Assembly: GCA_021324775.1 (NCBI GenBank)
Contig: JAJPIM010000003.1
Location: 1-64,000 of the forward strand
Length of the DNA stretch: 64,000 nt
Direction of reading: 5' to 3'
Source of the DNA: Gemmatimonadota bacterium
GTDB lineage: Bacteria > Gemmatimonadota > Gemmatimonadetes > Gemmatimonadales > Gemmatimonadaceae
The notes beneath the pieces are model-generated. The model was given only the letters and a program-made list of their open reading frames with translations, was not told where the DNA came from and did no database searches. Each line of letters opens with the position of its first letter. Positions within the stretch are counted from its first letter, which is position 1. The position numbers and the translations under genes were made by a program. Positions 1 through 64,000 of this stretch are shown one piece after another.

Positions 1-65
1 GTAACACCACCGTGTAACACCACCGTGTAACACCACCGTGTAACACCACTGCGTATCACCACTAT
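1..65. repeat. 13-bp tandem repeat, five units, cut by window edge
   Basis: Five head-to-tail 13-bp units run from base 1. Units 1-3 are identical (GTAACACCACCGT), unit 4 ends in TGC instead of CGT, and unit 5 (GTATCACCACTAT) is more diverged. The array starts at the window edge, so it may continue upstream. It lies about 70 bases before the thiolase start. The decay toward the gene looks like a short minisatellite. There are no spacers, so it is not a CRISPR array. Confidence 0.9.
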
Positions 66-132
66 ACAAGACAAGGCCACTGCGTCAGGCCTGCACATCA
101 TTCCGTCGTACTTGTCTACAGGAGCTGGACCC

Positions 133-1362
133 GTGTCTGATTCATCGTCTCTCGAGCGCACCCCCGTCATCGTCTCGGCGGCGCGCACTCCCATCGGCCG
201 GTTCCTGGGCGGTCTGGCGCCGCTCTCGGCCCCGGACCTCGGGGCGGCCGCCATTCGTGGCGCCGTCGAACGCGCGGGCGTCGATGCCGGCGACCTGCAG
301 GAAGTCATCATGGGCAACGTCGTGCAGGGCGGGGTGGGGCAGGCGCCCGCCCGGCAGGCGGCGATCAAGGGAAGCGTACCGGCCACCGTGTCCGCTGTCA
401 CGGTGAACAAGGTGTGCGGGTCGGGTCTCAAGGCCGTGATGCTGGCTGCGCAATCGATTCGCGCGGGTGACGCACACCTGGTGCTCGCGGGCGGCATGGA
501 GTCGATGTCGAATGCGCCCTACTATCTCTATGGGGCGCGCAACGGCTACAAGCTCGGCGACCAGAGCCTGGTCGATGGCGTGATCCGTGATGGGCTGTGG
601 TGCCCGTTCTGCGACGTCCACATGGGGGGGCACGCCGAATACACCGCGCGCAAGGCGCACGTCACGCGCAACGCGCAGGACACGTTCGCGCTCCAGTCGC
701 ACCGGAAGGCCGTCGCCGCGATGGATGCGGGGAAATTCGCGGCCGAGATCGTGCCCGTCGAAGTGCCCGGGCGGAAGGGCCCGACGGTGATCAGTGCGGA
801 CGAGGGCCCGCGGCGCGATGCGTCGCTCGAGAGTCTCGCCAAGCTCAAACCGGCGTTCCCCGGCGACGCTCCCAAGGACATTCGGCCCACCGACCTCACG
901 GTCACAGCCGGTAACGCGTCGACGCTGAACGACGGTGCCGCGGCGCTCGTCGTGGCGTCGGAGGCGTATGCCCGGACAAAGGGGCTGCCGATACTGGCGC
1001 GCATTACCGCGTACGCGACGGGGGCCGGGGCGCCGCAGGACCTGTTCTTCGCGCCGGTGACGGCCGTGCGTCACCTGATGCGCAAGGAAGGACGGAAGAT
1101 CGGTGACTACGATCTCATCGAAGCCAACGAGGCGTTTGCGTCGCAAGCACTGGCCGATGGTGAGGAACTCGAGTGGGACTGGGATCGTGTGAACGTGCAC
1201 GGCGGTGCGATCGCGCTCGGCCACCCCCTCGGCGCGAGCGGTGCGCGCGTGCTGACGACGCTGCTGTATGCGATGCGCGACCGGAACGCCCGCACGGGAC
1301 TCGCGACGTTGTGCCTCGGCGGCGGCGATGCCGTCGCCCTCAGCGTCGAGCGCGTGCCCTGA
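133..1362 (+). CDS. acetyl-CoA C-acetyltransferase (thiolase)
   Basis: This is a thiolase of about 409 residues that joins or cleaves acyl-CoA and acetyl-CoA, feeding either beta-oxidation or butyryl-CoA/polyhydroxybutyrate synthesis in the cytoplasm. All catalytic landmarks are visible: the nucleophilic Cys95 in NKVCGSGLK, the NEAF motif, His364 in GHPLGASG and the second Cys394 in CLGGGD. The length is normal for the family. I chose the GTG at 133 because a GGAG lies eight bases before it; a TTG at 112 would add seven residues. The next genes encode a 3-hydroxyacyl-CoA dehydrogenase and an acyl-CoA dehydrogenase, which supports a three-step acyl-CoA operon. Biosynthetic versus degradative direction cannot be decided from sequence. 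Confidence 0.95.
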   Translation: MSDSSSLERTPVIVSAARTPIGRFLGGLAPLSAPDLGAAAIRGAVERAGVDAGDLQEVIMGNVVQGGVGQAPARQAAIKGSVPATVSAVTVNKVCGSGLKAVMLAAQSIRAGDAHLVLAGGMESMSNAPYYLYGARNGYKLGDQSLVDGVIRDGLWCPFCDVHMGGHAEYTARKAHVTRNAQDTFALQSHRKAVAAMDAGKFAAEIVPVEVPGRKGPTVISADEGPRRDASLESLAKLKPAFPGDAPKDIRPTDLTVTAGNASTLNDGAAALVVASEAYARTKGLPILARITAYATGAGAPQDLFFAPVTAVRHLMRKEGRKIGDYDLIEANEAFASQALADGEELEWDWDRVNVHGGAIALGHPLGASGARVLTTLLYAMRDRNARTGLATLCLGGGDAVALSVERVP

Positions 1363-1423
1363 CCAGGCGCCCGCCGCCCCTCGGTATCAACCCGCGGCCT
1401 CGCCGCAGCAAGGAGCTTCATGT

Positions 1424-2272
1424 ATGGCAGATCGCGTGGCGGTGGTGGGCGCTGGCCAGATGGGCAACGGAATCGCCCACACGTTTGCGCTCAGTGGTTT
1501 TCCGGTGACGCTCATCGACGTCTCGACCGATGCGCTCGCCAAGGCGCGGTCGACGATCGCCGGTAATCTGGACCGGCAGATCAAGAAGGGCGCAATCGAG
1601 GCCGGTGCCAAAGAGCCGGCCCTCGCGCGGATCACGGATGCGACCGGCGTCTCGGCCGCTAGCGACGCCGCGCTGGTGATCGAAGCGGCGTCCGAAGATC
1701 CCGCGCTCAAGTTCCGCCTCTTCGCGGCATTGGACGAAGTCGTCGGACCGCACGCCATTCTCGCGACCAACACCAGTTCGATTTCGATTACCACGATCGC
1801 CGGACGGACCCGCCGCCCACAGCGGGTGATCGGCATGCACTTCATGAATCCGGTCCCGATGATGGCGCTCGTCGAGGTGATCCGGGGACTCGCGACATCC
1901 GACGCCACGACGGCGACGGTGACCGCGATCGCGAAGCAGATCGGCAAGACGCCGGTCGAAGTCAACGACTATCCGGGGTTCGTGGCGAACCGGATCCTCA
2001 TGCCCATGATCAACGAGGCGGCCTACTGCGTCATGGAGGGCGTGGCGACTCCGGAGGCCATCGATACGGTCATGAGGCTGGGCATGAACCACCCGCTTGG
2101 GCCGCTGGCTCTCGCCGATCTGATCGGACTCGACACCTGCGTCGCGATCCTCGACGTCCTGCAGAGCGGACTTGGCGATCCGAAGTACCGCGCGTGCCCG
2201 CTCCTCCGCAAATACGTCGCAGCGGGCTGGCTCGGGCGGAAGAGCCGCCGCGGATTCTACCCATACGACTGA
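1424..2272 (+). CDS. 3-hydroxybutyryl-CoA dehydrogenase
   Basis: This 282-residue NAD(P)-dependent dehydrogenase interconverts 3-hydroxyacyl-CoA and 3-oxoacyl-CoA. The Rossmann loop GAGQMG is at residues 9-14. The catalytic-His segment GMHFMNP and the NRILMP segment of the C-terminal domain are present, and the protein ends in GRKSRRGFYPYD, typical of single-domain Hbd/PaaH enzymes. The frame is open far upstream, but the ATG at 1424 has AAGGAG before it and gives the family's normal N-terminus. Its stop overlaps the ATG of the acyl-CoA dehydrogenase by one base (TGATG), so the two are probably translationally coupled. With the thiolase upstream it covers consecutive steps of short-chain acyl-CoA metabolism. 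Confidence 0.95.
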   Translation: MADRVAVVGAGQMGNGIAHTFALSGFPVTLIDVSTDALAKARSTIAGNLDRQIKKGAIEAGAKEPALARITDATGVSAASDAALVIEAASEDPALKFRLFAALDEVVGPHAILATNTSSISITTIAGRTRRPQRVIGMHFMNPVPMMALVEVIRGLATSDATTATVTAIAKQIGKTPVEVNDYPGFVANRILMPMINEAAYCVMEGVATPEAIDTVMRLGMNHPLGPLALADLIGLDTCVAILDVLQSGLGDPKYRACPLLRKYVAAGWLGRKSRRGFYPYD

Positions 2273-3438
2273 TGGCGCCGCTGCGCGAGTTCCTGACTCT
2301 GTCCGACGAGCAGCGCGAGATCCAGCGCCTGGCGCGAGACTTCGCGCAGACCGAGCTCGCGCCCCATGCGGCGGCGTGGGATCGCGAGGCACACTTCGAG
2401 CGGTCGCTCATTTCACGGCTCGGGGCGCTCGGGTTCCTCGGCATGCTCGTCCCGGAGTCGGACGATGGGATGGCGCTGGATGCCGTGAGCTACCTGCTCG
2501 TGCTCGAGGAGATCGCGGCGGTCGATGCGTCGACCGCGGTCATGCTGAGCGTCCACAACTCGCTGCCGTCCCGGATGCTGCTGGCCCATGGCACCGCGTC
2601 GCAGCGCGAGCGCTTCCTCCGTCCCATGGCCCGGGGCGAGTTGCTTGGCGCCTTCGCTTTGTCGGAGGCCGAAGCCGGCTCGGACGCATCGGCCCTGCGC
2701 ACGCAGGCCACACGCGACGGTGACGCGTACGTGCTCAACGGCACGAAGTCGTGGGTCACTCACGGCAACAACGCCGGCGTCATTCTGGCCATGGCCCGCA
2801 CGGACACGCCGGAGACCCGCCGGGGTGCGAGAGGCATTTCGGCGTTCATCGTGACGCCTGGCCAGCCCGGGTTCTCGGTCGGCAAGAAGGAGGACAAGAT
2901 GGGTCTCCGCGCCTCGCCGACGGTTCAACTCGTGTTCGACAACCTCCGGGTGCCCGCCGACCAGATGCTCGGCGAGCCGGGGCAGGGGTTCATCTACGCA
3001 TTGCAGTCACTGGAGCACGGCCGGCTCGGGATCGCCGCGCAAGCCGTCGGTATCGGCCGGGCCGCGCTCGAGCACGCAGTGCGCTACGCCGCCGAGCGGC
3101 GGCAATTCGGCAGGCCGATTCGCGAATTCGAGGCGATGCAGTTCAAGCTGGCCGACATGGCGGCGCGAGTCACCCAGGCGCGGGCCGTGTTGTATGCCGC
3201 CGCGACGGCAAAGGATCGAGGCGATCCGATCCAGCAACTCAGTTCCATCGCGAAGCTCACCGCGAGCGAGATGGCCATGTGGGTGACCACTCAGGCCATC
3301 CAGGTCTTCGGCGGCTACGGCTACGTCAAGGACTATCCCGTCGAGCGGTTCTTTCGCGACGCCAAAGTCACGGAGATCTACGAGGGGACCTCGGAGATCC
3401 AGCGCCTGGTCATCGCACGCGAGTTGTACGCATCGTAG
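2272..3438 (+). CDS. acyl-CoA dehydrogenase, short-chain type
   Basis: This 388-residue FAD flavoenzyme oxidises acyl-CoA to trans-2-enoyl-CoA and passes electrons to ETF. It has the helical N-domain, the beta-domain motif [12 protein letters not shown], the second signature [16 protein letters not shown] and the catalytic Glu near residue 371 in [10 protein letters not shown]. This arrangement and length match short-chain/butyryl-CoA dehydrogenases. The ATG overlaps the preceding stop by one base; the open frame upstream belongs to the previous gene's sequence. The exact acyl chain specificity is not readable. A paralogue with the same architecture lies at 58286-59503. Confidence 0.95.
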
Positions 3439-3536
3439 GTCCGGGCCGCCGCTGGCCAAGTTCAGGTAGCGCGAACCGCATTCCGCGCCAACATTGCGGA
3501 AGGCCGCGCGGCGCGGGTGCTCTCACGGGGGGAGAG

Positions 3537-4826
3537 ATGCTGAAATGGTCGGAGTGGGACCGGTGCCCACCGGGAGCGGCGCTCAACGACGCCGACCCCG
3601 ATATCGCGCGTCTCATCGAACAGGAGATCGCCCGCCAGTCGGACGGCCTGGAGCTCATCGCGAGTGAGAATTTCGTGTCGCCCGCGGTGATGGAGGCGAT
3701 GGGATCGCCCCTGACCAACAAGTACGCCGAAGGACTGCCGGGCAAGCGCTATTACGGCGGGTGCGAGGTCATCGACCAGGTCGAACAGATCGCGATCGAC
3801 CGGGCGAAGCAGTTGTTCGGCGCCGACCACGCCAACGTACAGCCTCATTCCGGCGCTCAGGCGAACGCCGCGGCGTATCTCGCCCTGATCAAGCCCGGCG
3901 CCACCATCCTCGGCCTCGATCTCTCGCAGGGCGGGCACCTGACACACGGCTCGCCGGTGAATTTCTCGGGGCTCCTCTACCGGGCGGTGCACTACGGCGT
4001 GACCGACCAGGGCTTGATCGACTACGATGCCATGCGTGCGGCCGCGCGCGAGCACCGGCCCGCGCTCATCATTGCCGGCGCGAGCGCATACGGCCGCACG
4101 ATTGATTTCGCGGCGTTTGCGGAAGCCGCCCGCGAGGTCGGGGCGTTCTTCGTCGTCGATATGGCGCACATTGCGGGGCTGGTCGCGACCGGGCTTCATC
4201 CGTCGCCGATTCCGCATGCGGATGTGGTGACCACCACGACGCACAAGACCCTGCGCGGTCCGCGCGGTGGACTCATCCTCTGCCGGGCCGCGCACGCGAA
4301 GGCGATCGACAAGGCCGTATTTCCGGGGACCCAGGGCGGTCCGCTCGAAAATGTGATCGCCGCCAAAGCCGTCGCGTTTCGCGAGGCGCTGCTTCCGGGG
4401 TTCACGGATTACAGCAGGCAGGTCGTGAGCAACGCCCAGTTCCTGGCGGCCGAGCTCGTCCGGCGCGGATATCACATCGTCTCCGGCGGCACCGACACGC
4501 ATCTCATGCTCGTCGATCTCAGGAATAAGGGTCTGACCGGCAAGGTGGCCGAAAAGGCACTCGATCTCGCAGGGATCACCGTGAACAAGAACACGGTGCC
4601 GAAGGAAACCCAGTCGCCGTTCGTCACGAGTGGCATCCGGATCGGGACGCCCGCAGTGACCACCCGCGGATTCAAGGAGCCCGAGATGCGCCGGGTCGCC
4701 GAGTTGATCGACCGGGTGCTCAGCCACGCCGCCGACGCCACCGTGGCGGCGGCGGTCCGCGAGAATGTCCGCGAGCTCGTGGCGGCGTTCCCACTCTATC
4801 CGGTAGCAGAAGAGGCTGCGCGGTAG
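3537..4826 (+). CDS. glyA: serine hydroxymethyltransferase
   Basis: GlyA converts serine plus tetrahydrofolate to glycine plus methylene-tetrahydrofolate, the main one-carbon source for purine, thymidylate and methionine synthesis. The 429-residue protein has the N-terminal [12 protein letters not shown] and [14 protein letters not shown] signatures and the PLP-binding Lys237 in [14 protein letters not shown]. The frame stays open upstream through the previous gene, but the ATG at 3537 follows a purine-rich GGGGGGAGAG and gives the expected N-terminus. It follows the acyl-CoA genes after about 100 bases, so it may have its own promoter, though I saw no convincing one. Confidence 0.97.
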
Positions 4827-5042
4827 CTGGCCGGAATGGGAGCCGGCTCCGATCTGGCGCACAGCGCGGCGTTGCGTATTTTCTGCCGCGAATACGTCCG
4901 TGCGGCCGCAACTCTCGCACGGCAGTTTCGGCCGTTGCCGTGCTCCAGCGCCGTTCGTCGAGAGCACGCGGAGCGGGGGGTATGGCGCCCGCGAGCCGGT
5001 AGCGGATCGCCGGCGGACAGATTCTTCGACGCGAGGTAAGCG

Positions 5043-5429
5043 GTGGCGGAGTTGGCGTTTCGGGACGGGATCATGGAGCAGATCCGGCTGCGCGAGCGGC
5101 GGTTTCACGAGCATGCGTATTTGTTCGTGTTGTCCGCGCTCGAGTACTGCCAGTCGCGCCTGTCCGAACGTCGCCACATCGGTGGCCGCGAACTTGCGGG
5201 ATCGTGCCGGGACCTGGCACTCGACCGCTTCGGGGTGCTGGCGCGCCAGGTGCTCGAGCACTGGGGCATCCGGTCCACGGCCGACATCGGGGACGTCGTG
5301 TTCACGCTGGTCGATCTCAACCTCCTCATCAGCCAGCCGACGGACTCGCGCACCGACTTCCTCGGCGTGTATGATTTCGATGAGGCGTTCGAAGACAACT
5401 ATCCCTGGAACGTCATCCAACAGGCATGA
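5043..5429 (+). CDS. small conserved protein, Minf_1886-like
   Basis: A 128-residue soluble protein of unknown function. The order of conserved blocks (RRFHEHAYLFVLSALEY, GRELAGSCRDLALDRFG, ARQVLEHWGIRSTADIGD, VFTLVDLNLLISQ, YDFDEAFEDNY) matches what I know of the Minf_1886 family, found in several deep-branching phyla including Gemmatimonadota, Planctomycetota and Verrucomicrobiota. There is no signal peptide or membrane segment. The GTG start has GAGGTAAG just before it. It stands about 215 bases after glyA and 44 before nnrD. The upstream gap contains a short palindrome (4839-4850) and no promoter I can defend. Confidence 0.8.
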   Translation: MAELAFRDGIMEQIRLRERRFHEHAYLFVLSALEYCQSRLSERRHIGGRELAGSCRDLALDRFGVLARQVLEHWGIRSTADIGDVVFTLVDLNLLISQPTDSRTDFLGVYDFDEAFEDNYPWNVIQQA

Positions 5430-5473
5430 GCGGGTCCGCGCAACTTCCAGCCTGTCGGAAGTGAAGTAACGCT

Positions 5474-7024
5474 TTGCCGGCGCCGCAGCGCGTGCGCGTA
5501 GCCAGCGCGGCCGAAAGCGCCGCCTGCGACCAGTCTGCGATCGCCGCGGGTATCCCGTCACGCGCGCTCATGCGGGTGGCCGGCACGGCCGCAGCCGGCG
5601 AGATCGCGCGGCGTTTCAGCGCCCTGCTGTTGCGTGGCGTCGCGATCTACGCCGGGCCGGGCAACAACGGCGGAGACGCCTGGGTCGTCGCGGCCGCTCT
5701 CGCCGCGAGCGGTGTCCGGGTCCGCGTGACCGCCGTGGGCGAGACCCGGACGCCGGACGCCATCGCGGAGCGAGCGGCGGCCGAATCGGTGATCGCGTCA
5801 TCGGACCACCCGCCCGCGGATGACGCGCTCGTCGTTGACGGCCTGCTGGGTACCGGAGCGACGGGCACACCGCACGGCGCCGTCGCGGCTGCCATTGCGC
5901 GCATCGCGGATGCGCGGCGCCGCGGGGCGATCGTCGTCTCGCTCGACGTTCCGAGCGGCGTCGATGCGACGATGGGAACTGCCACGGGCGCCGTTCACGC
6001 CGACCTGACACTCACATTCGGGACACTGAAACGGGGTCTCGCGATCGCGCGCGATCACGCCGGTGCGATCGCGATCCTCGACATCGGCCTTGGTCGTCAT
6101 GCCGCGGCGGCTGAACACGCACCCGCGCTCGTCGACGCGCTGTTCGTACGGGAACACGTACCCGGCGTTGCGGCCGATGCGAACAAGGGAGACCGGCGCC
6201 GGCTGGCAGTCGTCGCCGGCGGCGACGGCATGGCAGGTGCGGCGCTGCTGGCCGCGCGCGGCGCGCTCGCGAGCGGCATCGGTCTAGTGCGTCTCTTCGT
6301 CGCGACCCGGAATGTGTCCGTCGTCCAGACGGCCGCCCCGGAGGCGCTTGCCCAGGCATGGCCCACGGACGACGCGGCTGCCGGCAAAGACATCGACGCG
6401 TGGGCGCACGCGATCCTGCTCGGTCCCGGGCTCGGCACCGGCGCCGATGCACGATCGCTGGCGGAGCGCGTGCTGCGCTGCAGCCGGCTTCCCGTGGTAA
6501 TCGATGCCGACGGTCTCAACGCATTCGCGGGACGTGCCGGCGATCTGGCGGCACTGCTCGCCGGACGCCCGGCGGTCATCACGCCGCACCCGGGTGAATT
6601 CGGCCGTCTGGTGGATGCGGCGATCCCGGACGTTCTCGCGCGCCGCTTCGACGCGGGATTGGCGCTCGCGGCGCAACTTGGCGCGTCGGTGCTCCTCAAG
6701 GGCGTGCCGACGATCATCAGCGCGCCGGACCAGCGGCGCCTGGTCAGCGCGACCGGAACGCCCGTACTCGCGACTGGCGGTAGCGGCGACCTGCTCGCGG
6801 GGATCGTCGCGACGCTGCTGGCGCAGACCGGCGATTCGGCCACGAGCGCCGCTTGCGGCGCGTGGGTCCACGGCCGCGCCGCCGAGTTGGCGGGGGCGGG
6901 CCGTGTCCGGGGGATCACGCTCGACGACGTCGTGCGCGCGCTCCCCGCGGCATGGCACCGCGCCCCCGATGAGGACAGGTACCCGGTGCTGGCGTCGTTG
7001 CCGTCCGTGGGCCCCACCGGGTGA
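5474..7024 (+). CDS. nnrD: bifunctional NAD(P)HX epimerase/dehydratase
   Basis: This enzyme repairs hydrated NADH and NADPH. The N-terminal half (residues about 1-210) is the YjeF-N/NAXE epimerase domain, with the glycine loop GPGNNGGDAW and VDGLLGTGATG. The C-terminal half (about 225-516) is the ADP-dependent dehydratase of the ribokinase-like fold, with LLGPGLGTG, VIDADGLNA, TPHPGEFGRL and the terminal TGGSGDLLAGIVATLL. The fusion and length of 516 residues match bacterial NnrD. The start is uncertain: TTG at 5474 or GTG at 5492. Its end overlaps thiL by four bases (GTGA). Confidence 0.93.
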   Translation: MPAPQRVRVASAAESAACDQSAIAAGIPSRALMRVAGTAAAGEIARRFSALLLRGVAIYAGPGNNGGDAWVVAAALAASGVRVRVTAVGETRTPDAIAERAAAESVIASSDHPPADDALVVDGLLGTGATGTPHGAVAAAIARIADARRRGAIVVSLDVPSGVDATMGTATGAVHADLTLTFGTLKRGLAIARDHAGAIAILDIGLGRHAAAAEHAPALVDALFVREHVPGVAADANKGDRRRLAVVAGGDGMAGAALLAARGALASGIGLVRLFVATRNVSVVQTAAPEALAQAWPTDDAAAGKDIDAWAHAILLGPGLGTGADARSLAERVLRCSRLPVVIDADGLNAFAGRAGDLAALLAGRPAVITPHPGEFGRLVDAAIPDVLARRFDAGLALAAQLGASVLLKGVPTIISAPDQRRLVSATGTPVLATGGSGDLLAGIVATLLAQTGDSATSAACGAWVHGRAAELAGAGRVRGITLDDVVRALPAAWHRAPDEDRYPVLASLPSVGPTG

Positions 7025-8046
7025 GCGGCGAGGACGGTCGCGCGTCTATCCTGCGGCACGCGGCGCGGATTGGCCATCTCGAGCTCGGGCCCGGGGCGGA
7101 GTTCGATCTCATCCGCGAGTTGTTTTCGCAGTTGGCCGATGGTGCGCGTGGCGCCGGAGGCGATTGTGCGGTGCTCGAAGTGCCCGCGGACGCGAAGCTG
7201 CTTCTCAGCGTCGATACCAGCGTCGAGAACGTGCACTTCCGGCGCTCATGGATCGCACCCCGGGAGATCGGCTACCGTGCGACGGCCGCGGCGCTGAGCG
7301 ATCTCGCGGCCGCGGGGGCGACGCCGATCGCGATCCTGCTCGCGGTCTCCGCTCCGCCAGCGTGGCTGGGTGACCTGCCCGCCGTCGCCGCCGGCGTGGG
7401 CGCAGCGGCGCGCGATGCCGGGACGGTTGTCGTGGGAGGTGACACGACGGCGGGCCGCGATCTCACGCTGACGCTGGCGGTCGCGGGCGCGTCGGAGCAC
7501 CCGTTGAGCCGCGCGGGAGCCCGGCCCGGGGATCACGTCTATGTGTCGGGGCGATTGGGCGGTCCGGCAGCGGCGGTGCGGGCGTGGACCGGTGGCGCGG
7601 AACCCGATGCCGCCACACGAGAACGATTCGCGCACCCGGTGCCGCGTCTCCGCGAAGGCCGGTGGCTCGCGGCCCACGGCGCGACGTCGGCGATCGATGT
7701 GTCGGATGGACTCGTGGCCGATCTGCGCCACCTGGCGGCGGCGAGCGCCGTCTCGCTGTCCATCGACCTCGATCGGGTCCCGCGGTGGCCGGGCACGACG
7801 GTAATCGAGGCGGCCTCCGGCGGGGAGGAGTACGAACTCGCGGTGACGGCGGGCAAACACTTCGATGTCGCGGCATTCGAGCGCGAGTTCGGCGTGCCCC
7901 TCGCGCACGTGGGCGAGGTGGTCGCGGGGGGCGCAGGCGTCGAGGCGCGCGCGAGCGGCGTCCGTGTTGCCCCGATCCCGGGGTACAATCACTTTTCGGC
8001 CTCGCCGCCGCTCGCGCCCGAGGGGCGCGATATCGAACCCCGCTGA
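7021..8046 (+). CDS. thiL: thiamine-monophosphate kinase
   Basis: ThiL phosphorylates thiamine monophosphate to the active cofactor thiamine diphosphate. The 341-residue protein shows the PurM/ThiL-type fold: GGDCAVLEVP near residue 45, the substrate segment LLSVDTSVENVHF, AALSDLAAAGATP, the metal-binding VVGGDTTAG, and late SDGLVADLRHL and SGGEEYELAV. The GTG start overlaps the nnrD stop (GTGA). The nnrD-thiL linkage is probably translational coupling rather than a shared pathway. No thiamine riboswitch is visible upstream. Confidence 0.93.
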   Translation: MSGEDGRASILRHAARIGHLELGPGAEFDLIRELFSQLADGARGAGGDCAVLEVPADAKLLLSVDTSVENVHFRRSWIAPREIGYRATAAALSDLAAAGATPIAILLAVSAPPAWLGDLPAVAAGVGAAARDAGTVVVGGDTTAGRDLTLTLAVAGASEHPLSRAGARPGDHVYVSGRLGGPAAAVRAWTGGAEPDAATRERFAHPVPRLREGRWLAAHGATSAIDVSDGLVADLRHLAAASAVSLSIDLDRVPRWPGTTVIEAASGGEEYELAVTAGKHFDVAAFEREFGVPLAHVGEVVAGGAGVEARASGVRVAPIPGYNHFSASPPLAPEGRDIEPR

Positions 8047-8057
8047 TCCGGTCCGCC

Positions 8058-10577
<2,520 letters not shown>

Positions 10578-10584
10578 CCCGGCA

Positions 10585-10598
10585 GCCCATCGCTGGGC
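10585..10598. terminator. possible weak bidirectional terminator
   Basis: GCCCA, TCGC loop and TGGGC form a 5-bp hairpin followed by GCCTTTC, between the converging ftsB-like gene and ppdK. The stem is short and the T-tract poor, so this is only a candidate. Confidence 0.3.
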
Positions 10599-10631
10599 GC
10601 CTTTCGGTAGCCGCGGGATCGGTTCGTCGTG

Positions 10632-13393
<2,762 letters not shown>

Positions 13394-13406
<13 letters not shown>

Positions 13407-14776
13407 CCGAATCGGAGCTTGTCCGGGTCGGTCGGTGGCGGCGTCGGGTAGTCGCCCGAGAAGCACGCGTCGCAGAAGCCGTGCGGTCCGCCTGGCACGG
13501 ACTCCAGCATGCCGTCGAGCGAGAGGTATCCGAGCGAATCCACACCAAGATTGGCCGCGATCTCATCGACGGTCAGATTCGCGGCGATCAGCTCTTCGCG
13601 GTTGGGCGTGTCGATGCCGTAGTAGCATGGGCCCGTGATGGGGGCCGAGCTCACACGCATGTGCACCTCCCGCGCGCCGGCCGCGCGGACCATCGTGACG
13701 AGCCCCCGGGTCGTCGTGCCGCGCACGATCGAGTCATCCACCATCACCACTTTCTTGCCGTCGAGCAGATCACGGACCGCGTTGTACTTGACCTTTACCT
13801 TGGCGTCGCGGCCGGCTTGCGTCGGCTGGATGAACGTGCGGCCGATGTAGTGATTGCGGATGAGGGCAAACTCGAACGGGACACCGGATTCATCGGCGTA
13901 GCCAAGCGCCGCAGAGTTGGACGAATCCGGCACGCTGAATACGAGCTCCGCTCCCGGTGCGGGACATTCGCGCGCGAGCCGCCGGCCGAGTGCCCGGCGG
14001 GCCGCCTCGACCGATCCGCCGAACACGATGCTGTCGGGTCTCGAGAAGTACACGTGCTCGAACACACAGCGGTGGAGCGGCTGGTGGGGTAGGGGAAAGG
14101 TGGAGTGCACGCCGTTGGGACCAATCGACACGATCTCGCCCGGTGCAACCTCCCGGTCATAGTGCGCGCCCATGATGTCCAGTGCGCAGGTCTCCGAAGC
14201 GATCACGGTGCTGCCGTCGAGCGTGCCGAGCACGAGCGGCCGCCAGCCCCGCGGATCACGCACCGCCAGCATGGTGTCCCCGATCACGACGAGTACGCAG
14301 TACGCACCCTCGACGCCACGCAGTGCATCGGCGAGCTTGGCCGATGGCGGCTCCGACGCCGACATGGCGAGCCGGTGGACGAGCACCTCGGAATCCATCG
14401 TGGAACTGAAAATCGAACCCCGGTCCTCCAGCTCGATCCGAAGTTCGGTCGCGTTGGTGATGTTGCCGTTGTGCGCGAGCGCGATGTGGCCGCCGCGAAA
14501 CCGGGCGAGTGCCGGCTGGGCGTTCTCGATGGTGGTAGACCCGGTCGTGCTGTAGCGCGTGTGGCCGATCGCCACCGCGCCATCCAGCGCCCCCACTTCA
14601 TCGTGGTCGAGTCCGTCCGAGACGAGTCCCAGCGCCCGGACGCTGCGAGCCTGGCCCTCATCGTCTACAACGACGATGCCTGCCGATTCCTGCCCGCGAT
14701 GCTGCAGCGAATAGAGTCCCAAACGCGTGAGTTCCGCGGCTTGGGGATGTCCGCGGACGCCGACGATGCCGCACAT
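13394..14776 (-). CDS. purF: amidophosphoribosyltransferase
   Basis: PurF makes phosphoribosylamine from PRPP and glutamine, the first committed step of purine synthesis. The N-terminal nucleophile Cys2 (MCGIVGVRGH) heads the glutaminase domain, and the PRPP loop VMVDDSIVRGTTTRG is in the C-terminal domain. Cysteines in CVFEHVYF, CYYGIDTP and CDACFSGDYP sit where the Bacillus-type enzyme carries its 4Fe-4S cluster, so an oxygen-sensitive cluster is likely. No long propeptide is visible upstream of the ATG used; the Bacillus enzyme has an 11-residue one. It lies 35 bases downstream of purL. Confidence 0.96.
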
Positions 14777-14811
14777 GTGCGTTAGATGAGTCGAAGGGAG
14801 ATGTCGTGCGC

Positions 14812-17142
14812 CTACACGAGAGATCCAGCGGCCGTTGGCTCTTCAGCCGCTTGTACGACGGCCGCCGGTCCCATCGCCGCCGGAATGGCGCCATGATACG
14901 CCGCCGCCAGCCGCGCCAGCGAGACTGCGATCCGCGTGCCGCCGATCGCGATCCGCAGCTCCCCGGCGGCCGGCCGTACGGTGCCGATCTGTCTGGCGGG
15001 CACACCGCGCTCGCCGGCCATCGCCAGCACGACCGGTGCGTCGGTGGTCGAGACGACGATCCGCCCCTGACCCTCGCCGAAGAGCAGAGCCCGCAGCGGC
15101 AAGCTGCTCCAGCCCGATAGATCCAGATCTGCACCGACCAGACGCTCGGCGTTGCCGATACAGCATTCCGCGACCGCGACCGCCAGGCCCCCGTCGCTCA
15201 CGTCGTGCGCCGACCGGACCGCGCCCGCGCGGATGGCCGCGAGCAGCGCGTCCGTCAGCGCACGCTCAGCAGCCAGATCACAATGCGGTGGTGCGCCGGC
15301 CACGACGCCGTGAATCCAGGCCAGGTACTCGCTGCCCCCCAACTCATCGGTTGGCTCGCCGAGCAGCACGATCGCCGCCTCGGCATCGTCGCGAAACCCC
15401 GATCGGGTCACGTGGTTGAACGCATCGATGAGACCGACCATGCCGACGACGGGCGTCGGATAGATCGCGCCAGCGGGACTCTCGTTGTACAGCGAGACGT
15501 TGCCACCGGTGACGGGGGTGCCCAGCACGCGGCACGCTTCTCCCATCCCGCCGATCGCTTCTCGCAACTGATAGTAGACGGCGGGCCGCGTCGGGTTGCC
15601 GAAGTTGAGGCAATTGGTGATCGCCATTGGGCGCGCGCCCACGCATGCGACATTGCGCGCCGCCTCGGCCACCGCGATCCGGCCACCCACCCGCGGATCG
15701 AGGTACGTGTAGCGGCCGTTGCCGTCCGTCTTGAGCCCAAGCGCGCGCGACGTTCCGCGGATTCGCACAACGGCCGCATCCCCCACTCCCGGCCACACCA
15801 CGGTGTTGGAGCGCACTGAGGAGTCGTACTGCCCGGTTACCCAGGCCTTGCTCGCGATCGTGGGTGACGCCAGCAGGGTCTCCAGGGTCCACGCCGGGTC
15901 GCGCTCTTCCGGCCGGGGCGCGACGGCGTGCACATCCGTCAGCCGTGCGGCCCGCACGGCCGGGTCCTCCGCGGCGTCCGGCGTGTAGAACGGGCAATCG
16001 GTCACGAGTTGCGATCCGGGGAACTCCGCGACGACACGATCGCCTTCCGTCACCCGGTACACCGGTTCCGCGATCACTTCGCCGATAACGGCGGCGGCGA
16101 GGTCCCATTTCGCCAGGATGGCCCGCACCGCATCCTCGCGGCCCCGGCGCGCGACCACCAGCATGCGCTCCTGCGATTCGCTGAGGAGGATCTCGTACGG
16201 CGTCATGCCGGGCTCACGCGCCGGCACTTTGGATACATCGATCGTGACGCCCACGTCGCCGCGCGCGGCCATCTCCGCGGACGACGACGTCAATCCTGCG
16301 GCACCCATGTCCTGGATCGCGACGATGTGGCCGCTCCGAATCAGCTCGAGACTCGCTTCGAGCAGCAGCTTCTCGGTGAAGGGGTCGCCGACCTGTACGC
16401 GCGGCCGCTTCGCGTCGGTGGCCGTCGACAGATCCTCCGAGGCGAACGAGGCCCCGTGAATGCCGTCGCGGCCGGTACGCGCACCGACGGCGATGATCGG
16501 ATTGCCGACGCCTTGGGCGACCGCGCGAATCAGCTCGTCTTCCCTGAGGATGCCCACGCACATCGCGTTGACGAGCGGATTGCCTTCGTACGCCGGGTCG
16601 AAGACCACCTCGCCGGCGACCGTCGGGACACCGACGCAATTGCCGTAGTCACCGATCCCGCGAACCACTCCGGCGAAGAGGTATCGGACGCGTGGCGTGG
16701 AGAGCGAACCGAATCGCAGCGAGTTGAGCATCGCAATGGGACGGGCACCCATCGTGAACACATCCCGGAGGATTCCACCCACGCCGGTCGCGGCACCCTG
16801 GTACGGCTCCACCGCGGACGGGTGGTTGTGCGATTCGATCTTGAACGCGACCGCCATCCCGTCGCCGACGGCGATGACGCCCGCATTTTCACCCGGACCC
16901 TGGAGCACATACGGCGCGGACGTGGGCAGCGTCTTGAGCAGCGGCCGCGAATGCTTGTATGAGCAGTGTTCACTCCACAGGGCACTGACGATCCCCAGCT
17001 CCGTGAACGTGGGATCGCGGCCGAGCATGGCGACCACCCGCGCATACTCGGCAGCCGTCAGGCCATGCTCGGCGATGAGCGCCGCGGAGATCGCCGGATC
17101 GCCGGGCCGTGGCTGCGGTGTGCGGGGGGTCAGTGTGCTCAC
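14812..17142 (-). CDS. purL: phosphoribosylformylglycinamidine synthase subunit PurL
   Basis: This is the small-type PurL (776 residues) that works with separate PurQ and PurS to turn FGAR into FGAM. Visible motifs include [28 protein letters not shown], the metal-binding [12 protein letters not shown], and the second half-repeat with [17 protein letters not shown] and [13 protein letters not shown]. The size separates it from the 1,300-residue single-chain enzyme of Gammaproteobacteria. The GTG start overlaps the stop of the BamE-like gene (GTGA), so the two are coupled even though their functions are unrelated. Confidence 0.97.
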
Positions 17143-17693
17143 TCGTGCGGCGCTGGCGCTGAGGGTACCGAATCGTGCTTCGCTCCGCTGGGCATCAGGC
17201 GTATCGAGTCGGCGTGGTTGGGGACGACACGGACGTATGACGGCGGGCGAGCCGGCGGCCGGGGGCCCATCAGCACGATACCCCCGCGGTGTGCGCTGTC
17301 GTCGGGCGTGCTGGCGCGGATCGGTGCGGGCGCGAAGTGCGACGGTGGGGATGGTTCCAGCGGAAGCGGCGACGAGCTGTGACCCGTGTACGTCCGCGTG
17401 CCGGAGCGGAAGACGGCATCCGTGACGACGCCGCGTTCCAGCACTACGAGATCATCCATTCCGCACTTCTGTCCGCACTCGTTGTCGTACATCAGATACG
17501 TGAACGAGCCCGAGTGGCTCTCCTCGCTGGGATCGCCCAAGCGCTCGACCACCTGATCCTTTGTCATGCCGGGATCGATCGTCACCGGCTTGGCCTGCGC
17601 ACCCGCTATGTGCGGGATCGCCAGCAGGAGAGCGGCCGCGATCGCGCCAAGGCACTGTCTGACGTTCACGGGACTGGACAAGGGCGCCTCCAT
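17139..17693 (-). CDS. secreted BamE/SmpA-like protein inside the pur operon
   Basis: A 184-residue protein with an N-terminal signal sequence (hydrophobic core [16 protein letters not shown], likely cleavage near residue 33). A domain of about 50 residues follows ([19 protein letters not shown], then SFTYLMYDN) that resembles the BamE/SmpA/OmlA fold, used in outer-membrane protein assembly and in small periplasmic proteins. Two cysteines (CGQKC) follow. The rest is Pro/Ser-rich and looks disordered. No lipobox is evident. The frame is open upstream, but the ATG at 17693, two bases after the purQ stop, gives the signal sequence. The function is unknown; the BamE label is a fold-level guess. 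Confidence 0.65.
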
Positions 17694-17694
17694 G

Positions 17695-18387
17695 TCAGGC
17701 CGCCACGCGAGCGACCAGGGACTCGAACATCGGCAACCCGTCGGGCGCTCCGAGGAGTGCATCAGCGGCCCGCTCGGGATGCGGCATCAGGCCGAAGACG
17801 TTGCCGGCGGCATTGATGATCCCCGCGATGTTGTGCATTGACCCGTTGGGATTGCCCTCGGGTGCCGGGTCTCCGGCCGCGTCGACGTACCGCATCACTA
17901 CCCTGCCTTCGCCCTCGAGTTCTTCGATCACCTGCTGATCGGCGACGAACCGGCCCTCCCCGTGCGCGATCGGCAGCCGGAGCACCTGTCCCGGCGCGTA
18001 CGCGTTGGTGAAAGCGGTCCCGGTGGATTCGACTCGCACCCGAACCGATCGGCCGAGGAACTTGAGACCCGCATTGCGGACGAGCGCCCCCGGGAGCAGG
18101 CCGGCCTCGCACGCGATCTGAAATCCGTTGCAGATCGCCAGCACCCGCCCGCCGCCATCGGCGAACGCCCGAACCTCGCGCATGATGGGGCTGAAGCGCG
18201 CGATAGCGCCCGCCCGGAGATAGTCGCCGTACGCGAAACCGCCGGGCAGGATCAGGACGTCCGCGCCGCCCAGGTCATGTCCCTTGTGCCACAACATGAC
18301 CGCCTCTTCACCAATGCCGTCCACGACGGTCTGATAGGCGTCGATGTCGCTGTTGGACCCGGGGAAGGTGACGATGCCGAAGCGCAT
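17695..18387 (-). CDS. purQ: phosphoribosylformylglycinamidine synthase subunit PurQ
   Basis: PurQ is the glutaminase subunit supplying ammonia to PurL. It is a class I glutamine amidotransferase of 230 residues with the triad Cys86 (AICNGFQ), His203 and Glu205 (MPHPERA). The N-terminal FPGSNSDID and ILPGGFAYGDYLRAGAIA are family signatures. It starts 27 bases after purS, and the BamE-like gene intrudes between it and purL. Confidence 0.97.
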   Translation of the reverse strand: MRFGIVTFPGSNSDIDAYQTVVDGIGEEAVMLWHKGHDLGGADVLILPGGFAYGDYLRAGAIARFSPIMREVRAFADGGGRVLAICNGFQIACEAGLLPGALVRNAGLKFLGRSVRVRVESTGTAFTNAYAPGQVLRLPIAHGEGRFVADQQVIEELEGEGRVVMRYVDAAGDPAPEGNPNGSMHNIAGIINAAGNVFGLMPHPERAADALLGAPDGLPMFESLVARVAA

Positions 18388-18414
18388 GGCGGTGAGCTCG
18401 GGAATGGCGATGGG

Positions 18415-18672
18415 TCAGGGGCGGCCAATGGATGCGATCTCGAAGTCCTCGATCACCGGATTAGCCAGGAGGCGCTCGCACATCGCGCGGACCGCGTGGC
18501 CCGCGGCTTCTGGGGTCTCGGCATCCGCGTCCACCACGACGTGCCGGCCGACGCGCACGTCGCGCACCTGCGCGAAGCCGAGCGAATGCAGCGCATCGGC
18601 CACCGCATGGCCCTGTGGGTCGAGGATACCGGTGCGCGGAACGATGTGCACGGACACACGGAATCGGCTCAT
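18415..18672 (-). CDS. purS: phosphoribosylformylglycinamidine synthase subunit PurS
   Basis: PurS is the small structural subunit that bridges PurQ and PurL and stabilises the ammonia channel. The 85-residue length, the start MSRFRVSVHIVPRTGILDPQG and the block LGFAQVRDVRVGRHVVVD are typical. The end NPVIEDFEIASI also fits. It follows pssA by 87 bases, the largest gap inside this operon apart from the truA/transaldolase-like gap of similar size. Confidence 0.95.
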   Translation of the reverse strand: MSRFRVSVHIVPRTGILDPQGHAVADALHSLGFAQVRDVRVGRHVVVDADAETPEAAGHAVRAMCERLLANPVIEDFEIASIGRP

Positions 18673-18759
18673 GAGTTCTTTCCCTTCCCGGTCTGCCGGA
18701 CCCTGCGATCGCCAGGTGGTTCCGGCCGGGCGTGCCCAGCGGCCTCTCGCAACACCGCG

Positions 18760-19716
18760 TCAGCCGTCGCGAATCCCCTCGCCATCGCCCGGATTGTCAG
18801 CCGGCCGGTTGTCGGCCTCCGGTGATGGGACGAGCCGCACCCAGCGTCCGGCGTGGCGACGGCGCCGGCCGACCACCACATCGCGCCCTCGTCGCGTCGA
18901 CGGTCCATCGTCGTCGGCGCGGTCGTCGTCGAGTGCGGCACCCGTCGGAATCCGGTCCACGAGGCCGAGGGCCACGGCCCTCGTGAGGCCGTAGAGGACG
19001 TATGCCATTCCCGCAGGGAAGAAAAACTCTCGGCCATAGATAAATATACCGACTATCGAGCCGACCACGACGACGAGGCCGGCGAGTCCGCTCCAGGTGC
19101 GAACGCCGACCTTGGGAAAGGCCGGATACGGCACGTTTGTGATCATCAGAATCGCGAGACCGCCCATCAACACCTTGACCATGTCGGGCCAGGGCAGATC
19201 CGCGATTCGCGTCTGGTTGTAGAACGACGTCTGGCTGAACCAGTAGTAGGTCGCCAGAGTTCCGCCCGCTGCGGGGCTCGGAAGCCCCTGGAAATGCCGT
19301 TTGGGAGTGCCGCCCTGCATCACGTTGAAGCGCGCAAGGCGGATCACCGCGCAGGCCGTGAACAGGAACACGAGCAGCCACCAGGCGCCGCCTTCGCGAT
19401 CGAGCACGGAGTAGTAGATGATCATTGCGGGGGCCAGCCCGAACGAGATCGCATCGACCAGCGAGTCGAGCTCCACGCCGAAGCGGGTGCCGGTGCCCGT
19501 CGCCCGCGCGATCCGGCCATCGAACGCGTCGCACACACCGCCCAGAACGATGAAAAGAACCGCTTTCGCGAAGTCGGCGTGCGACGCCGAGACGATCGCG
19601 AAGATGCCGAAAAACAGATTGCCGAGCGTGAAACCGTTCGGTAGCGCCGGCGCGGCCCGGCGCACGTCGGACCGGCGGAGCCGCCGCGCCACTACGCGCT
19701 TGACCGGGTTTACCAT
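18760..19716 (-). CDS. pssA: CDP-diacylglycerol-serine O-phosphatidyltransferase
   Basis: PssA makes phosphatidylserine from CDP-diacylglycerol and serine in the inner membrane. The complete CDP-alcohol phosphotransferase motif is readable: Asp63, Asp66-Gly67, Ala70-Arg71, Gly80, Asp84, Asp88. The membrane segments, the block NGFTLGNLFFG and ACAVIRLARFNV fit the Bacillus-type PssA family. A charged tail of roughly 60 residues (Asp/Arg-rich) beyond the last membrane span makes it longer than usual (318 residues). It is directly downstream of psd with a 19-base gap, giving consecutive enzymes of phosphatidylethanolamine synthesis. Confidence 0.94.
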   Translation of the reverse strand: MVNPVKRVVARRLRRSDVRRAAPALPNGFTLGNLFFGIFAIVSASHADFAKAVLFIVLGGVCDAFDGRIARATGTGTRFGVELDSLVDAISFGLAPAMIIYYSVLDREGGAWWLLVFLFTACAVIRLARFNVMQGGTPKRHFQGLPSPAAGGTLATYYWFSQTSFYNQTRIADLPWPDMVKVLMGGLAILMITNVPYPAFPKVGVRTWSGLAGLVVVVGSIVGIFIYGREFFFPAGMAYVLYGLTRAVALGLVDRIPTGAALDDDRADDDGPSTRRGRDVVVGRRRRHAGRWVRLVPSPEADNRPADNPGDGEGIRDG

Positions 19717-19735
19717 CGGCGCGCCACGGGGTCGA

Positions 19736-20389
19736 TCAGGGCGCCCACGCGCCCAGGACGGTCACGCCCGCCGTCGACCGCTGTCCCACCGCGACGCGGA
19801 CCGTCGCGCTCATCGGAAGGAACACGTCCACACGTGACCCGAATCGGATGATGCCCATGCGCTCTCCCTGTACCGCCGTGTCACCTTCCCGGCTGTAGGT
19901 GACGATCCGCCGCGCGATGAGTCCCGCAATCTGCCGCACCAGGACCCGGCGGTCGCGGGTCATGACGATGCCCACGGACCGCTGTTCGTTCTCGAGACTG
20001 GATTTCTCGGCGGCCGCGTTCAGAAACTTACCCGGATTATAGTGAACGTACCGGACGGTGCCGCTCACCGGGTACCGGTTGACGTGCACGTCGAAGACGT
20101 TCATGAAAATCGACACGCGGCGCGCGGGCCCCCGGAAGAACACCGGTTCCGTGACGTCGGTGATCATGACGACGCGGCCGTCGGCCGGGGCAATGACGAG
20201 GCCGTCGCCCCGGTCGCCCAGGCGCTCGGGGTCGCGGAAGAAATAGGCGACCCACAGCGTGAGCAGCGTGAGCACAAAGGCCAGGAGCCATATGGGCCAC
20301 GACCGCCTGGCCAGCGCTGTCGCCAATGCCGCCGCGGCGAGGACGGCCGCGATCGCGATGAAGACGTATCCTTCGCGCGCGAAGCTCAC
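19736..20389 (-). CDS. psd: phosphatidylserine decarboxylase, short (archaeal-type) proenzyme
   Basis: Psd converts phosphatidylserine to phosphatidylethanolamine using a pyruvoyl group made by self-cleavage. The 217-residue protein has two close N-terminal membrane spans (about residues 10-50), then [24 protein letters not shown] and the cleavage site Gly184-Ser185 in [12 protein letters not shown]. The FGSRVDV form is that of the short Psd group rather than the LGST form of E. coli. The frame is open further upstream, but the GTG at 20389 overlaps the purC stop (GTGA) and gives a normal N-terminus. Confidence 0.92.
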
Positions 20390-21336
20390 GCGGGGCCCGG
20401 ACCGCCAGCTGCCGCCGTGAGCGGGGCGCCGGTCAGCCGCCGGAATGCGTCGAGATACCGCGCGCTCGTCGCGGCCACGACCTCGGGCGGCAGCGGCGGC
20501 GCGGGCGCGTCGCCGTTCCACCGGCCGGCCCGCCGTTCGGCGTCGAGATAGTCGCGGAGGGGCTGCTTGTCGAAACTCTGTTGGGTGCGTCCTGGCATGT
20601 AGCCGGCCGCCGGCCAGAACCGCGAGCTGTCGGGCGTCAGCACCTCATCGATCAGCAGCACCCGGCCTCCGGCGTGCCCAAACTCCAGTTTCGTGTCGGC
20701 GATCAGGATGCCGCGTTCGGCGGCCAGCGCGCGCCCGTGCTCGTACACGAGGCGAGTCTTCTCCTCCAGCTCCGCGGCCACGGATGCGCCGACGATGGCG
20801 GCCATGCGGGCGGTGTCGATGTTCTCATCGTGCCCGTGCTCGGCCTTGGTCGCGGGCGTGAAGCGGGCCGGCTCCAGCCGGTCGCTCTCGCGCAATCCCG
20901 CCGCGAGCCGCTCGCCGCCGACCGGCAGCCCCGCCAGATATTCCTTCCACGCCGACCCGGATATGTAGCCCCGGATGACACATTCGACCGGATAGACCTC
21001 GGTGCGGCGCACGAGCATCGCGCGACCAGTGAGAAGGGCCCGATGGGGCGCGAGCGCGGGGACCGCCCTGACAATGGAGTCCGGATCGGCCGTGATCAGG
21101 TGGTGCGCGATGCGGATGCCAAGATGTCCCAACCACCATGCCGTCAACTGCGTGAGCACCGCACCCTTGTGCGGCACGGCCTCGCGCATCACCACGTCGA
21201 AGGCGCTCACGCGATCGGTCGCGACGAGAAGCAGCCGGCCGGCATCGACTTCGTACACGTCGCGTACCTTGCCTTCGCGGAGGCGTGGCAACGGCAGTCC
21301 GGTCGTGCGCACCGGGCCGGCAGTGAGCGGCGTCAT
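20386..21336 (-). CDS. purC: phosphoribosylaminoimidazole-succinocarboxamide synthase
   Basis: PurC (SAICAR synthase) couples CAIR and aspartate with ATP. At 316 residues it is the longer form seen in yeast and many environmental bacteria. Signatures include [52 protein letters not shown] and the late [16 protein letters not shown]. Its ATG overlaps the purB stop (ATGA) and its end overlaps psd (GTGA), so it sits in a tightly coupled chain linking purine and phospholipid genes. Confidence 0.97.
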
Positions 21337-22805
21337 ACCCGCACGCCTGAGACTGTCGCGTGTCCCGGCTCGGCGTCGTCCCGCGCAAGCACCGGCGCGA
21401 CCACCGACGCGAGAAAATCGTCCACCTGGTCCGCGGCCCGTCCGATGTACCGGCTGGCGTCGACGGCCTGCCGAAGGTCGCCGGCTGTCGCGGGGAACGC
21501 GGGGTCCGCGGCGAGCCGCTCCAGCAAGTCGTTGTGGCGCGCACCGTCCTTCACCGCACGCGCTGCCGCCATGCTGTGCCGCCGGATCGTTTCGTGCGCG
21601 GCCTGCCGATCGCCACCGGCCCGGACCGCACGCACGATCAACTCCTCGGTCGCCATGAACGGCAGCTCGTCCTCGACCCGCTGGCGAATCCGGGCGGGAT
21701 GCACCTCCAGCCCGGCGGCGATGTTGGCCATGAGAACGAGAATCGCGTCGGCCGCGAGGAAGCTTTCTGGGAGCACGAGGCGCCGGTTCGCGCTGTCATC
21801 GAGCGTCCGCTCGAAATACTGCACGCTGTGGGTCTGGTTGGCGTTGGCTTCGAGAGACTGCGCGAATCGCGCGAGTCCGGCGATTCGTTCGGAGCGCATG
21901 GGATTTCGTTTGTACGCCATGGCGGACGACCCGACCTGCTCGGTCTCGAACGGCTCCTCGATCTCGCCGAATGCCTGCAGCATCCGGATGTCCCCGCTGA
22001 ATTTGGCCGCGCTGGCCGTGATCCCGGCCACGACCGCGAGGACGCGAGCGTCGAGCTTCCGGGAGTATGTCTGCCCCGTCACCGCCAGCGCGCTGCCGAA
22101 TCCGAACGCGTGCGTCACCCGCCGATCGAGGTCGCGCACCTTGTCGTGGTCGCCGTGAAACAGCTCGAGGTAGCTGCCTTGCGTGCCGGTCGTTCCCTTG
22201 ATCCCGCGAAAGGGCAGTGTCGCCACGCAGTGATCCAGGTCCGCGAGATCGAGGATCAGGTCCTGGATCCACAGCGTCGCGCGCTTTCCCACCGTCGTGA
22301 GCTGCGCCGGTTGCAAGTGCGTGTAGCCGAGCGCCGGCTCGGCGCGCCACTGCCGCGCAAACGCCGCCAGCGGGCGCAGCACGTGCATGATCTGGCGACG
22401 CAGGATCGCCAGTCCCGAACGGAGCTGGATCAGATCGGCGTTGTCGGTGATGTCGGCGCTCGTCGCGCCCAGATGAATCACCCGCCGCGCGGCGGGCGCG
22501 GCATCCGCGAACGCGTGCACGTGCGCCATGACGTCATGGCGGAACCGCCGCTCGTAGCCTGCCACGGCGTGGAAATCGATGTCGTCGAGATGGGCCCGCA
22601 TGTCATCGACGGCCGCCTGCGGGATGTCGGCGCCAAGAGCACGCTCCGCTTCCGCGAGCGCGAGCCAGATGCGCCGCCACAACCCGTGCCGCGTCTGCGG
22701 CGACCACAGGGCCGTCATCTCCGGTGACGCGTAGCGTTCGGCCAGCGGAGAGGTGTAGCGCTCGTGACGCTCCGCCGGTGCCGCGCCGCTCGGAGGCGCG
22801 CTCAT
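21333..22805 (-). CDS. purB: adenylosuccinate lyase
   Basis: PurB releases fumarate from SAICAR and from adenylosuccinate, acting twice in purine synthesis. The 490-residue protein has the fumarase/aspartase superfamily signature [15 protein letters not shown], the histidine loop [13 protein letters not shown] and the [11 protein letters not shown] segment. The frame is open for another 300 codons upstream inside htrA; the ATG at 22805 overlaps the htrA stop (ATGA) and gives the family N-terminus. The length resembles the eukaryote/Bacteroidota-like long form rather than the 430-residue Bacillus form. Confidence 0.96.
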
Positions 22806-24322
22806 TGTATGCTGAAGTCCGTCGTGTAGACCTGGCCGTTGTGCTCGAAATACATGCGGATGGGTCCGCGCCCGCCATAGTAATTTAGCGCCTCGGCGGC
22901 TCGATCCGCGGATTCCACCGGGGTGTGGTTGACCTGCACGATCACATCCCCTGCCCGGATGCCGAGTTCGTCGGAAACGCGGGGCGTCACGCTGTAGATC
23001 ACCGCTCCGTGGTTGCTGCGGATGTTGCGCTCGGACCGAATGGCCGGCGTGAGTGTCACCAGTTGCAGCTCCTTGAGGACTTCGACCTTTGGCGCATTGA
23101 CCTCGGGAAGGTCGGCGACGGTGACGTTGGTGGTGATGTCCTGTCCATGGCGCCGGATGGTGAGCCGCACGGTGTCCCCGACGCGGAGATCGAGCAGCTC
23201 CGCCTCCCAGTCGTACGGGTTGCGCAGATCCCGGCCTCGCGAGCGCACGATCACATCGCCAGGCTCGATACCGGCGCGCGCCGCCGGCGAGCCCGGCGCC
23301 ACCGAACGCACGGTCACGCCGCCCGTCAGCATCGTTCGTGAGCTCGCCGCATCGGGGAGCCGCAATTGCACGCCGATCCACGGACGCCGCACGGCGCCAT
23401 GCGCGAGGAGATCCTCCGCGACGCGCTTCACCCGATTGATGGGAATCGCGAACCCCAGACCGACCGAGCCTCCGGTCGGCGTGTAGATCGAGCTGTTCAC
23501 CCCGATGACTTCGCCGAGGGCATTGACCAGAGGGCCGCCCGAGTTGCCCGGATTGATCGAAGCGTCGGTCTGGATCATGTCCACGTACACTCCGCCGCCC
23601 TCGGCCTGGCCAACGAGATTGCGCCCGGTGCCACTGATCACGCCAGCCGTGACGCTCGGCTCCGTGTTGCCGAGGAAGAATCCATAGGGGTTGCCGATGG
23701 CGATGGCCCATTCGCCGATGATGAGATCGTCGGACACCCCAAGGGGCGCCACAGGCAGGCGCTGTGCGTCGATCCGAAGGACCGCGAGATCGTTCGTCTC
23801 ATCGACCCCGACGATCTTGGCCGGGTAAGTCGTGCCGTCGCGCAGGGCCACTTTCACCGCGGTGGCACCGGCCACCACGTGCGCGTTGGTGACGATGACT
23901 CCGTCCGCACGGATGATGAAGCCCGACCCCAATCCCTGCGTCGTGCGATCCGGCCGGCCCCCGAAGAACGCATCGAAGGGGTTGGTGACGGGCGCGGTGG
24001 CTTCCGTCTGCACGGTGACGACCGCCGGCGAGACGCGGGCGACTGCTTCCGTGATCGGCGTCCGCCGGGCGGCCAGCGCTGCACGGCCGGACAGCGGTGT
24101 CGATGCGGCCGTGTCCCCTCGGGCCGGGGCGGTGTGTGCGGCCACCGTCTGCGCGTCCGCATCGGCCGAGATCGCCCCACCCGGTCCGCAGGCGATCGTC
24201 AGGGTCAGCGAAGCGAGAGCGACCACGGCAGCCGCGACGAGTGGGTAGCTACGGCACATTGCGCTTCGGGGAACCGGCGCCCGGCGCGCCGGGCCGGCAC
24301 GCGTGCGTTCGTCGATCGGCAT
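22802..24322 (-). CDS. HtrA/DegP-family serine protease, probable lipoprotein
   Basis: A periplasmic trypsin-like protease and chaperone of envelope quality control. The triad is complete: His148 (TNAHVV), Asp178 (TNDLAV) and Ser261 (GNSGGPL). Two PDZ domains follow (about 320-400 and 410-506). The N-terminus has a hydrophobic stretch ending in the lipobox-like LTIAC (Cys45), so the protein is probably lipid-anchored. ATG at 24259 is an attractive alternative start that places this signal at the very N-terminus. The stop overlaps purB (ATGA), and the gene begins six bases after the upstream transaldolase-like gene. Confidence 0.92.
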   Translation of the reverse strand: MPIDERTRAGPARRAPVPRSAMCRSYPLVAAAVVALASLTLTIACGPGGAISADADAQTVAAHTAPARGDTAASTPLSGRAALAARRTPITEAVARVSPAVVTVQTEATAPVTNPFDAFFGGRPDRTTQGLGSGFIIRADGVIVTNAHVVAGATAVKVALRDGTTYPAKIVGVDETNDLAVLRIDAQRLPVAPLGVSDDLIIGEWAIAIGNPYGFFLGNTEPSVTAGVISGTGRNLVGQAEGGGVYVDMIQTDASINPGNSGGPLVNALGEVIGVNSSIYTPTGGSVGLGFAIPINRVKRVAEDLLAHGAVRRPWIGVQLRLPDAASSRTMLTGGVTVRSVAPGSPAARAGIEPGDVIVRSRGRDLRNPYDWEAELLDLRVGDTVRLTIRRHGQDITTNVTVADLPEVNAPKVEVLKELQLVTLTPAIRSERNIRSNHGAVIYSVTPRVSDELGIRAGDVIVQVNHTPVESADRAAEALNYYGGRGPIRMYFEHNGQVYTTDFSIQ

Positions 24323-24327
24323 CCTGG

Positions 24328-24993
24328 TTAGACCGTGGCGCGCGGCCGATGGTGCACACTCAGGTCGCGCAGGAAATGATCCAGACCGCGGTCGGTCAAC
24401 GGGTGGAGCAGCAGGGCCTTCAACACCTCAGGTGCCACCGCCAACACATCGGCGCCGGCCTCCGCGCATCGGGCGAACTGCACCGCATGTTGGGGGAGCG
24501 CCGCGAGGACATCGCAATCCATGCCATGCGCCGCGAAGAGCGCGGACACGGAACGCACGACGTCGGCGCCGTCCTGCCCGAACGCGTCGAGTTGGTCGAG
24601 CGCCACGCTCACCATGAAGGCGCCGGCTTTTGCCGCAAGAACCGCCTGCGCCGCTGTGAAGACGAGCGTGGCCACCACCCGCACGCCGTCCGCCCGGAGC
24701 CGGCGCATCGCGCCGACCGCCTCTTCCAGCAGTGGAATCTGGACCAGAATCTGGTCCGAGATCCTGGCCAGCTCCCGTGCGTCGCGGTAGATGTCGGCCG
24801 CGGTGACCGCACCGACCGTCGCGCAGACCGGACCCGTGGTAGCCCGGCATATGTCGGCCAGGAGCGCGCGCTCCTCGCCGTCTCCGGCGACGTCGCGCAG
24901 CGATCCGGGAGTGGTGAGCACGCCCTCGGCGAGTCCACCGTCGATCGCCCATTGCACGTCCGCCACCGACGCCGTCGAGACGAAAATCTTCAT
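24328..24993 (-). CDS. transaldolase/FSA-family protein lacking catalytic residues
   Basis: This 221-residue protein aligns without gaps at its N-terminus to fructose-6-phosphate aldolase/short transaldolases, and LAAKAGAFMVS and the C-terminal helices also match. From memory of E. coli FsaA, however, the active-site positions are all changed: Asp6 is Ser6, Asn28 is Thr28, Gln59 is Thr59 and the Schiff-base Lys85 is Gln85 (LVQIPLLEE instead of VVKVPVT). Arg134 and Ser166 equivalents also look lost. It therefore cannot work by the normal lysine mechanism. It may be a regulator, a binder of sugar phosphates or a new activity. It lies between truA and htrA, on the same strand. I read the Gln codon (CAG) directly on the complementary strand. 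Confidence 0.8.
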   Translation of the reverse strand: MKIFVSTASVADVQWAIDGGLAEGVLTTPGSLRDVAGDGEERALLADICRATTGPVCATVGAVTAADIYRDARELARISDQILVQIPLLEEAVGAMRRLRADGVRVVATLVFTAAQAVLAAKAGAFMVSVALDQLDAFGQDGADVVRSVSALFAAHGMDCDVLAALPQHAVQFARCAEAGADVLAVAPEVLKALLLHPLTDRGLDHFLRDLSVHHRPRATV

Positions 24994-25002
24994 CGGTTCC
25001 GC

Positions 25003-25072
25003 CTGTGCTGGTGCTGGAGCTGGTCGAGCGAGTGTTGGTGCTGGTGTCGATGCTTGTGCCGATGCTGGAGCC
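25003..25072. repeat. low-complexity CTGGTG/GCTGGA-like tract
   Basis: A 70-base imperfect repeat of GTGCTGGTGCTGGAG-like units fills most of the 82-base gap between truA and the transaldolase-like gene. On the coding strand it reads as CCAGCACC-type units. If the truA stop were read through, it would encode a Ser/Thr-rich tail in the truA frame. No function is evident; slippage-prone DNA is the simplest description. Confidence 0.7.
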
Positions 25073-25075
25073 GGA

Positions 25076-25852
25076 TCACGTCATCTCCCGGTACAGCCCG
25101 CGGGGGTATTCTACATGCTCCAGGCACAGTCCGTGGGCCGGCGCGGGCGCCGGCGTCCCGGCGTTGTCCTGCGCCTCGAGCAGTTCCATGACCGCCGAGC
25201 GCCCGCGGGCCCCCGAGGCCGCGGCGACCATCGCCCCGACGACGAAACGCACCATATGGTGCAGGAATCGGTTGGCCTCGATTTCGAAGGTCAGGCCGCC
25301 CGGCCGCTCTCCCCAATGCGCGCTGTGCACGATACACCGGTGATCGTCAGTCTCCGGCGCTGTCCCGCGGACCGCATACGCGCGAAAGCAGTGGTCTCCG
25401 AGAATGGCATCCGCGGAGAGATCCAATGCTTCGCGGTCCAGGGGACGCTGAATGGCCCATTCCCACCGTGCCCGGAACGGCGACCGCGCTTCGTCGTCGG
25501 TTCCCACGCGATAAGTGTACCGGCGTGAGAGCGCGCTGTACCGGGCATGGAACGACGGATCCATCTCATGCGCCGCGACGACCCAGACGTCATCAGGTAG
25601 CAGCGCGTTCAGCGCCCGGCGCAGCTTGTCCGCCGTCCACCCGGCTGGAACCGTCGCGCCCACCGCCTGCCCGCGGGCGTGCACCCCGGCGTCCGTGCGG
25701 CCGGCGCCTGTCGCGCGGGTCTCCGTGTTACACAGGCGGCTCAGCGTCTCCTCGATGACCCCTTGGACGGTCCGGACATTCGGCTGGCGCTGCCATCCCG
25801 CAAAATGGCCCCCATCGTAGTGCAGGACGAGCTGGACCGTGCGTTCCGACAT
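25076..25852 (-). CDS. truA: tRNA pseudouridine(38-40) synthase
   Basis: TruA converts uridines 38-40 of the tRNA anticodon arm to pseudouridine. Catalytic Asp54 is in GAGRTDAGVHARGQAV. Other family blocks are HYDGGHFAGWQRQP, ARYSALSRRYTYRV and the late NRFLHHMVRFVVG. The 258-residue length is normal. ATG at 25852 is preferred; a GTG directly before it would add one residue. A good promoter lies only a few bases upstream, so the message may be leaderless. It appears to head the long leftward operon. Confidence 0.95.
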   Translation of the reverse strand: MSERTVQLVLHYDGGHFAGWQRQPNVRTVQGVIEETLSRLCNTETRATGAGRTDAGVHARGQAVGATVPAGWTADKLRRALNALLPDDVWVVAAHEMDPSFHARYSALSRRYTYRVGTDDEARSPFRARWEWAIQRPLDREALDLSADAILGDHCFRAYAVRGTAPETDDHRCIVHSAHWGERPGGLTFEIEANRFLHHMVRFVVGAMVAAASGARGRSAVMELLEAQDNAGTPAPAPAHGLCLEHVEYPRGLYREMT

Positions 25853-25859
25853 CACGGTG

Positions 25860-25887
25860 AACTTACCGGGGGCCAGGGGGGTGTCAA
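25860..25887 (-). promoter_or_regulatory. candidate promoter for truA and the leftward operon
   Basis: On the minus strand a perfect -35 hexamer TTGACA (25882-25887) is followed by 16 bases and TAAGTT (25860-25865) as a weak -10. The truA ATG begins seven bases further on, where a transcript would normally start. The -35 is exact and the -10 matches three of six consensus bases. Confidence 0.5.
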
Positions 25888-26094
25888 GAATTTCTCACTC
25901 GCGCCGGCGTAGACCGAACTGATTGGCATTGCTCGACGTACAGCGTGGCCTCCACGCGGGCCCTGCCAGCCCCGCGATGGGCGAAGCGTCACGCACCCGG
26001 AGCATCATCGTCTATACAATGACGGACGCGCGCGGAGCCGTACACCATCGAATGATCCCCGACTCGGCGCACCACGCGCGCCGCACATCCCGGC
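25888..26094. other. gap between divergent truA and GAF-protein genes
   Basis: This is the remainder of the largest intergenic region in the window. Apart from the truA promoter at its left edge, the only notable site is TATACAAT at 26013-26020, a -10-like octamer on the plus strand without a good -35 about 17 bases upstream. I see no hairpin with a T-tract, tRNA or conserved small ORF here. Confidence 0.4.
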
Positions 26095-27417
26095 ATGCCA
26101 CCACGGACACTCGGTTCTCTCGCTCACGCCCTCGCCGCGGCCCCGGATCTGGACGCGGGGCTCGTGGCGCTGGGCGAGGGTCTCGCCGAAGTCGACCGCT
26201 CCGCGTGCATGGCGTTACTGCGCTACGACGGACGTCGCGAGATGCTCGTCGACCGGCTCACGCCCGCCGGGGGCCGCGTGAACTGCACGCCCGTCGAGAC
26301 GACGTTCGACCATTTGCCGGGCCCGATCCGCCAGGCCGTGTCGAACGGCGGCCAATTCGTGGACCTCGCCGAGCAATCTGCGGAATACGCGCGGCTGTTC
26401 GGACTGGCACCGATGGCCGATGGCCAACTCGCGCTGCGCGGCGTGCTCTTCGACGGCCACCTCGCCGCCATCGTCGCGCTCTACGAGCCGAAGAAGATCT
26501 TCGGGACGCGCGCGGCGGAGCGATTCGCGCCCGCCATCGCGCTGTTCGAACTCGGGTTCGTCCGATTCGCCGAGCGTGACGCGCGCGACGAAGCCGTCCG
26601 CACCCTCGAGGACGTGACACAACGCGTCCACGGCGAATACGTCAAGAAGCTGGCCGGACTCGAACGGCAACTCGTACAGGCGCGAGGGGAGGCGGGCCGC
26701 GCCGGCCGCGCGACGCCGGGATCCCCCGACCCCGCGCAGATCGTCGCGCTCGAGCGCGAGGCGGCCCGCGCCAGCGAGGATGCACGCCGGGCGATGCGGC
26801 GGGCCGACGCCGTCGAGCAGCAGGTGACGGCCGCGGTCGGCCAGTTGCAGCAGTCGCACGTGGAGCTGCACCGGCGCAGCGAGATGCTTCGCCAGAAGAC
26901 GCGGACGCTCTACCTGATCGACAAGGTGCTCACCCTCGACAACAATGCCACCGATCCGCGAAGACTCGTGGACGGGCTGCTCGCGCTGGTCGGTGACGAT
27001 ATGCAGGCGCAGCGCTGCTCCCTTATGTTGCGGGCGCCGGAGCCCGGCTACCTGTATCTGGCGGCCGCCCGTGGGCTGGCACCGCATATCGTCGAGGGGT
27101 CCCGGATCGCGATCGGGGAAGGCGTCTCAGGGCGGGTCGCGGCGACGCGGGAGCCGCTGCTGGTTCAGGACGTGGCCGAGGCGCCGTCGCATCCGCTGCT
27201 GCAGGACCAGTATTTTACCACGGGATCGTTCATCAGCTTCCCCCTGATCTACCACAATGAGCTGGTCGGCGTCGTGAACCTCACCAACCGGGCGCAGCGC
27301 GGGGTGTTCGTCGAAGAGGATGTCGAACGGGTGCGGCTGCTGGCGCTCGTGATCGCGCTGGTGGTCCTGCATGCGCGGCTGGCCGACCGCCTGATGCGCA
27401 TGTTGCACGTCGCGTGA
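26095..27417 (+). CDS. GAF-coiled-coil-GAF protein
   Basis: A 440-residue soluble protein. Residues about 10-165 form a first, divergent GAF-like domain. About 165-285 are charged and helical, with a long heptad-like stretch rich in Ala, Arg, Glu and Gln (a coiled coil, so probably a dimer). About 290-435 form a second, clearer GAF domain with RCSLMLRAPEPGYLYLAAARG, the loop IAIGEGVSGRVAATREPLLVQDV and FPLIYHNELVGVVNL. GAF domains bind small ligands or mediate signalling. No output domain (kinase, GGDEF, DNA-binding) is present. The gene ends in a GTGA overlap with trpD, so it is translated with a tryptophan-pathway enzyme. Confidence 0.82.
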   Translation: MPPRTLGSLAHALAAAPDLDAGLVALGEGLAEVDRSACMALLRYDGRREMLVDRLTPAGGRVNCTPVETTFDHLPGPIRQAVSNGGQFVDLAEQSAEYARLFGLAPMADGQLALRGVLFDGHLAAIVALYEPKKIFGTRAAERFAPAIALFELGFVRFAERDARDEAVRTLEDVTQRVHGEYVKKLAGLERQLVQARGEAGRAGRATPGSPDPAQIVALEREAARASEDARRAMRRADAVEQQVTAAVGQLQQSHVELHRRSEMLRQKTRTLYLIDKVLTLDNNATDPRRLVDGLLALVGDDMQAQRCSLMLRAPEPGYLYLAAARGLAPHIVEGSRIAIGEGVSGRVAATREPLLVQDVAEAPSHPLLQDQYFTTGSFISFPLIYHNELVGVVNLTNRAQRGVFVEEDVERVRLLALVIALVVLHARLADRLMRMLHVA

Positions 27418-28493
27418 CACGGCCGGCGCCGGACGCCGCGCTCGCCGGCGGGCTTGCCGGCGCGCTGCGCACGATCGCCGAAGGGGAGTCGCTGGCCGAG
27501 GGTGCGGCGGCCGAGGCGTTCGATGCGGTGATGGCCGGCGCCGCGACCCCGGCGCAGATCGGGGCGCTGCTGATGGGGATGCGCGCGCGTGGAGAGACAT
27601 CGCCCGAACTGACTGGAGCGGTGCGCGCGCTGCGCCGCGCGATGGTGCGCCTCCCGGCGGACCACCCAGGGGACCTCGTCGATACCTGCGGGACGGGTGG
27701 TGGAGAGATGACGACCTTCAACATCTCCACCGTCGCGGCGTTCGTCGCCGCGGGAGCGGGCGTGCGAGTCGCGAAGCACGGGAATCGCTCCTACACCTCC
27801 CGGTGCGGGAGCGCCGACCTGCTCGAGGCGCTCGGGATCCCGCTCGACGCACCCGTCCCGGTGCTCACCAGGGTTCTCGCGGAAGCCGGCATCGTATTCA
27901 TGTTCGCCCCGGCGATGCATCCCGCGATGCGCTACGTCTCGCCGGTCCGCCGCGAGCTCGGCGCGCCGACCATCATGAACCTCGTCGGTCCGCTGGCCAA
28001 TCCGGCTGGCGTCCGCCGCCAGGTCATCGGGGTGTCCGATCCGCAGCGGCTCGCGCTGGTGGGGGCCGCCCTCAGATCGCTCGACACGACGCACGCACTC
28101 GTCGTCCACGGGACGCCCGGCCTCGATGAGATCTCTCCGCTGGGACCGAGCCAGGTCGTGGAGGTGCGGCCGGATGGCGAGCGCTACTGGACCATCGAGC
28201 CCCGCGAGTTCGGGCTCGACGGCGGCGTCGCCAGCCACCTCGAGTGCGGCGATCCGGCGGCCAACGCGGTCATCGCCACGACGATTTTGTCGGGACGGGG
28301 ACCCGCCGGGGCGCGGAGCGCGGTCGCACTCAACGCCGCGGCCGCGATCTACGTGTCAGGGCGGGCGCCGACGTTTCAGTCGGCGGTGTCGGCGGCCATC
28401 AATGCACTGGACCGGGGTCTCGGACTGGTGGCGCTCGACCGCATGCGCGCCGCATACGCGGCGTGCGCGGCGGCCACCGCGGCGGCCACCTAG
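27414..28493 (+). CDS. trpD: anthranilate phosphoribosyltransferase
   Basis: TrpD joins anthranilate and PRPP. The PRPP/magnesium motif DTCGTGGGEMTTFNIST is near residue 85, followed by AKHGNRSYTSRCGSADLLEALG and the conserved FMFAPAMHPAMRYVSPVRRELG. The length of 359 residues is normal. The start overlaps the GAF gene (GTGA). Its stop codon overlaps the lexA stop codon from the other strand. No trpE or trpG lies beside it, so anthranilate synthase must be encoded elsewhere. Confidence 0.96.
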   Translation: MTRPAPDAALAGGLAGALRTIAEGESLAEGAAAEAFDAVMAGAATPAQIGALLMGMRARGETSPELTGAVRALRRAMVRLPADHPGDLVDTCGTGGGEMTTFNISTVAAFVAAGAGVRVAKHGNRSYTSRCGSADLLEALGIPLDAPVPVLTRVLAEAGIVFMFAPAMHPAMRYVSPVRRELGAPTIMNLVGPLANPAGVRRQVIGVSDPQRLALVGAALRSLDTTHALVVHGTPGLDEISPLGPSQVVEVRPDGERYWTIEPREFGLDGGVASHLECGDPAANAVIATTILSGRGPAGARSAVALNAAAAIYVSGRAPTFQSAVSAAINALDRGLGLVALDRMRAAYAACAAATAAAT

Positions 28494-29098
28494 TAGCGCC
28501 GCAGGACTCCGACGACGATGCCCTGGATCGCAACGTCCCGTTCGTGCACGTAGATCGGCGCGACCGCGTCATTGGCGGGCTGGAGCCGGATCCGGCCATC
28601 GCGCTCGCGATAGAGTTTCTTGACCGTCGCCCCGGCGCCATTGAGCAGCGCGATGACCATTTCACCATTGTCTGCCGATTTGCGCTCATGCACGACGACG
28701 AAGTCCCCGTCGCGGATTTGCTCGTCGATCATGGAGTTCCCGCGCACGCGCAGCACATAGTGCCCGCCGCCGCGCCGGACATACCCCTCCGGTACGGCGA
28801 TCGTCTCGTTGGATTCGACCGCCTCGATCGGCATACCGGCGGCGACCAGTCCGAGCAGGGGTAGCTCGACGGCCCGCGGGTACGCATCGGACGGGAGGAT
28901 CTCGATCGCCCGGCTCTCGTTGTAGCTGCGGCGGATGTAGCCTTTGCGTTCGAGATTGCTGAGGTGCTCGTGGACCGTTGCGAGCGAGTTATAGTTGAAC
29001 TGCGCAGCGATCTCCTCGAAGCTCGGCGCGTACCCGTAGGACTCCGAGTACGTGCCCAGAAAACTGAGGATCTCGCGCTGCCGTTTTGTGAGCGCCAT
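28490..29098 (-). CDS. lexA: SOS-response repressor LexA
   Basis: LexA represses DNA-damage genes and cleaves itself when RecA filaments form. The 202-residue protein has a winged-helix N-domain (ALTKRQREILSFLGTY to RKGYIRR), the cleavage bond Ala87-Gly88 in VAAGMP, and the catalytic dyad Ser122 (RGNSMIDEQI) and Lys160 (ATVKKLY). The recognition helix, around SLATVHEHLSNLERKG, differs from E. coli LexA, so a different operator is expected. The ATG at 29098 is the family N-terminus although the frame is open further upstream. Its gene splits the trp cluster and diverges from trpC. Confidence 0.96.
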   Translation of the reverse strand: MALTKRQREILSFLGTYSESYGYAPSFEEIAAQFNYNSLATVHEHLSNLERKGYIRRSYNESRAIEILPSDAYPRAVELPLLGLVAAGMPIEAVESNETIAVPEGYVRRGGGHYVLRVRGNSMIDEQIRDGDFVVVHERKSADNGEMVIALLNGAGATVKKLYRERDGRIRLQPANDAVAPIYVHERDVAIQGIVVGVLRRY

Positions 29099-29116
29099 GG
29101 CTGACCTCGGTACTGC

Positions 29117-29170
29117 GTTAGCTCGGCGGCTGGTTGCCCGAACAATCTCCGAAGCCCACGTTAGCCGAAC
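29117..29170. promoter_or_regulatory. candidate LexA operator cluster, GTT-N5-AAC
   Basis: The 82-base space between lexA and trpC holds two similar imperfect dyads, GTTGCCCGAAC (29133-29143) and GTTAGCCGAAC (29160-29170). Their centres are 27 bases apart. A related half-like site, GTTAGCTCG, starts at 29117. Both complete sites are followed by AA. LexA usually represses its own gene, and this repeat is the only conspicuous dyad upstream of it. Binding by LexA is inferred, not shown. Confidence 0.45.
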
Positions 29171-29180
29171 AAGCCCCGAA

Positions 29181-30011
29181 GTGCAAGTCTCCAGCGCGTG
29201 GTCTCCTCCCTCGGGCACGTTGGGAACGCTCGTCGCCGCCGCGGTCCTCCGGGCCGAGGCGCTGCATCCGCAGCGCGGCGCCATCGAGCGAAGGGCGGCG
29301 GCCGTCGCGACACCTCCGGGCTTTGCGATGGCCTTGGCCGGCCGCACGGTGGCCGTGATCGCGGAGATCAAGCGCCGGTCGCCGTCCAGGGGACAGCTCG
29401 CGCCAGAGCTCAACGCTCCGGATCGAGCGGCCAGCTACGTCGCCGGCGGGGCGAGCGCGCTGTCGGTTCTCACGGAGCCGGATCGTTTCGGCGGCAGTCT
29501 CGATGATTTGCGCGAGGTGTCGGGAGCCGTCGCAGTGCCGGTCCTGCGGAAGGACTTCATTGTCGATCCGCTGCAGTTGTACGAGGCCAGAGCGTGCGGC
29601 GCGGCGGCGGCACTCCTCATCGTTCGCGCGCTCGCCCCGCGCCAGCTCAACGCCCTCGTCGCCTCGTCGCGCGCGGCCGGGCTCGAACTGCTGGTGGAGG
29701 TGCGCGACGAGCGGGAACTCGATCGGGCGCTCGACGCCGGAGCCCTGGTGATCGGCGTGAACAACCGGAATCTCGAGACCCTCGAGGTCGATCCGGGGAC
29801 CGTCGCCAGAATCATCCCGCGGATCCCCGCTGGCCTCATCGCCGTCGCCGAGAGCGGCGTGACCAGCCGGCGCGACGCGGAGGCAGCCGCGGCGACGGGT
29901 GCCGATGCCATCCTCGTCGGATCAACTCTGTCGGTCGCATCCGACGGGGCGGCAGCGGTCCACACGCTGTCCGGCGTGACGCGCCGCGCGCGAGGGGAGC
30001 AGAGGCGGTGA
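29181..30011 (+). CDS. trpC: indole-3-glycerol phosphate synthase
   Basis: TrpC closes the indole ring from carboxyphenylamino-deoxyribulose phosphate. The (beta/alpha)8 barrel landmarks are present: IAEIKRRSPSRG, VLTEPDRFGGS, VLRKDFIVDPLQLYEARACGA, the GVNNRNLETLEVD block and AVAESGVTSRRD. The start is uncertain; GTG at 29181 gives 276 residues and a plausible N-terminus. The open frame further upstream runs into lexA. It ends in a GTGA overlap with trpF. Confidence 0.95.
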   Translation: MQVSSAWSPPSGTLGTLVAAAVLRAEALHPQRGAIERRAAAVATPPGFAMALAGRTVAVIAEIKRRSPSRGQLAPELNAPDRAASYVAGGASALSVLTEPDRFGGSLDDLREVSGAVAVPVLRKDFIVDPLQLYEARACGAAAALLIVRALAPRQLNALVASSRAAGLELLVEVRDERELDRALDAGALVIGVNNRNLETLEVDPGTVARIIPRIPAGLIAVAESGVTSRRDAEAAAATGADAILVGSTLSVASDGAAAVHTLSGVTRRARGEQRR

Positions 30012-30751
30012 CGGCGATCAAGTTCTGTGGCATGACACGCGTCGAGGATGTGGCCGCGGCGGCGGAGCTGGGGGCGGAGTACGTCGGGTGTGTGTTCGCG
30101 GGCGGCCCCCGCCACCGGACCGCGACAGAGGCCGCCGCGCTCTTCGCCTCCCTCGATGGGACATCACCGCGGCGCGCCGGCGTGTTCGCTGGAATATCTG
30201 CGCCGGCCGCGGCGGAGAACGCGGGTGGCGCCGGCGTGACGGGCATCAGGGATGTGGCCGCGGCCGTTCCCGTGGACATCGCTCAGGTGCATGGAAACGC
30301 GACAGGGCCGGACATCGCCGCGCTCCGCGCCGCGCTGCGCGCCATGCATCCATCGCGGGAAGTCTGGGCGGTCGTGCGCTGCGAGGACGGGCGTCTGCCA
30401 GCCGGCGCCGCGGCACTATGGGCGGCCGCCGATGCCCTCCTGCTGGACGCGCACGTGCCGGGGAAGCTCGGTGGCACCGGCACCGCGCTGCCGTGGCGCG
30501 CGATGGCGGCCGGTCTCCGGGAGCTTCGTGCCGTCGTGGGGCCACGGTCCCGCCTCGTGCTCGCGGGCGGCCTCACCCCGGACAACGTCGGCCAGGCGAT
30601 CTCCGTGCTGCACCCGGATGTCGTGGATGTCTCGTCCGGCGTGGAGCGCGCGCCGGGCATCAAGGATCATGACCGCATGCGTGCCTTCGCCCAAGCGGTG
30701 CGGACCGCGGACGCGACCGTCGCGCCCCCCACGCCCTCCCCAATCCCATGA
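30008..30751 (+). CDS. trpF: phosphoribosylanthranilate isomerase
   Basis: TrpF performs the Amadori rearrangement before TrpC. The N-terminal KFCGMTR carries the general-base Cys7, the [15 protein letters not shown] block has the general-acid Asp, and [10 protein letters not shown] and [19 protein letters not shown] complete the barrel. It is 247 residues, slightly longer than average, with a Pro-rich tail. The start overlaps trpC (GTGA) and the stop overlaps trpB (ATGA). Confidence 0.95.
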
Positions 30752-31935
30752 CCACCCTGGCTCACCGCGACCGCTTCGGCATCTTCGGCGGACGGTATGT
30801 CCCCGAGACGCTGATTCCGGCGCTCGACGAACTGGATGAGGCCTTGGACGCCGCTCTCCGGGATCCCGCGTTCACGGCCGAATTCGACGATCTGCTCCGC
30901 AACTACGTCGGGCGGCCGTCCCCCCTCAGCACCGCGCCTCATTTCTCCACGCGGGTGGCCGCCCCTGTCTATCTCAAGCGGGAGGACCTCAACCACACCG
31001 GGGCCCACAAGATCAACAACACCATAGGCCAAGCCCTCCTGGCGCGCCGGATGGGGAAGCGCCGGATCATCGCCGAAACCGGGGCCGGCCAGCACGGCGT
31101 GGCGACGGCGACGATTTGTGCCCGATTCGGGCTGGAATGCGTCGTCTACATGGGCGAGGAGGACATGCGCCGCCAGGAGTTGAACGTGTTTCGCATGCGG
31201 TTGATGGGGGCCAAGGTGGTGCCAGTCCTGAGCGGCACGCGGACGCTCAAGGACGCCACCACGGAAGCCATCCGCGACTGGGTCACGACGGTCAATTCCA
31301 GCCACTACATCATCGGGTCGGTCGTCGGTCCGGCTCCCTATCCACGCATGGTGAAGGAATTTCAATCGGTCATTGGTCGTGAGGCACGCGCACAGATGCT
31401 GGAGCGGGCCGGACGCCTGCCTCGCACCGTTGTGGCGTGTGTCGGCGGCGGATCGAATGCCATGGGCATCTTCACGGGATTCGTGGATGATCCGGACGTG
31501 GAGCTGGTCGGTGTCGAGGCGGCAGGTGAAGGACTCGACAGCGGCCGCCATTCGGCATCGCTGGCTCGGGGCACGCCCGGCGTTCTGCACGGCGCCTACA
31601 GCTACCTCCTGCAGGATGCCGCAGGGCAGGTGCACCCCGCGCACTCCATCTCGGCGGGACTCGACTACCCGGGCGTCGGACCCGAACACTCGAATCTCAA
31701 GGACTCGGGCCGAGCCACCTACGTGGCGGTGTCCGATGCCGAGGCGCTGGCCGGATTCCAGTTGCTGAGCCGGTGCGAGGGGATCGTGCCCGCGCTGGAG
31801 ACGGCACACGCGATCGCGTGGGTGGATAACCAGGCCGGCCGGTGGGCCGCCGATGAGCCGGTGCTCATCTGCATCAGCGGACGCGGAGACAAGGACGTGG
31901 CGCAGGTCAGCGCCCTCGGCGTCGCGGGCGCGTGA
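30748..31935 (+). CDS. trpB: tryptophan synthase beta chain
   Basis: TrpB condenses indole and serine with PLP. PLP Lys88 sits in [24 protein letters not shown], the serine/phosphate loop [10 protein letters not shown] and GPEHSNLKD are also clear. At 395 residues it is a normal TrpB1-type chain. The stop overlaps the start of the HEAT-repeat gene (GTGA). The alpha chain is not next: two other coupled genes lie between trpB and trpA. Confidence 0.97.
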
Positions 31936-33680
31936 CCGCCGGCGTCGCACCTCCGCCATCTCGGGTCAGCGGCGCCGGCACCCGGCAGTCGGCCGAGACG
32001 CCGGCCGTCGAGACGCCGTTCCCCACGGGGCCGATCGAGGAGTTGCTGAAGGTCCTCGTCAAAGGGGTGCGTGCCCATCAGCTGTACATGCACAACAACC
32101 CCACCTACCTCCGCGCACTCGACACCTTGCGTGGGGCGTTCACGCCCGTGTGGGAACAGACGGAGGATTTCACGCTCGTCGTGACCGAGTCCGACTTCGT
32201 CTGGGAAGGCGCCGTCGTGCTGCGCGAAGCCAGCAAGACGTCCGACAGCCTGCCCTGGGTGTTCTACAAGGACGGGGTTCGCGAGCTGCAGTTCCAGAAG
32301 GGGTTCGAGCAGGACGATCTGATCACCTTCCTCGACATCGTCCAGCGCGTCCGCCGCAACTCGCCGGACGAGGACGATCTCCTCGTCATGCTCTGGGAGC
32401 ACGACCTCCTGCACCTCCGCTACAAGTACGTCGAGCTGGCGGACGATGGCGCGTTGGGGGCGGGCGAGCTCACGCCGAAGTTCGAGGCCCGGGCGATCGA
32501 GCCGCCGAAGGCGAATGATCCGGTCCGGCCGGAAGAGACCCTGCTCGAATCACGCCCGGGACTGGTCAATCTCGAGAACTTCGACACGACGCTGTATTTC
32601 CTCGACGATACCGAGGTCGCCTACCTCCGCGGCCAGGTCGAAAAGGAGTACGCGAGCGATCTGCGGCAGAATGTGCTCGCGATCCTGCTCGACATCTTCG
32701 AAGTGCAGGCTGACGCGGCGGTGCGCGACGAGATCGTGGGGATCTTCGACACCCTGATCCTCCACTTTTTGTCAGCCGGCGAGCTGCGAGCCGTCTCGTA
32801 TCTGCTGCAGGAATCACAGATCGCGGCCGGCCGGACCAAAGGGCTCGCGGCCGAGCAGCGGGACCGGCTGGCCGCCGTGCCCGACCGCCTCAGCCAGGCA
32901 GATGCGCTCTCGCAACTCCTGGATTCGCTCGACCAGGCACGGGCACTCCCGCCGGAGGAAGACCTCAGCGCCCTCTTCGACCAGCTGCGCCCGCGTGCGC
33001 TCGAGACCCTGTTCGCCTGGCTTCCGCGGCTTCAGGACCCGCAGGTGCGGACGCTCCTGCAGTCGGCCGCCACTCGCCTGACCGCGGCCAACACCGCGGA
33101 GCTCGTGCGGCTGATCGGCAGCACCGATACGGCCGTGGCCTCCGAAGCGATCCGGCGCGCGGGAGCGCTGCGCAGCACGGCGGCCGTGACGCCGCTGGTA
33201 CGGCGGCTCACCGACCCCGACGCCGCGATCCGTCTCGCTGTCGTTCAGGCATTGGCGGAGATCGGCTCCGCGGGCGCCCTGCAGGGCTTCGAGCGCGCGA
33301 TCGGCGACGCCGATCGCGACGTCCGCGTCGCAGCGGCGCGCGCCCTCGCGATACGCGCGTACCGGCCGGCGCTTCCGCGCGTGGAGGCCGTAGTCAAGGG
33401 CAAAGCGGTGCGCGACGCCGACCTGACGGAAAAAATGGCGATGTTCGAGGCGTACGGATCGATGTGCGGCGATGCCGGCGTCCCGCTCCTCGATGGCATT
33501 CTCAACGCGCGCGGATTCCTGCGCCGCCGCGAAGATGCCGAAGCGCGGGCCTGCGCCGCCATGGCGCTCGGCCGCATCGGCACGGACAAGGCGGCCGCGA
33601 GTCTCCGCCGAGCGGCCGATGAGAAGGACGTGGTCGTGCGCAACGCGGTGAACAAGGCACTGCGCGGCGGCAATCCGTGA
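31932..33680 (+). CDS. HEAT-repeat protein coupled to trpB
   Basis: A 582-residue soluble protein of unknown function. Residues 1-30 are a disordered Pro/Ser/Thr-rich lead. Residues about 32-160 form a mixed alpha/beta domain ([21 protein letters not shown] and later [18 protein letters not shown]). The middle is helical. About 375-580 holds HEAT or PBS-lyase-like repeats ([29 protein letters not shown] and related copies), usually a protein-binding scaffold. There is no catalytic motif, signal or membrane span. The start overlaps trpB and the end overlaps the HD gene, both by GTGA, so the three should be made together. Its N-terminal domain resembles that of the next protein. Confidence 0.8.
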
Positions 33681-35311
33681 GCGCTCCTCCAACCCGCACG
33701 AATGCGCCTGGCACGACTGCCGCCACTCCAGGCGCGTTGCGCACCAGTGACCCGCGCCCCGAGCCATCCACGCCGGCCGGTGCTGCCGCCCGGCGGTCGT
33801 CCGGACCCTCGGTCCGGGAGTTCGCGCGGGAAGGCGTGACCGGTCCGCGCCGGCATGGGGAGGGCACCAACCCGCACCGCAACGACACGGGTTCGGATGC
33901 AGCCGTCAGGCGCCGCGGCCGTGCGTTCATTCTATCGTTCTACGGGGCGCTCCGCGCGATCAAGCTGTACCCGATCGAGAACGCCGCGGTGGTCAAGGCG
34001 CTCGAGGATCTCACGAGCGTGACGCAAGCCCTCCTGCTACAGGAGCGCGATCTCGAGTTCCGGACCGGCGGCGAGTTCATCTTCATCAACGCGACGCGGC
34101 TGCGCCTCGATCTCGACAACTACGCCAGCTTCAGCCAGCTCCTCTCGCTCTTCCGGGCGGCCGGGATCGGATCGCTCCGCGTCGCGGAGACGGTGGGCCC
34201 CCGCGACTGGCTGGTGTTCCTCTCGCTGGTCCAGGCGCCCGGCGATGGCAATCCGGAACAGCGCTTCCAGCAGATCACGGCCAAGCTCACCATGGCCAAC
34301 GTTTCGGCGTTCGAGCTGGCGCCCCCGACGCTCGGTGGCGCCGCGGATGGACTCGGGGAGCAGACCAAGGAGGCGGCCAAGCGGACGTACGCCCAGTCGG
34401 TGTCGGTCTCCAAGGAAGTGATCCATTCCGTCCGCATGGGTCGCGCGCCCAACATCAAGAAGATCAAGCGCGTCGTGCAGGCCATCGTCGACCAGATCCT
34501 CAACGAGGAGACCTCGCTGTTCGGACTGACCACTCTGCGCGACTACGACGAGTACACGTTCACGCACAGCGTGAATGTCTGCATCTTCGCGGTCGCGCTG
34601 GGGCGGCGCCTCGGACTCAGCAAGCTCCAGCTCTATGACCTCGGACTGGCGGCGCTGTTCCACGACATCGGCAAGGCGCGCGTCCCGCTGCACGTGCTCA
34701 ACAAGGCCGACGAGTTGTCCGAAGCGGACTGGCGCGCGATCTCCAATCACCCGTGGCTCGGTGTGCTATCGCTCTTCCAGATGCGGGGGGCGACCGACCT
34801 GCCGTACCGCTCGATGGTCGTGGCATACGAACATCACATGAAGCACGACATGAGCGGGTATCCGCGGCCCGTGCGCCCGCGCGACATGGGGATCTTCAGC
34901 AAGATCGTCGCGGTCGCGGACGGATTCGACGCGGCGACGACGCACCGGGCCTACCAGGGCGAGCCGTTGTCTCCCGCGGCGGTGATCCAGGAGATGCGAG
35001 ACAATCCCAAGCGGGGCATGGATCCGGTCGTCGTCAAGGCGTTCATGAACCTCCTCGGCCTGTATCCGGTGGGCACGGTCGTCGTGCTGGACACGTTCGA
35101 ACTGGGGATCGTCCACTCGACGAATCCCAACCCGGACCTCATCTCCCGCCCGATCGTGCGCATTGTCTCGGACCCGCAGGGCAACGTGCTGTTCCCCGGA
35201 GAGCTGGCGGATCTGGCGGCGCAGCTCGAGGGCGGTATCTACGCCCGGACGATCATCAAGACGGCTGATGCGGCGCGGTACGGCATCCGCGTCGCGGATT
35301 ATTTCGTATGA
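33677..35311 (+). CDS. HD-GYP-like phosphohydrolase, degenerate GYP motif
   Basis: A 544-residue protein. After a disordered lead of about 80 residues comes an alpha/beta domain (about 85-215, LRAIKLYPIENAAVVKALEDL). From about 275 there is an HD superfamily domain with FTHSVNVC, FHDIGKARVP, SNHPWLG and EHHMKHDMSGYP. HD-GYP enzymes degrade cyclic di-GMP; here the usual HHExxDGxGYP reads HHM and DM, so two conserved positions differ while the HD and GYP residues remain. It may be an altered-specificity phosphodiesterase or a binder. It lies between the HEAT gene (GTGA overlap) and trpA (seven-base gap). Confidence 0.85.
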   Translation: MSAPPTRTNAPGTTAATPGALRTSDPRPEPSTPAGAAARRSSGPSVREFAREGVTGPRRHGEGTNPHRNDTGSDAAVRRRGRAFILSFYGALRAIKLYPIENAAVVKALEDLTSVTQALLLQERDLEFRTGGEFIFINATRLRLDLDNYASFSQLLSLFRAAGIGSLRVAETVGPRDWLVFLSLVQAPGDGNPEQRFQQITAKLTMANVSAFELAPPTLGGAADGLGEQTKEAAKRTYAQSVSVSKEVIHSVRMGRAPNIKKIKRVVQAIVDQILNEETSLFGLTTLRDYDEYTFTHSVNVCIFAVALGRRLGLSKLQLYDLGLAALFHDIGKARVPLHVLNKADELSEADWRAISNHPWLGVLSLFQMRGATDLPYRSMVVAYEHHMKHDMSGYPRPVRPRDMGIFSKIVAVADGFDAATTHRAYQGEPLSPAAVIQEMRDNPKRGMDPVVVKAFMNLLGLYPVGTVVVLDTFELGIVHSTNPNPDLISRPIVRIVSDPQGNVLFPGELADLAAQLEGGIYARTIIKTADAARYGIRVADYFV

Positions 35312-35318
35312 TGATCGT

Positions 35319-36101
35319 ATGACGCCAAACCCGATTACCCGGCGCTTCGCGGACCTCCGCGCCCGGAACCGCCGCGCGCTCGTCTGCTACCTGACGGCCG
35401 GCCACCCCGATGAGGACCGCAGCATCGAGCTCCTGCGCGGCGTCGCCGCCGCGGGGGCCGACATCATCGAGGTCGGCATTCCGTTCTCCGATCCGCTCGC
35501 CGACGGCCCGGTGATCCAGGCCAGCTCGCAACAGGCCCTCGCGCAGGGGATGACGTTCGATCGCGCGCTGGCGCTCATCGCGAAGGCCGGCGTGACGGTT
35601 CCCGTCATCATTTTCAGCTACCTCAATCCGCTGCTCGCCGCCGGACCGGACGCGCTCAAACGTGCCGCCGCCGCAGGGGCAAGCGGGGTGCTCGTGACGG
35701 ATCTTCCCGTCGGCGCCGACCCGCCGCGCGAAGCGTGGCTGGGCGACAGCCGCCTCGCATTCATCCGCCTCGTCGCCCCGACGACGCCAAGCGACCGGAT
35801 GGCGGAGATCGCGCACCATGGCAGCGGCTTCGTGTACCTGATCAGCCGTCTGGGTGTGACGGGGGCGCGCGCCGAGCTGCCCCCTGAACTCCCGGACACG
35901 GTCGCGCGCCTGCGGGCGGCGACGACACTTCCCATCTGCGTGGGCTTCGGCATCGCACGGCCGGAGCATGCCGCCTCGGTCGCCCGCGTGGCCGACGGCG
36001 TGGTCGTCGGGAGTGCACTCGTCGAGGCGGCCGGGCGCAGCGTGGACGACGCCATCGCCTTTACGAGCGGCATTCGCCACGGACTCGATGCGACGCTCTG
36101 A
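35319..36101 (+). CDS. trpA: tryptophan synthase alpha chain
   Basis: TrpA cleaves indole-3-glycerol phosphate and channels indole to TrpB. Catalytic Glu51 (DIIEVGIPFSDPLADGP) and Asp128 (VLVTDLP) are both present, as are YLISRLGVTGAR and the phosphate-binding CVGFGIARPEH and GVVVGSALVE. The 260-residue length is normal. The ATG at 35319 is the only in-frame start after the HD gene; two other ATGs just before it are out of frame. trpA is separated from trpB by 3.4 kb. Confidence 0.96.
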   Translation: MTPNPITRRFADLRARNRRALVCYLTAGHPDEDRSIELLRGVAAAGADIIEVGIPFSDPLADGPVIQASSQQALAQGMTFDRALALIAKAGVTVPVIIFSYLNPLLAAGPDALKRAAAAGASGVLVTDLPVGADPPREAWLGDSRLAFIRLVAPTTPSDRMAEIAHHGSGFVYLISRLGVTGARAELPPELPDTVARLRAATTLPICVGFGIARPEHAASVARVADGVVVGSALVEAAGRSVDDAIAFTSGIRHGLDATL

Positions 36102-36128
36102 TCTCGCCCGCGCCAGAGCGCCTCGCCG

Positions 36129-38231
36129 GTGAGCGACTTCCTCCACCGCTATACGCGGGCGCTCGGCGTAGTGGGTTCGGCGGTGCTGATCGCCGCCCTC
36201 ACTGCCGATCACCGGTGGGTGACCGAGCCCGCATCGCTGCTCGTGCTTGGGCTCGCGACGGTCGTGCTCCGCTCGGCGCAGATCCCGCTCACGAAGTACT
36301 CCGCGCTCAACCTGGTCGGCGCGGTCGCCCTTACGGGCGCCCTCGTGTGTGGTGCGCCGGTGACGTTCGCCGCGCTGTATCTCGGCGTCTTCATCGCGGA
36401 TGTCTTCGTCCTGCGCAAGACGACGGAGTTCGCCTGGATCAACTCGGGCCGCGAGACGCTGGCGTTGGCCGCGGCCTACGGGCTGTTCGCGGGCGCCATG
36501 CATTTCAGCGGGACGACGGAATTGGGCGCGGACGCGGCGTTTGCCGTCGCAGTCTTCGTCGTCGCGTACTTCACGCTGAGTCGCGCGCTGCTCTACTTCA
36601 GCCTCCTCGTCCGCGACAAGCTCATGCCCGACGAACGTGCGCTGATCCTGCGCTACGAGCTCGTCACCTCCGGCGCCGCGACGGCGGCGGCGTGTGCTGC
36701 GACGATCGCGATCGCGACCTACGGCTGGGGCGCGTGGCCCATCCTGCTCATCGTGTTCGCGGCCGGCTATGTGCTCAAGCGCATCCTCGAGGAGTCGATC
36801 GCCGCCGAGGAGCAGAACATCATCCATGCGATGGAAGACGTCGTCACCGCGGACGTCTCGCTGGTCGAGGCCTGCGTCCTGATCGAGCGGCTGGCCCACC
36901 GCCTCGTGGACTGGACGGATTTCCGGATCTGGCAGCTACAGCACGAAGACCTGCACCTCGTGTACCGCTCGAGCGACGTGACCGAAGACGGCCGCCGCGC
37001 GCCCGAAGGGACGAAGCCCCCCGATGCCAAGACCCTGGGGGAGAATCACGCGCTGCTACGCAAACTGGCTCTGGAGTCTGGACGTCCGGTCGTCGTGATC
37101 GACGCGCTCCGCGACCGCCGCATCGATTCTCCCCGTCCCGAGGCTCGCAGCGCGGTCGTGGTGCCGCTCCGCTTCGGCGACCGCAATGTCGGGCTCTTCG
37201 AGGTCGAGCATCACAAGCGGGCAACCTACGGGGTGAAGCAGCTCGCGCTCGTCCAGCGGGTGGCCAATCAGCTCGCGACGACGCTGCATATCTACGAGCT
37301 GCGGCGGCCACTGCTCGATGCCGTCGCACGAATGGGCGGCCAGGTCGAGACACTGGGACGGTCGGCGCGCACGCTCCGCGGCGGCGGCGAGAGTGTGGCC
37401 CGCACGGTCGCCGAGATCTCGCGCGGGATCGTCGAGGAGACGGACCAGTTGGCCCGGAGCCTGGAGGTCACCCGCGTCCTGCATGAAGCCACGACGAGCG
37501 TCGTGCGTGACGGCAGTGCGGCGGCCGCCGCCAGCCGGCGGGCGACTGACGTAGCGACCGAGCATCGCGGCACGATCGCCGCCGCGATCGACCGGCTGGT
37601 GAGCGCCAAGGGGTTCGTGGGCGAGAGCTCGACCCAGGTCGACCAGCTCACCCGCACGGCCGCGGAGGTCACGGAGTTCATCGCCGTGATCAAGGAAGTG
37701 GCCGAGCAGACGGACCTCCTCGCACTCAACGCAGCGATCGAAGCGGCGCGCGCGGGTGCCGAGGGCCGGGGTTTCGCCGTCGTCGCCGATGAGGTGCGCA
37801 AGCTGGCCGAGCAGAGCTCACGGGCCTCCGCCCGGGCGGCCGACATCATCCTCGGTTTCGAGGAAGAGACGCGACGCATCTCGGAGCAGATGGAACGCGG
37901 GCGGGCAATCGTCGGAGACGCCGAAGGGCTGTCCGCCGCGGCGCTGCGCGCGCTCGACGTCATCCTCGAGGCCACCGCGGAGAGTGCCACGCACGCCCGC
38001 CGCATCGCCACGGTGTCACGCGATCAGGAGCAGGAATGTGCCCGCCTCCAGGATCGCGTCGGCCGGATCGCCGGCATCTCCGACCGCAACCGGTCGGGCG
38101 CCGAGGCGGTCACCGCGTCGGCCAAGGAGCAGGCGTTTGCCCTCGCGGGTCTCGAGAGCGCCACGCACGAGCTGCAGAGCGTGGCCAGCTACCTTGGCGA
38201 CCTGACCCGGCGGATCACCACCACACGGTGA
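36129..38231 (+). CDS. membrane GAF/methyl-accepting chemotaxis-type protein
   Basis: A 700-residue protein with an unusual layout. Residues 1-225 form about six to eight closely spaced membrane spans (a MASE-like sensor without a large periplasmic loop). About 235-400 is a GAF domain. About 400-700 is a chemoreceptor signalling coiled coil, with its hairpin tip around [20 protein letters not shown] and [19 protein letters not shown]. No HAMP domain is evident. Such proteins pass signals to CheA/CheW arrays, none of which are encoded here. The GTG start is 27 bases after trpA. Confidence 0.88.
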
Positions 38232-38277
38232 CGCCCCCGGGGCCGCGCCGCGCGATTGCGCGCGGGCTGGCCCGGCG

Positions 38278-38673
38278 ATGTTGAACAAGCCTGGCGGCGC
38301 CTTTACGTTCCCGCGGGTGCCAACCCGCGATGCGGTTACGCTGCGGGGCATGCGGTTTCATGCCCGGATCGGTGTTCTCGCGCACGAGGCGACGCTGCCG
38401 CAGCCGATCGAAGTCGACCTGACGGTGTGGCGGGCCGGCGGAGCGCGGCAGGGGTCCGTGATCGACTACCGGACGCTCTACGATCTGGTGCAACACGCCG
38501 TCGGGACCGGGCACACGCCGTATCTCGAGCAGGTGGCCGAGCGCGTCGCCACTGCCGCTCTCGCTGTGGCGAGCGTCGCCGGTGTCCGGGTGGCCGTGCG
38601 CAAGCCGCACGTGACACTCCCGGGGCCCCTCGCGTATGCCGAGGTCGTCCTGGAGCGACGGCATGATGCCTGA
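38278..38673 (+). CDS. folB: dihydroneopterin aldolase
   Basis: FolB splits dihydroneopterin to 6-hydroxymethyl-dihydropterin in folate synthesis. The core block VTLRGMRFHARIGVLAHEATLPQPIEVDLTV (split here by memory into its two halves around residues 20-50) and VIDYRTLYDLV and YLEQVAERVA match the family. The ATG at 38278 adds about 18 residues before the conserved start, so a GTG about 39 bases later is also possible. It overlaps folK by about ten bases, and the two enzymes act in sequence. Confidence 0.9.
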   Translation: MLNKPGGAFTFPRVPTRDAVTLRGMRFHARIGVLAHEATLPQPIEVDLTVWRAGGARQGSVIDYRTLYDLVQHAVGTGHTPYLEQVAERVATAALAVASVAGVRVAVRKPHVTLPGPLAYAEVVLERRHDA

Positions 38674-39124
38674 GTGGTCCGCCCCATGTGCCGGCGACGC
38701 GGTATATATCGCGCTGGGGTCCAATCTGGGTGACCGCGGCGCGCACCTCGCGGCGGCCCGCCGTGCCCTCGGTGCATTGCCGGGGACCAGCATCATTGGT
38801 GAATCGGACGTCGAGGAAACGGCGCCGATCGGACCGCCGGGGCAGGGGCCGTACCTCAATCAGGTAGTGGCGATGCACACAACCATCGAGCCGTTGGCGC
38901 TGCTGGATCACCTCCATGAGATCGAACGCAGCCGGGGCCGCGTCCGAAGCGAGCGATGGGGTGCGCGCACACTCGACCTCGACATCGTCTGCTACGGCGC
39001 GCGCCGGATCGACGAGCCGCGCCTCGTCGTGCCCCATCCAGAGCTGGCCCGGCGGGATTTCTGGCAGCGGGAAATCGCACAGGCCACGGCCCGCATCGGA
39101 CCAACGGCCACGGGCCGCGCATGA
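38663..39124 (+). CDS. folK: 6-hydroxymethyl-7,8-dihydropterin pyrophosphokinase
   Basis: FolK pyrophosphorylates the FolB product before condensation with p-aminobenzoate. Diagnostic motifs are YIALGSNLGDRGAHL, the ETAPIGPPGQGPYLN loop and the magnesium/ATP block RWGARTLDLDIVCYG, then PHPELARRDF. It is 153 residues long. Two adjacent ATGs (38663, 38666) can serve as start. The stop overlaps the panB start (ATGA). FolP is not in this window. Confidence 0.94.
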   Translation: MMPEWSAPCAGDAVYIALGSNLGDRGAHLAAARRALGALPGTSIIGESDVEETAPIGPPGQGPYLNQVVAMHTTIEPLALLDHLHEIERSRGRVRSERWGARTLDLDIVCYGARRIDEPRLVVPHPELARRDFWQREIAQATARIGPTATGRA

Positions 39125-39972
39125 TGGCGGCGCGAAAATCGGCCCCCGGGCCTACCGCGGCGGTGGCGGCGCGGCGGCGGCCCACCGTCGCCGAGTTCCG
39201 CGATAAGGCCGCGCGCGGCGAGCGGCTGGTCGTCGTGACGGCGTACGACGCGACCTTTGCCCGGCTCGTGCACGAGGGAGGCGCGGACGCGCTGCTGGTG
39301 GGCGACTCGCTCGGCAACGTGATCGCCGGGCATGCGACGACACTGCCGGTCACGCTCGATCACATGATCTATCACGGCGCCGCCGTCCGTCGCGGGGCGC
39401 CCGATGCGCTCGTGATCGTGGACATGCCGTTCCTCACCTACCAGGTCAGCGACGATCGGGCATTGCTCAATTGCGGGCGCGTGGTGCAGGAGACGGGCGC
39501 CCAAGCCGTCAAACTCGAAGGCGGCTCTACGGCGATCGCGCGGACCATCCGTGCAGTCGTCGATCTCGGCGTTCCCGTCATGGGCCACCTCGGCTTCACA
39601 CCGCAGTCCGAGCACGCGCTGGGCGGCCCGCGCGTCCAGGGACGCGGCGCGACCGCCGCTGCGCGGCTGCTCGACGATGCCCGGCGGCTCGAGGATGCCG
39701 GCGCGTTCGCCATCGTTCTCGAGCTCGTGCCGGCCGCGGTCGCGGAAACGATCACTGCTGCCGTTGCCATCCCGACGATCGGGATCGGAGCGGGCCCGCA
39801 TTGCTCCGGACAGGTGCTCGTGCTGCACGATCTGCTGGGCCTCAACGACACCTTCTCGCCAAAGTTCCTCAAGCGCTACGCGGCGATGGCGGACGAGGTA
39901 CGCGGGGCAGTGCGGGCCTTCGGCGGCGACGTGCGTACCGGCACGTATCCGGACGCCGGCCACAGTTTCTGA
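39121..39972 (+). CDS. panB: 3-methyl-2-oxobutanoate hydroxymethyltransferase
   Basis: PanB adds a hydroxymethyl group from methylene-tetrahydrofolate to ketoisovalerate, the first step to pantothenate. Signatures are VTAYDATFARLVHEGGADALLVGDSLGNV, PVMGHLGFTPQSEHALGG (both read in part), AVKLEGG and IPTIGIGAGPHCSGQVLVLHD (in part). A short Ala/Arg/Pro-rich lead of about 25 residues precedes the conserved core. The length is 283 residues. The folate supply from folB-folK and the glyA product give a metabolic reason for the grouping. Confidence 0.95.
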   Translation: MMAARKSAPGPTAAVAARRRPTVAEFRDKAARGERLVVVTAYDATFARLVHEGGADALLVGDSLGNVIAGHATTLPVTLDHMIYHGAAVRRGAPDALVIVDMPFLTYQVSDDRALLNCGRVVQETGAQAVKLEGGSTAIARTIRAVVDLGVPVMGHLGFTPQSEHALGGPRVQGRGATAAARLLDDARRLEDAGAFAIVLELVPAAVAETITAAVAIPTIGIGAGPHCSGQVLVLHDLLGLNDTFSPKFLKRYAAMADEVRGAVRAFGGDVRTGTYPDAGHSF

Positions 39973-39986
39973 CGTAGGACGGCACG

Positions 39987-40871
39987 GTGCGGATCGTCAC
40001 GGCTATCCCCCAACTCCGGTCCGTGCTGCGCGCGGCGCGTGCGCGGGGCGATGTCATCGGATTCGTGCCCACCATGGGGGCCCTGCACGACGGGCATCTT
40101 GCCCTCGTGGATGCGGTGCGGCCGCGCGCCGGGTGCGTGGTCATGAGCATCTTCGTCAATCCGCTGCAGTTCGGCCCGAGCGAAGACCTCGCCTCCTATC
40201 CGCGAACGCTCGAGGGTGATTCGGCGCTGGCTGCCGCCCATGACGTAGACATCGTGTTCGCGCCATCGGCTGCCGAGATGTACCCGTTGCCTCCGGCTGT
40301 TGCCGTGATACCGGTGGCCCCGCGGCCCGGTGACGTGGCGCTCGATGCCCGGTGGGAAGGGGCGGTCCGCCCGGGACACTTCGCGGGTGTTCTGACTGTC
40401 GTGGCCAAGCTGTTCCACATCGTGCAACCCGATCTCGCGGCGTTCGGCCGCAAGGATCTCCAGCAGCTCACACTCATCCGGGCAATGGTCCGCGATCTCA
40501 ACATCCCGGTGGACATCGTGGCGGTGCCCACCGTCCGTTCCGCGGACGGACTCGCGCTGTCCAGCCGGAACGCGTACCTGTCGGAGTCCGAGCGTGCGCG
40601 CGCGCTTGCCATACCGCGTGCGCTCGACGCCATGGTGCGAGCGTGGACCGAGGGCCAGACAACCGATGCCGGCACCCTCATTGCGCTTGGGCACGAGCTG
40701 CTGGCACAGGAGCCGGACGTGACGGCGGACTATCTGGCGATCGCCGATGCGGAGCGATTGGAGCCGATAACCGACGTCGTTCCGGGCGCCGTGGCCATGG
40801 TGGCGGCGCGAGTTGGACGGACGCGGCTCATCGACAACGCGGTGTTCGCCCAGGCGGAGGTGCCGCGTTGA
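39987..40871 (+). CDS. panC: pantothenate synthetase
   Basis: PanC joins pantoate and beta-alanine with ATP. The nucleotidyltransferase motif is PTMGALHDGHLAL near residue 28. SIFVNPLQFGPSEDLASYPR, RPGHFAGVLTVVAKLF, FGRKDLQQL and VRSADGLALSSRN are in order. FGRKD replaces the commoner FGEKD or FGQKD, a mild change. The GTG start is 15 bases after panB. The stop overlaps a TTG start of the next gene (TTGA). No panD is seen. Confidence 0.95.
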   Translation: MRIVTAIPQLRSVLRAARARGDVIGFVPTMGALHDGHLALVDAVRPRAGCVVMSIFVNPLQFGPSEDLASYPRTLEGDSALAAAHDVDIVFAPSAAEMYPLPPAVAVIPVAPRPGDVALDARWEGAVRPGHFAGVLTVVAKLFHIVQPDLAAFGRKDLQQLTLIRAMVRDLNIPVDIVAVPTVRSADGLALSSRNAYLSESERARALAIPRALDAMVRAWTEGQTTDAGTLIALGHELLAQEPDVTADYLAIADAERLEPITDVVPGAVAMVAARVGRTRLIDNAVFAQAEVPR

Positions 40872-41518
40872 CGCACCCAGCGGCGCGGTCCTCGACCGGG
40901 TCTGCCGCTGGTGGGGCTGCGGCTGGCGATCCCGTGCCAGCGCCGGGCAGCGCCCTGCCGCCGATCTCGTTGCCGTCATGGGCGGTCGTCACGACCGCGC
41001 GGCGCGCACACATCGCCCGGGTGGTCGCGCTGATCGGTGCGTGGGCGGCGCACCTCTCGCTCCCGGCGGCGGAACGCCAGGCGTGGCACGACGCGGCCAC
41101 GTGGCACGATGCGTTGCGTGACGCCCCTGAGGAGACCCTGCGGGCGATTCTGAGCGATGACCCCAGTGCTGCATGGGCTGGCGACATGCCGCCGGACCCC
41201 GCGTTTCTGCACGGCCCCGCGGCGGCGGCGCGCCTCGCGGCCGACGGCGAACGACGGGCCGATGTGCTCGACGCGATCCGCTGGCACACGGTAGGGTCAG
41301 CGGAATGGGGCGCGACCGGCCGGGCGCTCTACATGGCGGATTTCCTGGAACCAGGACGGGCGTTTGCGCGCGACGTGCGCGCGGCGCTGGCCGCGCGCGT
41401 GCCGCTCGATTTCGATCGCGCGTTCCGCGACGTGGTACAGATGCGAGTCTGCTGGGCGGTCGAGGGAGGCAAGGCACTGGCTCCTCGCACGGCCGCACTC
41501 TGGAACTCGGTGCGATGA
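40868..41518 (+). CDS. yqeK: YqeK-like HD-domain phosphohydrolase
   Basis: This 216-residue protein resembles YqeK, an HD-domain enzyme that splits Ap4A symmetrically in Bacillus. The first 45 or so residues are Ala/Pro-rich and not conserved. The domain shows RRAHIARVVALI, the metal-binding WHDALRD, FLHGPAAAARL, AIRWHTVGS and MADFLEPGRAFARDV. In many genomes yqeK follows nadD and precedes a LytR_C gene and rsfS; here panC is in the nadD position. Start assignment relies on the TTG at 40868 overlapping panC, because no better start lies near the conserved part. Confidence 0.85.
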   Translation: MTHPAARSSTGSAAGGAAAGDPVPAPGSALPPISLPSWAVVTTARRAHIARVVALIGAWAAHLSLPAAERQAWHDAATWHDALRDAPEETLRAILSDDPSAAWAGDMPPDPAFLHGPAAAARLAADGERRADVLDAIRWHTVGSAEWGATGRALYMADFLEPGRAFARDVRAALAARVPLDFDRAFRDVVQMRVCWAVEGGKALAPRTAALWNSVR

Positions 41519-42003
41519 ACGGCGACCAGCTCGGTATGCCCGTCGGTGGCACGGGGCGGCGGTCTCGTCGTCTGATCGCGGTGGTGGTGGCGCTCCTCGT
41601 GATGGGAGGTGTGCTGGCGGGTATCGTCGGCGCGCGCCGCCGGCACGCTCCGGCGCCAGTCGCCACGGGCCCTCGTTTTCAGGGGACCGACGTGCACGCG
41701 CCGGCCGGTGTCAGGATCAAGGTCGAAGTGCTGAACGCGACACGCATGCGCGGGCTGGGCCGGCGGGCCACGCTCTACCTGCGTGACCGCGGCTTCGACG
41801 TCGTGGCGTTCGGCACCTCGCCCGCCACGCGGGACACGACGCTGGTGATCGACCGGTCCGGCCACCCGGCCTACGCGGAACTGGTCGCACAGGGACTCGG
41901 TGGGGCGCGAGTGGAATCGCACCCCGATTCGTCACGCTACGTGGACGTCAGCGTCCTCGTGGGCGCGGGTTGGCGGCCGCCGCCCCAGCCGTTCTACCCG
42001 TAG
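41515..42003 (+). CDS. LytR C-terminal-domain membrane protein
   Basis: A 162-residue single-pass protein: a short Gly/Arg-rich cytoplasmic start, one membrane span (about residues 19-40, LIAVVVALLVMGGVLAGIV) and an extracytoplasmic LytR_C domain (about 62-150, IKVEVLNATRMRGLGRRATLYLRDRGFDVV, seen in pieces). This domain accompanies LCP cell-wall proteins but its role alone is unclear. Its start overlaps yqeK (ATGA). Its last 72 bases overlap the end of rlmN on the other strand. Confidence 0.85.
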   Translation: MNGDQLGMPVGGTGRRSRRLIAVVVALLVMGGVLAGIVGARRRHAPAPVATGPRFQGTDVHAPAGVRIKVEVLNATRMRGLGRRATLYLRDRGFDVVAFGTSPATRDTTLVIDRSGHPAYAELVAQGLGGARVESHPDSSRYVDVSVLVGAGWRPPPQPFYP

Positions 42004-43017
42004 CTGTCCACACGCCGCGCTGATGTCGAGGCCGCGGCTCTTGCGGACCGCCACCTCGACGCCCCGCGCGCGCAGCGTCCGGGCGAAAGCCGCGGTCGCG
42101 CCCGGCGTGCTTTGGCTGAACCCCCGGCTCCCGCCCGGGTGCAGGGGAATGAGATTGACGAACGCGCCGCACGCGATGGCGAGCGCCGCCAGCCGCGCCG
42201 CGTGATCCTGGGCGTCGTTGACGCCACCGAGGAGGACGTACTCGAACGTCACCCGCCGCACGAACCCCCGCGCCGCCGCAATCACGCTGGCCAGAGGATA
42301 CTTCGTATTGACAGGCATCAGCTTCTGCCGCAGCTCGTCGAGCGGCGCATGGACGGAGATCGCGAGCCGGAATTGCTCGGGCCGGGCGGCCAGCGCCTCG
42401 ATACCCGGCAACACGCCCACGGTCGATACCGTGATGTGTCGCGCGCCGATCCCGATCGCGGCGGGGTCGTTGAGCAGCGTCAGCGCCACGTCGACGTTTC
42501 GCCAGTTCATCAGCGGCTCGCCCATTCCCATGAACACGACGTTCGTCGGGCGGAGCGGGGGATCGAGCAGCATGAGCTCGCGCACCTGCCCAGCGATCTC
42601 CCACGGGGCGAGGTTCCGAGCGAATCCCATCGCTCCCGTCGCGCAGAACGCGCATTGAAGCGCGCATCCGGCCTGCGACGAGATGCACGCCGTGAGCCGG
42701 TTGCCGTCGGGGATGGTGACTGTCTCGATGGATTCTCCGTCGGGCAAGCGGAACAGAAACTTCTGCGTGCCGTCAGCCGACTCCTGCCGCGTCACCAGCT
42801 CGAGGCGCGGCAGCACGAACGCCGTATCGAGATGCTCGCGAAACGCCGCGGGGAGCTCCGCGATCTCCGCGAAACTCCGCACCGGCGTGGTCCACAACCG
42901 CCGCGCCACTTGATTGCCGCGATACGCCGCGACGTCATGTTCGGCCGCGAACGTTCGCAACCGCGCGACGACATCGGCGGGACGCAGATCGAGGAGATTC
43001 TCGCGATCCTGCTTCAC
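41932..43017 (-). CDS. rlmN: dual-specificity rRNA/tRNA methyltransferase RlmN
   Basis: RlmN is a radical-SAM enzyme that makes 2-methyladenosine at 23S rRNA A2503 and at A37 of some tRNAs. The cluster cysteines are Cys118, Cys122 and Cys125 (GCALQCAFCATG). The mechanistic pair is Cys111 (ACISSQAG) and Cys336 in DISAACGQL. FMGMGEPLMNW and ISVHAPLDELRQKLMPVN also fit. About 22 extra residues follow the conserved CGQL end, and this tail is what overlaps the LytR_C gene. The start is GTG at 43017. Confidence 0.95.
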   Translation of the reverse strand: MKQDRENLLDLRPADVVARLRTFAAEHDVAAYRGNQVARRLWTTPVRSFAEIAELPAAFREHLDTAFVLPRLELVTRQESADGTQKFLFRLPDGESIETVTIPDGNRLTACISSQAGCALQCAFCATGAMGFARNLAPWEIAGQVRELMLLDPPLRPTNVVFMGMGEPLMNWRNVDVALTLLNDPAAIGIGARHITVSTVGVLPGIEALAARPEQFRLAISVHAPLDELRQKLMPVNTKYPLASVIAAARGFVRRVTFEYVLLGGVNDAQDHAARLAALAIACGAFVNLIPLHPGGSRGFSQSTPGATAAFARTLRARGVEVAVRKSRGLDISAACGQLRVERLGRRPPTRAHEDADVHVA

Positions 43018-43200
43018 AGAGTACGAGAGGTTGGTGACGTAACGCCTTATGAGACAACAAAATACGCGCTACGATATCTCGCCGCTTCGCAGGCGGCGCG
43101 CCTACCGGGTGGGATCCGGTTGGGTTAGATTCCGCGACAACTCAATGAACAGTAATCGGTTGGTGCGGGCGTGACCCACGGAGCGACGGACGGTTCCGTG
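43018..43200. other. divergent promoter region, rlmN and aspS
   Basis: This gap between two divergent genes has a more AT-rich segment around 43045-43080 (including ACAACAAAATACGCGCTACG) that contrasts with its surroundings and is where promoters would be expected. I could not place a -35/-10 pair with normal spacing on either strand. No hairpin with a T-tract, and no T-box-like structure before aspS, is evident. Confidence 0.4.
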
Positions 43201-44968
<1,768 letters not shown>

Positions 44969-44976
<8 letters not shown>

Positions 44977-45931
44977 GACGGCGGTCACCCACCGGGTGTC
45001 CACCGAAGGGGCGGATCTTCTGACCCTGGCCGGCGTCAACGATGCCAATCTCGTCGAGCTGGCGCGGCTCTCGGGCGCCCGCCTCGCGCTGCGGGGCGAC
45101 CAGTTGTCGATCACGGGGGCGGCAGCCTCGGTCGATCGAGCGGTCTCCGTCGCGCAGCGCATGATCGAGTTGGCCCGGCAGCGGGAGCCGGTGACTCCGG
45201 ACGACGTGCTCCGGCTCCACGATGACGCCGGCGCTGACGGTCCCGGTGCCGCGACCGTCGCCGAGGGCCAGCGAATTGCCCTGCCGGGGGTGCGCACGGT
45301 CATCACGCCCAAGACGCCGGGCCAGGCGGAATACCTGCAGAAGATCGCCGAGCACGACATCGTCGTGGGCATCGGGCCTGCGGGCACCGGCAAGACGTAC
45401 CTCGCCGTCGCTGCGGCCGTCGAAGCGCTGGCACGGAAGCGAGTGCGGCGGATCATCCTCGCCCGGCCGGCGGTGGAGGCCGGGGAGAACCTCGGCTTCC
45501 TGCCGGGCGACATGCAGGCCAAGGTTGACCCCTACCTCCGGCCGCTCTACGATGCGCTGGACACGATGATGCCGGCCGAGCGAATCCAGCGGGCGCTCGA
45601 GACCCGTACCATCGAGATTGCGCCGCTCGCCTTCATGCGAGGCCGGACCCTTGCCGATGCGTTCGTCATTCTCGACGAAGCCCAGAACGCCACGACCCTG
45701 CAGATGAAGATGTTTCTGACGCGGCTTGGCGTGAACTCCAAGATCGTCATCACGGGCGACAAGACTCAGATCGATCTGCCGCGCCGTGAGGAATCGGGCC
45801 TGATGCAGGTGGAGCGCATCCTGCCGGGCATCGATGGCATCGCGTTTCATTACTTCGACGAGACGGATGTCGTGCGGCATCGCCTCGTGCGCGACATCAT
45901 TCGGGCCTACGCATACGACGCCGGCGCCTGA
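44969..45931 (+). CDS. phoH: PhoH-family ATPase
   Basis: PhoH-like proteins are P-loop ATPases of the helicase-like type tied to RNA processing, often beside ybeY. The N-terminal 95 residues are KH-like. The ATPase domain has Walker A GPAGTGKT (136-143), RPAVEAGENLGFLPGD, Walker B FVILDEAQNATTLQMKMFLT (in part) and TGDKTQIDLP. At 320 residues it is a standard single PhoH. The order phoH, 7TM-HD gene, ybeY is conserved in many bacteria, and the product likely supports ribosome maturation. Confidence 0.93.
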
Positions 45932-47408
45932 TTCGGGTCCCGACTTCGGGACACGTGCCCTCAATCTCTGGCGGCAGCTCGACCGGCTGACGCCGCGGGC
46001 GACGTTCGCCGCGGCGGCGGGCGCGCACGTGATTCGCTGGGCCATCTTCGCCGGCTTGGCGGTCGTCGCGACCGCGCTCTTCGGCAAATCCGCGGGTGGC
46101 GGCCAGGCGGTGGCCGGCGCGGTGCTCTCCAACGGCCTGCTGATCGCGGTGTTCGGCCTCACGATGATGTTCTACCGGCCCGCCGTGTACCGGTCGTCGC
46201 GCGCGGTGACCCTCATCGCGGTGGCGTTCGCGGTCATCCTGGCGATCGCGGCCGCGGTGGCGCGGAACGACCCGGCTCGTCCGGAACTCATCCCGATTGC
46301 CCTGGCCGCCGTGCTGTTCAGCGTGCTGTTCGACACCCGGGTCAGCCTCTTTGCGTCGGTCATCCTGGCGACGCTCGTCGGGTTGCAGGCGCCGTATCAC
46401 GGATCGTCCACGCTGTTCCTGCTGCTCATCGTTGGGGCCGCCTCGGCATTCAGCGTGCGGGTCATCAGGCGCCGCGATCAAGCCTACTACTCGATTCTGG
46501 TCACGGCGGGCGCGTATGCACTGGCGGAGCTGGGCATCGGACTCGCCGCAGGGACGCCGGCGCACGCCATATGGTACGCGATCCTCGTCGGCGGCATCAA
46601 TTCGGTGGTGTCGGTGGCGCTAGCGTTGATGCTGCTCCCGCCGCTCGAGGAGTTCACGGGCATCGACACCTATCTCAAGCTGCTGGAATGGTCCGACCTC
46701 AACCGCCCGCTCTTGCGCCGGCTGAGCGTGGAGGCGCCGGGGACGTTCGCGCACACCATGCGGATCGCAAATCTCGCGGAGGCGGCCTGCGATGCGATCG
46801 GTGCGAACGGACTGCTCGCGCGGGTCGGCGCCTACTATCACGATGTCGGCAAGATCAAGAAGCCGGAATATTTCGTCGAGAACCAGCCGCGCGGCCGGAA
46901 CCCCCACGACAAACTCAAGCCGGCGACGAGCGCCGCCATTATCCGCAATCACGTCCGCGAAGGCGTCGAGCTCGCGGAGGAACACGGCCTGCCCGTCGGG
47001 CTGCAGGCCTTCATCACGGAGCACCACGGCACCGGGCGCATCACGTATTTCCTGCAGAAAGCGCGCGAGCGCGACGGCAATGGCGTGGATCCGGCGGACT
47101 TCGAGTATCCCGGCCCGGTTCCCCAGACCGCCGAAACGGCGATCTGCATGCTCGCCGATGGTGTCGAGGCGTCCGCGCACGTGCTGCACGACGCGACGCC
47201 GCAGAAGATTCGCGAGGTCATTGATCACATCGTGCGGCAACGCATCGAGCAGGGGCAGCTCCGCGAGGCACCGCTCACGCTCAAGCAGTTGGAGGTGGTG
47301 AAGGAGCAGTTCGCCCGCGTCCTCATCGGCATGTATCACCATCGGATCGACTACCCCTCGGCCACCGGCGGAGTGACGTCCGAGTTCGCGTCGTCGGCCC
47401 CGGCGTGA
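45867..47408 (+). CDS. 7TM-HD (PgpH-like) phosphodiesterase, short form
   Basis: A membrane protein of about 513 residues. Seven or so membrane spans fill roughly residues 30-260. A cytoplasmic HD domain follows, with FAHTMRIANLAEAAC, the catalytic YYHDVGKIKKPEYF, ITEHHGTGRITYF and ICMLADGVEASA. PgpH/YqfF relatives hydrolyse cyclic di-AMP and carry an extracytoplasmic sensor of about 200 residues before the seven spans; it is absent here. The start is uncertain: ATG at 45867 overlaps phoH by 65 bases, ATG at 45834 by 98, and no ATG/GTG/TTG lies between the phoH stop and the first span. It sits between phoH and ybeY as usual. Confidence 0.85.
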   Translation: MSCGIASCATSFGPTHTTPAPDSGPDFGTRALNLWRQLDRLTPRATFAAAAGAHVIRWAIFAGLAVVATALFGKSAGGGQAVAGAVLSNGLLIAVFGLTMMFYRPAVYRSSRAVTLIAVAFAVILAIAAAVARNDPARPELIPIALAAVLFSVLFDTRVSLFASVILATLVGLQAPYHGSSTLFLLLIVGAASAFSVRVIRRRDQAYYSILVTAGAYALAELGIGLAAGTPAHAIWYAILVGGINSVVSVALALMLLPPLEEFTGIDTYLKLLEWSDLNRPLLRRLSVEAPGTFAHTMRIANLAEAACDAIGANGLLARVGAYYHDVGKIKKPEYFVENQPRGRNPHDKLKPATSAAIIRNHVREGVELAEEHGLPVGLQAFITEHHGTGRITYFLQKARERDGNGVDPADFEYPGPVPQTAETAICMLADGVEASAHVLHDATPQKIREVIDHIVRQRIEQGQLREAPLTLKQLEVVKEQFARVLIGMYHHRIDYPSATGGVTSEFASSAPA

Positions 47409-47445
47409 TGCGGCTCGCCGCGCTCGCCGGCTTGACCGCCCCGGG

Positions 47446-47892
47446 GTGACGCTCGCCGTTGCGGTGTCCGCCAGCCGGGTGCGCCTGCCCATGCCGGCGG
47501 CGAGGGTGCGCTCCGTCGCGACGGCGGTGCTGGCCGCCGAGCGCGTCCGGGCCGCCCTCATCTCGATCGCGTTCGTGTCCGCACGCGCGATCGCGCAGCT
47601 CAATCGGGACCACCTGGGAGTGGACGGCCCAACCGACGTGATCGCGTTCTCGCTCCAGCGGAGCGGCCGCGCCGCGCCGCTGATCGGCGACATCTACATC
47701 GCGCCGGCGATCGCCCGCGCGCACGCGCGGCGGCACGGCGTGACGGAGCGTGAGGAGACGGTGCGTCTCGTCGTGCACGGCGTGCTCCACGTCGCGGGGC
47801 ACGATCATCCCGGGGGCGCCGGCCGAGTCTCATCCCGCATGTGGCGGCGGCAGGAACAGCTCGTCCGCCGCGTGACCTCGCGGTCCCGATGA
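47446..47892 (+). CDS. ybeY: endoribonuclease YbeY
   Basis: YbeY is a zinc-dependent endoribonuclease for 16S rRNA 3'-end maturation and ribosome quality control. The metal site is His111, His115 and His121 in HGVLHVAGHDHP, and DHLGVDGPTDVIAFSL is the other family signature. It is 148 residues, starts with GTG and ends in an ATGA overlap with meaB. The link to phoH and the 7TM-HD gene supports a role in RNA processing; the meaB overlap looks like accidental operon fusion. Confidence 0.94.
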   Translation: MTLAVAVSASRVRLPMPAARVRSVATAVLAAERVRAALISIAFVSARAIAQLNRDHLGVDGPTDVIAFSLQRSGRAAPLIGDIYIAPAIARAHARRHGVTEREETVRLVVHGVLHVAGHDHPGGAGRVSSRMWRRQEQLVRRVTSRSR

Positions 47893-48983
47893 GCGCGGCG
47901 CCGGCCGCGTCCGACCGTCTGCTCGCGGATTTCGCGGCCCGGAAGCCGGCCGCGCTCGCGCGGGTCATCAGCATTGTCGAGAACCGCGGTGCCGGGTCGG
48001 CGCGCCTCCTGGCGGCGCTGCACGGCGCGACCGGGCATGCGCGCCGGATCGGGATCACCGGGCCGCCGGGTGCGGGCAAGAGCACACTCGTGGCGCAACT
48101 GGTCCGCGCCTACCGAAGCCGCGGCCTGACGGCCGGCGTCGTCGCCGTCGATCCCACGTCGGCGTTCACGGGAGGCGCGCTGCTCGGTGACCGGATCCGG
48201 ATGGAGGCTGTCGCCCTGGATCCCGGCGTCTACATCCGCTCGCTCGCCACGCGAGGTGCGCTTGGCGGATTGTCGGCCGCGACCCGCGAGATCGCCGATG
48301 TCCTCGACGCGTACGGATTCGATCGCGTCCTGGTCGAGACCGTCGGCGTCGGGCAGAGTGAGCTTGAGGTCGCGCGGACGGCCGACAGTTGCGTCGTGGT
48401 GCTGGTCCCGGAATCCGGCGATGCGATTCAGACGCTGAAGGCCGGCCTGATGGAGATCGCCGATGTCTTGGTGGTCAACAAGGCGGATCGCCCTGGTGCA
48501 GACCGGCTGCGGGCGGAGCTCAAGGTGATGCTGCAGGTGCGTTCGGGTCCGCGCCGCGGGCAAACGGCATCGTCGCGAGGTGCGGGCACGGACCTGTCCG
48601 GAGAGCCCGCGGATCCGCCGGAGGGCGGCGGGGCGGAAGGCGCCCATGGATCGTCCTGGGTCCCTCCCGTGCTCACTGCGGTGGCCGCCGACGGTACCGG
48701 GATCCCCGAGCTGCTGGGCGCGCTCGACAGCCATCACGACTATCTCGTAGCCACGGGTGGCCTCGCAGAGCAGCGGCAGGCACGCTTGCGCGCGCGCGTC
48801 GCGGAGGTCGTCGATCTCGAGCTCCGGGCGCGGCTGTGGGGCGATGCGGCGACCACGGCGTGGCTGGAGGGACGGCTCGCGGCCATGGACTCCGGCGAGA
48901 CCACGCCGTTCGACGTCGCCCGCGAGCTGCTCAAGCGGAGCGGGCGCCTGCTCGCGGGAGAGGGCGATGACGCCCCCCGGTGA
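47889..48983 (+). CDS. meaB: methylmalonyl-CoA mutase-associated GTPase MeaB
   Basis: MeaB is a G3E GTPase that loads and protects the B12 cofactor of methylmalonyl-CoA mutase. Walker A is GPPGAGKST (58-66), followed by DPTSAFTGGALLGDRIRM, VETVGVGQSE and the base motif NKAD near residue 199. Residues about 219-256 are a Gly/Ser/Pro-rich insertion absent from the relatives I know. The C-terminal helical dimerisation arm is present. The mutase B12-binding subunit is 0.8 kb downstream, which supports the pairing. Confidence 0.93.
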   Translation: MSAAPAASDRLLADFAARKPAALARVISIVENRGAGSARLLAALHGATGHARRIGITGPPGAGKSTLVAQLVRAYRSRGLTAGVVAVDPTSAFTGGALLGDRIRMEAVALDPGVYIRSLATRGALGGLSAATREIADVLDAYGFDRVLVETVGVGQSELEVARTADSCVVVLVPESGDAIQTLKAGLMEIADVLVVNKADRPGADRLRAELKVMLQVRSGPRRGQTASSRGAGTDLSGEPADPPEGGGAEGAHGSSWVPPVLTAVAADGTGIPELLGALDSHHDYLVATGGLAEQRQARLRARVAEVVDLELRARLWGDAATTAWLEGRLAAMDSGETTPFDVARELLKRSGRLLAGEGDDAPR

Positions 48984-49773
48984 ACGGACGCGTGTGGCGC
49001 CATCCGGCGAATGGTGGGCGAGCTATTTCGACGCGCGATACCTCACGGAATACGAGCCGCTCTTCAACGATGGGCAGGACCGGCGCGACGTCGCCCGGCT
49101 GATCGAGCTGCTCGAGCTGCCAGTCGGGGCCCGCGTGCTCGACGTGCCGTGCGGCCAGGGGCGTCATGCGCGGCTGCTGGCCGAAGCGGGTTACGCGGTC
49201 GATGCGCTCGACTACTCCGGGCACCTGCTGGACGTCGCGCGGGCGCAAGGGCCTCACGAGGGGCTGCACTACCGCCGGGGCGACATGCGTGCGCTGCCGG
49301 TCCGGTGGACGCAGCGGTTCGACGCGGTCATGAATGTGTTCACGTCTTTCGGATTCTTCCTGCACCCGAGCGATGACCGCCGGGTCCTGCGCGAGTTCGC
49401 CCGCGTCCTCAAGCCCGGCGGCACGTTCGTGTGGCACGGGGCGAGCCGGGATGGCGTGATGGCACGGTTCCTCGACCGCGACTGGTGGCATACCATGGAT
49501 CACACGATGGTGGCGCATGAGCGGACCTTCGACCCGCTGTCGGGCGTGCTGTCGGTCGAGGTGCAATGGCGGGGGAGCACCGGCCCGGGCCATCGGACCT
49601 ACCGGATCCGGCTCTACACCGCCACCGCGCTGGCCGGCATGCTCGCGACCGAGGGCATCGTCGTCGAGCAGGCGTTCGATGGGTGGACGAGCCGCCCGCT
49701 GACACGCCGGTCCGGTGAGATGCTGCTCATCGGCCGCAAACGCGAGTTGCCCCGTGCGCCGCGCGGCAAGTAA
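48967..49773 (+). CDS. class I SAM-dependent methyltransferase
   Basis: A 268-residue protein with a Rossmann methyltransferase core: motif I VLDVPCGQGRHARLLAEAGY (residues 57-76), an acidic residue in ALDYSG, RRGDMRALP, and the post-II block RFDAVMNVFTSFGFF. The substrate cannot be told; the family includes small-molecule and quinone methylases. It overlaps meaB by 17 bases. An inverted repeat follows the stop codon. It does not obviously belong to methylmalonyl-CoA metabolism. Confidence 0.85.
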   Translation: MTPPGERTRVAPSGEWWASYFDARYLTEYEPLFNDGQDRRDVARLIELLELPVGARVLDVPCGQGRHARLLAEAGYAVDALDYSGHLLDVARAQGPHEGLHYRRGDMRALPVRWTQRFDAVMNVFTSFGFFLHPSDDRRVLREFARVLKPGGTFVWHGASRDGVMARFLDRDWWHTMDHTMVAHERTFDPLSGVLSVEVQWRGSTGPGHRTYRIRLYTATALAGMLATEGIVVEQAFDGWTSRPLTRRSGEMLLIGRKRELPRAPRGK

Positions 49774-49781
49774 ACTGGAGG

Positions 49782-49799
49782 GACGCCGCTCGCGGCGTC
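49782..49799. other. GC-rich stem-loop after methyltransferase gene
   Basis: GACGCCGC and GCGGCGTC form a perfect 8-bp arm pair around TC, so the practical hairpin is about 7 bp with a four-base loop. It lies eight bases after the methyltransferase stop and 20 before the mutase subunit start. TCTCCC follows, not a T-run. It may be a weak terminator or an RNA-stabilising element. Confidence 0.5.
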
Positions 49800-49818
49800 T
49801 CCCATCCTCCACCACGCC

Positions 49819-50238
49819 ATGACCGCATCACGACCGATTCGCGTCCTCGTCGCCAAGCCCGGGTTGGACGGTCATGACCGGGGCGCCAAGGTCGTGGCGG
49901 CCGCGCTGCGCGACGCGGGCATGGAGGTGGTCTACACGGGCCTGCACCAGACGCCAGAGATGATCGCGACCGCCGCGATCCAGGAAGACGTCGATGTGGT
50001 GGGCCTCTCGATCCTGAGCGGTGCGCACATGACGCTGTTCCCCCGGGTGCTGCAGCTCCTGCACGAGCAGGGACGCGATGATGTGCTGGTCACTGGCGGC
50101 GGTATCATTCCGCAGGAAGACATGAACACGCTCCATCGACAGGGTGTCGGCAAGTTATTCGGGCCGGGCACCTCGACCTCCGACCTCGTGCGCTACATCC
50201 AGGATTGGTTCGCGCAACGCGAGCGGCAGGAGGCGTGA
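49819..50238 (+). CDS. B12-binding subunit of methylmalonyl-CoA mutase
   Basis: This 139-residue protein is a stand-alone cobalamin-binding domain of the methylmalonyl-CoA mutase family. The base-off motif is Asp17, His19 and Gly22 (GLDGHDRG), with His19 as the cobalt ligand. [16 protein letters not shown] and [11 protein letters not shown] follow as expected. The catalytic large subunit must be encoded elsewhere. Split mutases of this type serve propionate, odd-chain fatty acid and Val/Ile breakdown. It is coupled to the carboxyltransferase gene by a GTGA overlap. Confidence 0.93.
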
Positions 50239-51953
50239 CCGCGGCCCGTCGCGCAGCGCGGACTGCCGGGGATCAACCGCTTGCGAGCGGGACGAGTCCC
50301 GCGGTGCCCGATCACACGCCGCGGCTCACGCGGCTGGCCGGCGAGCTGCGCACGCTGGAAGACCGCCTGCGGCTAGGCGGCGGCCCCGAGCGCATCGAAC
50401 GCCAGCACGCGCAGGGAAAGCTCGTGGCGCGCGAGCGGGTCGCCGGCCTGTGCGATCCGGGGTCGCGATTCCTCGAGATCGGCCTGCTCGTGGCGTACGA
50501 TCAATACGAGGGCCAGGCGCCCGCCGCGGGTGTGATCACGGGCGTCGGCATCGTGCACGGCCGCGAGGTCGTGGTCGTGGCCAATGATGCGACGGTGAAG
50601 GCCGGATCGTGGTGGCCAGAGACGATCCGCAAGATTCTGCGCGCGCAGGAAATCGCGATGCGCTGCCACGTCCCCATCGTGTACCTCGTGGACTCCGCTG
50701 GTGTGAATCTGCCGTATCAGGGCGGCGTCTTCCCGGGACAGTACGGGGCCGCCCGGATCTTCTACTACAACTCCATCATGCGGCGGTATCTCCGGGTGCC
50801 GCAGATCGCCGCGGTGATGGGGCAGTGCATCGCCGGCGGGGCATACCTGCCCGCGCTGTCGGATGTGATCGTCATGGTGAAGAACACGTCGTTCATGGGA
50901 CTGGGCGGCGCGAATCTCGTCAAAGGGGCGACCGGACAGACGGTCGACTCGGAAGTGCTCGGCGGCGCCACCACACACACCGAGCGAAGCGGGGTCGCCC
51001 ACTACGCGGTCGATGATGACGCCGCCTGCCTCGAGAAGCTGCGCGCGCTGATTGGCCGGCTCCCGCCACCGGCGGCGCGGGCGCCCTCCTCGCCCGTCGC
51101 CGTGGCCGCGTCATCCGACCTGTCCCGCGATGAGCTGTATGGTGTCCTGCCGGCCGATCATCGCATGTCGTATGACATGCACGCCGTGCTGCGTGCCGTG
51201 GTCGACGGAGGCGTGATCGATGAGTTCCAGGCCAATCGCGCGCGCGAGATCATCTGTGGCGACGCGACGATCGAGGGTCTGACGGTCGGCCTCATCGCCA
51301 ACCAGCGCGGCCTGATCAAAGGCCCGGACGGCTCGCGTCCGCGGTTCGGGGGCATCATCTATCCGGAGAGCGCCGAGAAGGTGGCGTTCTTCATCGACCG
51401 CTGTGACCGGCAGGGCATCCCGCTCCTGTTCGTGCAGGACGTCTCGGGCTTCATGGTGGGACCGGACGCCGAGGAGGCCGGCATCATCCGCGCTGGCGCG
51501 CGGTGGGTCGAGGCGATGGCGACGGCTCGCGTGCCGAAACTCGTGCTGACCATCAACCACGCCTCGGGAGCGGGATACTACGCCATGGCGGGCCAGGGAT
51601 TCGATCCCGATTTCATTTTCACATGGCCGACCGGGCGCATGGGGGTGATGGAGGGCGAAGCCGCCATACAGGCCGTGCACGGACCGGCTCTGGCGGCGGC
51701 ACGGACCGCCAATCTACCGGTGCCCGATGCCGTCGCCACGGCGGTCGATGCCATGCGCGCGGAATACGAATCGCAACTCGACGCCCGCTACGCCGCCGCG
51801 AGAGGATTGGTGGACGCCGTGATCTATCCCGAAGAGACCCGCGCAGTCCTGGCCATGGCGCTCCGGACCGCAGCGCAAAACCCCGGTCCTCACGTCGGCG
51901 CGTTCGTGCTCCCGTGCGATGGGATACCCGGTATGCCGGGGCGCGGCGCATGA
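50235..51953 (+). CDS. acyl-CoA carboxylase, carboxyltransferase subunit
   Basis: A 572-residue biotin-dependent carboxyltransferase beta subunit of the crotonase fold. Its halves show [49 protein letters not shown] (in part), [15 protein letters not shown], and later [37 protein letters not shown]. This pattern is closest to methylcrotonyl- or geranyl-CoA carboxylase beta chains, with acetyl/propionyl-CoA as alternatives. No biotin carboxylase gene is next to it. The following AtuA-type genes favour a branched or isoprenoid acyl-CoA substrate. Start and stop overlap both neighbours. Confidence 0.9.
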
Positions 51954-53317
51954 GCGCACCCCGGGTCGTCCGCGTCGCGAGCGGTCAGGGATTCTGGGGG
52001 GACTGGCTGGAGGCGCCACGGCGGCAGGTGACCGGCGGCCCGGTCGACTACCTGATGCTCGACTATCTCGCCGAAGTCACGATGTCCATTCTGCAAAAAC
52101 AGAAGGAGCGTGACCCGTCGCTAGGCTACGCGCGCGATTTTCTGGGAGCGGTCGAGAGCGTGCTGCCGGCCGTCACTGGGCGCGGCGTGCGGGTCGTCGC
52201 CAACGCTGGCGGCGTGAACCCGCAAGCGTGTGCGGCTGCGGTGCGGGCACTGCCGGGCGGCCGCGATGCCGGCGCCAAGCTGCGGATCGGTGTGGTGCTG
52301 GGCGACGATCTGCTGCCGCGTCTCGACGCGCTGATCGCCGCGGGGCACCCGCTGGCCAACATGGAGACGGGCGCACCGCTCTCGACGGTGCGCGATCGGG
52401 TCCTCTCGGCCAATGCCTACCTCGGATCCGGCCCGATCGTCGAGGCACTGGCCGGTGGCGCCAACATCGTGATCACCGGGCGATCCACCGACACGGCCCT
52501 CACGATGGCGCCGTTGCGCCACGAGTTCGGTTGGGCGGCCGACGACTACAACCGGCTGGCTGCAGGCATCGTCGCGGGCCACATCATCGAATGCGGTGCG
52601 CAGTGCTCCGGCGGCAACTGTCTCTACGACTGGCGCGAGATCCCTGACCTCGGAGAAGTGGGCTACCCGATCATCGAAGCGTCCGCCGATGGCACATTCG
52701 TCGTCACCAAACACCCGGGCACCGGGGGACGCGTCTCGACGCAATCGGTGGCCGAGCAACTGGTGTATGAGATGGGGGATCCCCATGCCTATATCACTCC
52801 CGACGTGATCGCGGATTTCACGACGATCCGCCTCGCGGCGGAGGGAACCGACCGTGTACGGGTCTATGGGATCGAGGGCCGGCCGGCGACTCCGAGTCTC
52901 AAGGTGTCGGTGGCTTACCGCGCCGGGTTCAAGGCCGTCGGTACGCTGGTGTATGCGTGGCCGGATGCGTTCGACAAGGCGCAACTTGCGGACCGCGTGC
53001 TGCGCGAGCGGCTCGATCACCTGGGACTTCGGTTCGATCGCATCCTGACCGAGTTCGTCGGAGCGGGTGCCACGCACGGCGCGCTTGCCGGGCCGCCGTC
53101 GGAGGATCTTCCGGAAGTGCAACTCCGGGTCGGAGTGCGCGGCAGCAACCGCGGAGATATCGAGCGATTCACGCGCGAGATCGCGCCGCTCGTGCTCAAC
53201 GGGCCGCCGAGCGTCACTGGCTTCGCCGGCGGCCGGCCGAAGGTCGAGGAGGTCGTGGCCTACTGGCCAGCCCTCATCGACAAGCGGGTCGTGCAGCCGT
53301 CGGTGACCTTCCAATGA
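51950..53317 (+). CDS. AtuA-type (DUF1446) protein
   Basis: A 455-residue protein of the acyclic terpene utilisation AtuA N-terminal family (DUF1446). Visible features are the start [52 protein letters not shown] and [13 protein letters not shown]. In Pseudomonas citronellol/geranyl breakdown AtuA sits with the geranyl-CoA carboxylase, but its reaction is not established to my knowledge. The usual C-terminal ferredoxin-like module is missing and is encoded by the next gene. The ATG overlaps the carboxyltransferase stop. Confidence 0.88.
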
Positions 53318-53330
53318 GGCGCCGCGGCTG

Positions 53331-53708
53331 ATGCGTGTCCGCCTCCTGGACATCGCGCACGCGCGGTCCGGCGACAAAGGCGACACCGCCAACGTCGGCG
53401 TCCTGGCACTGCGTCCGGAGTGGTACCAGGTGCTGGACACGTACGTGACCCGTGACCGCGTCGCGGACCACTTCTCCGGATTGATCTCCGGCGATGTCGT
53501 GCGGTTCGAGCTGCCGAACCTGGGCGCACTCAATTTCCTGCTGCACGGCGCGCTGGACGGCGGCGGCACGCTGTCGCTCAAGACCGACGCACAGGGCAAG
53601 GTCGTGTCGACGGCGCTCCTCCGCATGGTGATCGACGTCCCGGACGATCTCGCCAACCGGCTGAAACTGCCGCCGGCGCCCGGCCCCCGCGCTCCCGTCG
53701 CGCGATGA
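53331..53708 (+). CDS. AtuA-like ferredoxin-fold small protein
   Basis: This 125-residue protein matches the module normally fused to the C-terminus of DUF1446 proteins: LLDIAHARSGDKGDTANVGV at residues 5-24, PNLGALNFLLHGALDGGG (67-84) and KTDAQGK. The GDKG stretch is its hallmark. Here it is a separate gene 13 bases after the AtuA gene, so the two chains probably associate. Its function is unknown. It ends in an ATGA overlap with a tiny membrane-protein gene. Confidence 0.85.
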   Translation: MRVRLLDIAHARSGDKGDTANVGVLALRPEWYQVLDTYVTRDRVADHFSGLISGDVVRFELPNLGALNFLLHGALDGGGTLSLKTDAQGKVVSTALLRMVIDVPDDLANRLKLPPAPGPRAPVAR

Positions 53709-53872
53709 CGCAACTCACGGCCACAAAGGTGACCCTGGCCGTGACGGGACTCGCGCTGTTCGGGTATGGTGTGCGGACGGATCAGGTGATCTGGCGGTGG
53801 ACGGGCATCGTGTGCCTCGGACTCGCCTTTCTGCTGCGTTTTGTTGGGCCACGCGGCCAGCGCCAGCATTAA
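53705..53872 (+). CDS. 55-residue two-span membrane protein
   Basis: A short gene that starts with an ATG overlapping the preceding stop (ATGA) and ends with TAA. The product begins MTQLTATKVTLAVTGLALFG and has two hydrophobic segments (about residues 9-22 and 33-47) separated by a short charged loop (RTDQVIWRW) and followed by a basic tail. It has no family I recognise. The tight coupling, the sensible membrane layout and the absence of any competing reading frame support it as real. It could be a small subunit or a membrane stabiliser. Confidence 0.6.
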   Translation: MTQLTATKVTLAVTGLALFGYGVRTDQVIWRWTGIVCLGLAFLLRFVGPRGQRQH

Positions 53873-53881
53873 GTTCTTAGC

Positions 53882-56458
53882 GTGACGATCGCTTCCTCGC
53901 CACCACAACCGGGCCGCGGGGCGGACGGCCGCGCGTCGCGGGCGCAGCGGTCGCGCGCGGCCGAGCGTCGCATCAGCGTCCCGGAGCTGCTCGCGCCAGC
54001 CGGTACGCTCGAGGCGGTGCGCGCGGCGGTGGCGAATGGCGCCGATGCCGTCTACCTGGGCGCCGGCGGCTTCAATGCCCGCGACGATGGCGCCCAGTTG
54101 ACCCTCGACGAGCTCGGCGATGCCTGCCGCCTCGCCCACGCGCACGGCACGCGGATCTACTACACGCTCAACGTCCTGACCAAGCCGGGAGAACTCACCA
54201 ACGCCCTCATGCTGCTCGGCGACGCGATCGACCGCGGCATCGACGCGGTGATCGTCCAGGACCTGGGGCTGATTCGCCTGATTCGCGTGATCTATCCGGG
54301 TCTCGAGATCCACGGATCGACGCAGATCACGGTGCACGACCCCGCCGGTGCGGCCGCCGTGCGCGATCTCGGTGTGTCCCGCGTCGTTCTGGCCCGGGAG
54401 AACTCCCTCGATGATCTGCGCGCCATTCGTGACGCGGTCCCGAACCTCGGTCTCGAGGCATTCGTCCACGGCGCGCTCTGCATCTCGTATTCCGGCCAGT
54501 GCCTGATGTCCGGCATGATCTCGGAGCGGAGCGCCAACCGCGGCGCGTGTGCCCAGGCGTGCCGCAAGGACTACACGCTGACGGACGCAGCCACCGGCGC
54601 CACGCTCGATACCGGCTATCTGATCTCGGCCAAGGATCTCGCCGCGTACGATGAACTCGGTGCACTCGCCGCCGCGGGGATTCGCTGCCTCAAGGTCGAG
54701 GGGCGGAAGAAACGGCCGGAGTACGTCGCGACGGTGACGCATGGATACCGGCAATGGCTCGACACCCTGGCGGCCGGCGATGCGCAGCCCGTCAGTCCGG
54801 AAGCCGTCGAACCACTGGTCCAGATCTACAGCCGCGGATTCACCTCGAGTCTCCTGCATGGGCGGGGCGGGCGAGACTTCGTCACGCGCGATCGCCCGGA
54901 CAACCGGGGCATCGCCCTTGGCACGGTGGTCGGGACGAGCGGCGATGAGATCGTGGTGGAGGTGTCCCGCGAGATCCACGCCGGCGACGGGCTGGCGTTC
55001 GATCTGCCAGGGGAACCCCGGACCGGCGGCACCGTGATCGCGGTCCGCGCGACCAAGCGAGCGGGATCCGTGTTTCGCCAGACGCTCGCCGTTCGTGAGC
55101 GCGCCCGGCTCGGGGCGACGGTCGTCCGCAACGCCGACGCCGAGCTACTGGCCGCAAGCCAGGCGAGCTACGCCTCTGTCGAGACGCTCGAGTCGCCGCG
55201 GATCCCGCTCCACGTGCGCGTCTCGGGACAGGCCGGCGGTCCACTGACGGGCGAGTTCACCGCCGGAGTGGGGCCGGAGGCGGAGTCCGTGTCGTTCAGC
55301 ACGAACGCCGTACTCGAAGCGGCCACCCGTCGCTCGATCGATGACACACAGTGCAGGGCGCAGCTCGGCAGGCTGGGTGATACGCCGTTCGTGCTGGCCG
55401 GCGTCGACCGGAGCGGGCTGGCCGACGGTCTGTTCCTGCCGGTGAGTGAGCTCAATCATCTGCGCCAGCGCGCGGTGGCGGCGCTCGCTACCCGGTGCGA
55501 CTGGTCGCGAGCCGCGGCCCGGATCCAGCGCGCGGAGCGAATCGCGTCTGTCGTGAGCCTCCCAGCCAGTGTGCCAGCGACGGACTCTGCGCCGGATCCG
55601 CCGTTCATGCTGGCCGTGAGTGTTTACCAGACGGACGACGTGCGAACCGCGGCGTCGGCCGGGGCCACCGATATCATCCTCGATCCGTTCCTGCGTCATC
55701 CCGCGCCGCCGGTATCGCGCGTACGAGCGCTCGCCAGCGAGCTGGCCGGGGACGGCGCCACGCTCTGGCTCCGCACGCCGACCATTGTGCGTCCGGCGGA
55801 CCGCCGCGATCTCGAGAAGTGGCTGCAGCTCGATGTACCGGTCCTTACCGGACATCTCGGACTGGCACGCGAGTTAGCCGCGAGCCGGCGGCGCGTCGCC
55901 ACCGACTACGCTGTCAACTGCTTCAACCAGCATACGGCTGCGGCATTGTTCGCGATGGGTGTCGAGCGGATCCTGGTGTCCGTCGAACTCACAGTCGGCG
56001 AGATCGCCGCCGTGACGGGACCGTGGTCGGGGCGGGGGTTCGCGGCACTGGTGTACGGACGGCCCGAGGGAATGACCATCGAGCACTGTGTGCTGTCGGC
56101 TGCCTTCGGTCGCGAACCCACGACATGCCGCGATTTGTGCGTCCAGAAGCATCCGGACGTCGAGTTGATGGATCCGGCCGGGTACCGCTTTGCGGTCGCG
56201 ACGGACAGCGCCTGCCGGAACCGGCTGCTCCATTCGCGTCCCATCGAAGGGTCAGAGTTCATCCAGCACCTGTGGAGTGCTGGGCTCCGCGCGTATCACC
56301 TCGTGTTCAACACGCCGGGCGACCCGATCGCGGAGCTGGTGGGCGGCTACGCGGAGGCGTTACGGTCACTGGCCGCGGGCGCCGCGCCCGACCTCGCCGC
56401 GATACGAGGGATCGTCGGCGGCGCATTCACCCGCGGGCATTTCGCCCGTGCCGTGTGA
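53882..56458 (+). CDS. peptidase U32 / RlhA-like RNA hydroxylase
   Basis: An 858-residue protein. The first half is a U32 barrel (PELLAPAGTLEAVRAAVANGADAVYLG) with the U32 signature EAFVHGALCISYSGQCLMSG and the cysteine-rich NRGACAQACRKDY. A middle beta domain and a second barrel-like half (about 590-858, with the block EHCVLSAAFG and CRDLC) correspond to DUF3656-type proteins. The same architecture occurs in E. coli RlhA, which makes 5-hydroxycytidine in 23S rRNA, so a cofactor-binding RNA hydroxylase is likelier than a protease. The GTG start is nine bases after the small membrane gene. Confidence 0.85.
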   Translation: MTIASSPPQPGRGADGRASRAQRSRAAERRISVPELLAPAGTLEAVRAAVANGADAVYLGAGGFNARDDGAQLTLDELGDACRLAHAHGTRIYYTLNVLTKPGELTNALMLLGDAIDRGIDAVIVQDLGLIRLIRVIYPGLEIHGSTQITVHDPAGAAAVRDLGVSRVVLARENSLDDLRAIRDAVPNLGLEAFVHGALCISYSGQCLMSGMISERSANRGACAQACRKDYTLTDAATGATLDTGYLISAKDLAAYDELGALAAAGIRCLKVEGRKKRPEYVATVTHGYRQWLDTLAAGDAQPVSPEAVEPLVQIYSRGFTSSLLHGRGGRDFVTRDRPDNRGIALGTVVGTSGDEIVVEVSREIHAGDGLAFDLPGEPRTGGTVIAVRATKRAGSVFRQTLAVRERARLGATVVRNADAELLAASQASYASVETLESPRIPLHVRVSGQAGGPLTGEFTAGVGPEAESVSFSTNAVLEAATRRSIDDTQCRAQLGRLGDTPFVLAGVDRSGLADGLFLPVSELNHLRQRAVAALATRCDWSRAAARIQRAERIASVVSLPASVPATDSAPDPPFMLAVSVYQTDDVRTAASAGATDIILDPFLRHPAPPVSRVRALASELAGDGATLWLRTPTIVRPADRRDLEKWLQLDVPVLTGHLGLARELAASRRRVATDYAVNCFNQHTAAALFAMGVERILVSVELTVGEIAAVTGPWSGRGFAALVYGRPEGMTIEHCVLSAAFGREPTTCRDLCVQKHPDVELMDPAGYRFAVATDSACRNRLLHSRPIEGSEFIQHLWSAGLRAYHLVFNTPGDPIAELVGGYAEALRSLAAGAAPDLAAIRGIVGGAFTRGHFARAV

Positions 56459-56557
56459 TCGGCCCCGGTGATCGGCTTGCCCAATCGCCGCCGCATCCGG
56501 CAACACCTGTCGCTGATCGATGATGAGACCCCGGGCCCTGTCTGGCACCCTGAGACG

Positions 56558-58258
56558 ATGATCACATCGCCGCTCGGAGATGCCTTGCCGCCGGATCCCA
56601 CCAGACGCTCCGTGGCGAGCGCGACACGGCCCGACGGCCCGGGCGCGTTGCGCACGACACTCAAGGATGCGTTCGGTTATTCGGAGTTCCGGCCGGGGCA
56701 ACAGCGAGCAATGTCGTCGGTGATGGCTGGACGGGATACGCTCGTCGTGCTGCCGACCGGCGGCGGTAAGTCCCTCTGCTTTCAGGTTCCGGCGCTCCTG
56801 CTTCCCGGTCTGACGGTCGTGGTGTCGCCGCTCATCTCGCTGATGAAGGACCAGGTGGATGCGCTGGAGGCCCGGGGGCTCCCGGCCGCCTTCATCAACA
56901 GCACGCTGAGTTATGCGGATGTCGCGGATCGTTTCGCGCGCGCGGGACGCGGCGAGCTTCGCCTGCTGTACGTGGCGCCCGAGCGGTTCGACGGTGGCTC
57001 CGCAGCCGATCGCCTGCGTGCGGCCGGGGTATCGCTGCTGGCCGTGGACGAAGCGCACTGCATCAGCGAGTGGGGACATGATTTCCGGCCGAGCTACCGC
57101 AGGGTTCGCGCGATACGCGCTGCGCTGGGGGACCCGCCCACGGTGGCGCTGACCGCGACGGCCACGCCGGCGGTGCGGCAGGACATCGCCGAGCAGCTCG
57201 GTCTCCGCGATCCGGAGACCGTGGTCACGGGATTCGACCGCCGGAATCTGCACTACCACGTGATCCGCACTCGCAACGACGCGGAAAAGGACGCGACCCT
57301 GATCGACCTGCTGCGAAGCCATCCTGGGCAGGCCGTCGTGTATGCGACCACCCGCAAGGCAGTCGACCGGATCGCGGCGGCCGTCAGTGCGGCGGGCGTG
57401 CGGGTACGCGGCTACCACGGGGGCCAGGAGGACGACGAGCGCCGGGCGGCACAGGACGACTTCATGCACGAGCGCGTACGGGCGATCGTGGCCACCAACG
57501 CATTCGGGATGGGGATCGACAAGGCCAACGTGCGGCTCGTCGTTCACCACACGATGCCGGGATCGCTGGAGGCCTACTATCAGGAGGCGGGCCGCGCCGG
57601 CCGGAATGGGCGCCGTGCGAACTGCGTCCTCCTGCACGCGTTCCAGGACCGGTTCACCCACGAGTTCCTGATCGACAACCCCCGGCCACCGGCCGGCGAT
57701 GCGCGATGGGACGGGCGCGCGGACATGCGGGCGGCGGACCCCGAGAGCGAGGCCCGGCGACGGCGTGCCGATCGCGCGAAGCTGGACATCATGCAGCGCT
57801 ACGCCTACAGCACGGCGTGCCGGCGGGGCTTCATCCTCCGGTATTTCGGGGACCCCGCCGCCGGTGCGGAATGCGAGGGGTGTGACAACTGCCTCGGGAA
57901 CCACCGGCAAGCGGTGGCAGGGGCGCCAGGGTCCCGGGGCAAGCGTCAGGCACGGCCGAGCCGGGCGGCGGGCGCGGGGCGTCGCGCTACGGCCGGGCAG
58001 GCGCCACGCTCGTCCGCCGATGAGATTTCACCACGGGACGGTCCGCTGTTTGCGACCTTGCGGTCTCTCCGGAGCGAGTTGGCGCGGCGGGACGGAGTGC
58101 CTGCCTACGTCGTCTTTCCGGATAGGACGCTGGCGGAGATCGCCGCCCGCCGCCCGCGGTCGCTGGCGGCGCTGGCTGACGTCCGGGGAGTGGGGCCGGC
58201 CCGGCTCGACCGGTATGGCGAGCAATTCCTGGAGGCCGTGCGGACGCACAGCGTGTGA
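56558..58258 (+). CDS. recQ: RecQ-family DNA helicase, short form
   Basis: RecQ unwinds DNA 3' to 5' in recombination repair. The 566-residue chain has a superfamily 2 core with Walker A PTGGGKS (66-72), VDEAHCISEWGHDF, TATATPAVRQDI and the arginine-finger motif QEAGRAGRNGR. Four cysteines at CRRGFILRYF and CEGCDNC make the zinc site, and an HRDC domain fills about 490-566. Between them is only a basic linker of about 40 residues instead of the winged-helix RQC domain of E. coli RecQ. ATG at 56558 is preferred; GTG at 56468 would add 30 unconserved residues. Confidence 0.92.
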   Translation: MITSPLGDALPPDPTRRSVASATRPDGPGALRTTLKDAFGYSEFRPGQQRAMSSVMAGRDTLVVLPTGGGKSLCFQVPALLLPGLTVVVSPLISLMKDQVDALEARGLPAAFINSTLSYADVADRFARAGRGELRLLYVAPERFDGGSAADRLRAAGVSLLAVDEAHCISEWGHDFRPSYRRVRAIRAALGDPPTVALTATATPAVRQDIAEQLGLRDPETVVTGFDRRNLHYHVIRTRNDAEKDATLIDLLRSHPGQAVVYATTRKAVDRIAAAVSAAGVRVRGYHGGQEDDERRAAQDDFMHERVRAIVATNAFGMGIDKANVRLVVHHTMPGSLEAYYQEAGRAGRNGRRANCVLLHAFQDRFTHEFLIDNPRPPAGDARWDGRADMRAADPESEARRRRADRAKLDIMQRYAYSTACRRGFILRYFGDPAAGAECEGCDNCLGNHRQAVAGAPGSRGKRQARPSRAAGAGRRATAGQAPRSSADEISPRDGPLFATLRSLRSELARRDGVPAYVVFPDRTLAEIAARRPRSLAALADVRGVGPARLDRYGEQFLEAVRTHSV

Positions 58259-58285
58259 CACGGCACCTGACGACGAGACGATTGC

Positions 58286-59503
58286 ATGGATGACGGGCTG
58301 TATTTCACTGATCAGCACATCGCGGTGCGCGACATGGTGCGCGCGTTCGCGCGGGAAGAGATCGCGCCGGTAGCCCGCACGCTGGATGCGGCGGGCGAGT
58401 TCCCGTGGGAGACCGTGAAGCGAATGGCGGAGTTGGGACTCCTGGGCGTTCCGTGGCCGGAGTCGCTGGGCGGAGCAGGACTCGACCTCCTGAGCTACGT
58501 GATCGTGATCCACGAGTTGGCGAAGGTGGACGCCTCGCATGCGATCACGATCTCCGCGCACACGACGCTTGGCACCTCGCCGATCGTCAACTTCGGCACC
58601 GACGCGCAGCGCCGGCGGTACGTGCCGATCCTCGCGGCCGGGCGGGCGCTGGCCGGGTTCGGGCTGACGGAGCCCAGTGCGGGGAGCGACGCCGGGGGGA
58701 CGAAGACGATGGCCGTCCGGCGGGGCGTGTCGTATGTGCTCAACGGGTCCAAGATCTTCATCACTCATGGCGGCGTCGGCGAAGTCTTTGTCGTCACCGC
58801 GGTGACGACGCCTGGGATCGGGAGCCGGGGTATCAGCTCCTTCATCCTGACCAAGGAGACGGTCGACATCGCGCGGGCGCGGGCCGTCGGAATCGGCCAC
58901 GATGACACGTTGGCGGCGATGCCGGGCTTCCGCGCGGGCAAGAAGGAGGACAAGCTTGGGTGGCGGGCTTCGGATACGCGCGAGCTGATTCTGGAGGACG
59001 TCGAGGTACCGGCCGAGAACCTGCTGGGTCCTGAGGGTGCGGGGTTTGCCAATTTCATGCGAACGCTGGACAGCGGCCGCATCGGGATGGCGGCGCTGTC
59101 GCTGGGACTCGCCGAGGGAGCGTTCGAACAGGCGTTGCGCTACACCAGCGTGCGCAAGCAGTTCGGACAGGCGATCGCCGGGTTCCAGGGCGTGCAGTTC
59201 CAGTTATCGGACATGGCGACGGAGATCGAAGCCGGCAAGCATCTCATGTACCACGCGACGTGGTTGGCGCAGCAAGGCAGGCCGTTCACCAAGGCGGCGG
59301 CAATGGCCAAGCTGTACTGCAGCGAGCTCGCGATGCGCGCCACCATCACAGCAGTCCAATTACACGGCGGCTATGGCTATACGAAGGACTACCCGGTCGA
59401 GCGCATGATGCGTGACGCCAAGATCTGCGAGATCGGGGAAGGGACATCAGAGATCCAGCGGTTGGTCATCGCCCGGCACCTGCTCAAGGAGTTGCTGGAT
59501 TGA
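58286..59503 (+). CDS. acyl-CoA dehydrogenase
   Basis: A 405-residue flavin acyl-CoA dehydrogenase. [15 protein letters not shown] and [20 protein letters not shown] are the two family signatures. The catalytic Glu385 lies in [17 protein letters not shown] short extra loop (about residues 200-215, [14 protein letters not shown]) lies before [14 protein letters not shown]. It resembles the enzyme at 2272-3438 but is not a recent copy. The substrate is unknown, but the neighbouring carboxyltransferase and AtuA genes allow a role in branched acyl-CoA breakdown. The gene starts 27 bases after recQ. Confidence 0.95.
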
Positions 59504-59543
59504 GCGGGCGCGAGGGCATCGCCAGCGTGCTGGTCACATCACC

Positions 59544-59598
59544 GCGGCCGAGTGGCCGCGCCCGCCCGGGCCGAGCGCCAAGGGCGGTGTTTCGTTTT
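59544..59598 (+). promoter_or_regulatory. two stem-loops in the RNase G leader
   Basis: The first hairpin is GCGGCC, GAGT loop, GGCCGC (59544-59559). The second pairs CCGCCC (59562-59567) with GGGCGG (59582-59587) around a 14-base loop and is followed by the T-rich TGTTTCGTTTT (59588-59598). This looks like an intrinsic terminator for the acyl-CoA dehydrogenase gene, or an attenuator/self-regulation leader for RNase G. The RNase start codon is only 14 bases later. Confidence 0.5.
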
Positions 59599-59611
59599 CC
59601 TGTGGAGTCAG

Positions 59612-61354
59612 ATGAAGCGCGAAATTTTGATCAACGCGAACCCGCGCGAGACGCGGGTCGCCATACTGGAGGACGACCAGCTCGTTGAGTTGCTCGTCGA
59701 TCGGCCGGAAGCCCGGCGCATGGTCGGCGATATCTACATCGGGAAGGTCGAGGCGGTACTGCCGGGCATCCAGGCAGCGTTCGTGGATATTGGAACCGAG
59801 AAGAGTGCGTTTCTGCATGCTTCTGATCTGGTGCACGACGAAGAAGAAGATGACGAGGACGAGGACGAGGAAGCCGGCGACGCAGATGACGAGACCGAAT
59901 CCGCGGCGGAGCCGGTCACCGACCCCGCGGGCGATGGAATTGCGGTAAGCGACGGCGGCGACTCGCCCTACGCTGATGCGCGCCCCGCCGAACGCGCCCG
60001 CACCAATGCGGGCTCCAATGCGGGCGCCGACGGCGGGGGTGCCAACGGCGGCGGGAGTGGCCGGCGCGGTGGCCGCGCCGGCAACGGCGGCGACCACGGA
60101 CGATCGAAGGTTCCGCCGATTCAGGACATGCTCAAGCGCGGCCAGGAGATTCTGGTGCAGGTCTCCAAGGAGCCGATCTCCACCAAGGGCCCGCGCGTCA
60201 CGGCGCAGATCTCGCTTGCCGGGCGGTTCCTGGTCTACATGCCGGATGCCACGCGCGTCGGGGTGAGCCGGAAGATCGGCGACCGTGCCGAACGCCAGCG
60301 GCTGCGTGAGATGGTGCAGGCGGTGCTCCCTGAGAAGAGCGGCGGTGTCATCGTACGCACGGTCGGTGAAGATGCGACGCAGGCGACGTTCAAGCAGGAG
60401 CTGAACGCGCTCATCGGCACGTGGAAAAAGGTGAAGCGGAAGACGCACTTCACGCGCGCGCCGAGCCTGGTCCATCGGGAGACCAGCCTGACACGGGGGA
60501 TCATTCGCGATCTCTTCAGCGACAAAGTGGACAGCCTGACGGTCGACTCGAAGCAGCTCTACAACGAGATCGAGGGCTACCTGAGCGGGATCGCCCCGGA
60601 CCTCATCGATCGCGTCAAGCTGTACGAGGAACCGGTCCCTCTCTTCGACAAGGCCAACATCGAGACCGAGATCCGGGACCTCTTCAAGCGGCGCTGTGAT
60701 CTGCCGGCGGGCGGCTACCTCATCATCGAGCCGACGGAGGCGCTGGTCTCGGTCGACGTCAACTCCGGGCGCTACACCGGCAAGAAGGACCCGGAAAAGA
60801 CGATCCTCAAGACGAATCTCGAGGCAGCGCGCGAACTCGCACGGCAGATCCGCCTGCGTGATGTGGGCGGAATCATCGTCTGCGACTTCATCGACATGGA
60901 GACCAAGGCCAATCGCGACCGCGTGCTCCAGGAGCTTCGGGGCCACCTCGGCCGCGACCGGGCGCGGACCAAGGCGTTCTCGGTGAGCGAGTTGGGATTG
61001 ATCGAGATGACCCGGCAGCGGGTGCGCCAGAGTCACCTCCAGAGCATGACCGAGGCGTGTCCCACCTGTCACGGCACGGGCCGCGTGTTCACCCCCGAAG
61101 TGATCGTGCGGCGAGTCGAGCGGTCACTCCGCCGCATCGTGGTCGAAGGCAAGCGTGACAACCTGCTGGTCAAGCTGCACCCCGACGTCGCGCTCTATGT
61201 CATGGAGCAGGAACAGGATTTCGTAAGGAAGTTGGAAAAGGGTGCCGGGTTCTCCATCGAGCTTCGGGACGACCCGCTGCTGCGCCCCGATGAATTCAAG
61301 ATCGTGGTGAAAGGCGCAGGACGGGACGTCACGCAACTTTACGCCGTCGCGTAA
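59612..61354 (+). CDS. rng: ribonuclease G/E
   Basis: This 580-residue endoribonuclease cleaves single-stranded, AU-rich RNA in rRNA maturation and mRNA decay. The S1 domain starts normally (GDIYIGKVEAVLPGIQAAFV) but is split by an insertion at residues 75-166, first Asp/Glu-rich and then Gly/Asn/Arg-rich. S1 resumes at PPIQDMLKRGQEILVQVSKE. The DNase-I-like core has catalytic Asp382 (SVDVNSG) and Asp425 (CDFIDME), 43 apart as in E. coli RNase E. The zinc-link is Cys483/Cys486 (CPTCHGTG). No RNase E degradosome tail is present. ATG at 59612 follows GGAG. Confidence 0.94.
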   Translation: MKREILINANPRETRVAILEDDQLVELLVDRPEARRMVGDIYIGKVEAVLPGIQAAFVDIGTEKSAFLHASDLVHDEEEDDEDEDEEAGDADDETESAAEPVTDPAGDGIAVSDGGDSPYADARPAERARTNAGSNAGADGGGANGGGSGRRGGRAGNGGDHGRSKVPPIQDMLKRGQEILVQVSKEPISTKGPRVTAQISLAGRFLVYMPDATRVGVSRKIGDRAERQRLREMVQAVLPEKSGGVIVRTVGEDATQATFKQELNALIGTWKKVKRKTHFTRAPSLVHRETSLTRGIIRDLFSDKVDSLTVDSKQLYNEIEGYLSGIAPDLIDRVKLYEEPVPLFDKANIETEIRDLFKRRCDLPAGGYLIIEPTEALVSVDVNSGRYTGKKDPEKTILKTNLEAARELARQIRLRDVGGIIVCDFIDMETKANRDRVLQELRGHLGRDRARTKAFSVSELGLIEMTRQRVRQSHLQSMTEACPTCHGTGRVFTPEVIVRRVERSLRRIVVEGKRDNLLVKLHPDVALYVMEQEQDFVRKLEKGAGFSIELRDDPLLRPDEFKIVVKGAGRDVTQLYAVA

Positions 61355-61405
61355 GCAGGGACCCTCCGGGGTCTGTGGGCCCGGGCATGCACGAGGGGCG
61401 ACGAG

Positions 61406-62356
61406 ATGGGCGTTTGGGGCGCACGACTGTATTCGGGCGACTTTGCGATGGATTTGCGTTCCACGATAGGTGCCGTGGCTCGCCTTCCATTCGGCGGTGA
61501 CGAACTGCTCGACATACTGTGCGACACCGAGTCGGCGGCGGCAAATGCGCGCGATGATCCGGACCACACCACGTTTTGGCTGGTGGTGGCGGATCAATTC
61601 GCGAAGCGCGGCATCGTATGCGCCCGCGCGCGCGATGGAGCGCTGGCGATCATCGACACCGGCAGCGACCTCGCCACGCTCGAGAGGCTGGGGATGAGGC
61701 CGGCCGATCTGGCAGTTCGGCGACACGTCCTGGCGGAGGTCCGAACGCGAATCGTCGCTCCTCTGCCGCGCGCCGGGCCCAGGCCCGTCCTCAAGAATCC
61801 GCAGCCACTGTTGATGGAAGTCGGCGATGTCTTCGCCTATCCGACCTTCGGCGGACATTGCATCAACGCCTACTTCAAATCCAAGGAGCAAGACAACAAG
61901 TATGCGGGGGCCGGCGGTCGTCCGGTCGCCTGGACGCAAGACGGCTGGTCAGCCTGTGTCATCGTCGATCGTGGGCGGGCGTTCGGCTTCCTCTCGTGGT
62001 ACCGGCCTCTGACGATCTCGATGGCGATCGCTCAGAAGCCCGCACTCGCGGCGTTGCGCGGCGATGTGCTCTGGAGGTTGGCGCACCACGGTACGTGCTC
62101 GCCGGTGCACCTCCGGCGGCTGGAGATGGAGAAGCTGGGCACTCTCCCGATCGATCCGGAAAAACTGAGGCACGCATTCCCGGGTCTGGCGCCCGGGACG
62201 TGGGCCGCTGTCAACGACATCTCGATCTGCAACGGATTGAAGGTGGGACCGGCGGTCCCCGATGCCTTGATGCCCAGGCCCGGAGAGCCGGTGAACAACA
62301 CCTGGGGCAGGCCGTATCCAACCATCGTCGGCATCGAGCAAATTCTCTCGAGTTGA
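61406..62356 (+). CDS. orphan protein with MGxWG N-terminus, unknown function
   Basis: A 316-residue protein. Its start (MGVWGARLYSGDFAMDLRST) and the block FWLVVADQFAKRGI around residue 57 recall a scattered family of bacterial proteins that begin MGxWGxGxFxxD (DUF4259-like). The rest (for example FAYPTFGGHCINAYFKSKEQ) is unfamiliar to me. There is no signal peptide or membrane span. The start has GGGGCGACGAG before the ATG. Codon use seems slightly less GC-biased than its neighbours by eye. It interrupts an otherwise typical RNase G to rplU-rpmA neighbourhood, which suggests later insertion. I can give no function. Confidence 0.7.
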   Translation: MGVWGARLYSGDFAMDLRSTIGAVARLPFGGDELLDILCDTESAAANARDDPDHTTFWLVVADQFAKRGIVCARARDGALAIIDTGSDLATLERLGMRPADLAVRRHVLAEVRTRIVAPLPRAGPRPVLKNPQPLLMEVGDVFAYPTFGGHCINAYFKSKEQDNKYAGAGGRPVAWTQDGWSACVIVDRGRAFGFLSWYRPLTISMAIAQKPALAALRGDVLWRLAHHGTCSPVHLRRLEMEKLGTLPIDPEKLRHAFPGLAPGTWAAVNDISICNGLKVGPAVPDALMPRPGEPVNNTWGRPYPTIVGIEQILSS

Positions 62357-62394
62357 TCGGGTGCATGAGCCTCCGCGGGCGCAGCCCATCGCGA

Positions 62395-62441
62395 TTGACT
62401 CCTGCCACCCATGGCGTTAAAATCAAAGGCTGCATCCCTTT
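62395..62441 (+). promoter_or_regulatory. sigma-70-type promoter and leader hairpin for rplU
   Basis: TTGACT (62395-62400), exactly 17 bases, then TAAAAT (62418-62423) is a near-consensus housekeeping promoter. Just downstream, AAAGG (62425-62429) can pair with CCTTT (62437-62441) around a seven-base loop, giving a small 5'-leader hairpin about 23 bases before the start codon. This is the best promoter seen in the window. Confidence 0.75.
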
Positions 62442-62463
62442 ACGTACGCCAAGCCACTGCCTC

Positions 62464-62781
62464 ATGCCCTACGCCATCATCCGCACCGCCGGCAAGCAGT
62501 ACCGCGCCGAGCCAGGTAAGGTGCTCCGTATTCCCAGCCTGGAAGGCGACGCTGGGTCGGAGGTCGTGTTCGACGAGGTCCTGCTCTCGTCCGACGGCAA
62601 CACGATCAAGGCGGGTGCGCCCGTGCTCGACGGTGCGAAAGTGACGGCGGAGATCGTCCGGCACGGACTCGCTGACAAGATCGTCGTCTTCAAGTTCCGC
62701 CGCCGGAAGAACTACGCTCGCAAGCAGGGACACCGGCAGGGCTTCACCGAAGTGCGCATCCGCGACATCTCCGTCGCCTAG
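62464..62781 (+). CDS. rplU: 50S ribosomal protein L21
   Basis: L21 binds 23S rRNA in the large subunit. The 105-residue product starts [20 protein letters not shown] and ends with [20 protein letters not shown], both standard. The frame is open far upstream through the orphan gene, but the ATG at 62464 is the family start and lies about 35 bases after the expected transcription start. rpmA follows after 44 bases, the usual partner. Confidence 0.97.
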
Positions 62782-62825
62782 CTCCACCCCAGGCTGCACG
62801 GCGACCGCTTCTCTCGGACGGAACC

Positions 62826-63098
62826 ATGGCTCACAAGAAAGGCGTCGGCTCGTCACGGAACGGCCGTGACAGCAACCCGCAGTACCGCGGGATCAAGAAG
62901 TTCGGCGGCGAACAGGTCCGCGCCGGCAACATCATCGTGCGCCAGTGTGGCACCGTGTGGCACCCCGGCCGCAACGTCGGGCTCGGCCGCGACTTCACGA
63001 TCTTCGCCCTCGTCGATGGCGTGGTGAAGTTCGAGCACAAGAACAGGACGCGCTTCAAGGTCAGCGTCTATCCCGAGACGGCCGCTAGCGACAACTGA
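62826..63098 (+). CDS. rpmA: 50S ribosomal protein L27
   Basis: L27 reaches the peptidyl transferase centre with its N-terminus. The 90-residue sequence begins [19 protein letters not shown] and contains [19 protein letters not shown] and [17 protein letters not shown]. The N-terminus starts directly with the functional AHKKG, without the cleavable extension found in Firmicutes. A strong terminator follows 27 bases after the stop. obgE, often next, is not here. Confidence 0.97.
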
Positions 63099-63124
63099 TC
63101 GGGGCCAGTTCCGCATCCATTGGC

Positions 63125-63154
63125 GAGAGGGCCAGCCGCGCGGCTGGCCCTCTC
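63125..63154. terminator. intrinsic terminator after rpmA, probably shared
   Basis: A perfect 30-base inverted repeat: GAGAGGGCCAGCCGC (63125-63139) and its exact complement (63140-63154), followed by TGTCTTTC. It lies between converging genes (rpmA and the amidohydrolase) and could stop transcription from both sides. It is the strongest hairpin in the window. Confidence 0.8.
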
Positions 63155-63183
63155 TGTCTTTCACCGCCTCCCCAATCGGCGCC

Positions 63184-64000
63184 TCAGTATTTCGGCGGCA
63201 ACGTCTTGTACCGCTGTGTCAGCAGATCCTCGCGCAACGGCTCCGTGTATTCACGCCCACGGACCAACACATGCTCGGCACGGGTGCTCAGCTCGAACGG
63301 GTCGCCGCTCCACACGACGACGTTTGCCTCACGCCCCGCGGCCAGTGAGCCGATCCGGTCGGCGATCCCGAACACCTCGGCCGGCGCCAGTGTGACGGCG
63401 CGCAGCGCGTCGTCCCACGGCATCCCGTAGGCGACCGCCGTCCCCGCGTCCTGGCTGACGTTGCGCGCGTTGAACACCCCGGCATCCTCCACATCCGAGT
63501 TGCCGGTGAGCACCACCTCGACCCCCGCGCGACGGAGAAGCGCCGCGTTGTCCTGCCGCTGGCCCAGCGTGCCGAAGCTCTGTGGGGCGTTGTCCAGCGC
63601 GCCGGTCAGCACCGGCACGTGGGCTGCCGCGAGCGCCGGCGCGACCCGCCACGCCTCCGCGCCGCCGCCGATGATGATCTTGATGCCGTATTCGTGGCCG
63701 AGGCGGATGGCGTTCTCGATGTCGCTCGCGCGGTCGGCGTAGACGAGCAGCGGCTCGCGGCCCGATACCACCGGTACGAGCGCCGCCAACTCACGGGGCG
63801 CCGCCGAGAGGCGGTGCAGACCCCCGCGATCGTAGTCCGCGGGGCGCCGCGCGTAGATGCGCACATCGTCGAAGAGTCCACGCAACCGGCCGATCAACTC
63901 GCCGCGCGCCCCCAGACCGGCGCGCTCCGCGCTCGCGATCTGCGCGACCATCGCCGCGGGCGCCCTGACCACAAACCCCGGCGCCGGTCCCGCCACCAGG
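63184..64000 (-). CDS. amidohydrolase-family protein, C-terminal part
   Basis: The reading frame runs off the right edge, so only about 272 C-terminal residues are visible and the true start is outside the window. The sequence fits metal-dependent amidohydrolases of the imidazolonepropionase/dihydroorotase-like type: LVYADRASDIENAIRLGHEY, GIKIIIGGGAEAW, VLTGNSDVEDAG and the C-terminal beta-sandwich LAPAEVFGIADRIGSLAAGREANVVVWSGDPFE (in part). The catalytic histidines of the first half are not visible. The substrate is unknown. The stop is TAA/TAG-type at 63184 and faces the shared terminator. Confidence 0.85.
   Translation of the reverse strand, partial: LVAGPAPGFVVRAPAAMVAQIASAERAGLGARGELIGRLRGLFDDVRIYARRPADYDRGGLHRLSAAPRELAALVPVVSGREPLLVYADRASDIENAIRLGHEYGIKIIIGGGAEAWRVAPALAAAHVPVLTGALDNAPQSFGTLGQRQDNAALLRRAGVEVVLTGNSDVEDAGVFNARNVSQDAGTAVAYGMPWDDALRAVTLAPAEVFGIADRIGSLAAGREANVVVWSGDPFELSTRAEHVLVRGREYTEPLREDLLTQRYKTLPPKY

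Follow-up and report, generated by a model that had tools for sequence, protein, structure and literature searches.

What does a transaldolase do once its active site is gone? Transaldolase is a textbook, nearly universal enzyme. In the window (the whole stretch of 64,000 nucleotides that we analyzed, from a member of the Gemmatimonadaceae), a 221-amino-acid open reading frame at 24328-24993 (- strand) encodes a relative of the short transaldolases and of fructose-6-phosphate aldolase (FSA), and profile matches, alignments, and a predicted structure all describe it as a member of this family whose active-site residues are lost. It is nevertheless a real reading frame. We propose, with a probability of roughly 0.55, that the protein is a transaldolase pseudoenzyme that acts through its body, as a scaffold or by binding a partner.

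Loss of the active site

The protein matches TAL_FSA from Pfam at 87.8 bits (the cut-off is 27). It also matches NCBIfam's TIGR00875 (fsa_talC_mipB) from end to end, but the score of 148.7 bits is under the cut-off of 245.95. An intact ortholog (L034) scores 293.4 bits against the same model. The closest solved structures are short transaldolases from Thermotoga (1vpx), Bacillus (3r8r), and Thermoplasma, and there are no N-terminal gaps relative to these proteins, as was originally predicted.

When the protein is aligned to the solved short transaldolases, the catalytic Asp6, Asn28, the acid-base residue Glu/Gln59, and the Schiff-base Lys85 are replaced by Ser (codon at 24976-24978), Thr (24910-24912), Thr (24817-24819), and Gln (CAG at 24739-24741, read 24741-24739), respectively; all of these codons are on the - strand. 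The phosphate-binding residues Arg134 and Ser166 are replaced by Gln (24592-24594, - strand) and Leu (24496-24498, - strand), and Arg168 is replaced by Gln. The alignments bear out the substitutions in the original prediction, including the suspected loss of Arg134 and Ser166. Its statement that every catalytic residue had been replaced is right in substance but slightly too strong, as Thr27, Thr109, and Ser129 are retained.

Class I aldolases and transaldolases form a Schiff base on a conserved lysine (PMC3962226). Because the lysine, the acid-base residue, and the phosphate-binding residues are all gone, catalysis of the family's reaction is very unlikely. Judging from its sequence, the window's protein almost certainly lacks transaldolase and aldolase activity.

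Modeling the structure had been proposed as a check, and the AlphaFold2 model (built with 49 relatives; mean pLDDT 94.8) has a complete barrel. Its top match in Foldseek is the transaldolase of B. subtilis (3r8r, TM 0.92/0.96). With VIA-align, the model has Z scores of about 32 over 212-219 residues against short transaldolases, 29 against FsaA, and 22 against TalB-type enzymes. The protein is thus predicted to have the TIM-barrel fold of TAL_FSA at full length.

The lysine is absent at this locus across the Gemmatimonadaceae

Of 250 genomes of the order that we searched, 154 have a match. The original prediction had named two reasons to doubt it, Lys85-bearing homologs in the same clade or a sequencing error at the CAG codon. 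All 61 of the Gemmatimonadaceae copies that we examined at this locus lack the Schiff-base lysine, so a sequencing error or a one-off defect is excluded. Gln85 itself, which it was suggested might be conserved in the clade, is not a signature: position 85 is Gln, Ala, Glu, Met, or Arg in the degenerate copies, and only the absence of lysine is constant. In an alignment-based scan of named genomes, degenerate copies come from the Gemmatimonadaceae and related records (such as Roseisolibacter sp. H3M3-2), and the Lys-bearing relatives, which are from many phyla, all retain D-T-N-E-K-N-T-S-F-G-R-S-R.

A few copies lie elsewhere. One more degenerate copy (L073, on contig G143:C117) is near-identical to L075 and is on a 3.5-kb contig in a genome from another family; this is probably assembly contamination. 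Two Gemmatimonadaceae genomes have an extra Lys-bearing short transaldolase or FSA outside the conserved locus (L068 and L078). These extra copies lack the truA/htrA context and cluster with ordinary enzymes in the gene tree.

An active ancestor at the same locus

In the window, the upstream neighbor of the gene is truA (25076-25855; profile match and synteny) and the downstream neighbor is a gene for an htrA/Do-type serine protease (22802-24322; open reading frame, profile, and synteny), which starts 5 nt past the stop of the pseudoenzyme. These are followed by purB (21333-22805, which is the end of a larger open reading frame at 21333-23711; the start was set from homology) and purC (20386-21336), both identified by open reading frame and synteny. 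All of these genes are on the - strand. In the slot of the degenerate copies, one strand carries trpD and a GAF-domain gene and the other carries truA-TAL-htrA-purB-purC; intact copies have truA-TAL-(htrA)-purB in common with it. Other families of the order have copies with intact catalytic residues in this slot, and so do two more families of the class, whose copies are syntenic. Because families and orders elsewhere in the class have intact copies in the same slot, the ancestor was active and the loss is derived.

The original prediction also suggested a tie to truA and htrA. We consider this unsupported because the neighborhood is ancestral: in other families and orders, the active enzyme has the same neighbors, and several Gemmatimonadaceae have cleanly deleted the gene while keeping both truA and htrA.

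We noticed three other features of the window. The downstream genes at 13394-21336 (- strand) include purC, phosphatidylserine decarboxylase, CDP-alcohol phosphatidyltransferase, AIR-synthase (purL-like), and amidotransferase genes, so that a phospholipid gene pair sits among purine genes. The gap between truA and the pseudoenzyme is 82 nt in the window, as compared to about 11 nt in many relatives, and it contains short imperfect repeats of 6 and 12 bp (25005-25073). At the window's edge (1-62), there is a tandem array with 4.8 copies of a 13-bp unit, GTAACACCACCGT.

A long transaldolase is present elsewhere in nearly every Gemmatimonadaceae genome, according to a census with Pfam. The window's own genome encodes one of 351 amino acids (C32:137703-138755; 312.9 bits for TIGR00876, with a cut-off of 233.75), and it retains the lysine of VMIKVP. 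The long enzyme is found in about 98 of the 101 genomes with a degenerate copy versus 6 of the 44 genomes with an intact copy (Fisher p = 5e-25, which is not a strict probability as the genomes are related; also, one of the 101, G231, is counted on a weak match, which could itself be the long enzyme). Because the long transaldolase accompanies the degenerate copies, loss of the short enzyme's activity would be tolerable, and the long transaldolase probably supplies the actual activity.

In the gene tree, a branch with support of 100/97 separates the Lys-less copies from the Lys-bearing ones, and this split retains support of 100/94 if 28 pocket columns are removed. A clade of intermediates is placed next to the active enzymes in the gene tree but is nested inside the family in a tree of truA, htrA, and purB. 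An AU test rejects the nesting if the pocket columns are included (p = 0.0026); once they are removed, it does not (p = 0.176). Since the conflict between the two trees weakens without the pocket columns, there may have been a single loss of the lysine or several, and the remaining pocket positions may have eroded more than once. Six copies (L023, L032, L038, L039, L060, and L088) have Glu or Met instead of the lysine and retain the full phosphate-binding cradle; these are natural intermediates of active-site loss.

The gene is under purifying selection

Between close pairs of degenerate copies, dN/dS (by the Nei-Gojobori method) ranges from 0.038 to 0.27 and is mostly 0.04-0.17, which resembles the values for truA, htrA, and purB from the same pairs. 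For the window's copy and its nearest relative, dN/dS is 0.092, and for the same pair it is 0.103 for truA and 0.103 for htrA. Some pairs have an almost saturated dS, so the comparison to the neighboring genes carries more weight than the absolute values. There are no in-frame stops among the matches listed in genomes of the order. (The match in G068 is split, but there are unknown bases at its locus.) Since the frames are open and dN/dS is like that of adjacent genes, the gene is not decaying, and we rejected the idea that it is a pseudogene with a disrupted frame or relaxed selection. The expectation that an intact, operon-embedded gene which has lost its whole active site would have a conserved role thus holds across the clade, under strong purifying selection, and this role is very probably not aldolase chemistry.

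Pseudoenzymes are inactive homologs that are kept as scaffolds or regulators. The window's gene fits this description in that it is homologous to an enzyme whose catalytic residues it has lost and in that its frame is intact and under purifying selection.

Which part of the protein is constrained? We measured pocket diversity as the mean pairwise difference over 12 pocket positions. Among active orthologs, it is 0.000, versus 0.240 over all sites. In the window's clade, it is 0.50, versus 0.425 for all sites, and residues 197-208 are at 0.134. These residues (HPLTDRGLDHFL in the window, 24370-24405, - strand) rank with the best-conserved stretches in the pseudoenzyme clade; the motif is HPLTDRGxDxFL, and HPLTDRG is nearly fixed in the window's clade. 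We also asked if the basic C-terminal tail could be a gain of nucleic-acid binding, but the tail has equal charge in active orthologs, so we rejected this.

Because it is the body and the C-terminal helix that remain constrained, rather than the pocket, we favor a role as a scaffold or in binding for this copy. Relatives of this type are decamers with a swapped C-terminal helix, and one of them among the Foldseek matches is called decameric in its database title. Given these relatives and the conservation of the motif, the window's protein probably still assembles as a decamer.

The history of the gene is as follows. The ancestor had an active-type short transaldolase between truA and htrA, and nearly all genomes with a degenerate short enzyme now have a long (TIGR00876-type) transaldolase. 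Within the Gemmatimonadaceae, the Schiff-base lysine has disappeared from the locus, most of the substrate pocket has been replaced, and strong purifying selection keeps the frame, the predicted fold, and the HPLTDRG motif of the C-terminal helix. Several lineages have deleted the gene cleanly. The selected feature would be the assembled barrel, as a cytosolic scaffold or protein-binding partner, and not a catalyst or a sensor of sugar phosphates. For this more specific claim, that selection acts on the assembled and probably still decameric barrel in such a role, we see the odds as even. The products of the purine operon and the long transaldolase are candidate partners, on location and history only; metabolic partners are attractive because the gene's place in the purine operon (with purB, purC, and the AIR-synthase and amidotransferase genes) is ancestral.

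Some observations do not fit a scaffold easily. The C-terminal motif is altered to YPFTDQ in one subclade. In 11 genomes for which we read the locus, the gene is absent and truA is followed directly by htrA; nine of these belong to the Gemmatimonadaceae, and the remaining two to other families of the order. Because genomes of the family without the gene exist, its role is dispensable within the Gemmatimonadaceae. Third, in the subclade with Ala85, pocket diversity is just 0.208, versus 0.390 overall (P = 0.0099), with small residues at these positions. Because the pocket is more conserved than average there, it may have been reused in this subclade.

Alternative explanations

The barrel might have been exapted in the Gemmatimonadaceae for a new conserved function, with a new ligand or chemistry in some subclades and a scaffold in others, and with living intermediates from which the order of loss can be read (the lysine first and the phosphate cradle later). 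We regard this broader account as possible but rather unlikely.

Ligand sensing, which was the original suggestion, would mean that a Lys-less barrel binds a sugar phosphate noncovalently and signals through its oligomer. The copies that would fit best are L023/L038, L032/L060/L088, and L039, in which Asp6, Thr109, Ser129, Phe131, Arg134, Ser166, and Arg168 are invariant, despite 0.37 overall divergence and no lysine. Sensing is plausible in that clade. However, Arg134, Ser166, and Arg168 are lost from the window's protein and from most of the family. Because the phosphate-binding Arg and Ser are gone and the pocket in the window's clade varies as much as an average site does, sensing is unlikely for the window's copy, and as an explanation of the gene we think it improbable.

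We consider it equally improbable that the barrel catalyzes another reaction with new residues. Asp133, Cys160, Asp161, Pro167, and Arg202 are new and near-fixed across the degenerate copies, and the pocket of the Ala85 subclade has been re-fixed as Ala6/Thr28/Ser59/Ala85/Gly166. But no new conserved set of acids, bases, or nucleophiles lines the pocket in the window's clade. Cys160 and Asp161 are at the start of strand 6 (by DSSP), which TIM-barrel geometry would place off the active-site end, and Asp133 seems to fit a helix cap.

Slow decay, in which the gene is a dispensable remnant that serves as no more than a translational spacer between truA and htrA, would account for its clean absence from several genomes and for its redundancy with the long transaldolase. 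It is largely refuted by the low dN/dS and the open frames throughout, which are described above, and by the genomes in which truA and htrA abut without it, so we consider it very unlikely. Finally, aldolase or transaldolase activity by a Lys-free mechanism is very improbable: the fold and a few Thr and Ser of the pocket remain, but the family's mechanism uses the Schiff-base lysine (PMC3962226), the acid-base and phosphate-binding residues have disappeared as well, and the alignments show no pattern of a metal site.

Relation to known transaldolases and pseudoenzymes

In a search of the literature that covered mostly freely accessible papers, we found no conserved inactive branch of transaldolases and no transaldolase pseudoenzyme. 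The branch that we describe thus seems to be new within a known enzyme family. Automatic annotation as "transaldolase" or "fructose-6-phosphate aldolase" is probably incorrect across an entire bacterial family. A single gene in a single slot goes from the active type to a Lys-less form with the phosphate cradle, to a rewritten pocket, and to clean deletion. Because all of these stages are traceable in one slot, one can directly test how a pseudoenzyme arises after a distant homolog takes over.

A review describes five subfamilies of transaldolases and describes the lysine as conserved (PMC3962226). The short (TalC/FSA-type) transaldolases of B. subtilis (3r8r), T. maritima (1vpx), and T. acidophilum (3s0c) are about 31-35% identical to the window's protein, have the same full-length fold, and share an HPLTD-type motif in the C-terminal helix; related families have an active-type ortholog at this locus. 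Unlike them, the window's protein lacks the Schiff-base Lys, the Asp, the Asn, the Glu, and the phosphate-binding Arg and Ser, and it scores under the TIGR00875 cut-off. Fructose-6-phosphate aldolase from E. coli (FsaA, 1l6w) shares the fold (Z = 29) and is 27% identical, but the catalytic Lys85 of FsaA, together with its network, is replaced in the window's protein. The long transaldolase of the window's genome (TIGR00876/PRK03343) belongs to the same superfamily (TAL_FSA) but differs in its length of 351 amino acids, in having the lysine, and in scoring above its own family's cut-off. The closest parallel to the pseudoenzyme that we propose is with pseudoenzymes in general, in which the catalytic residues are likewise lost, the fold and selection are kept, and an active member of the family is present.
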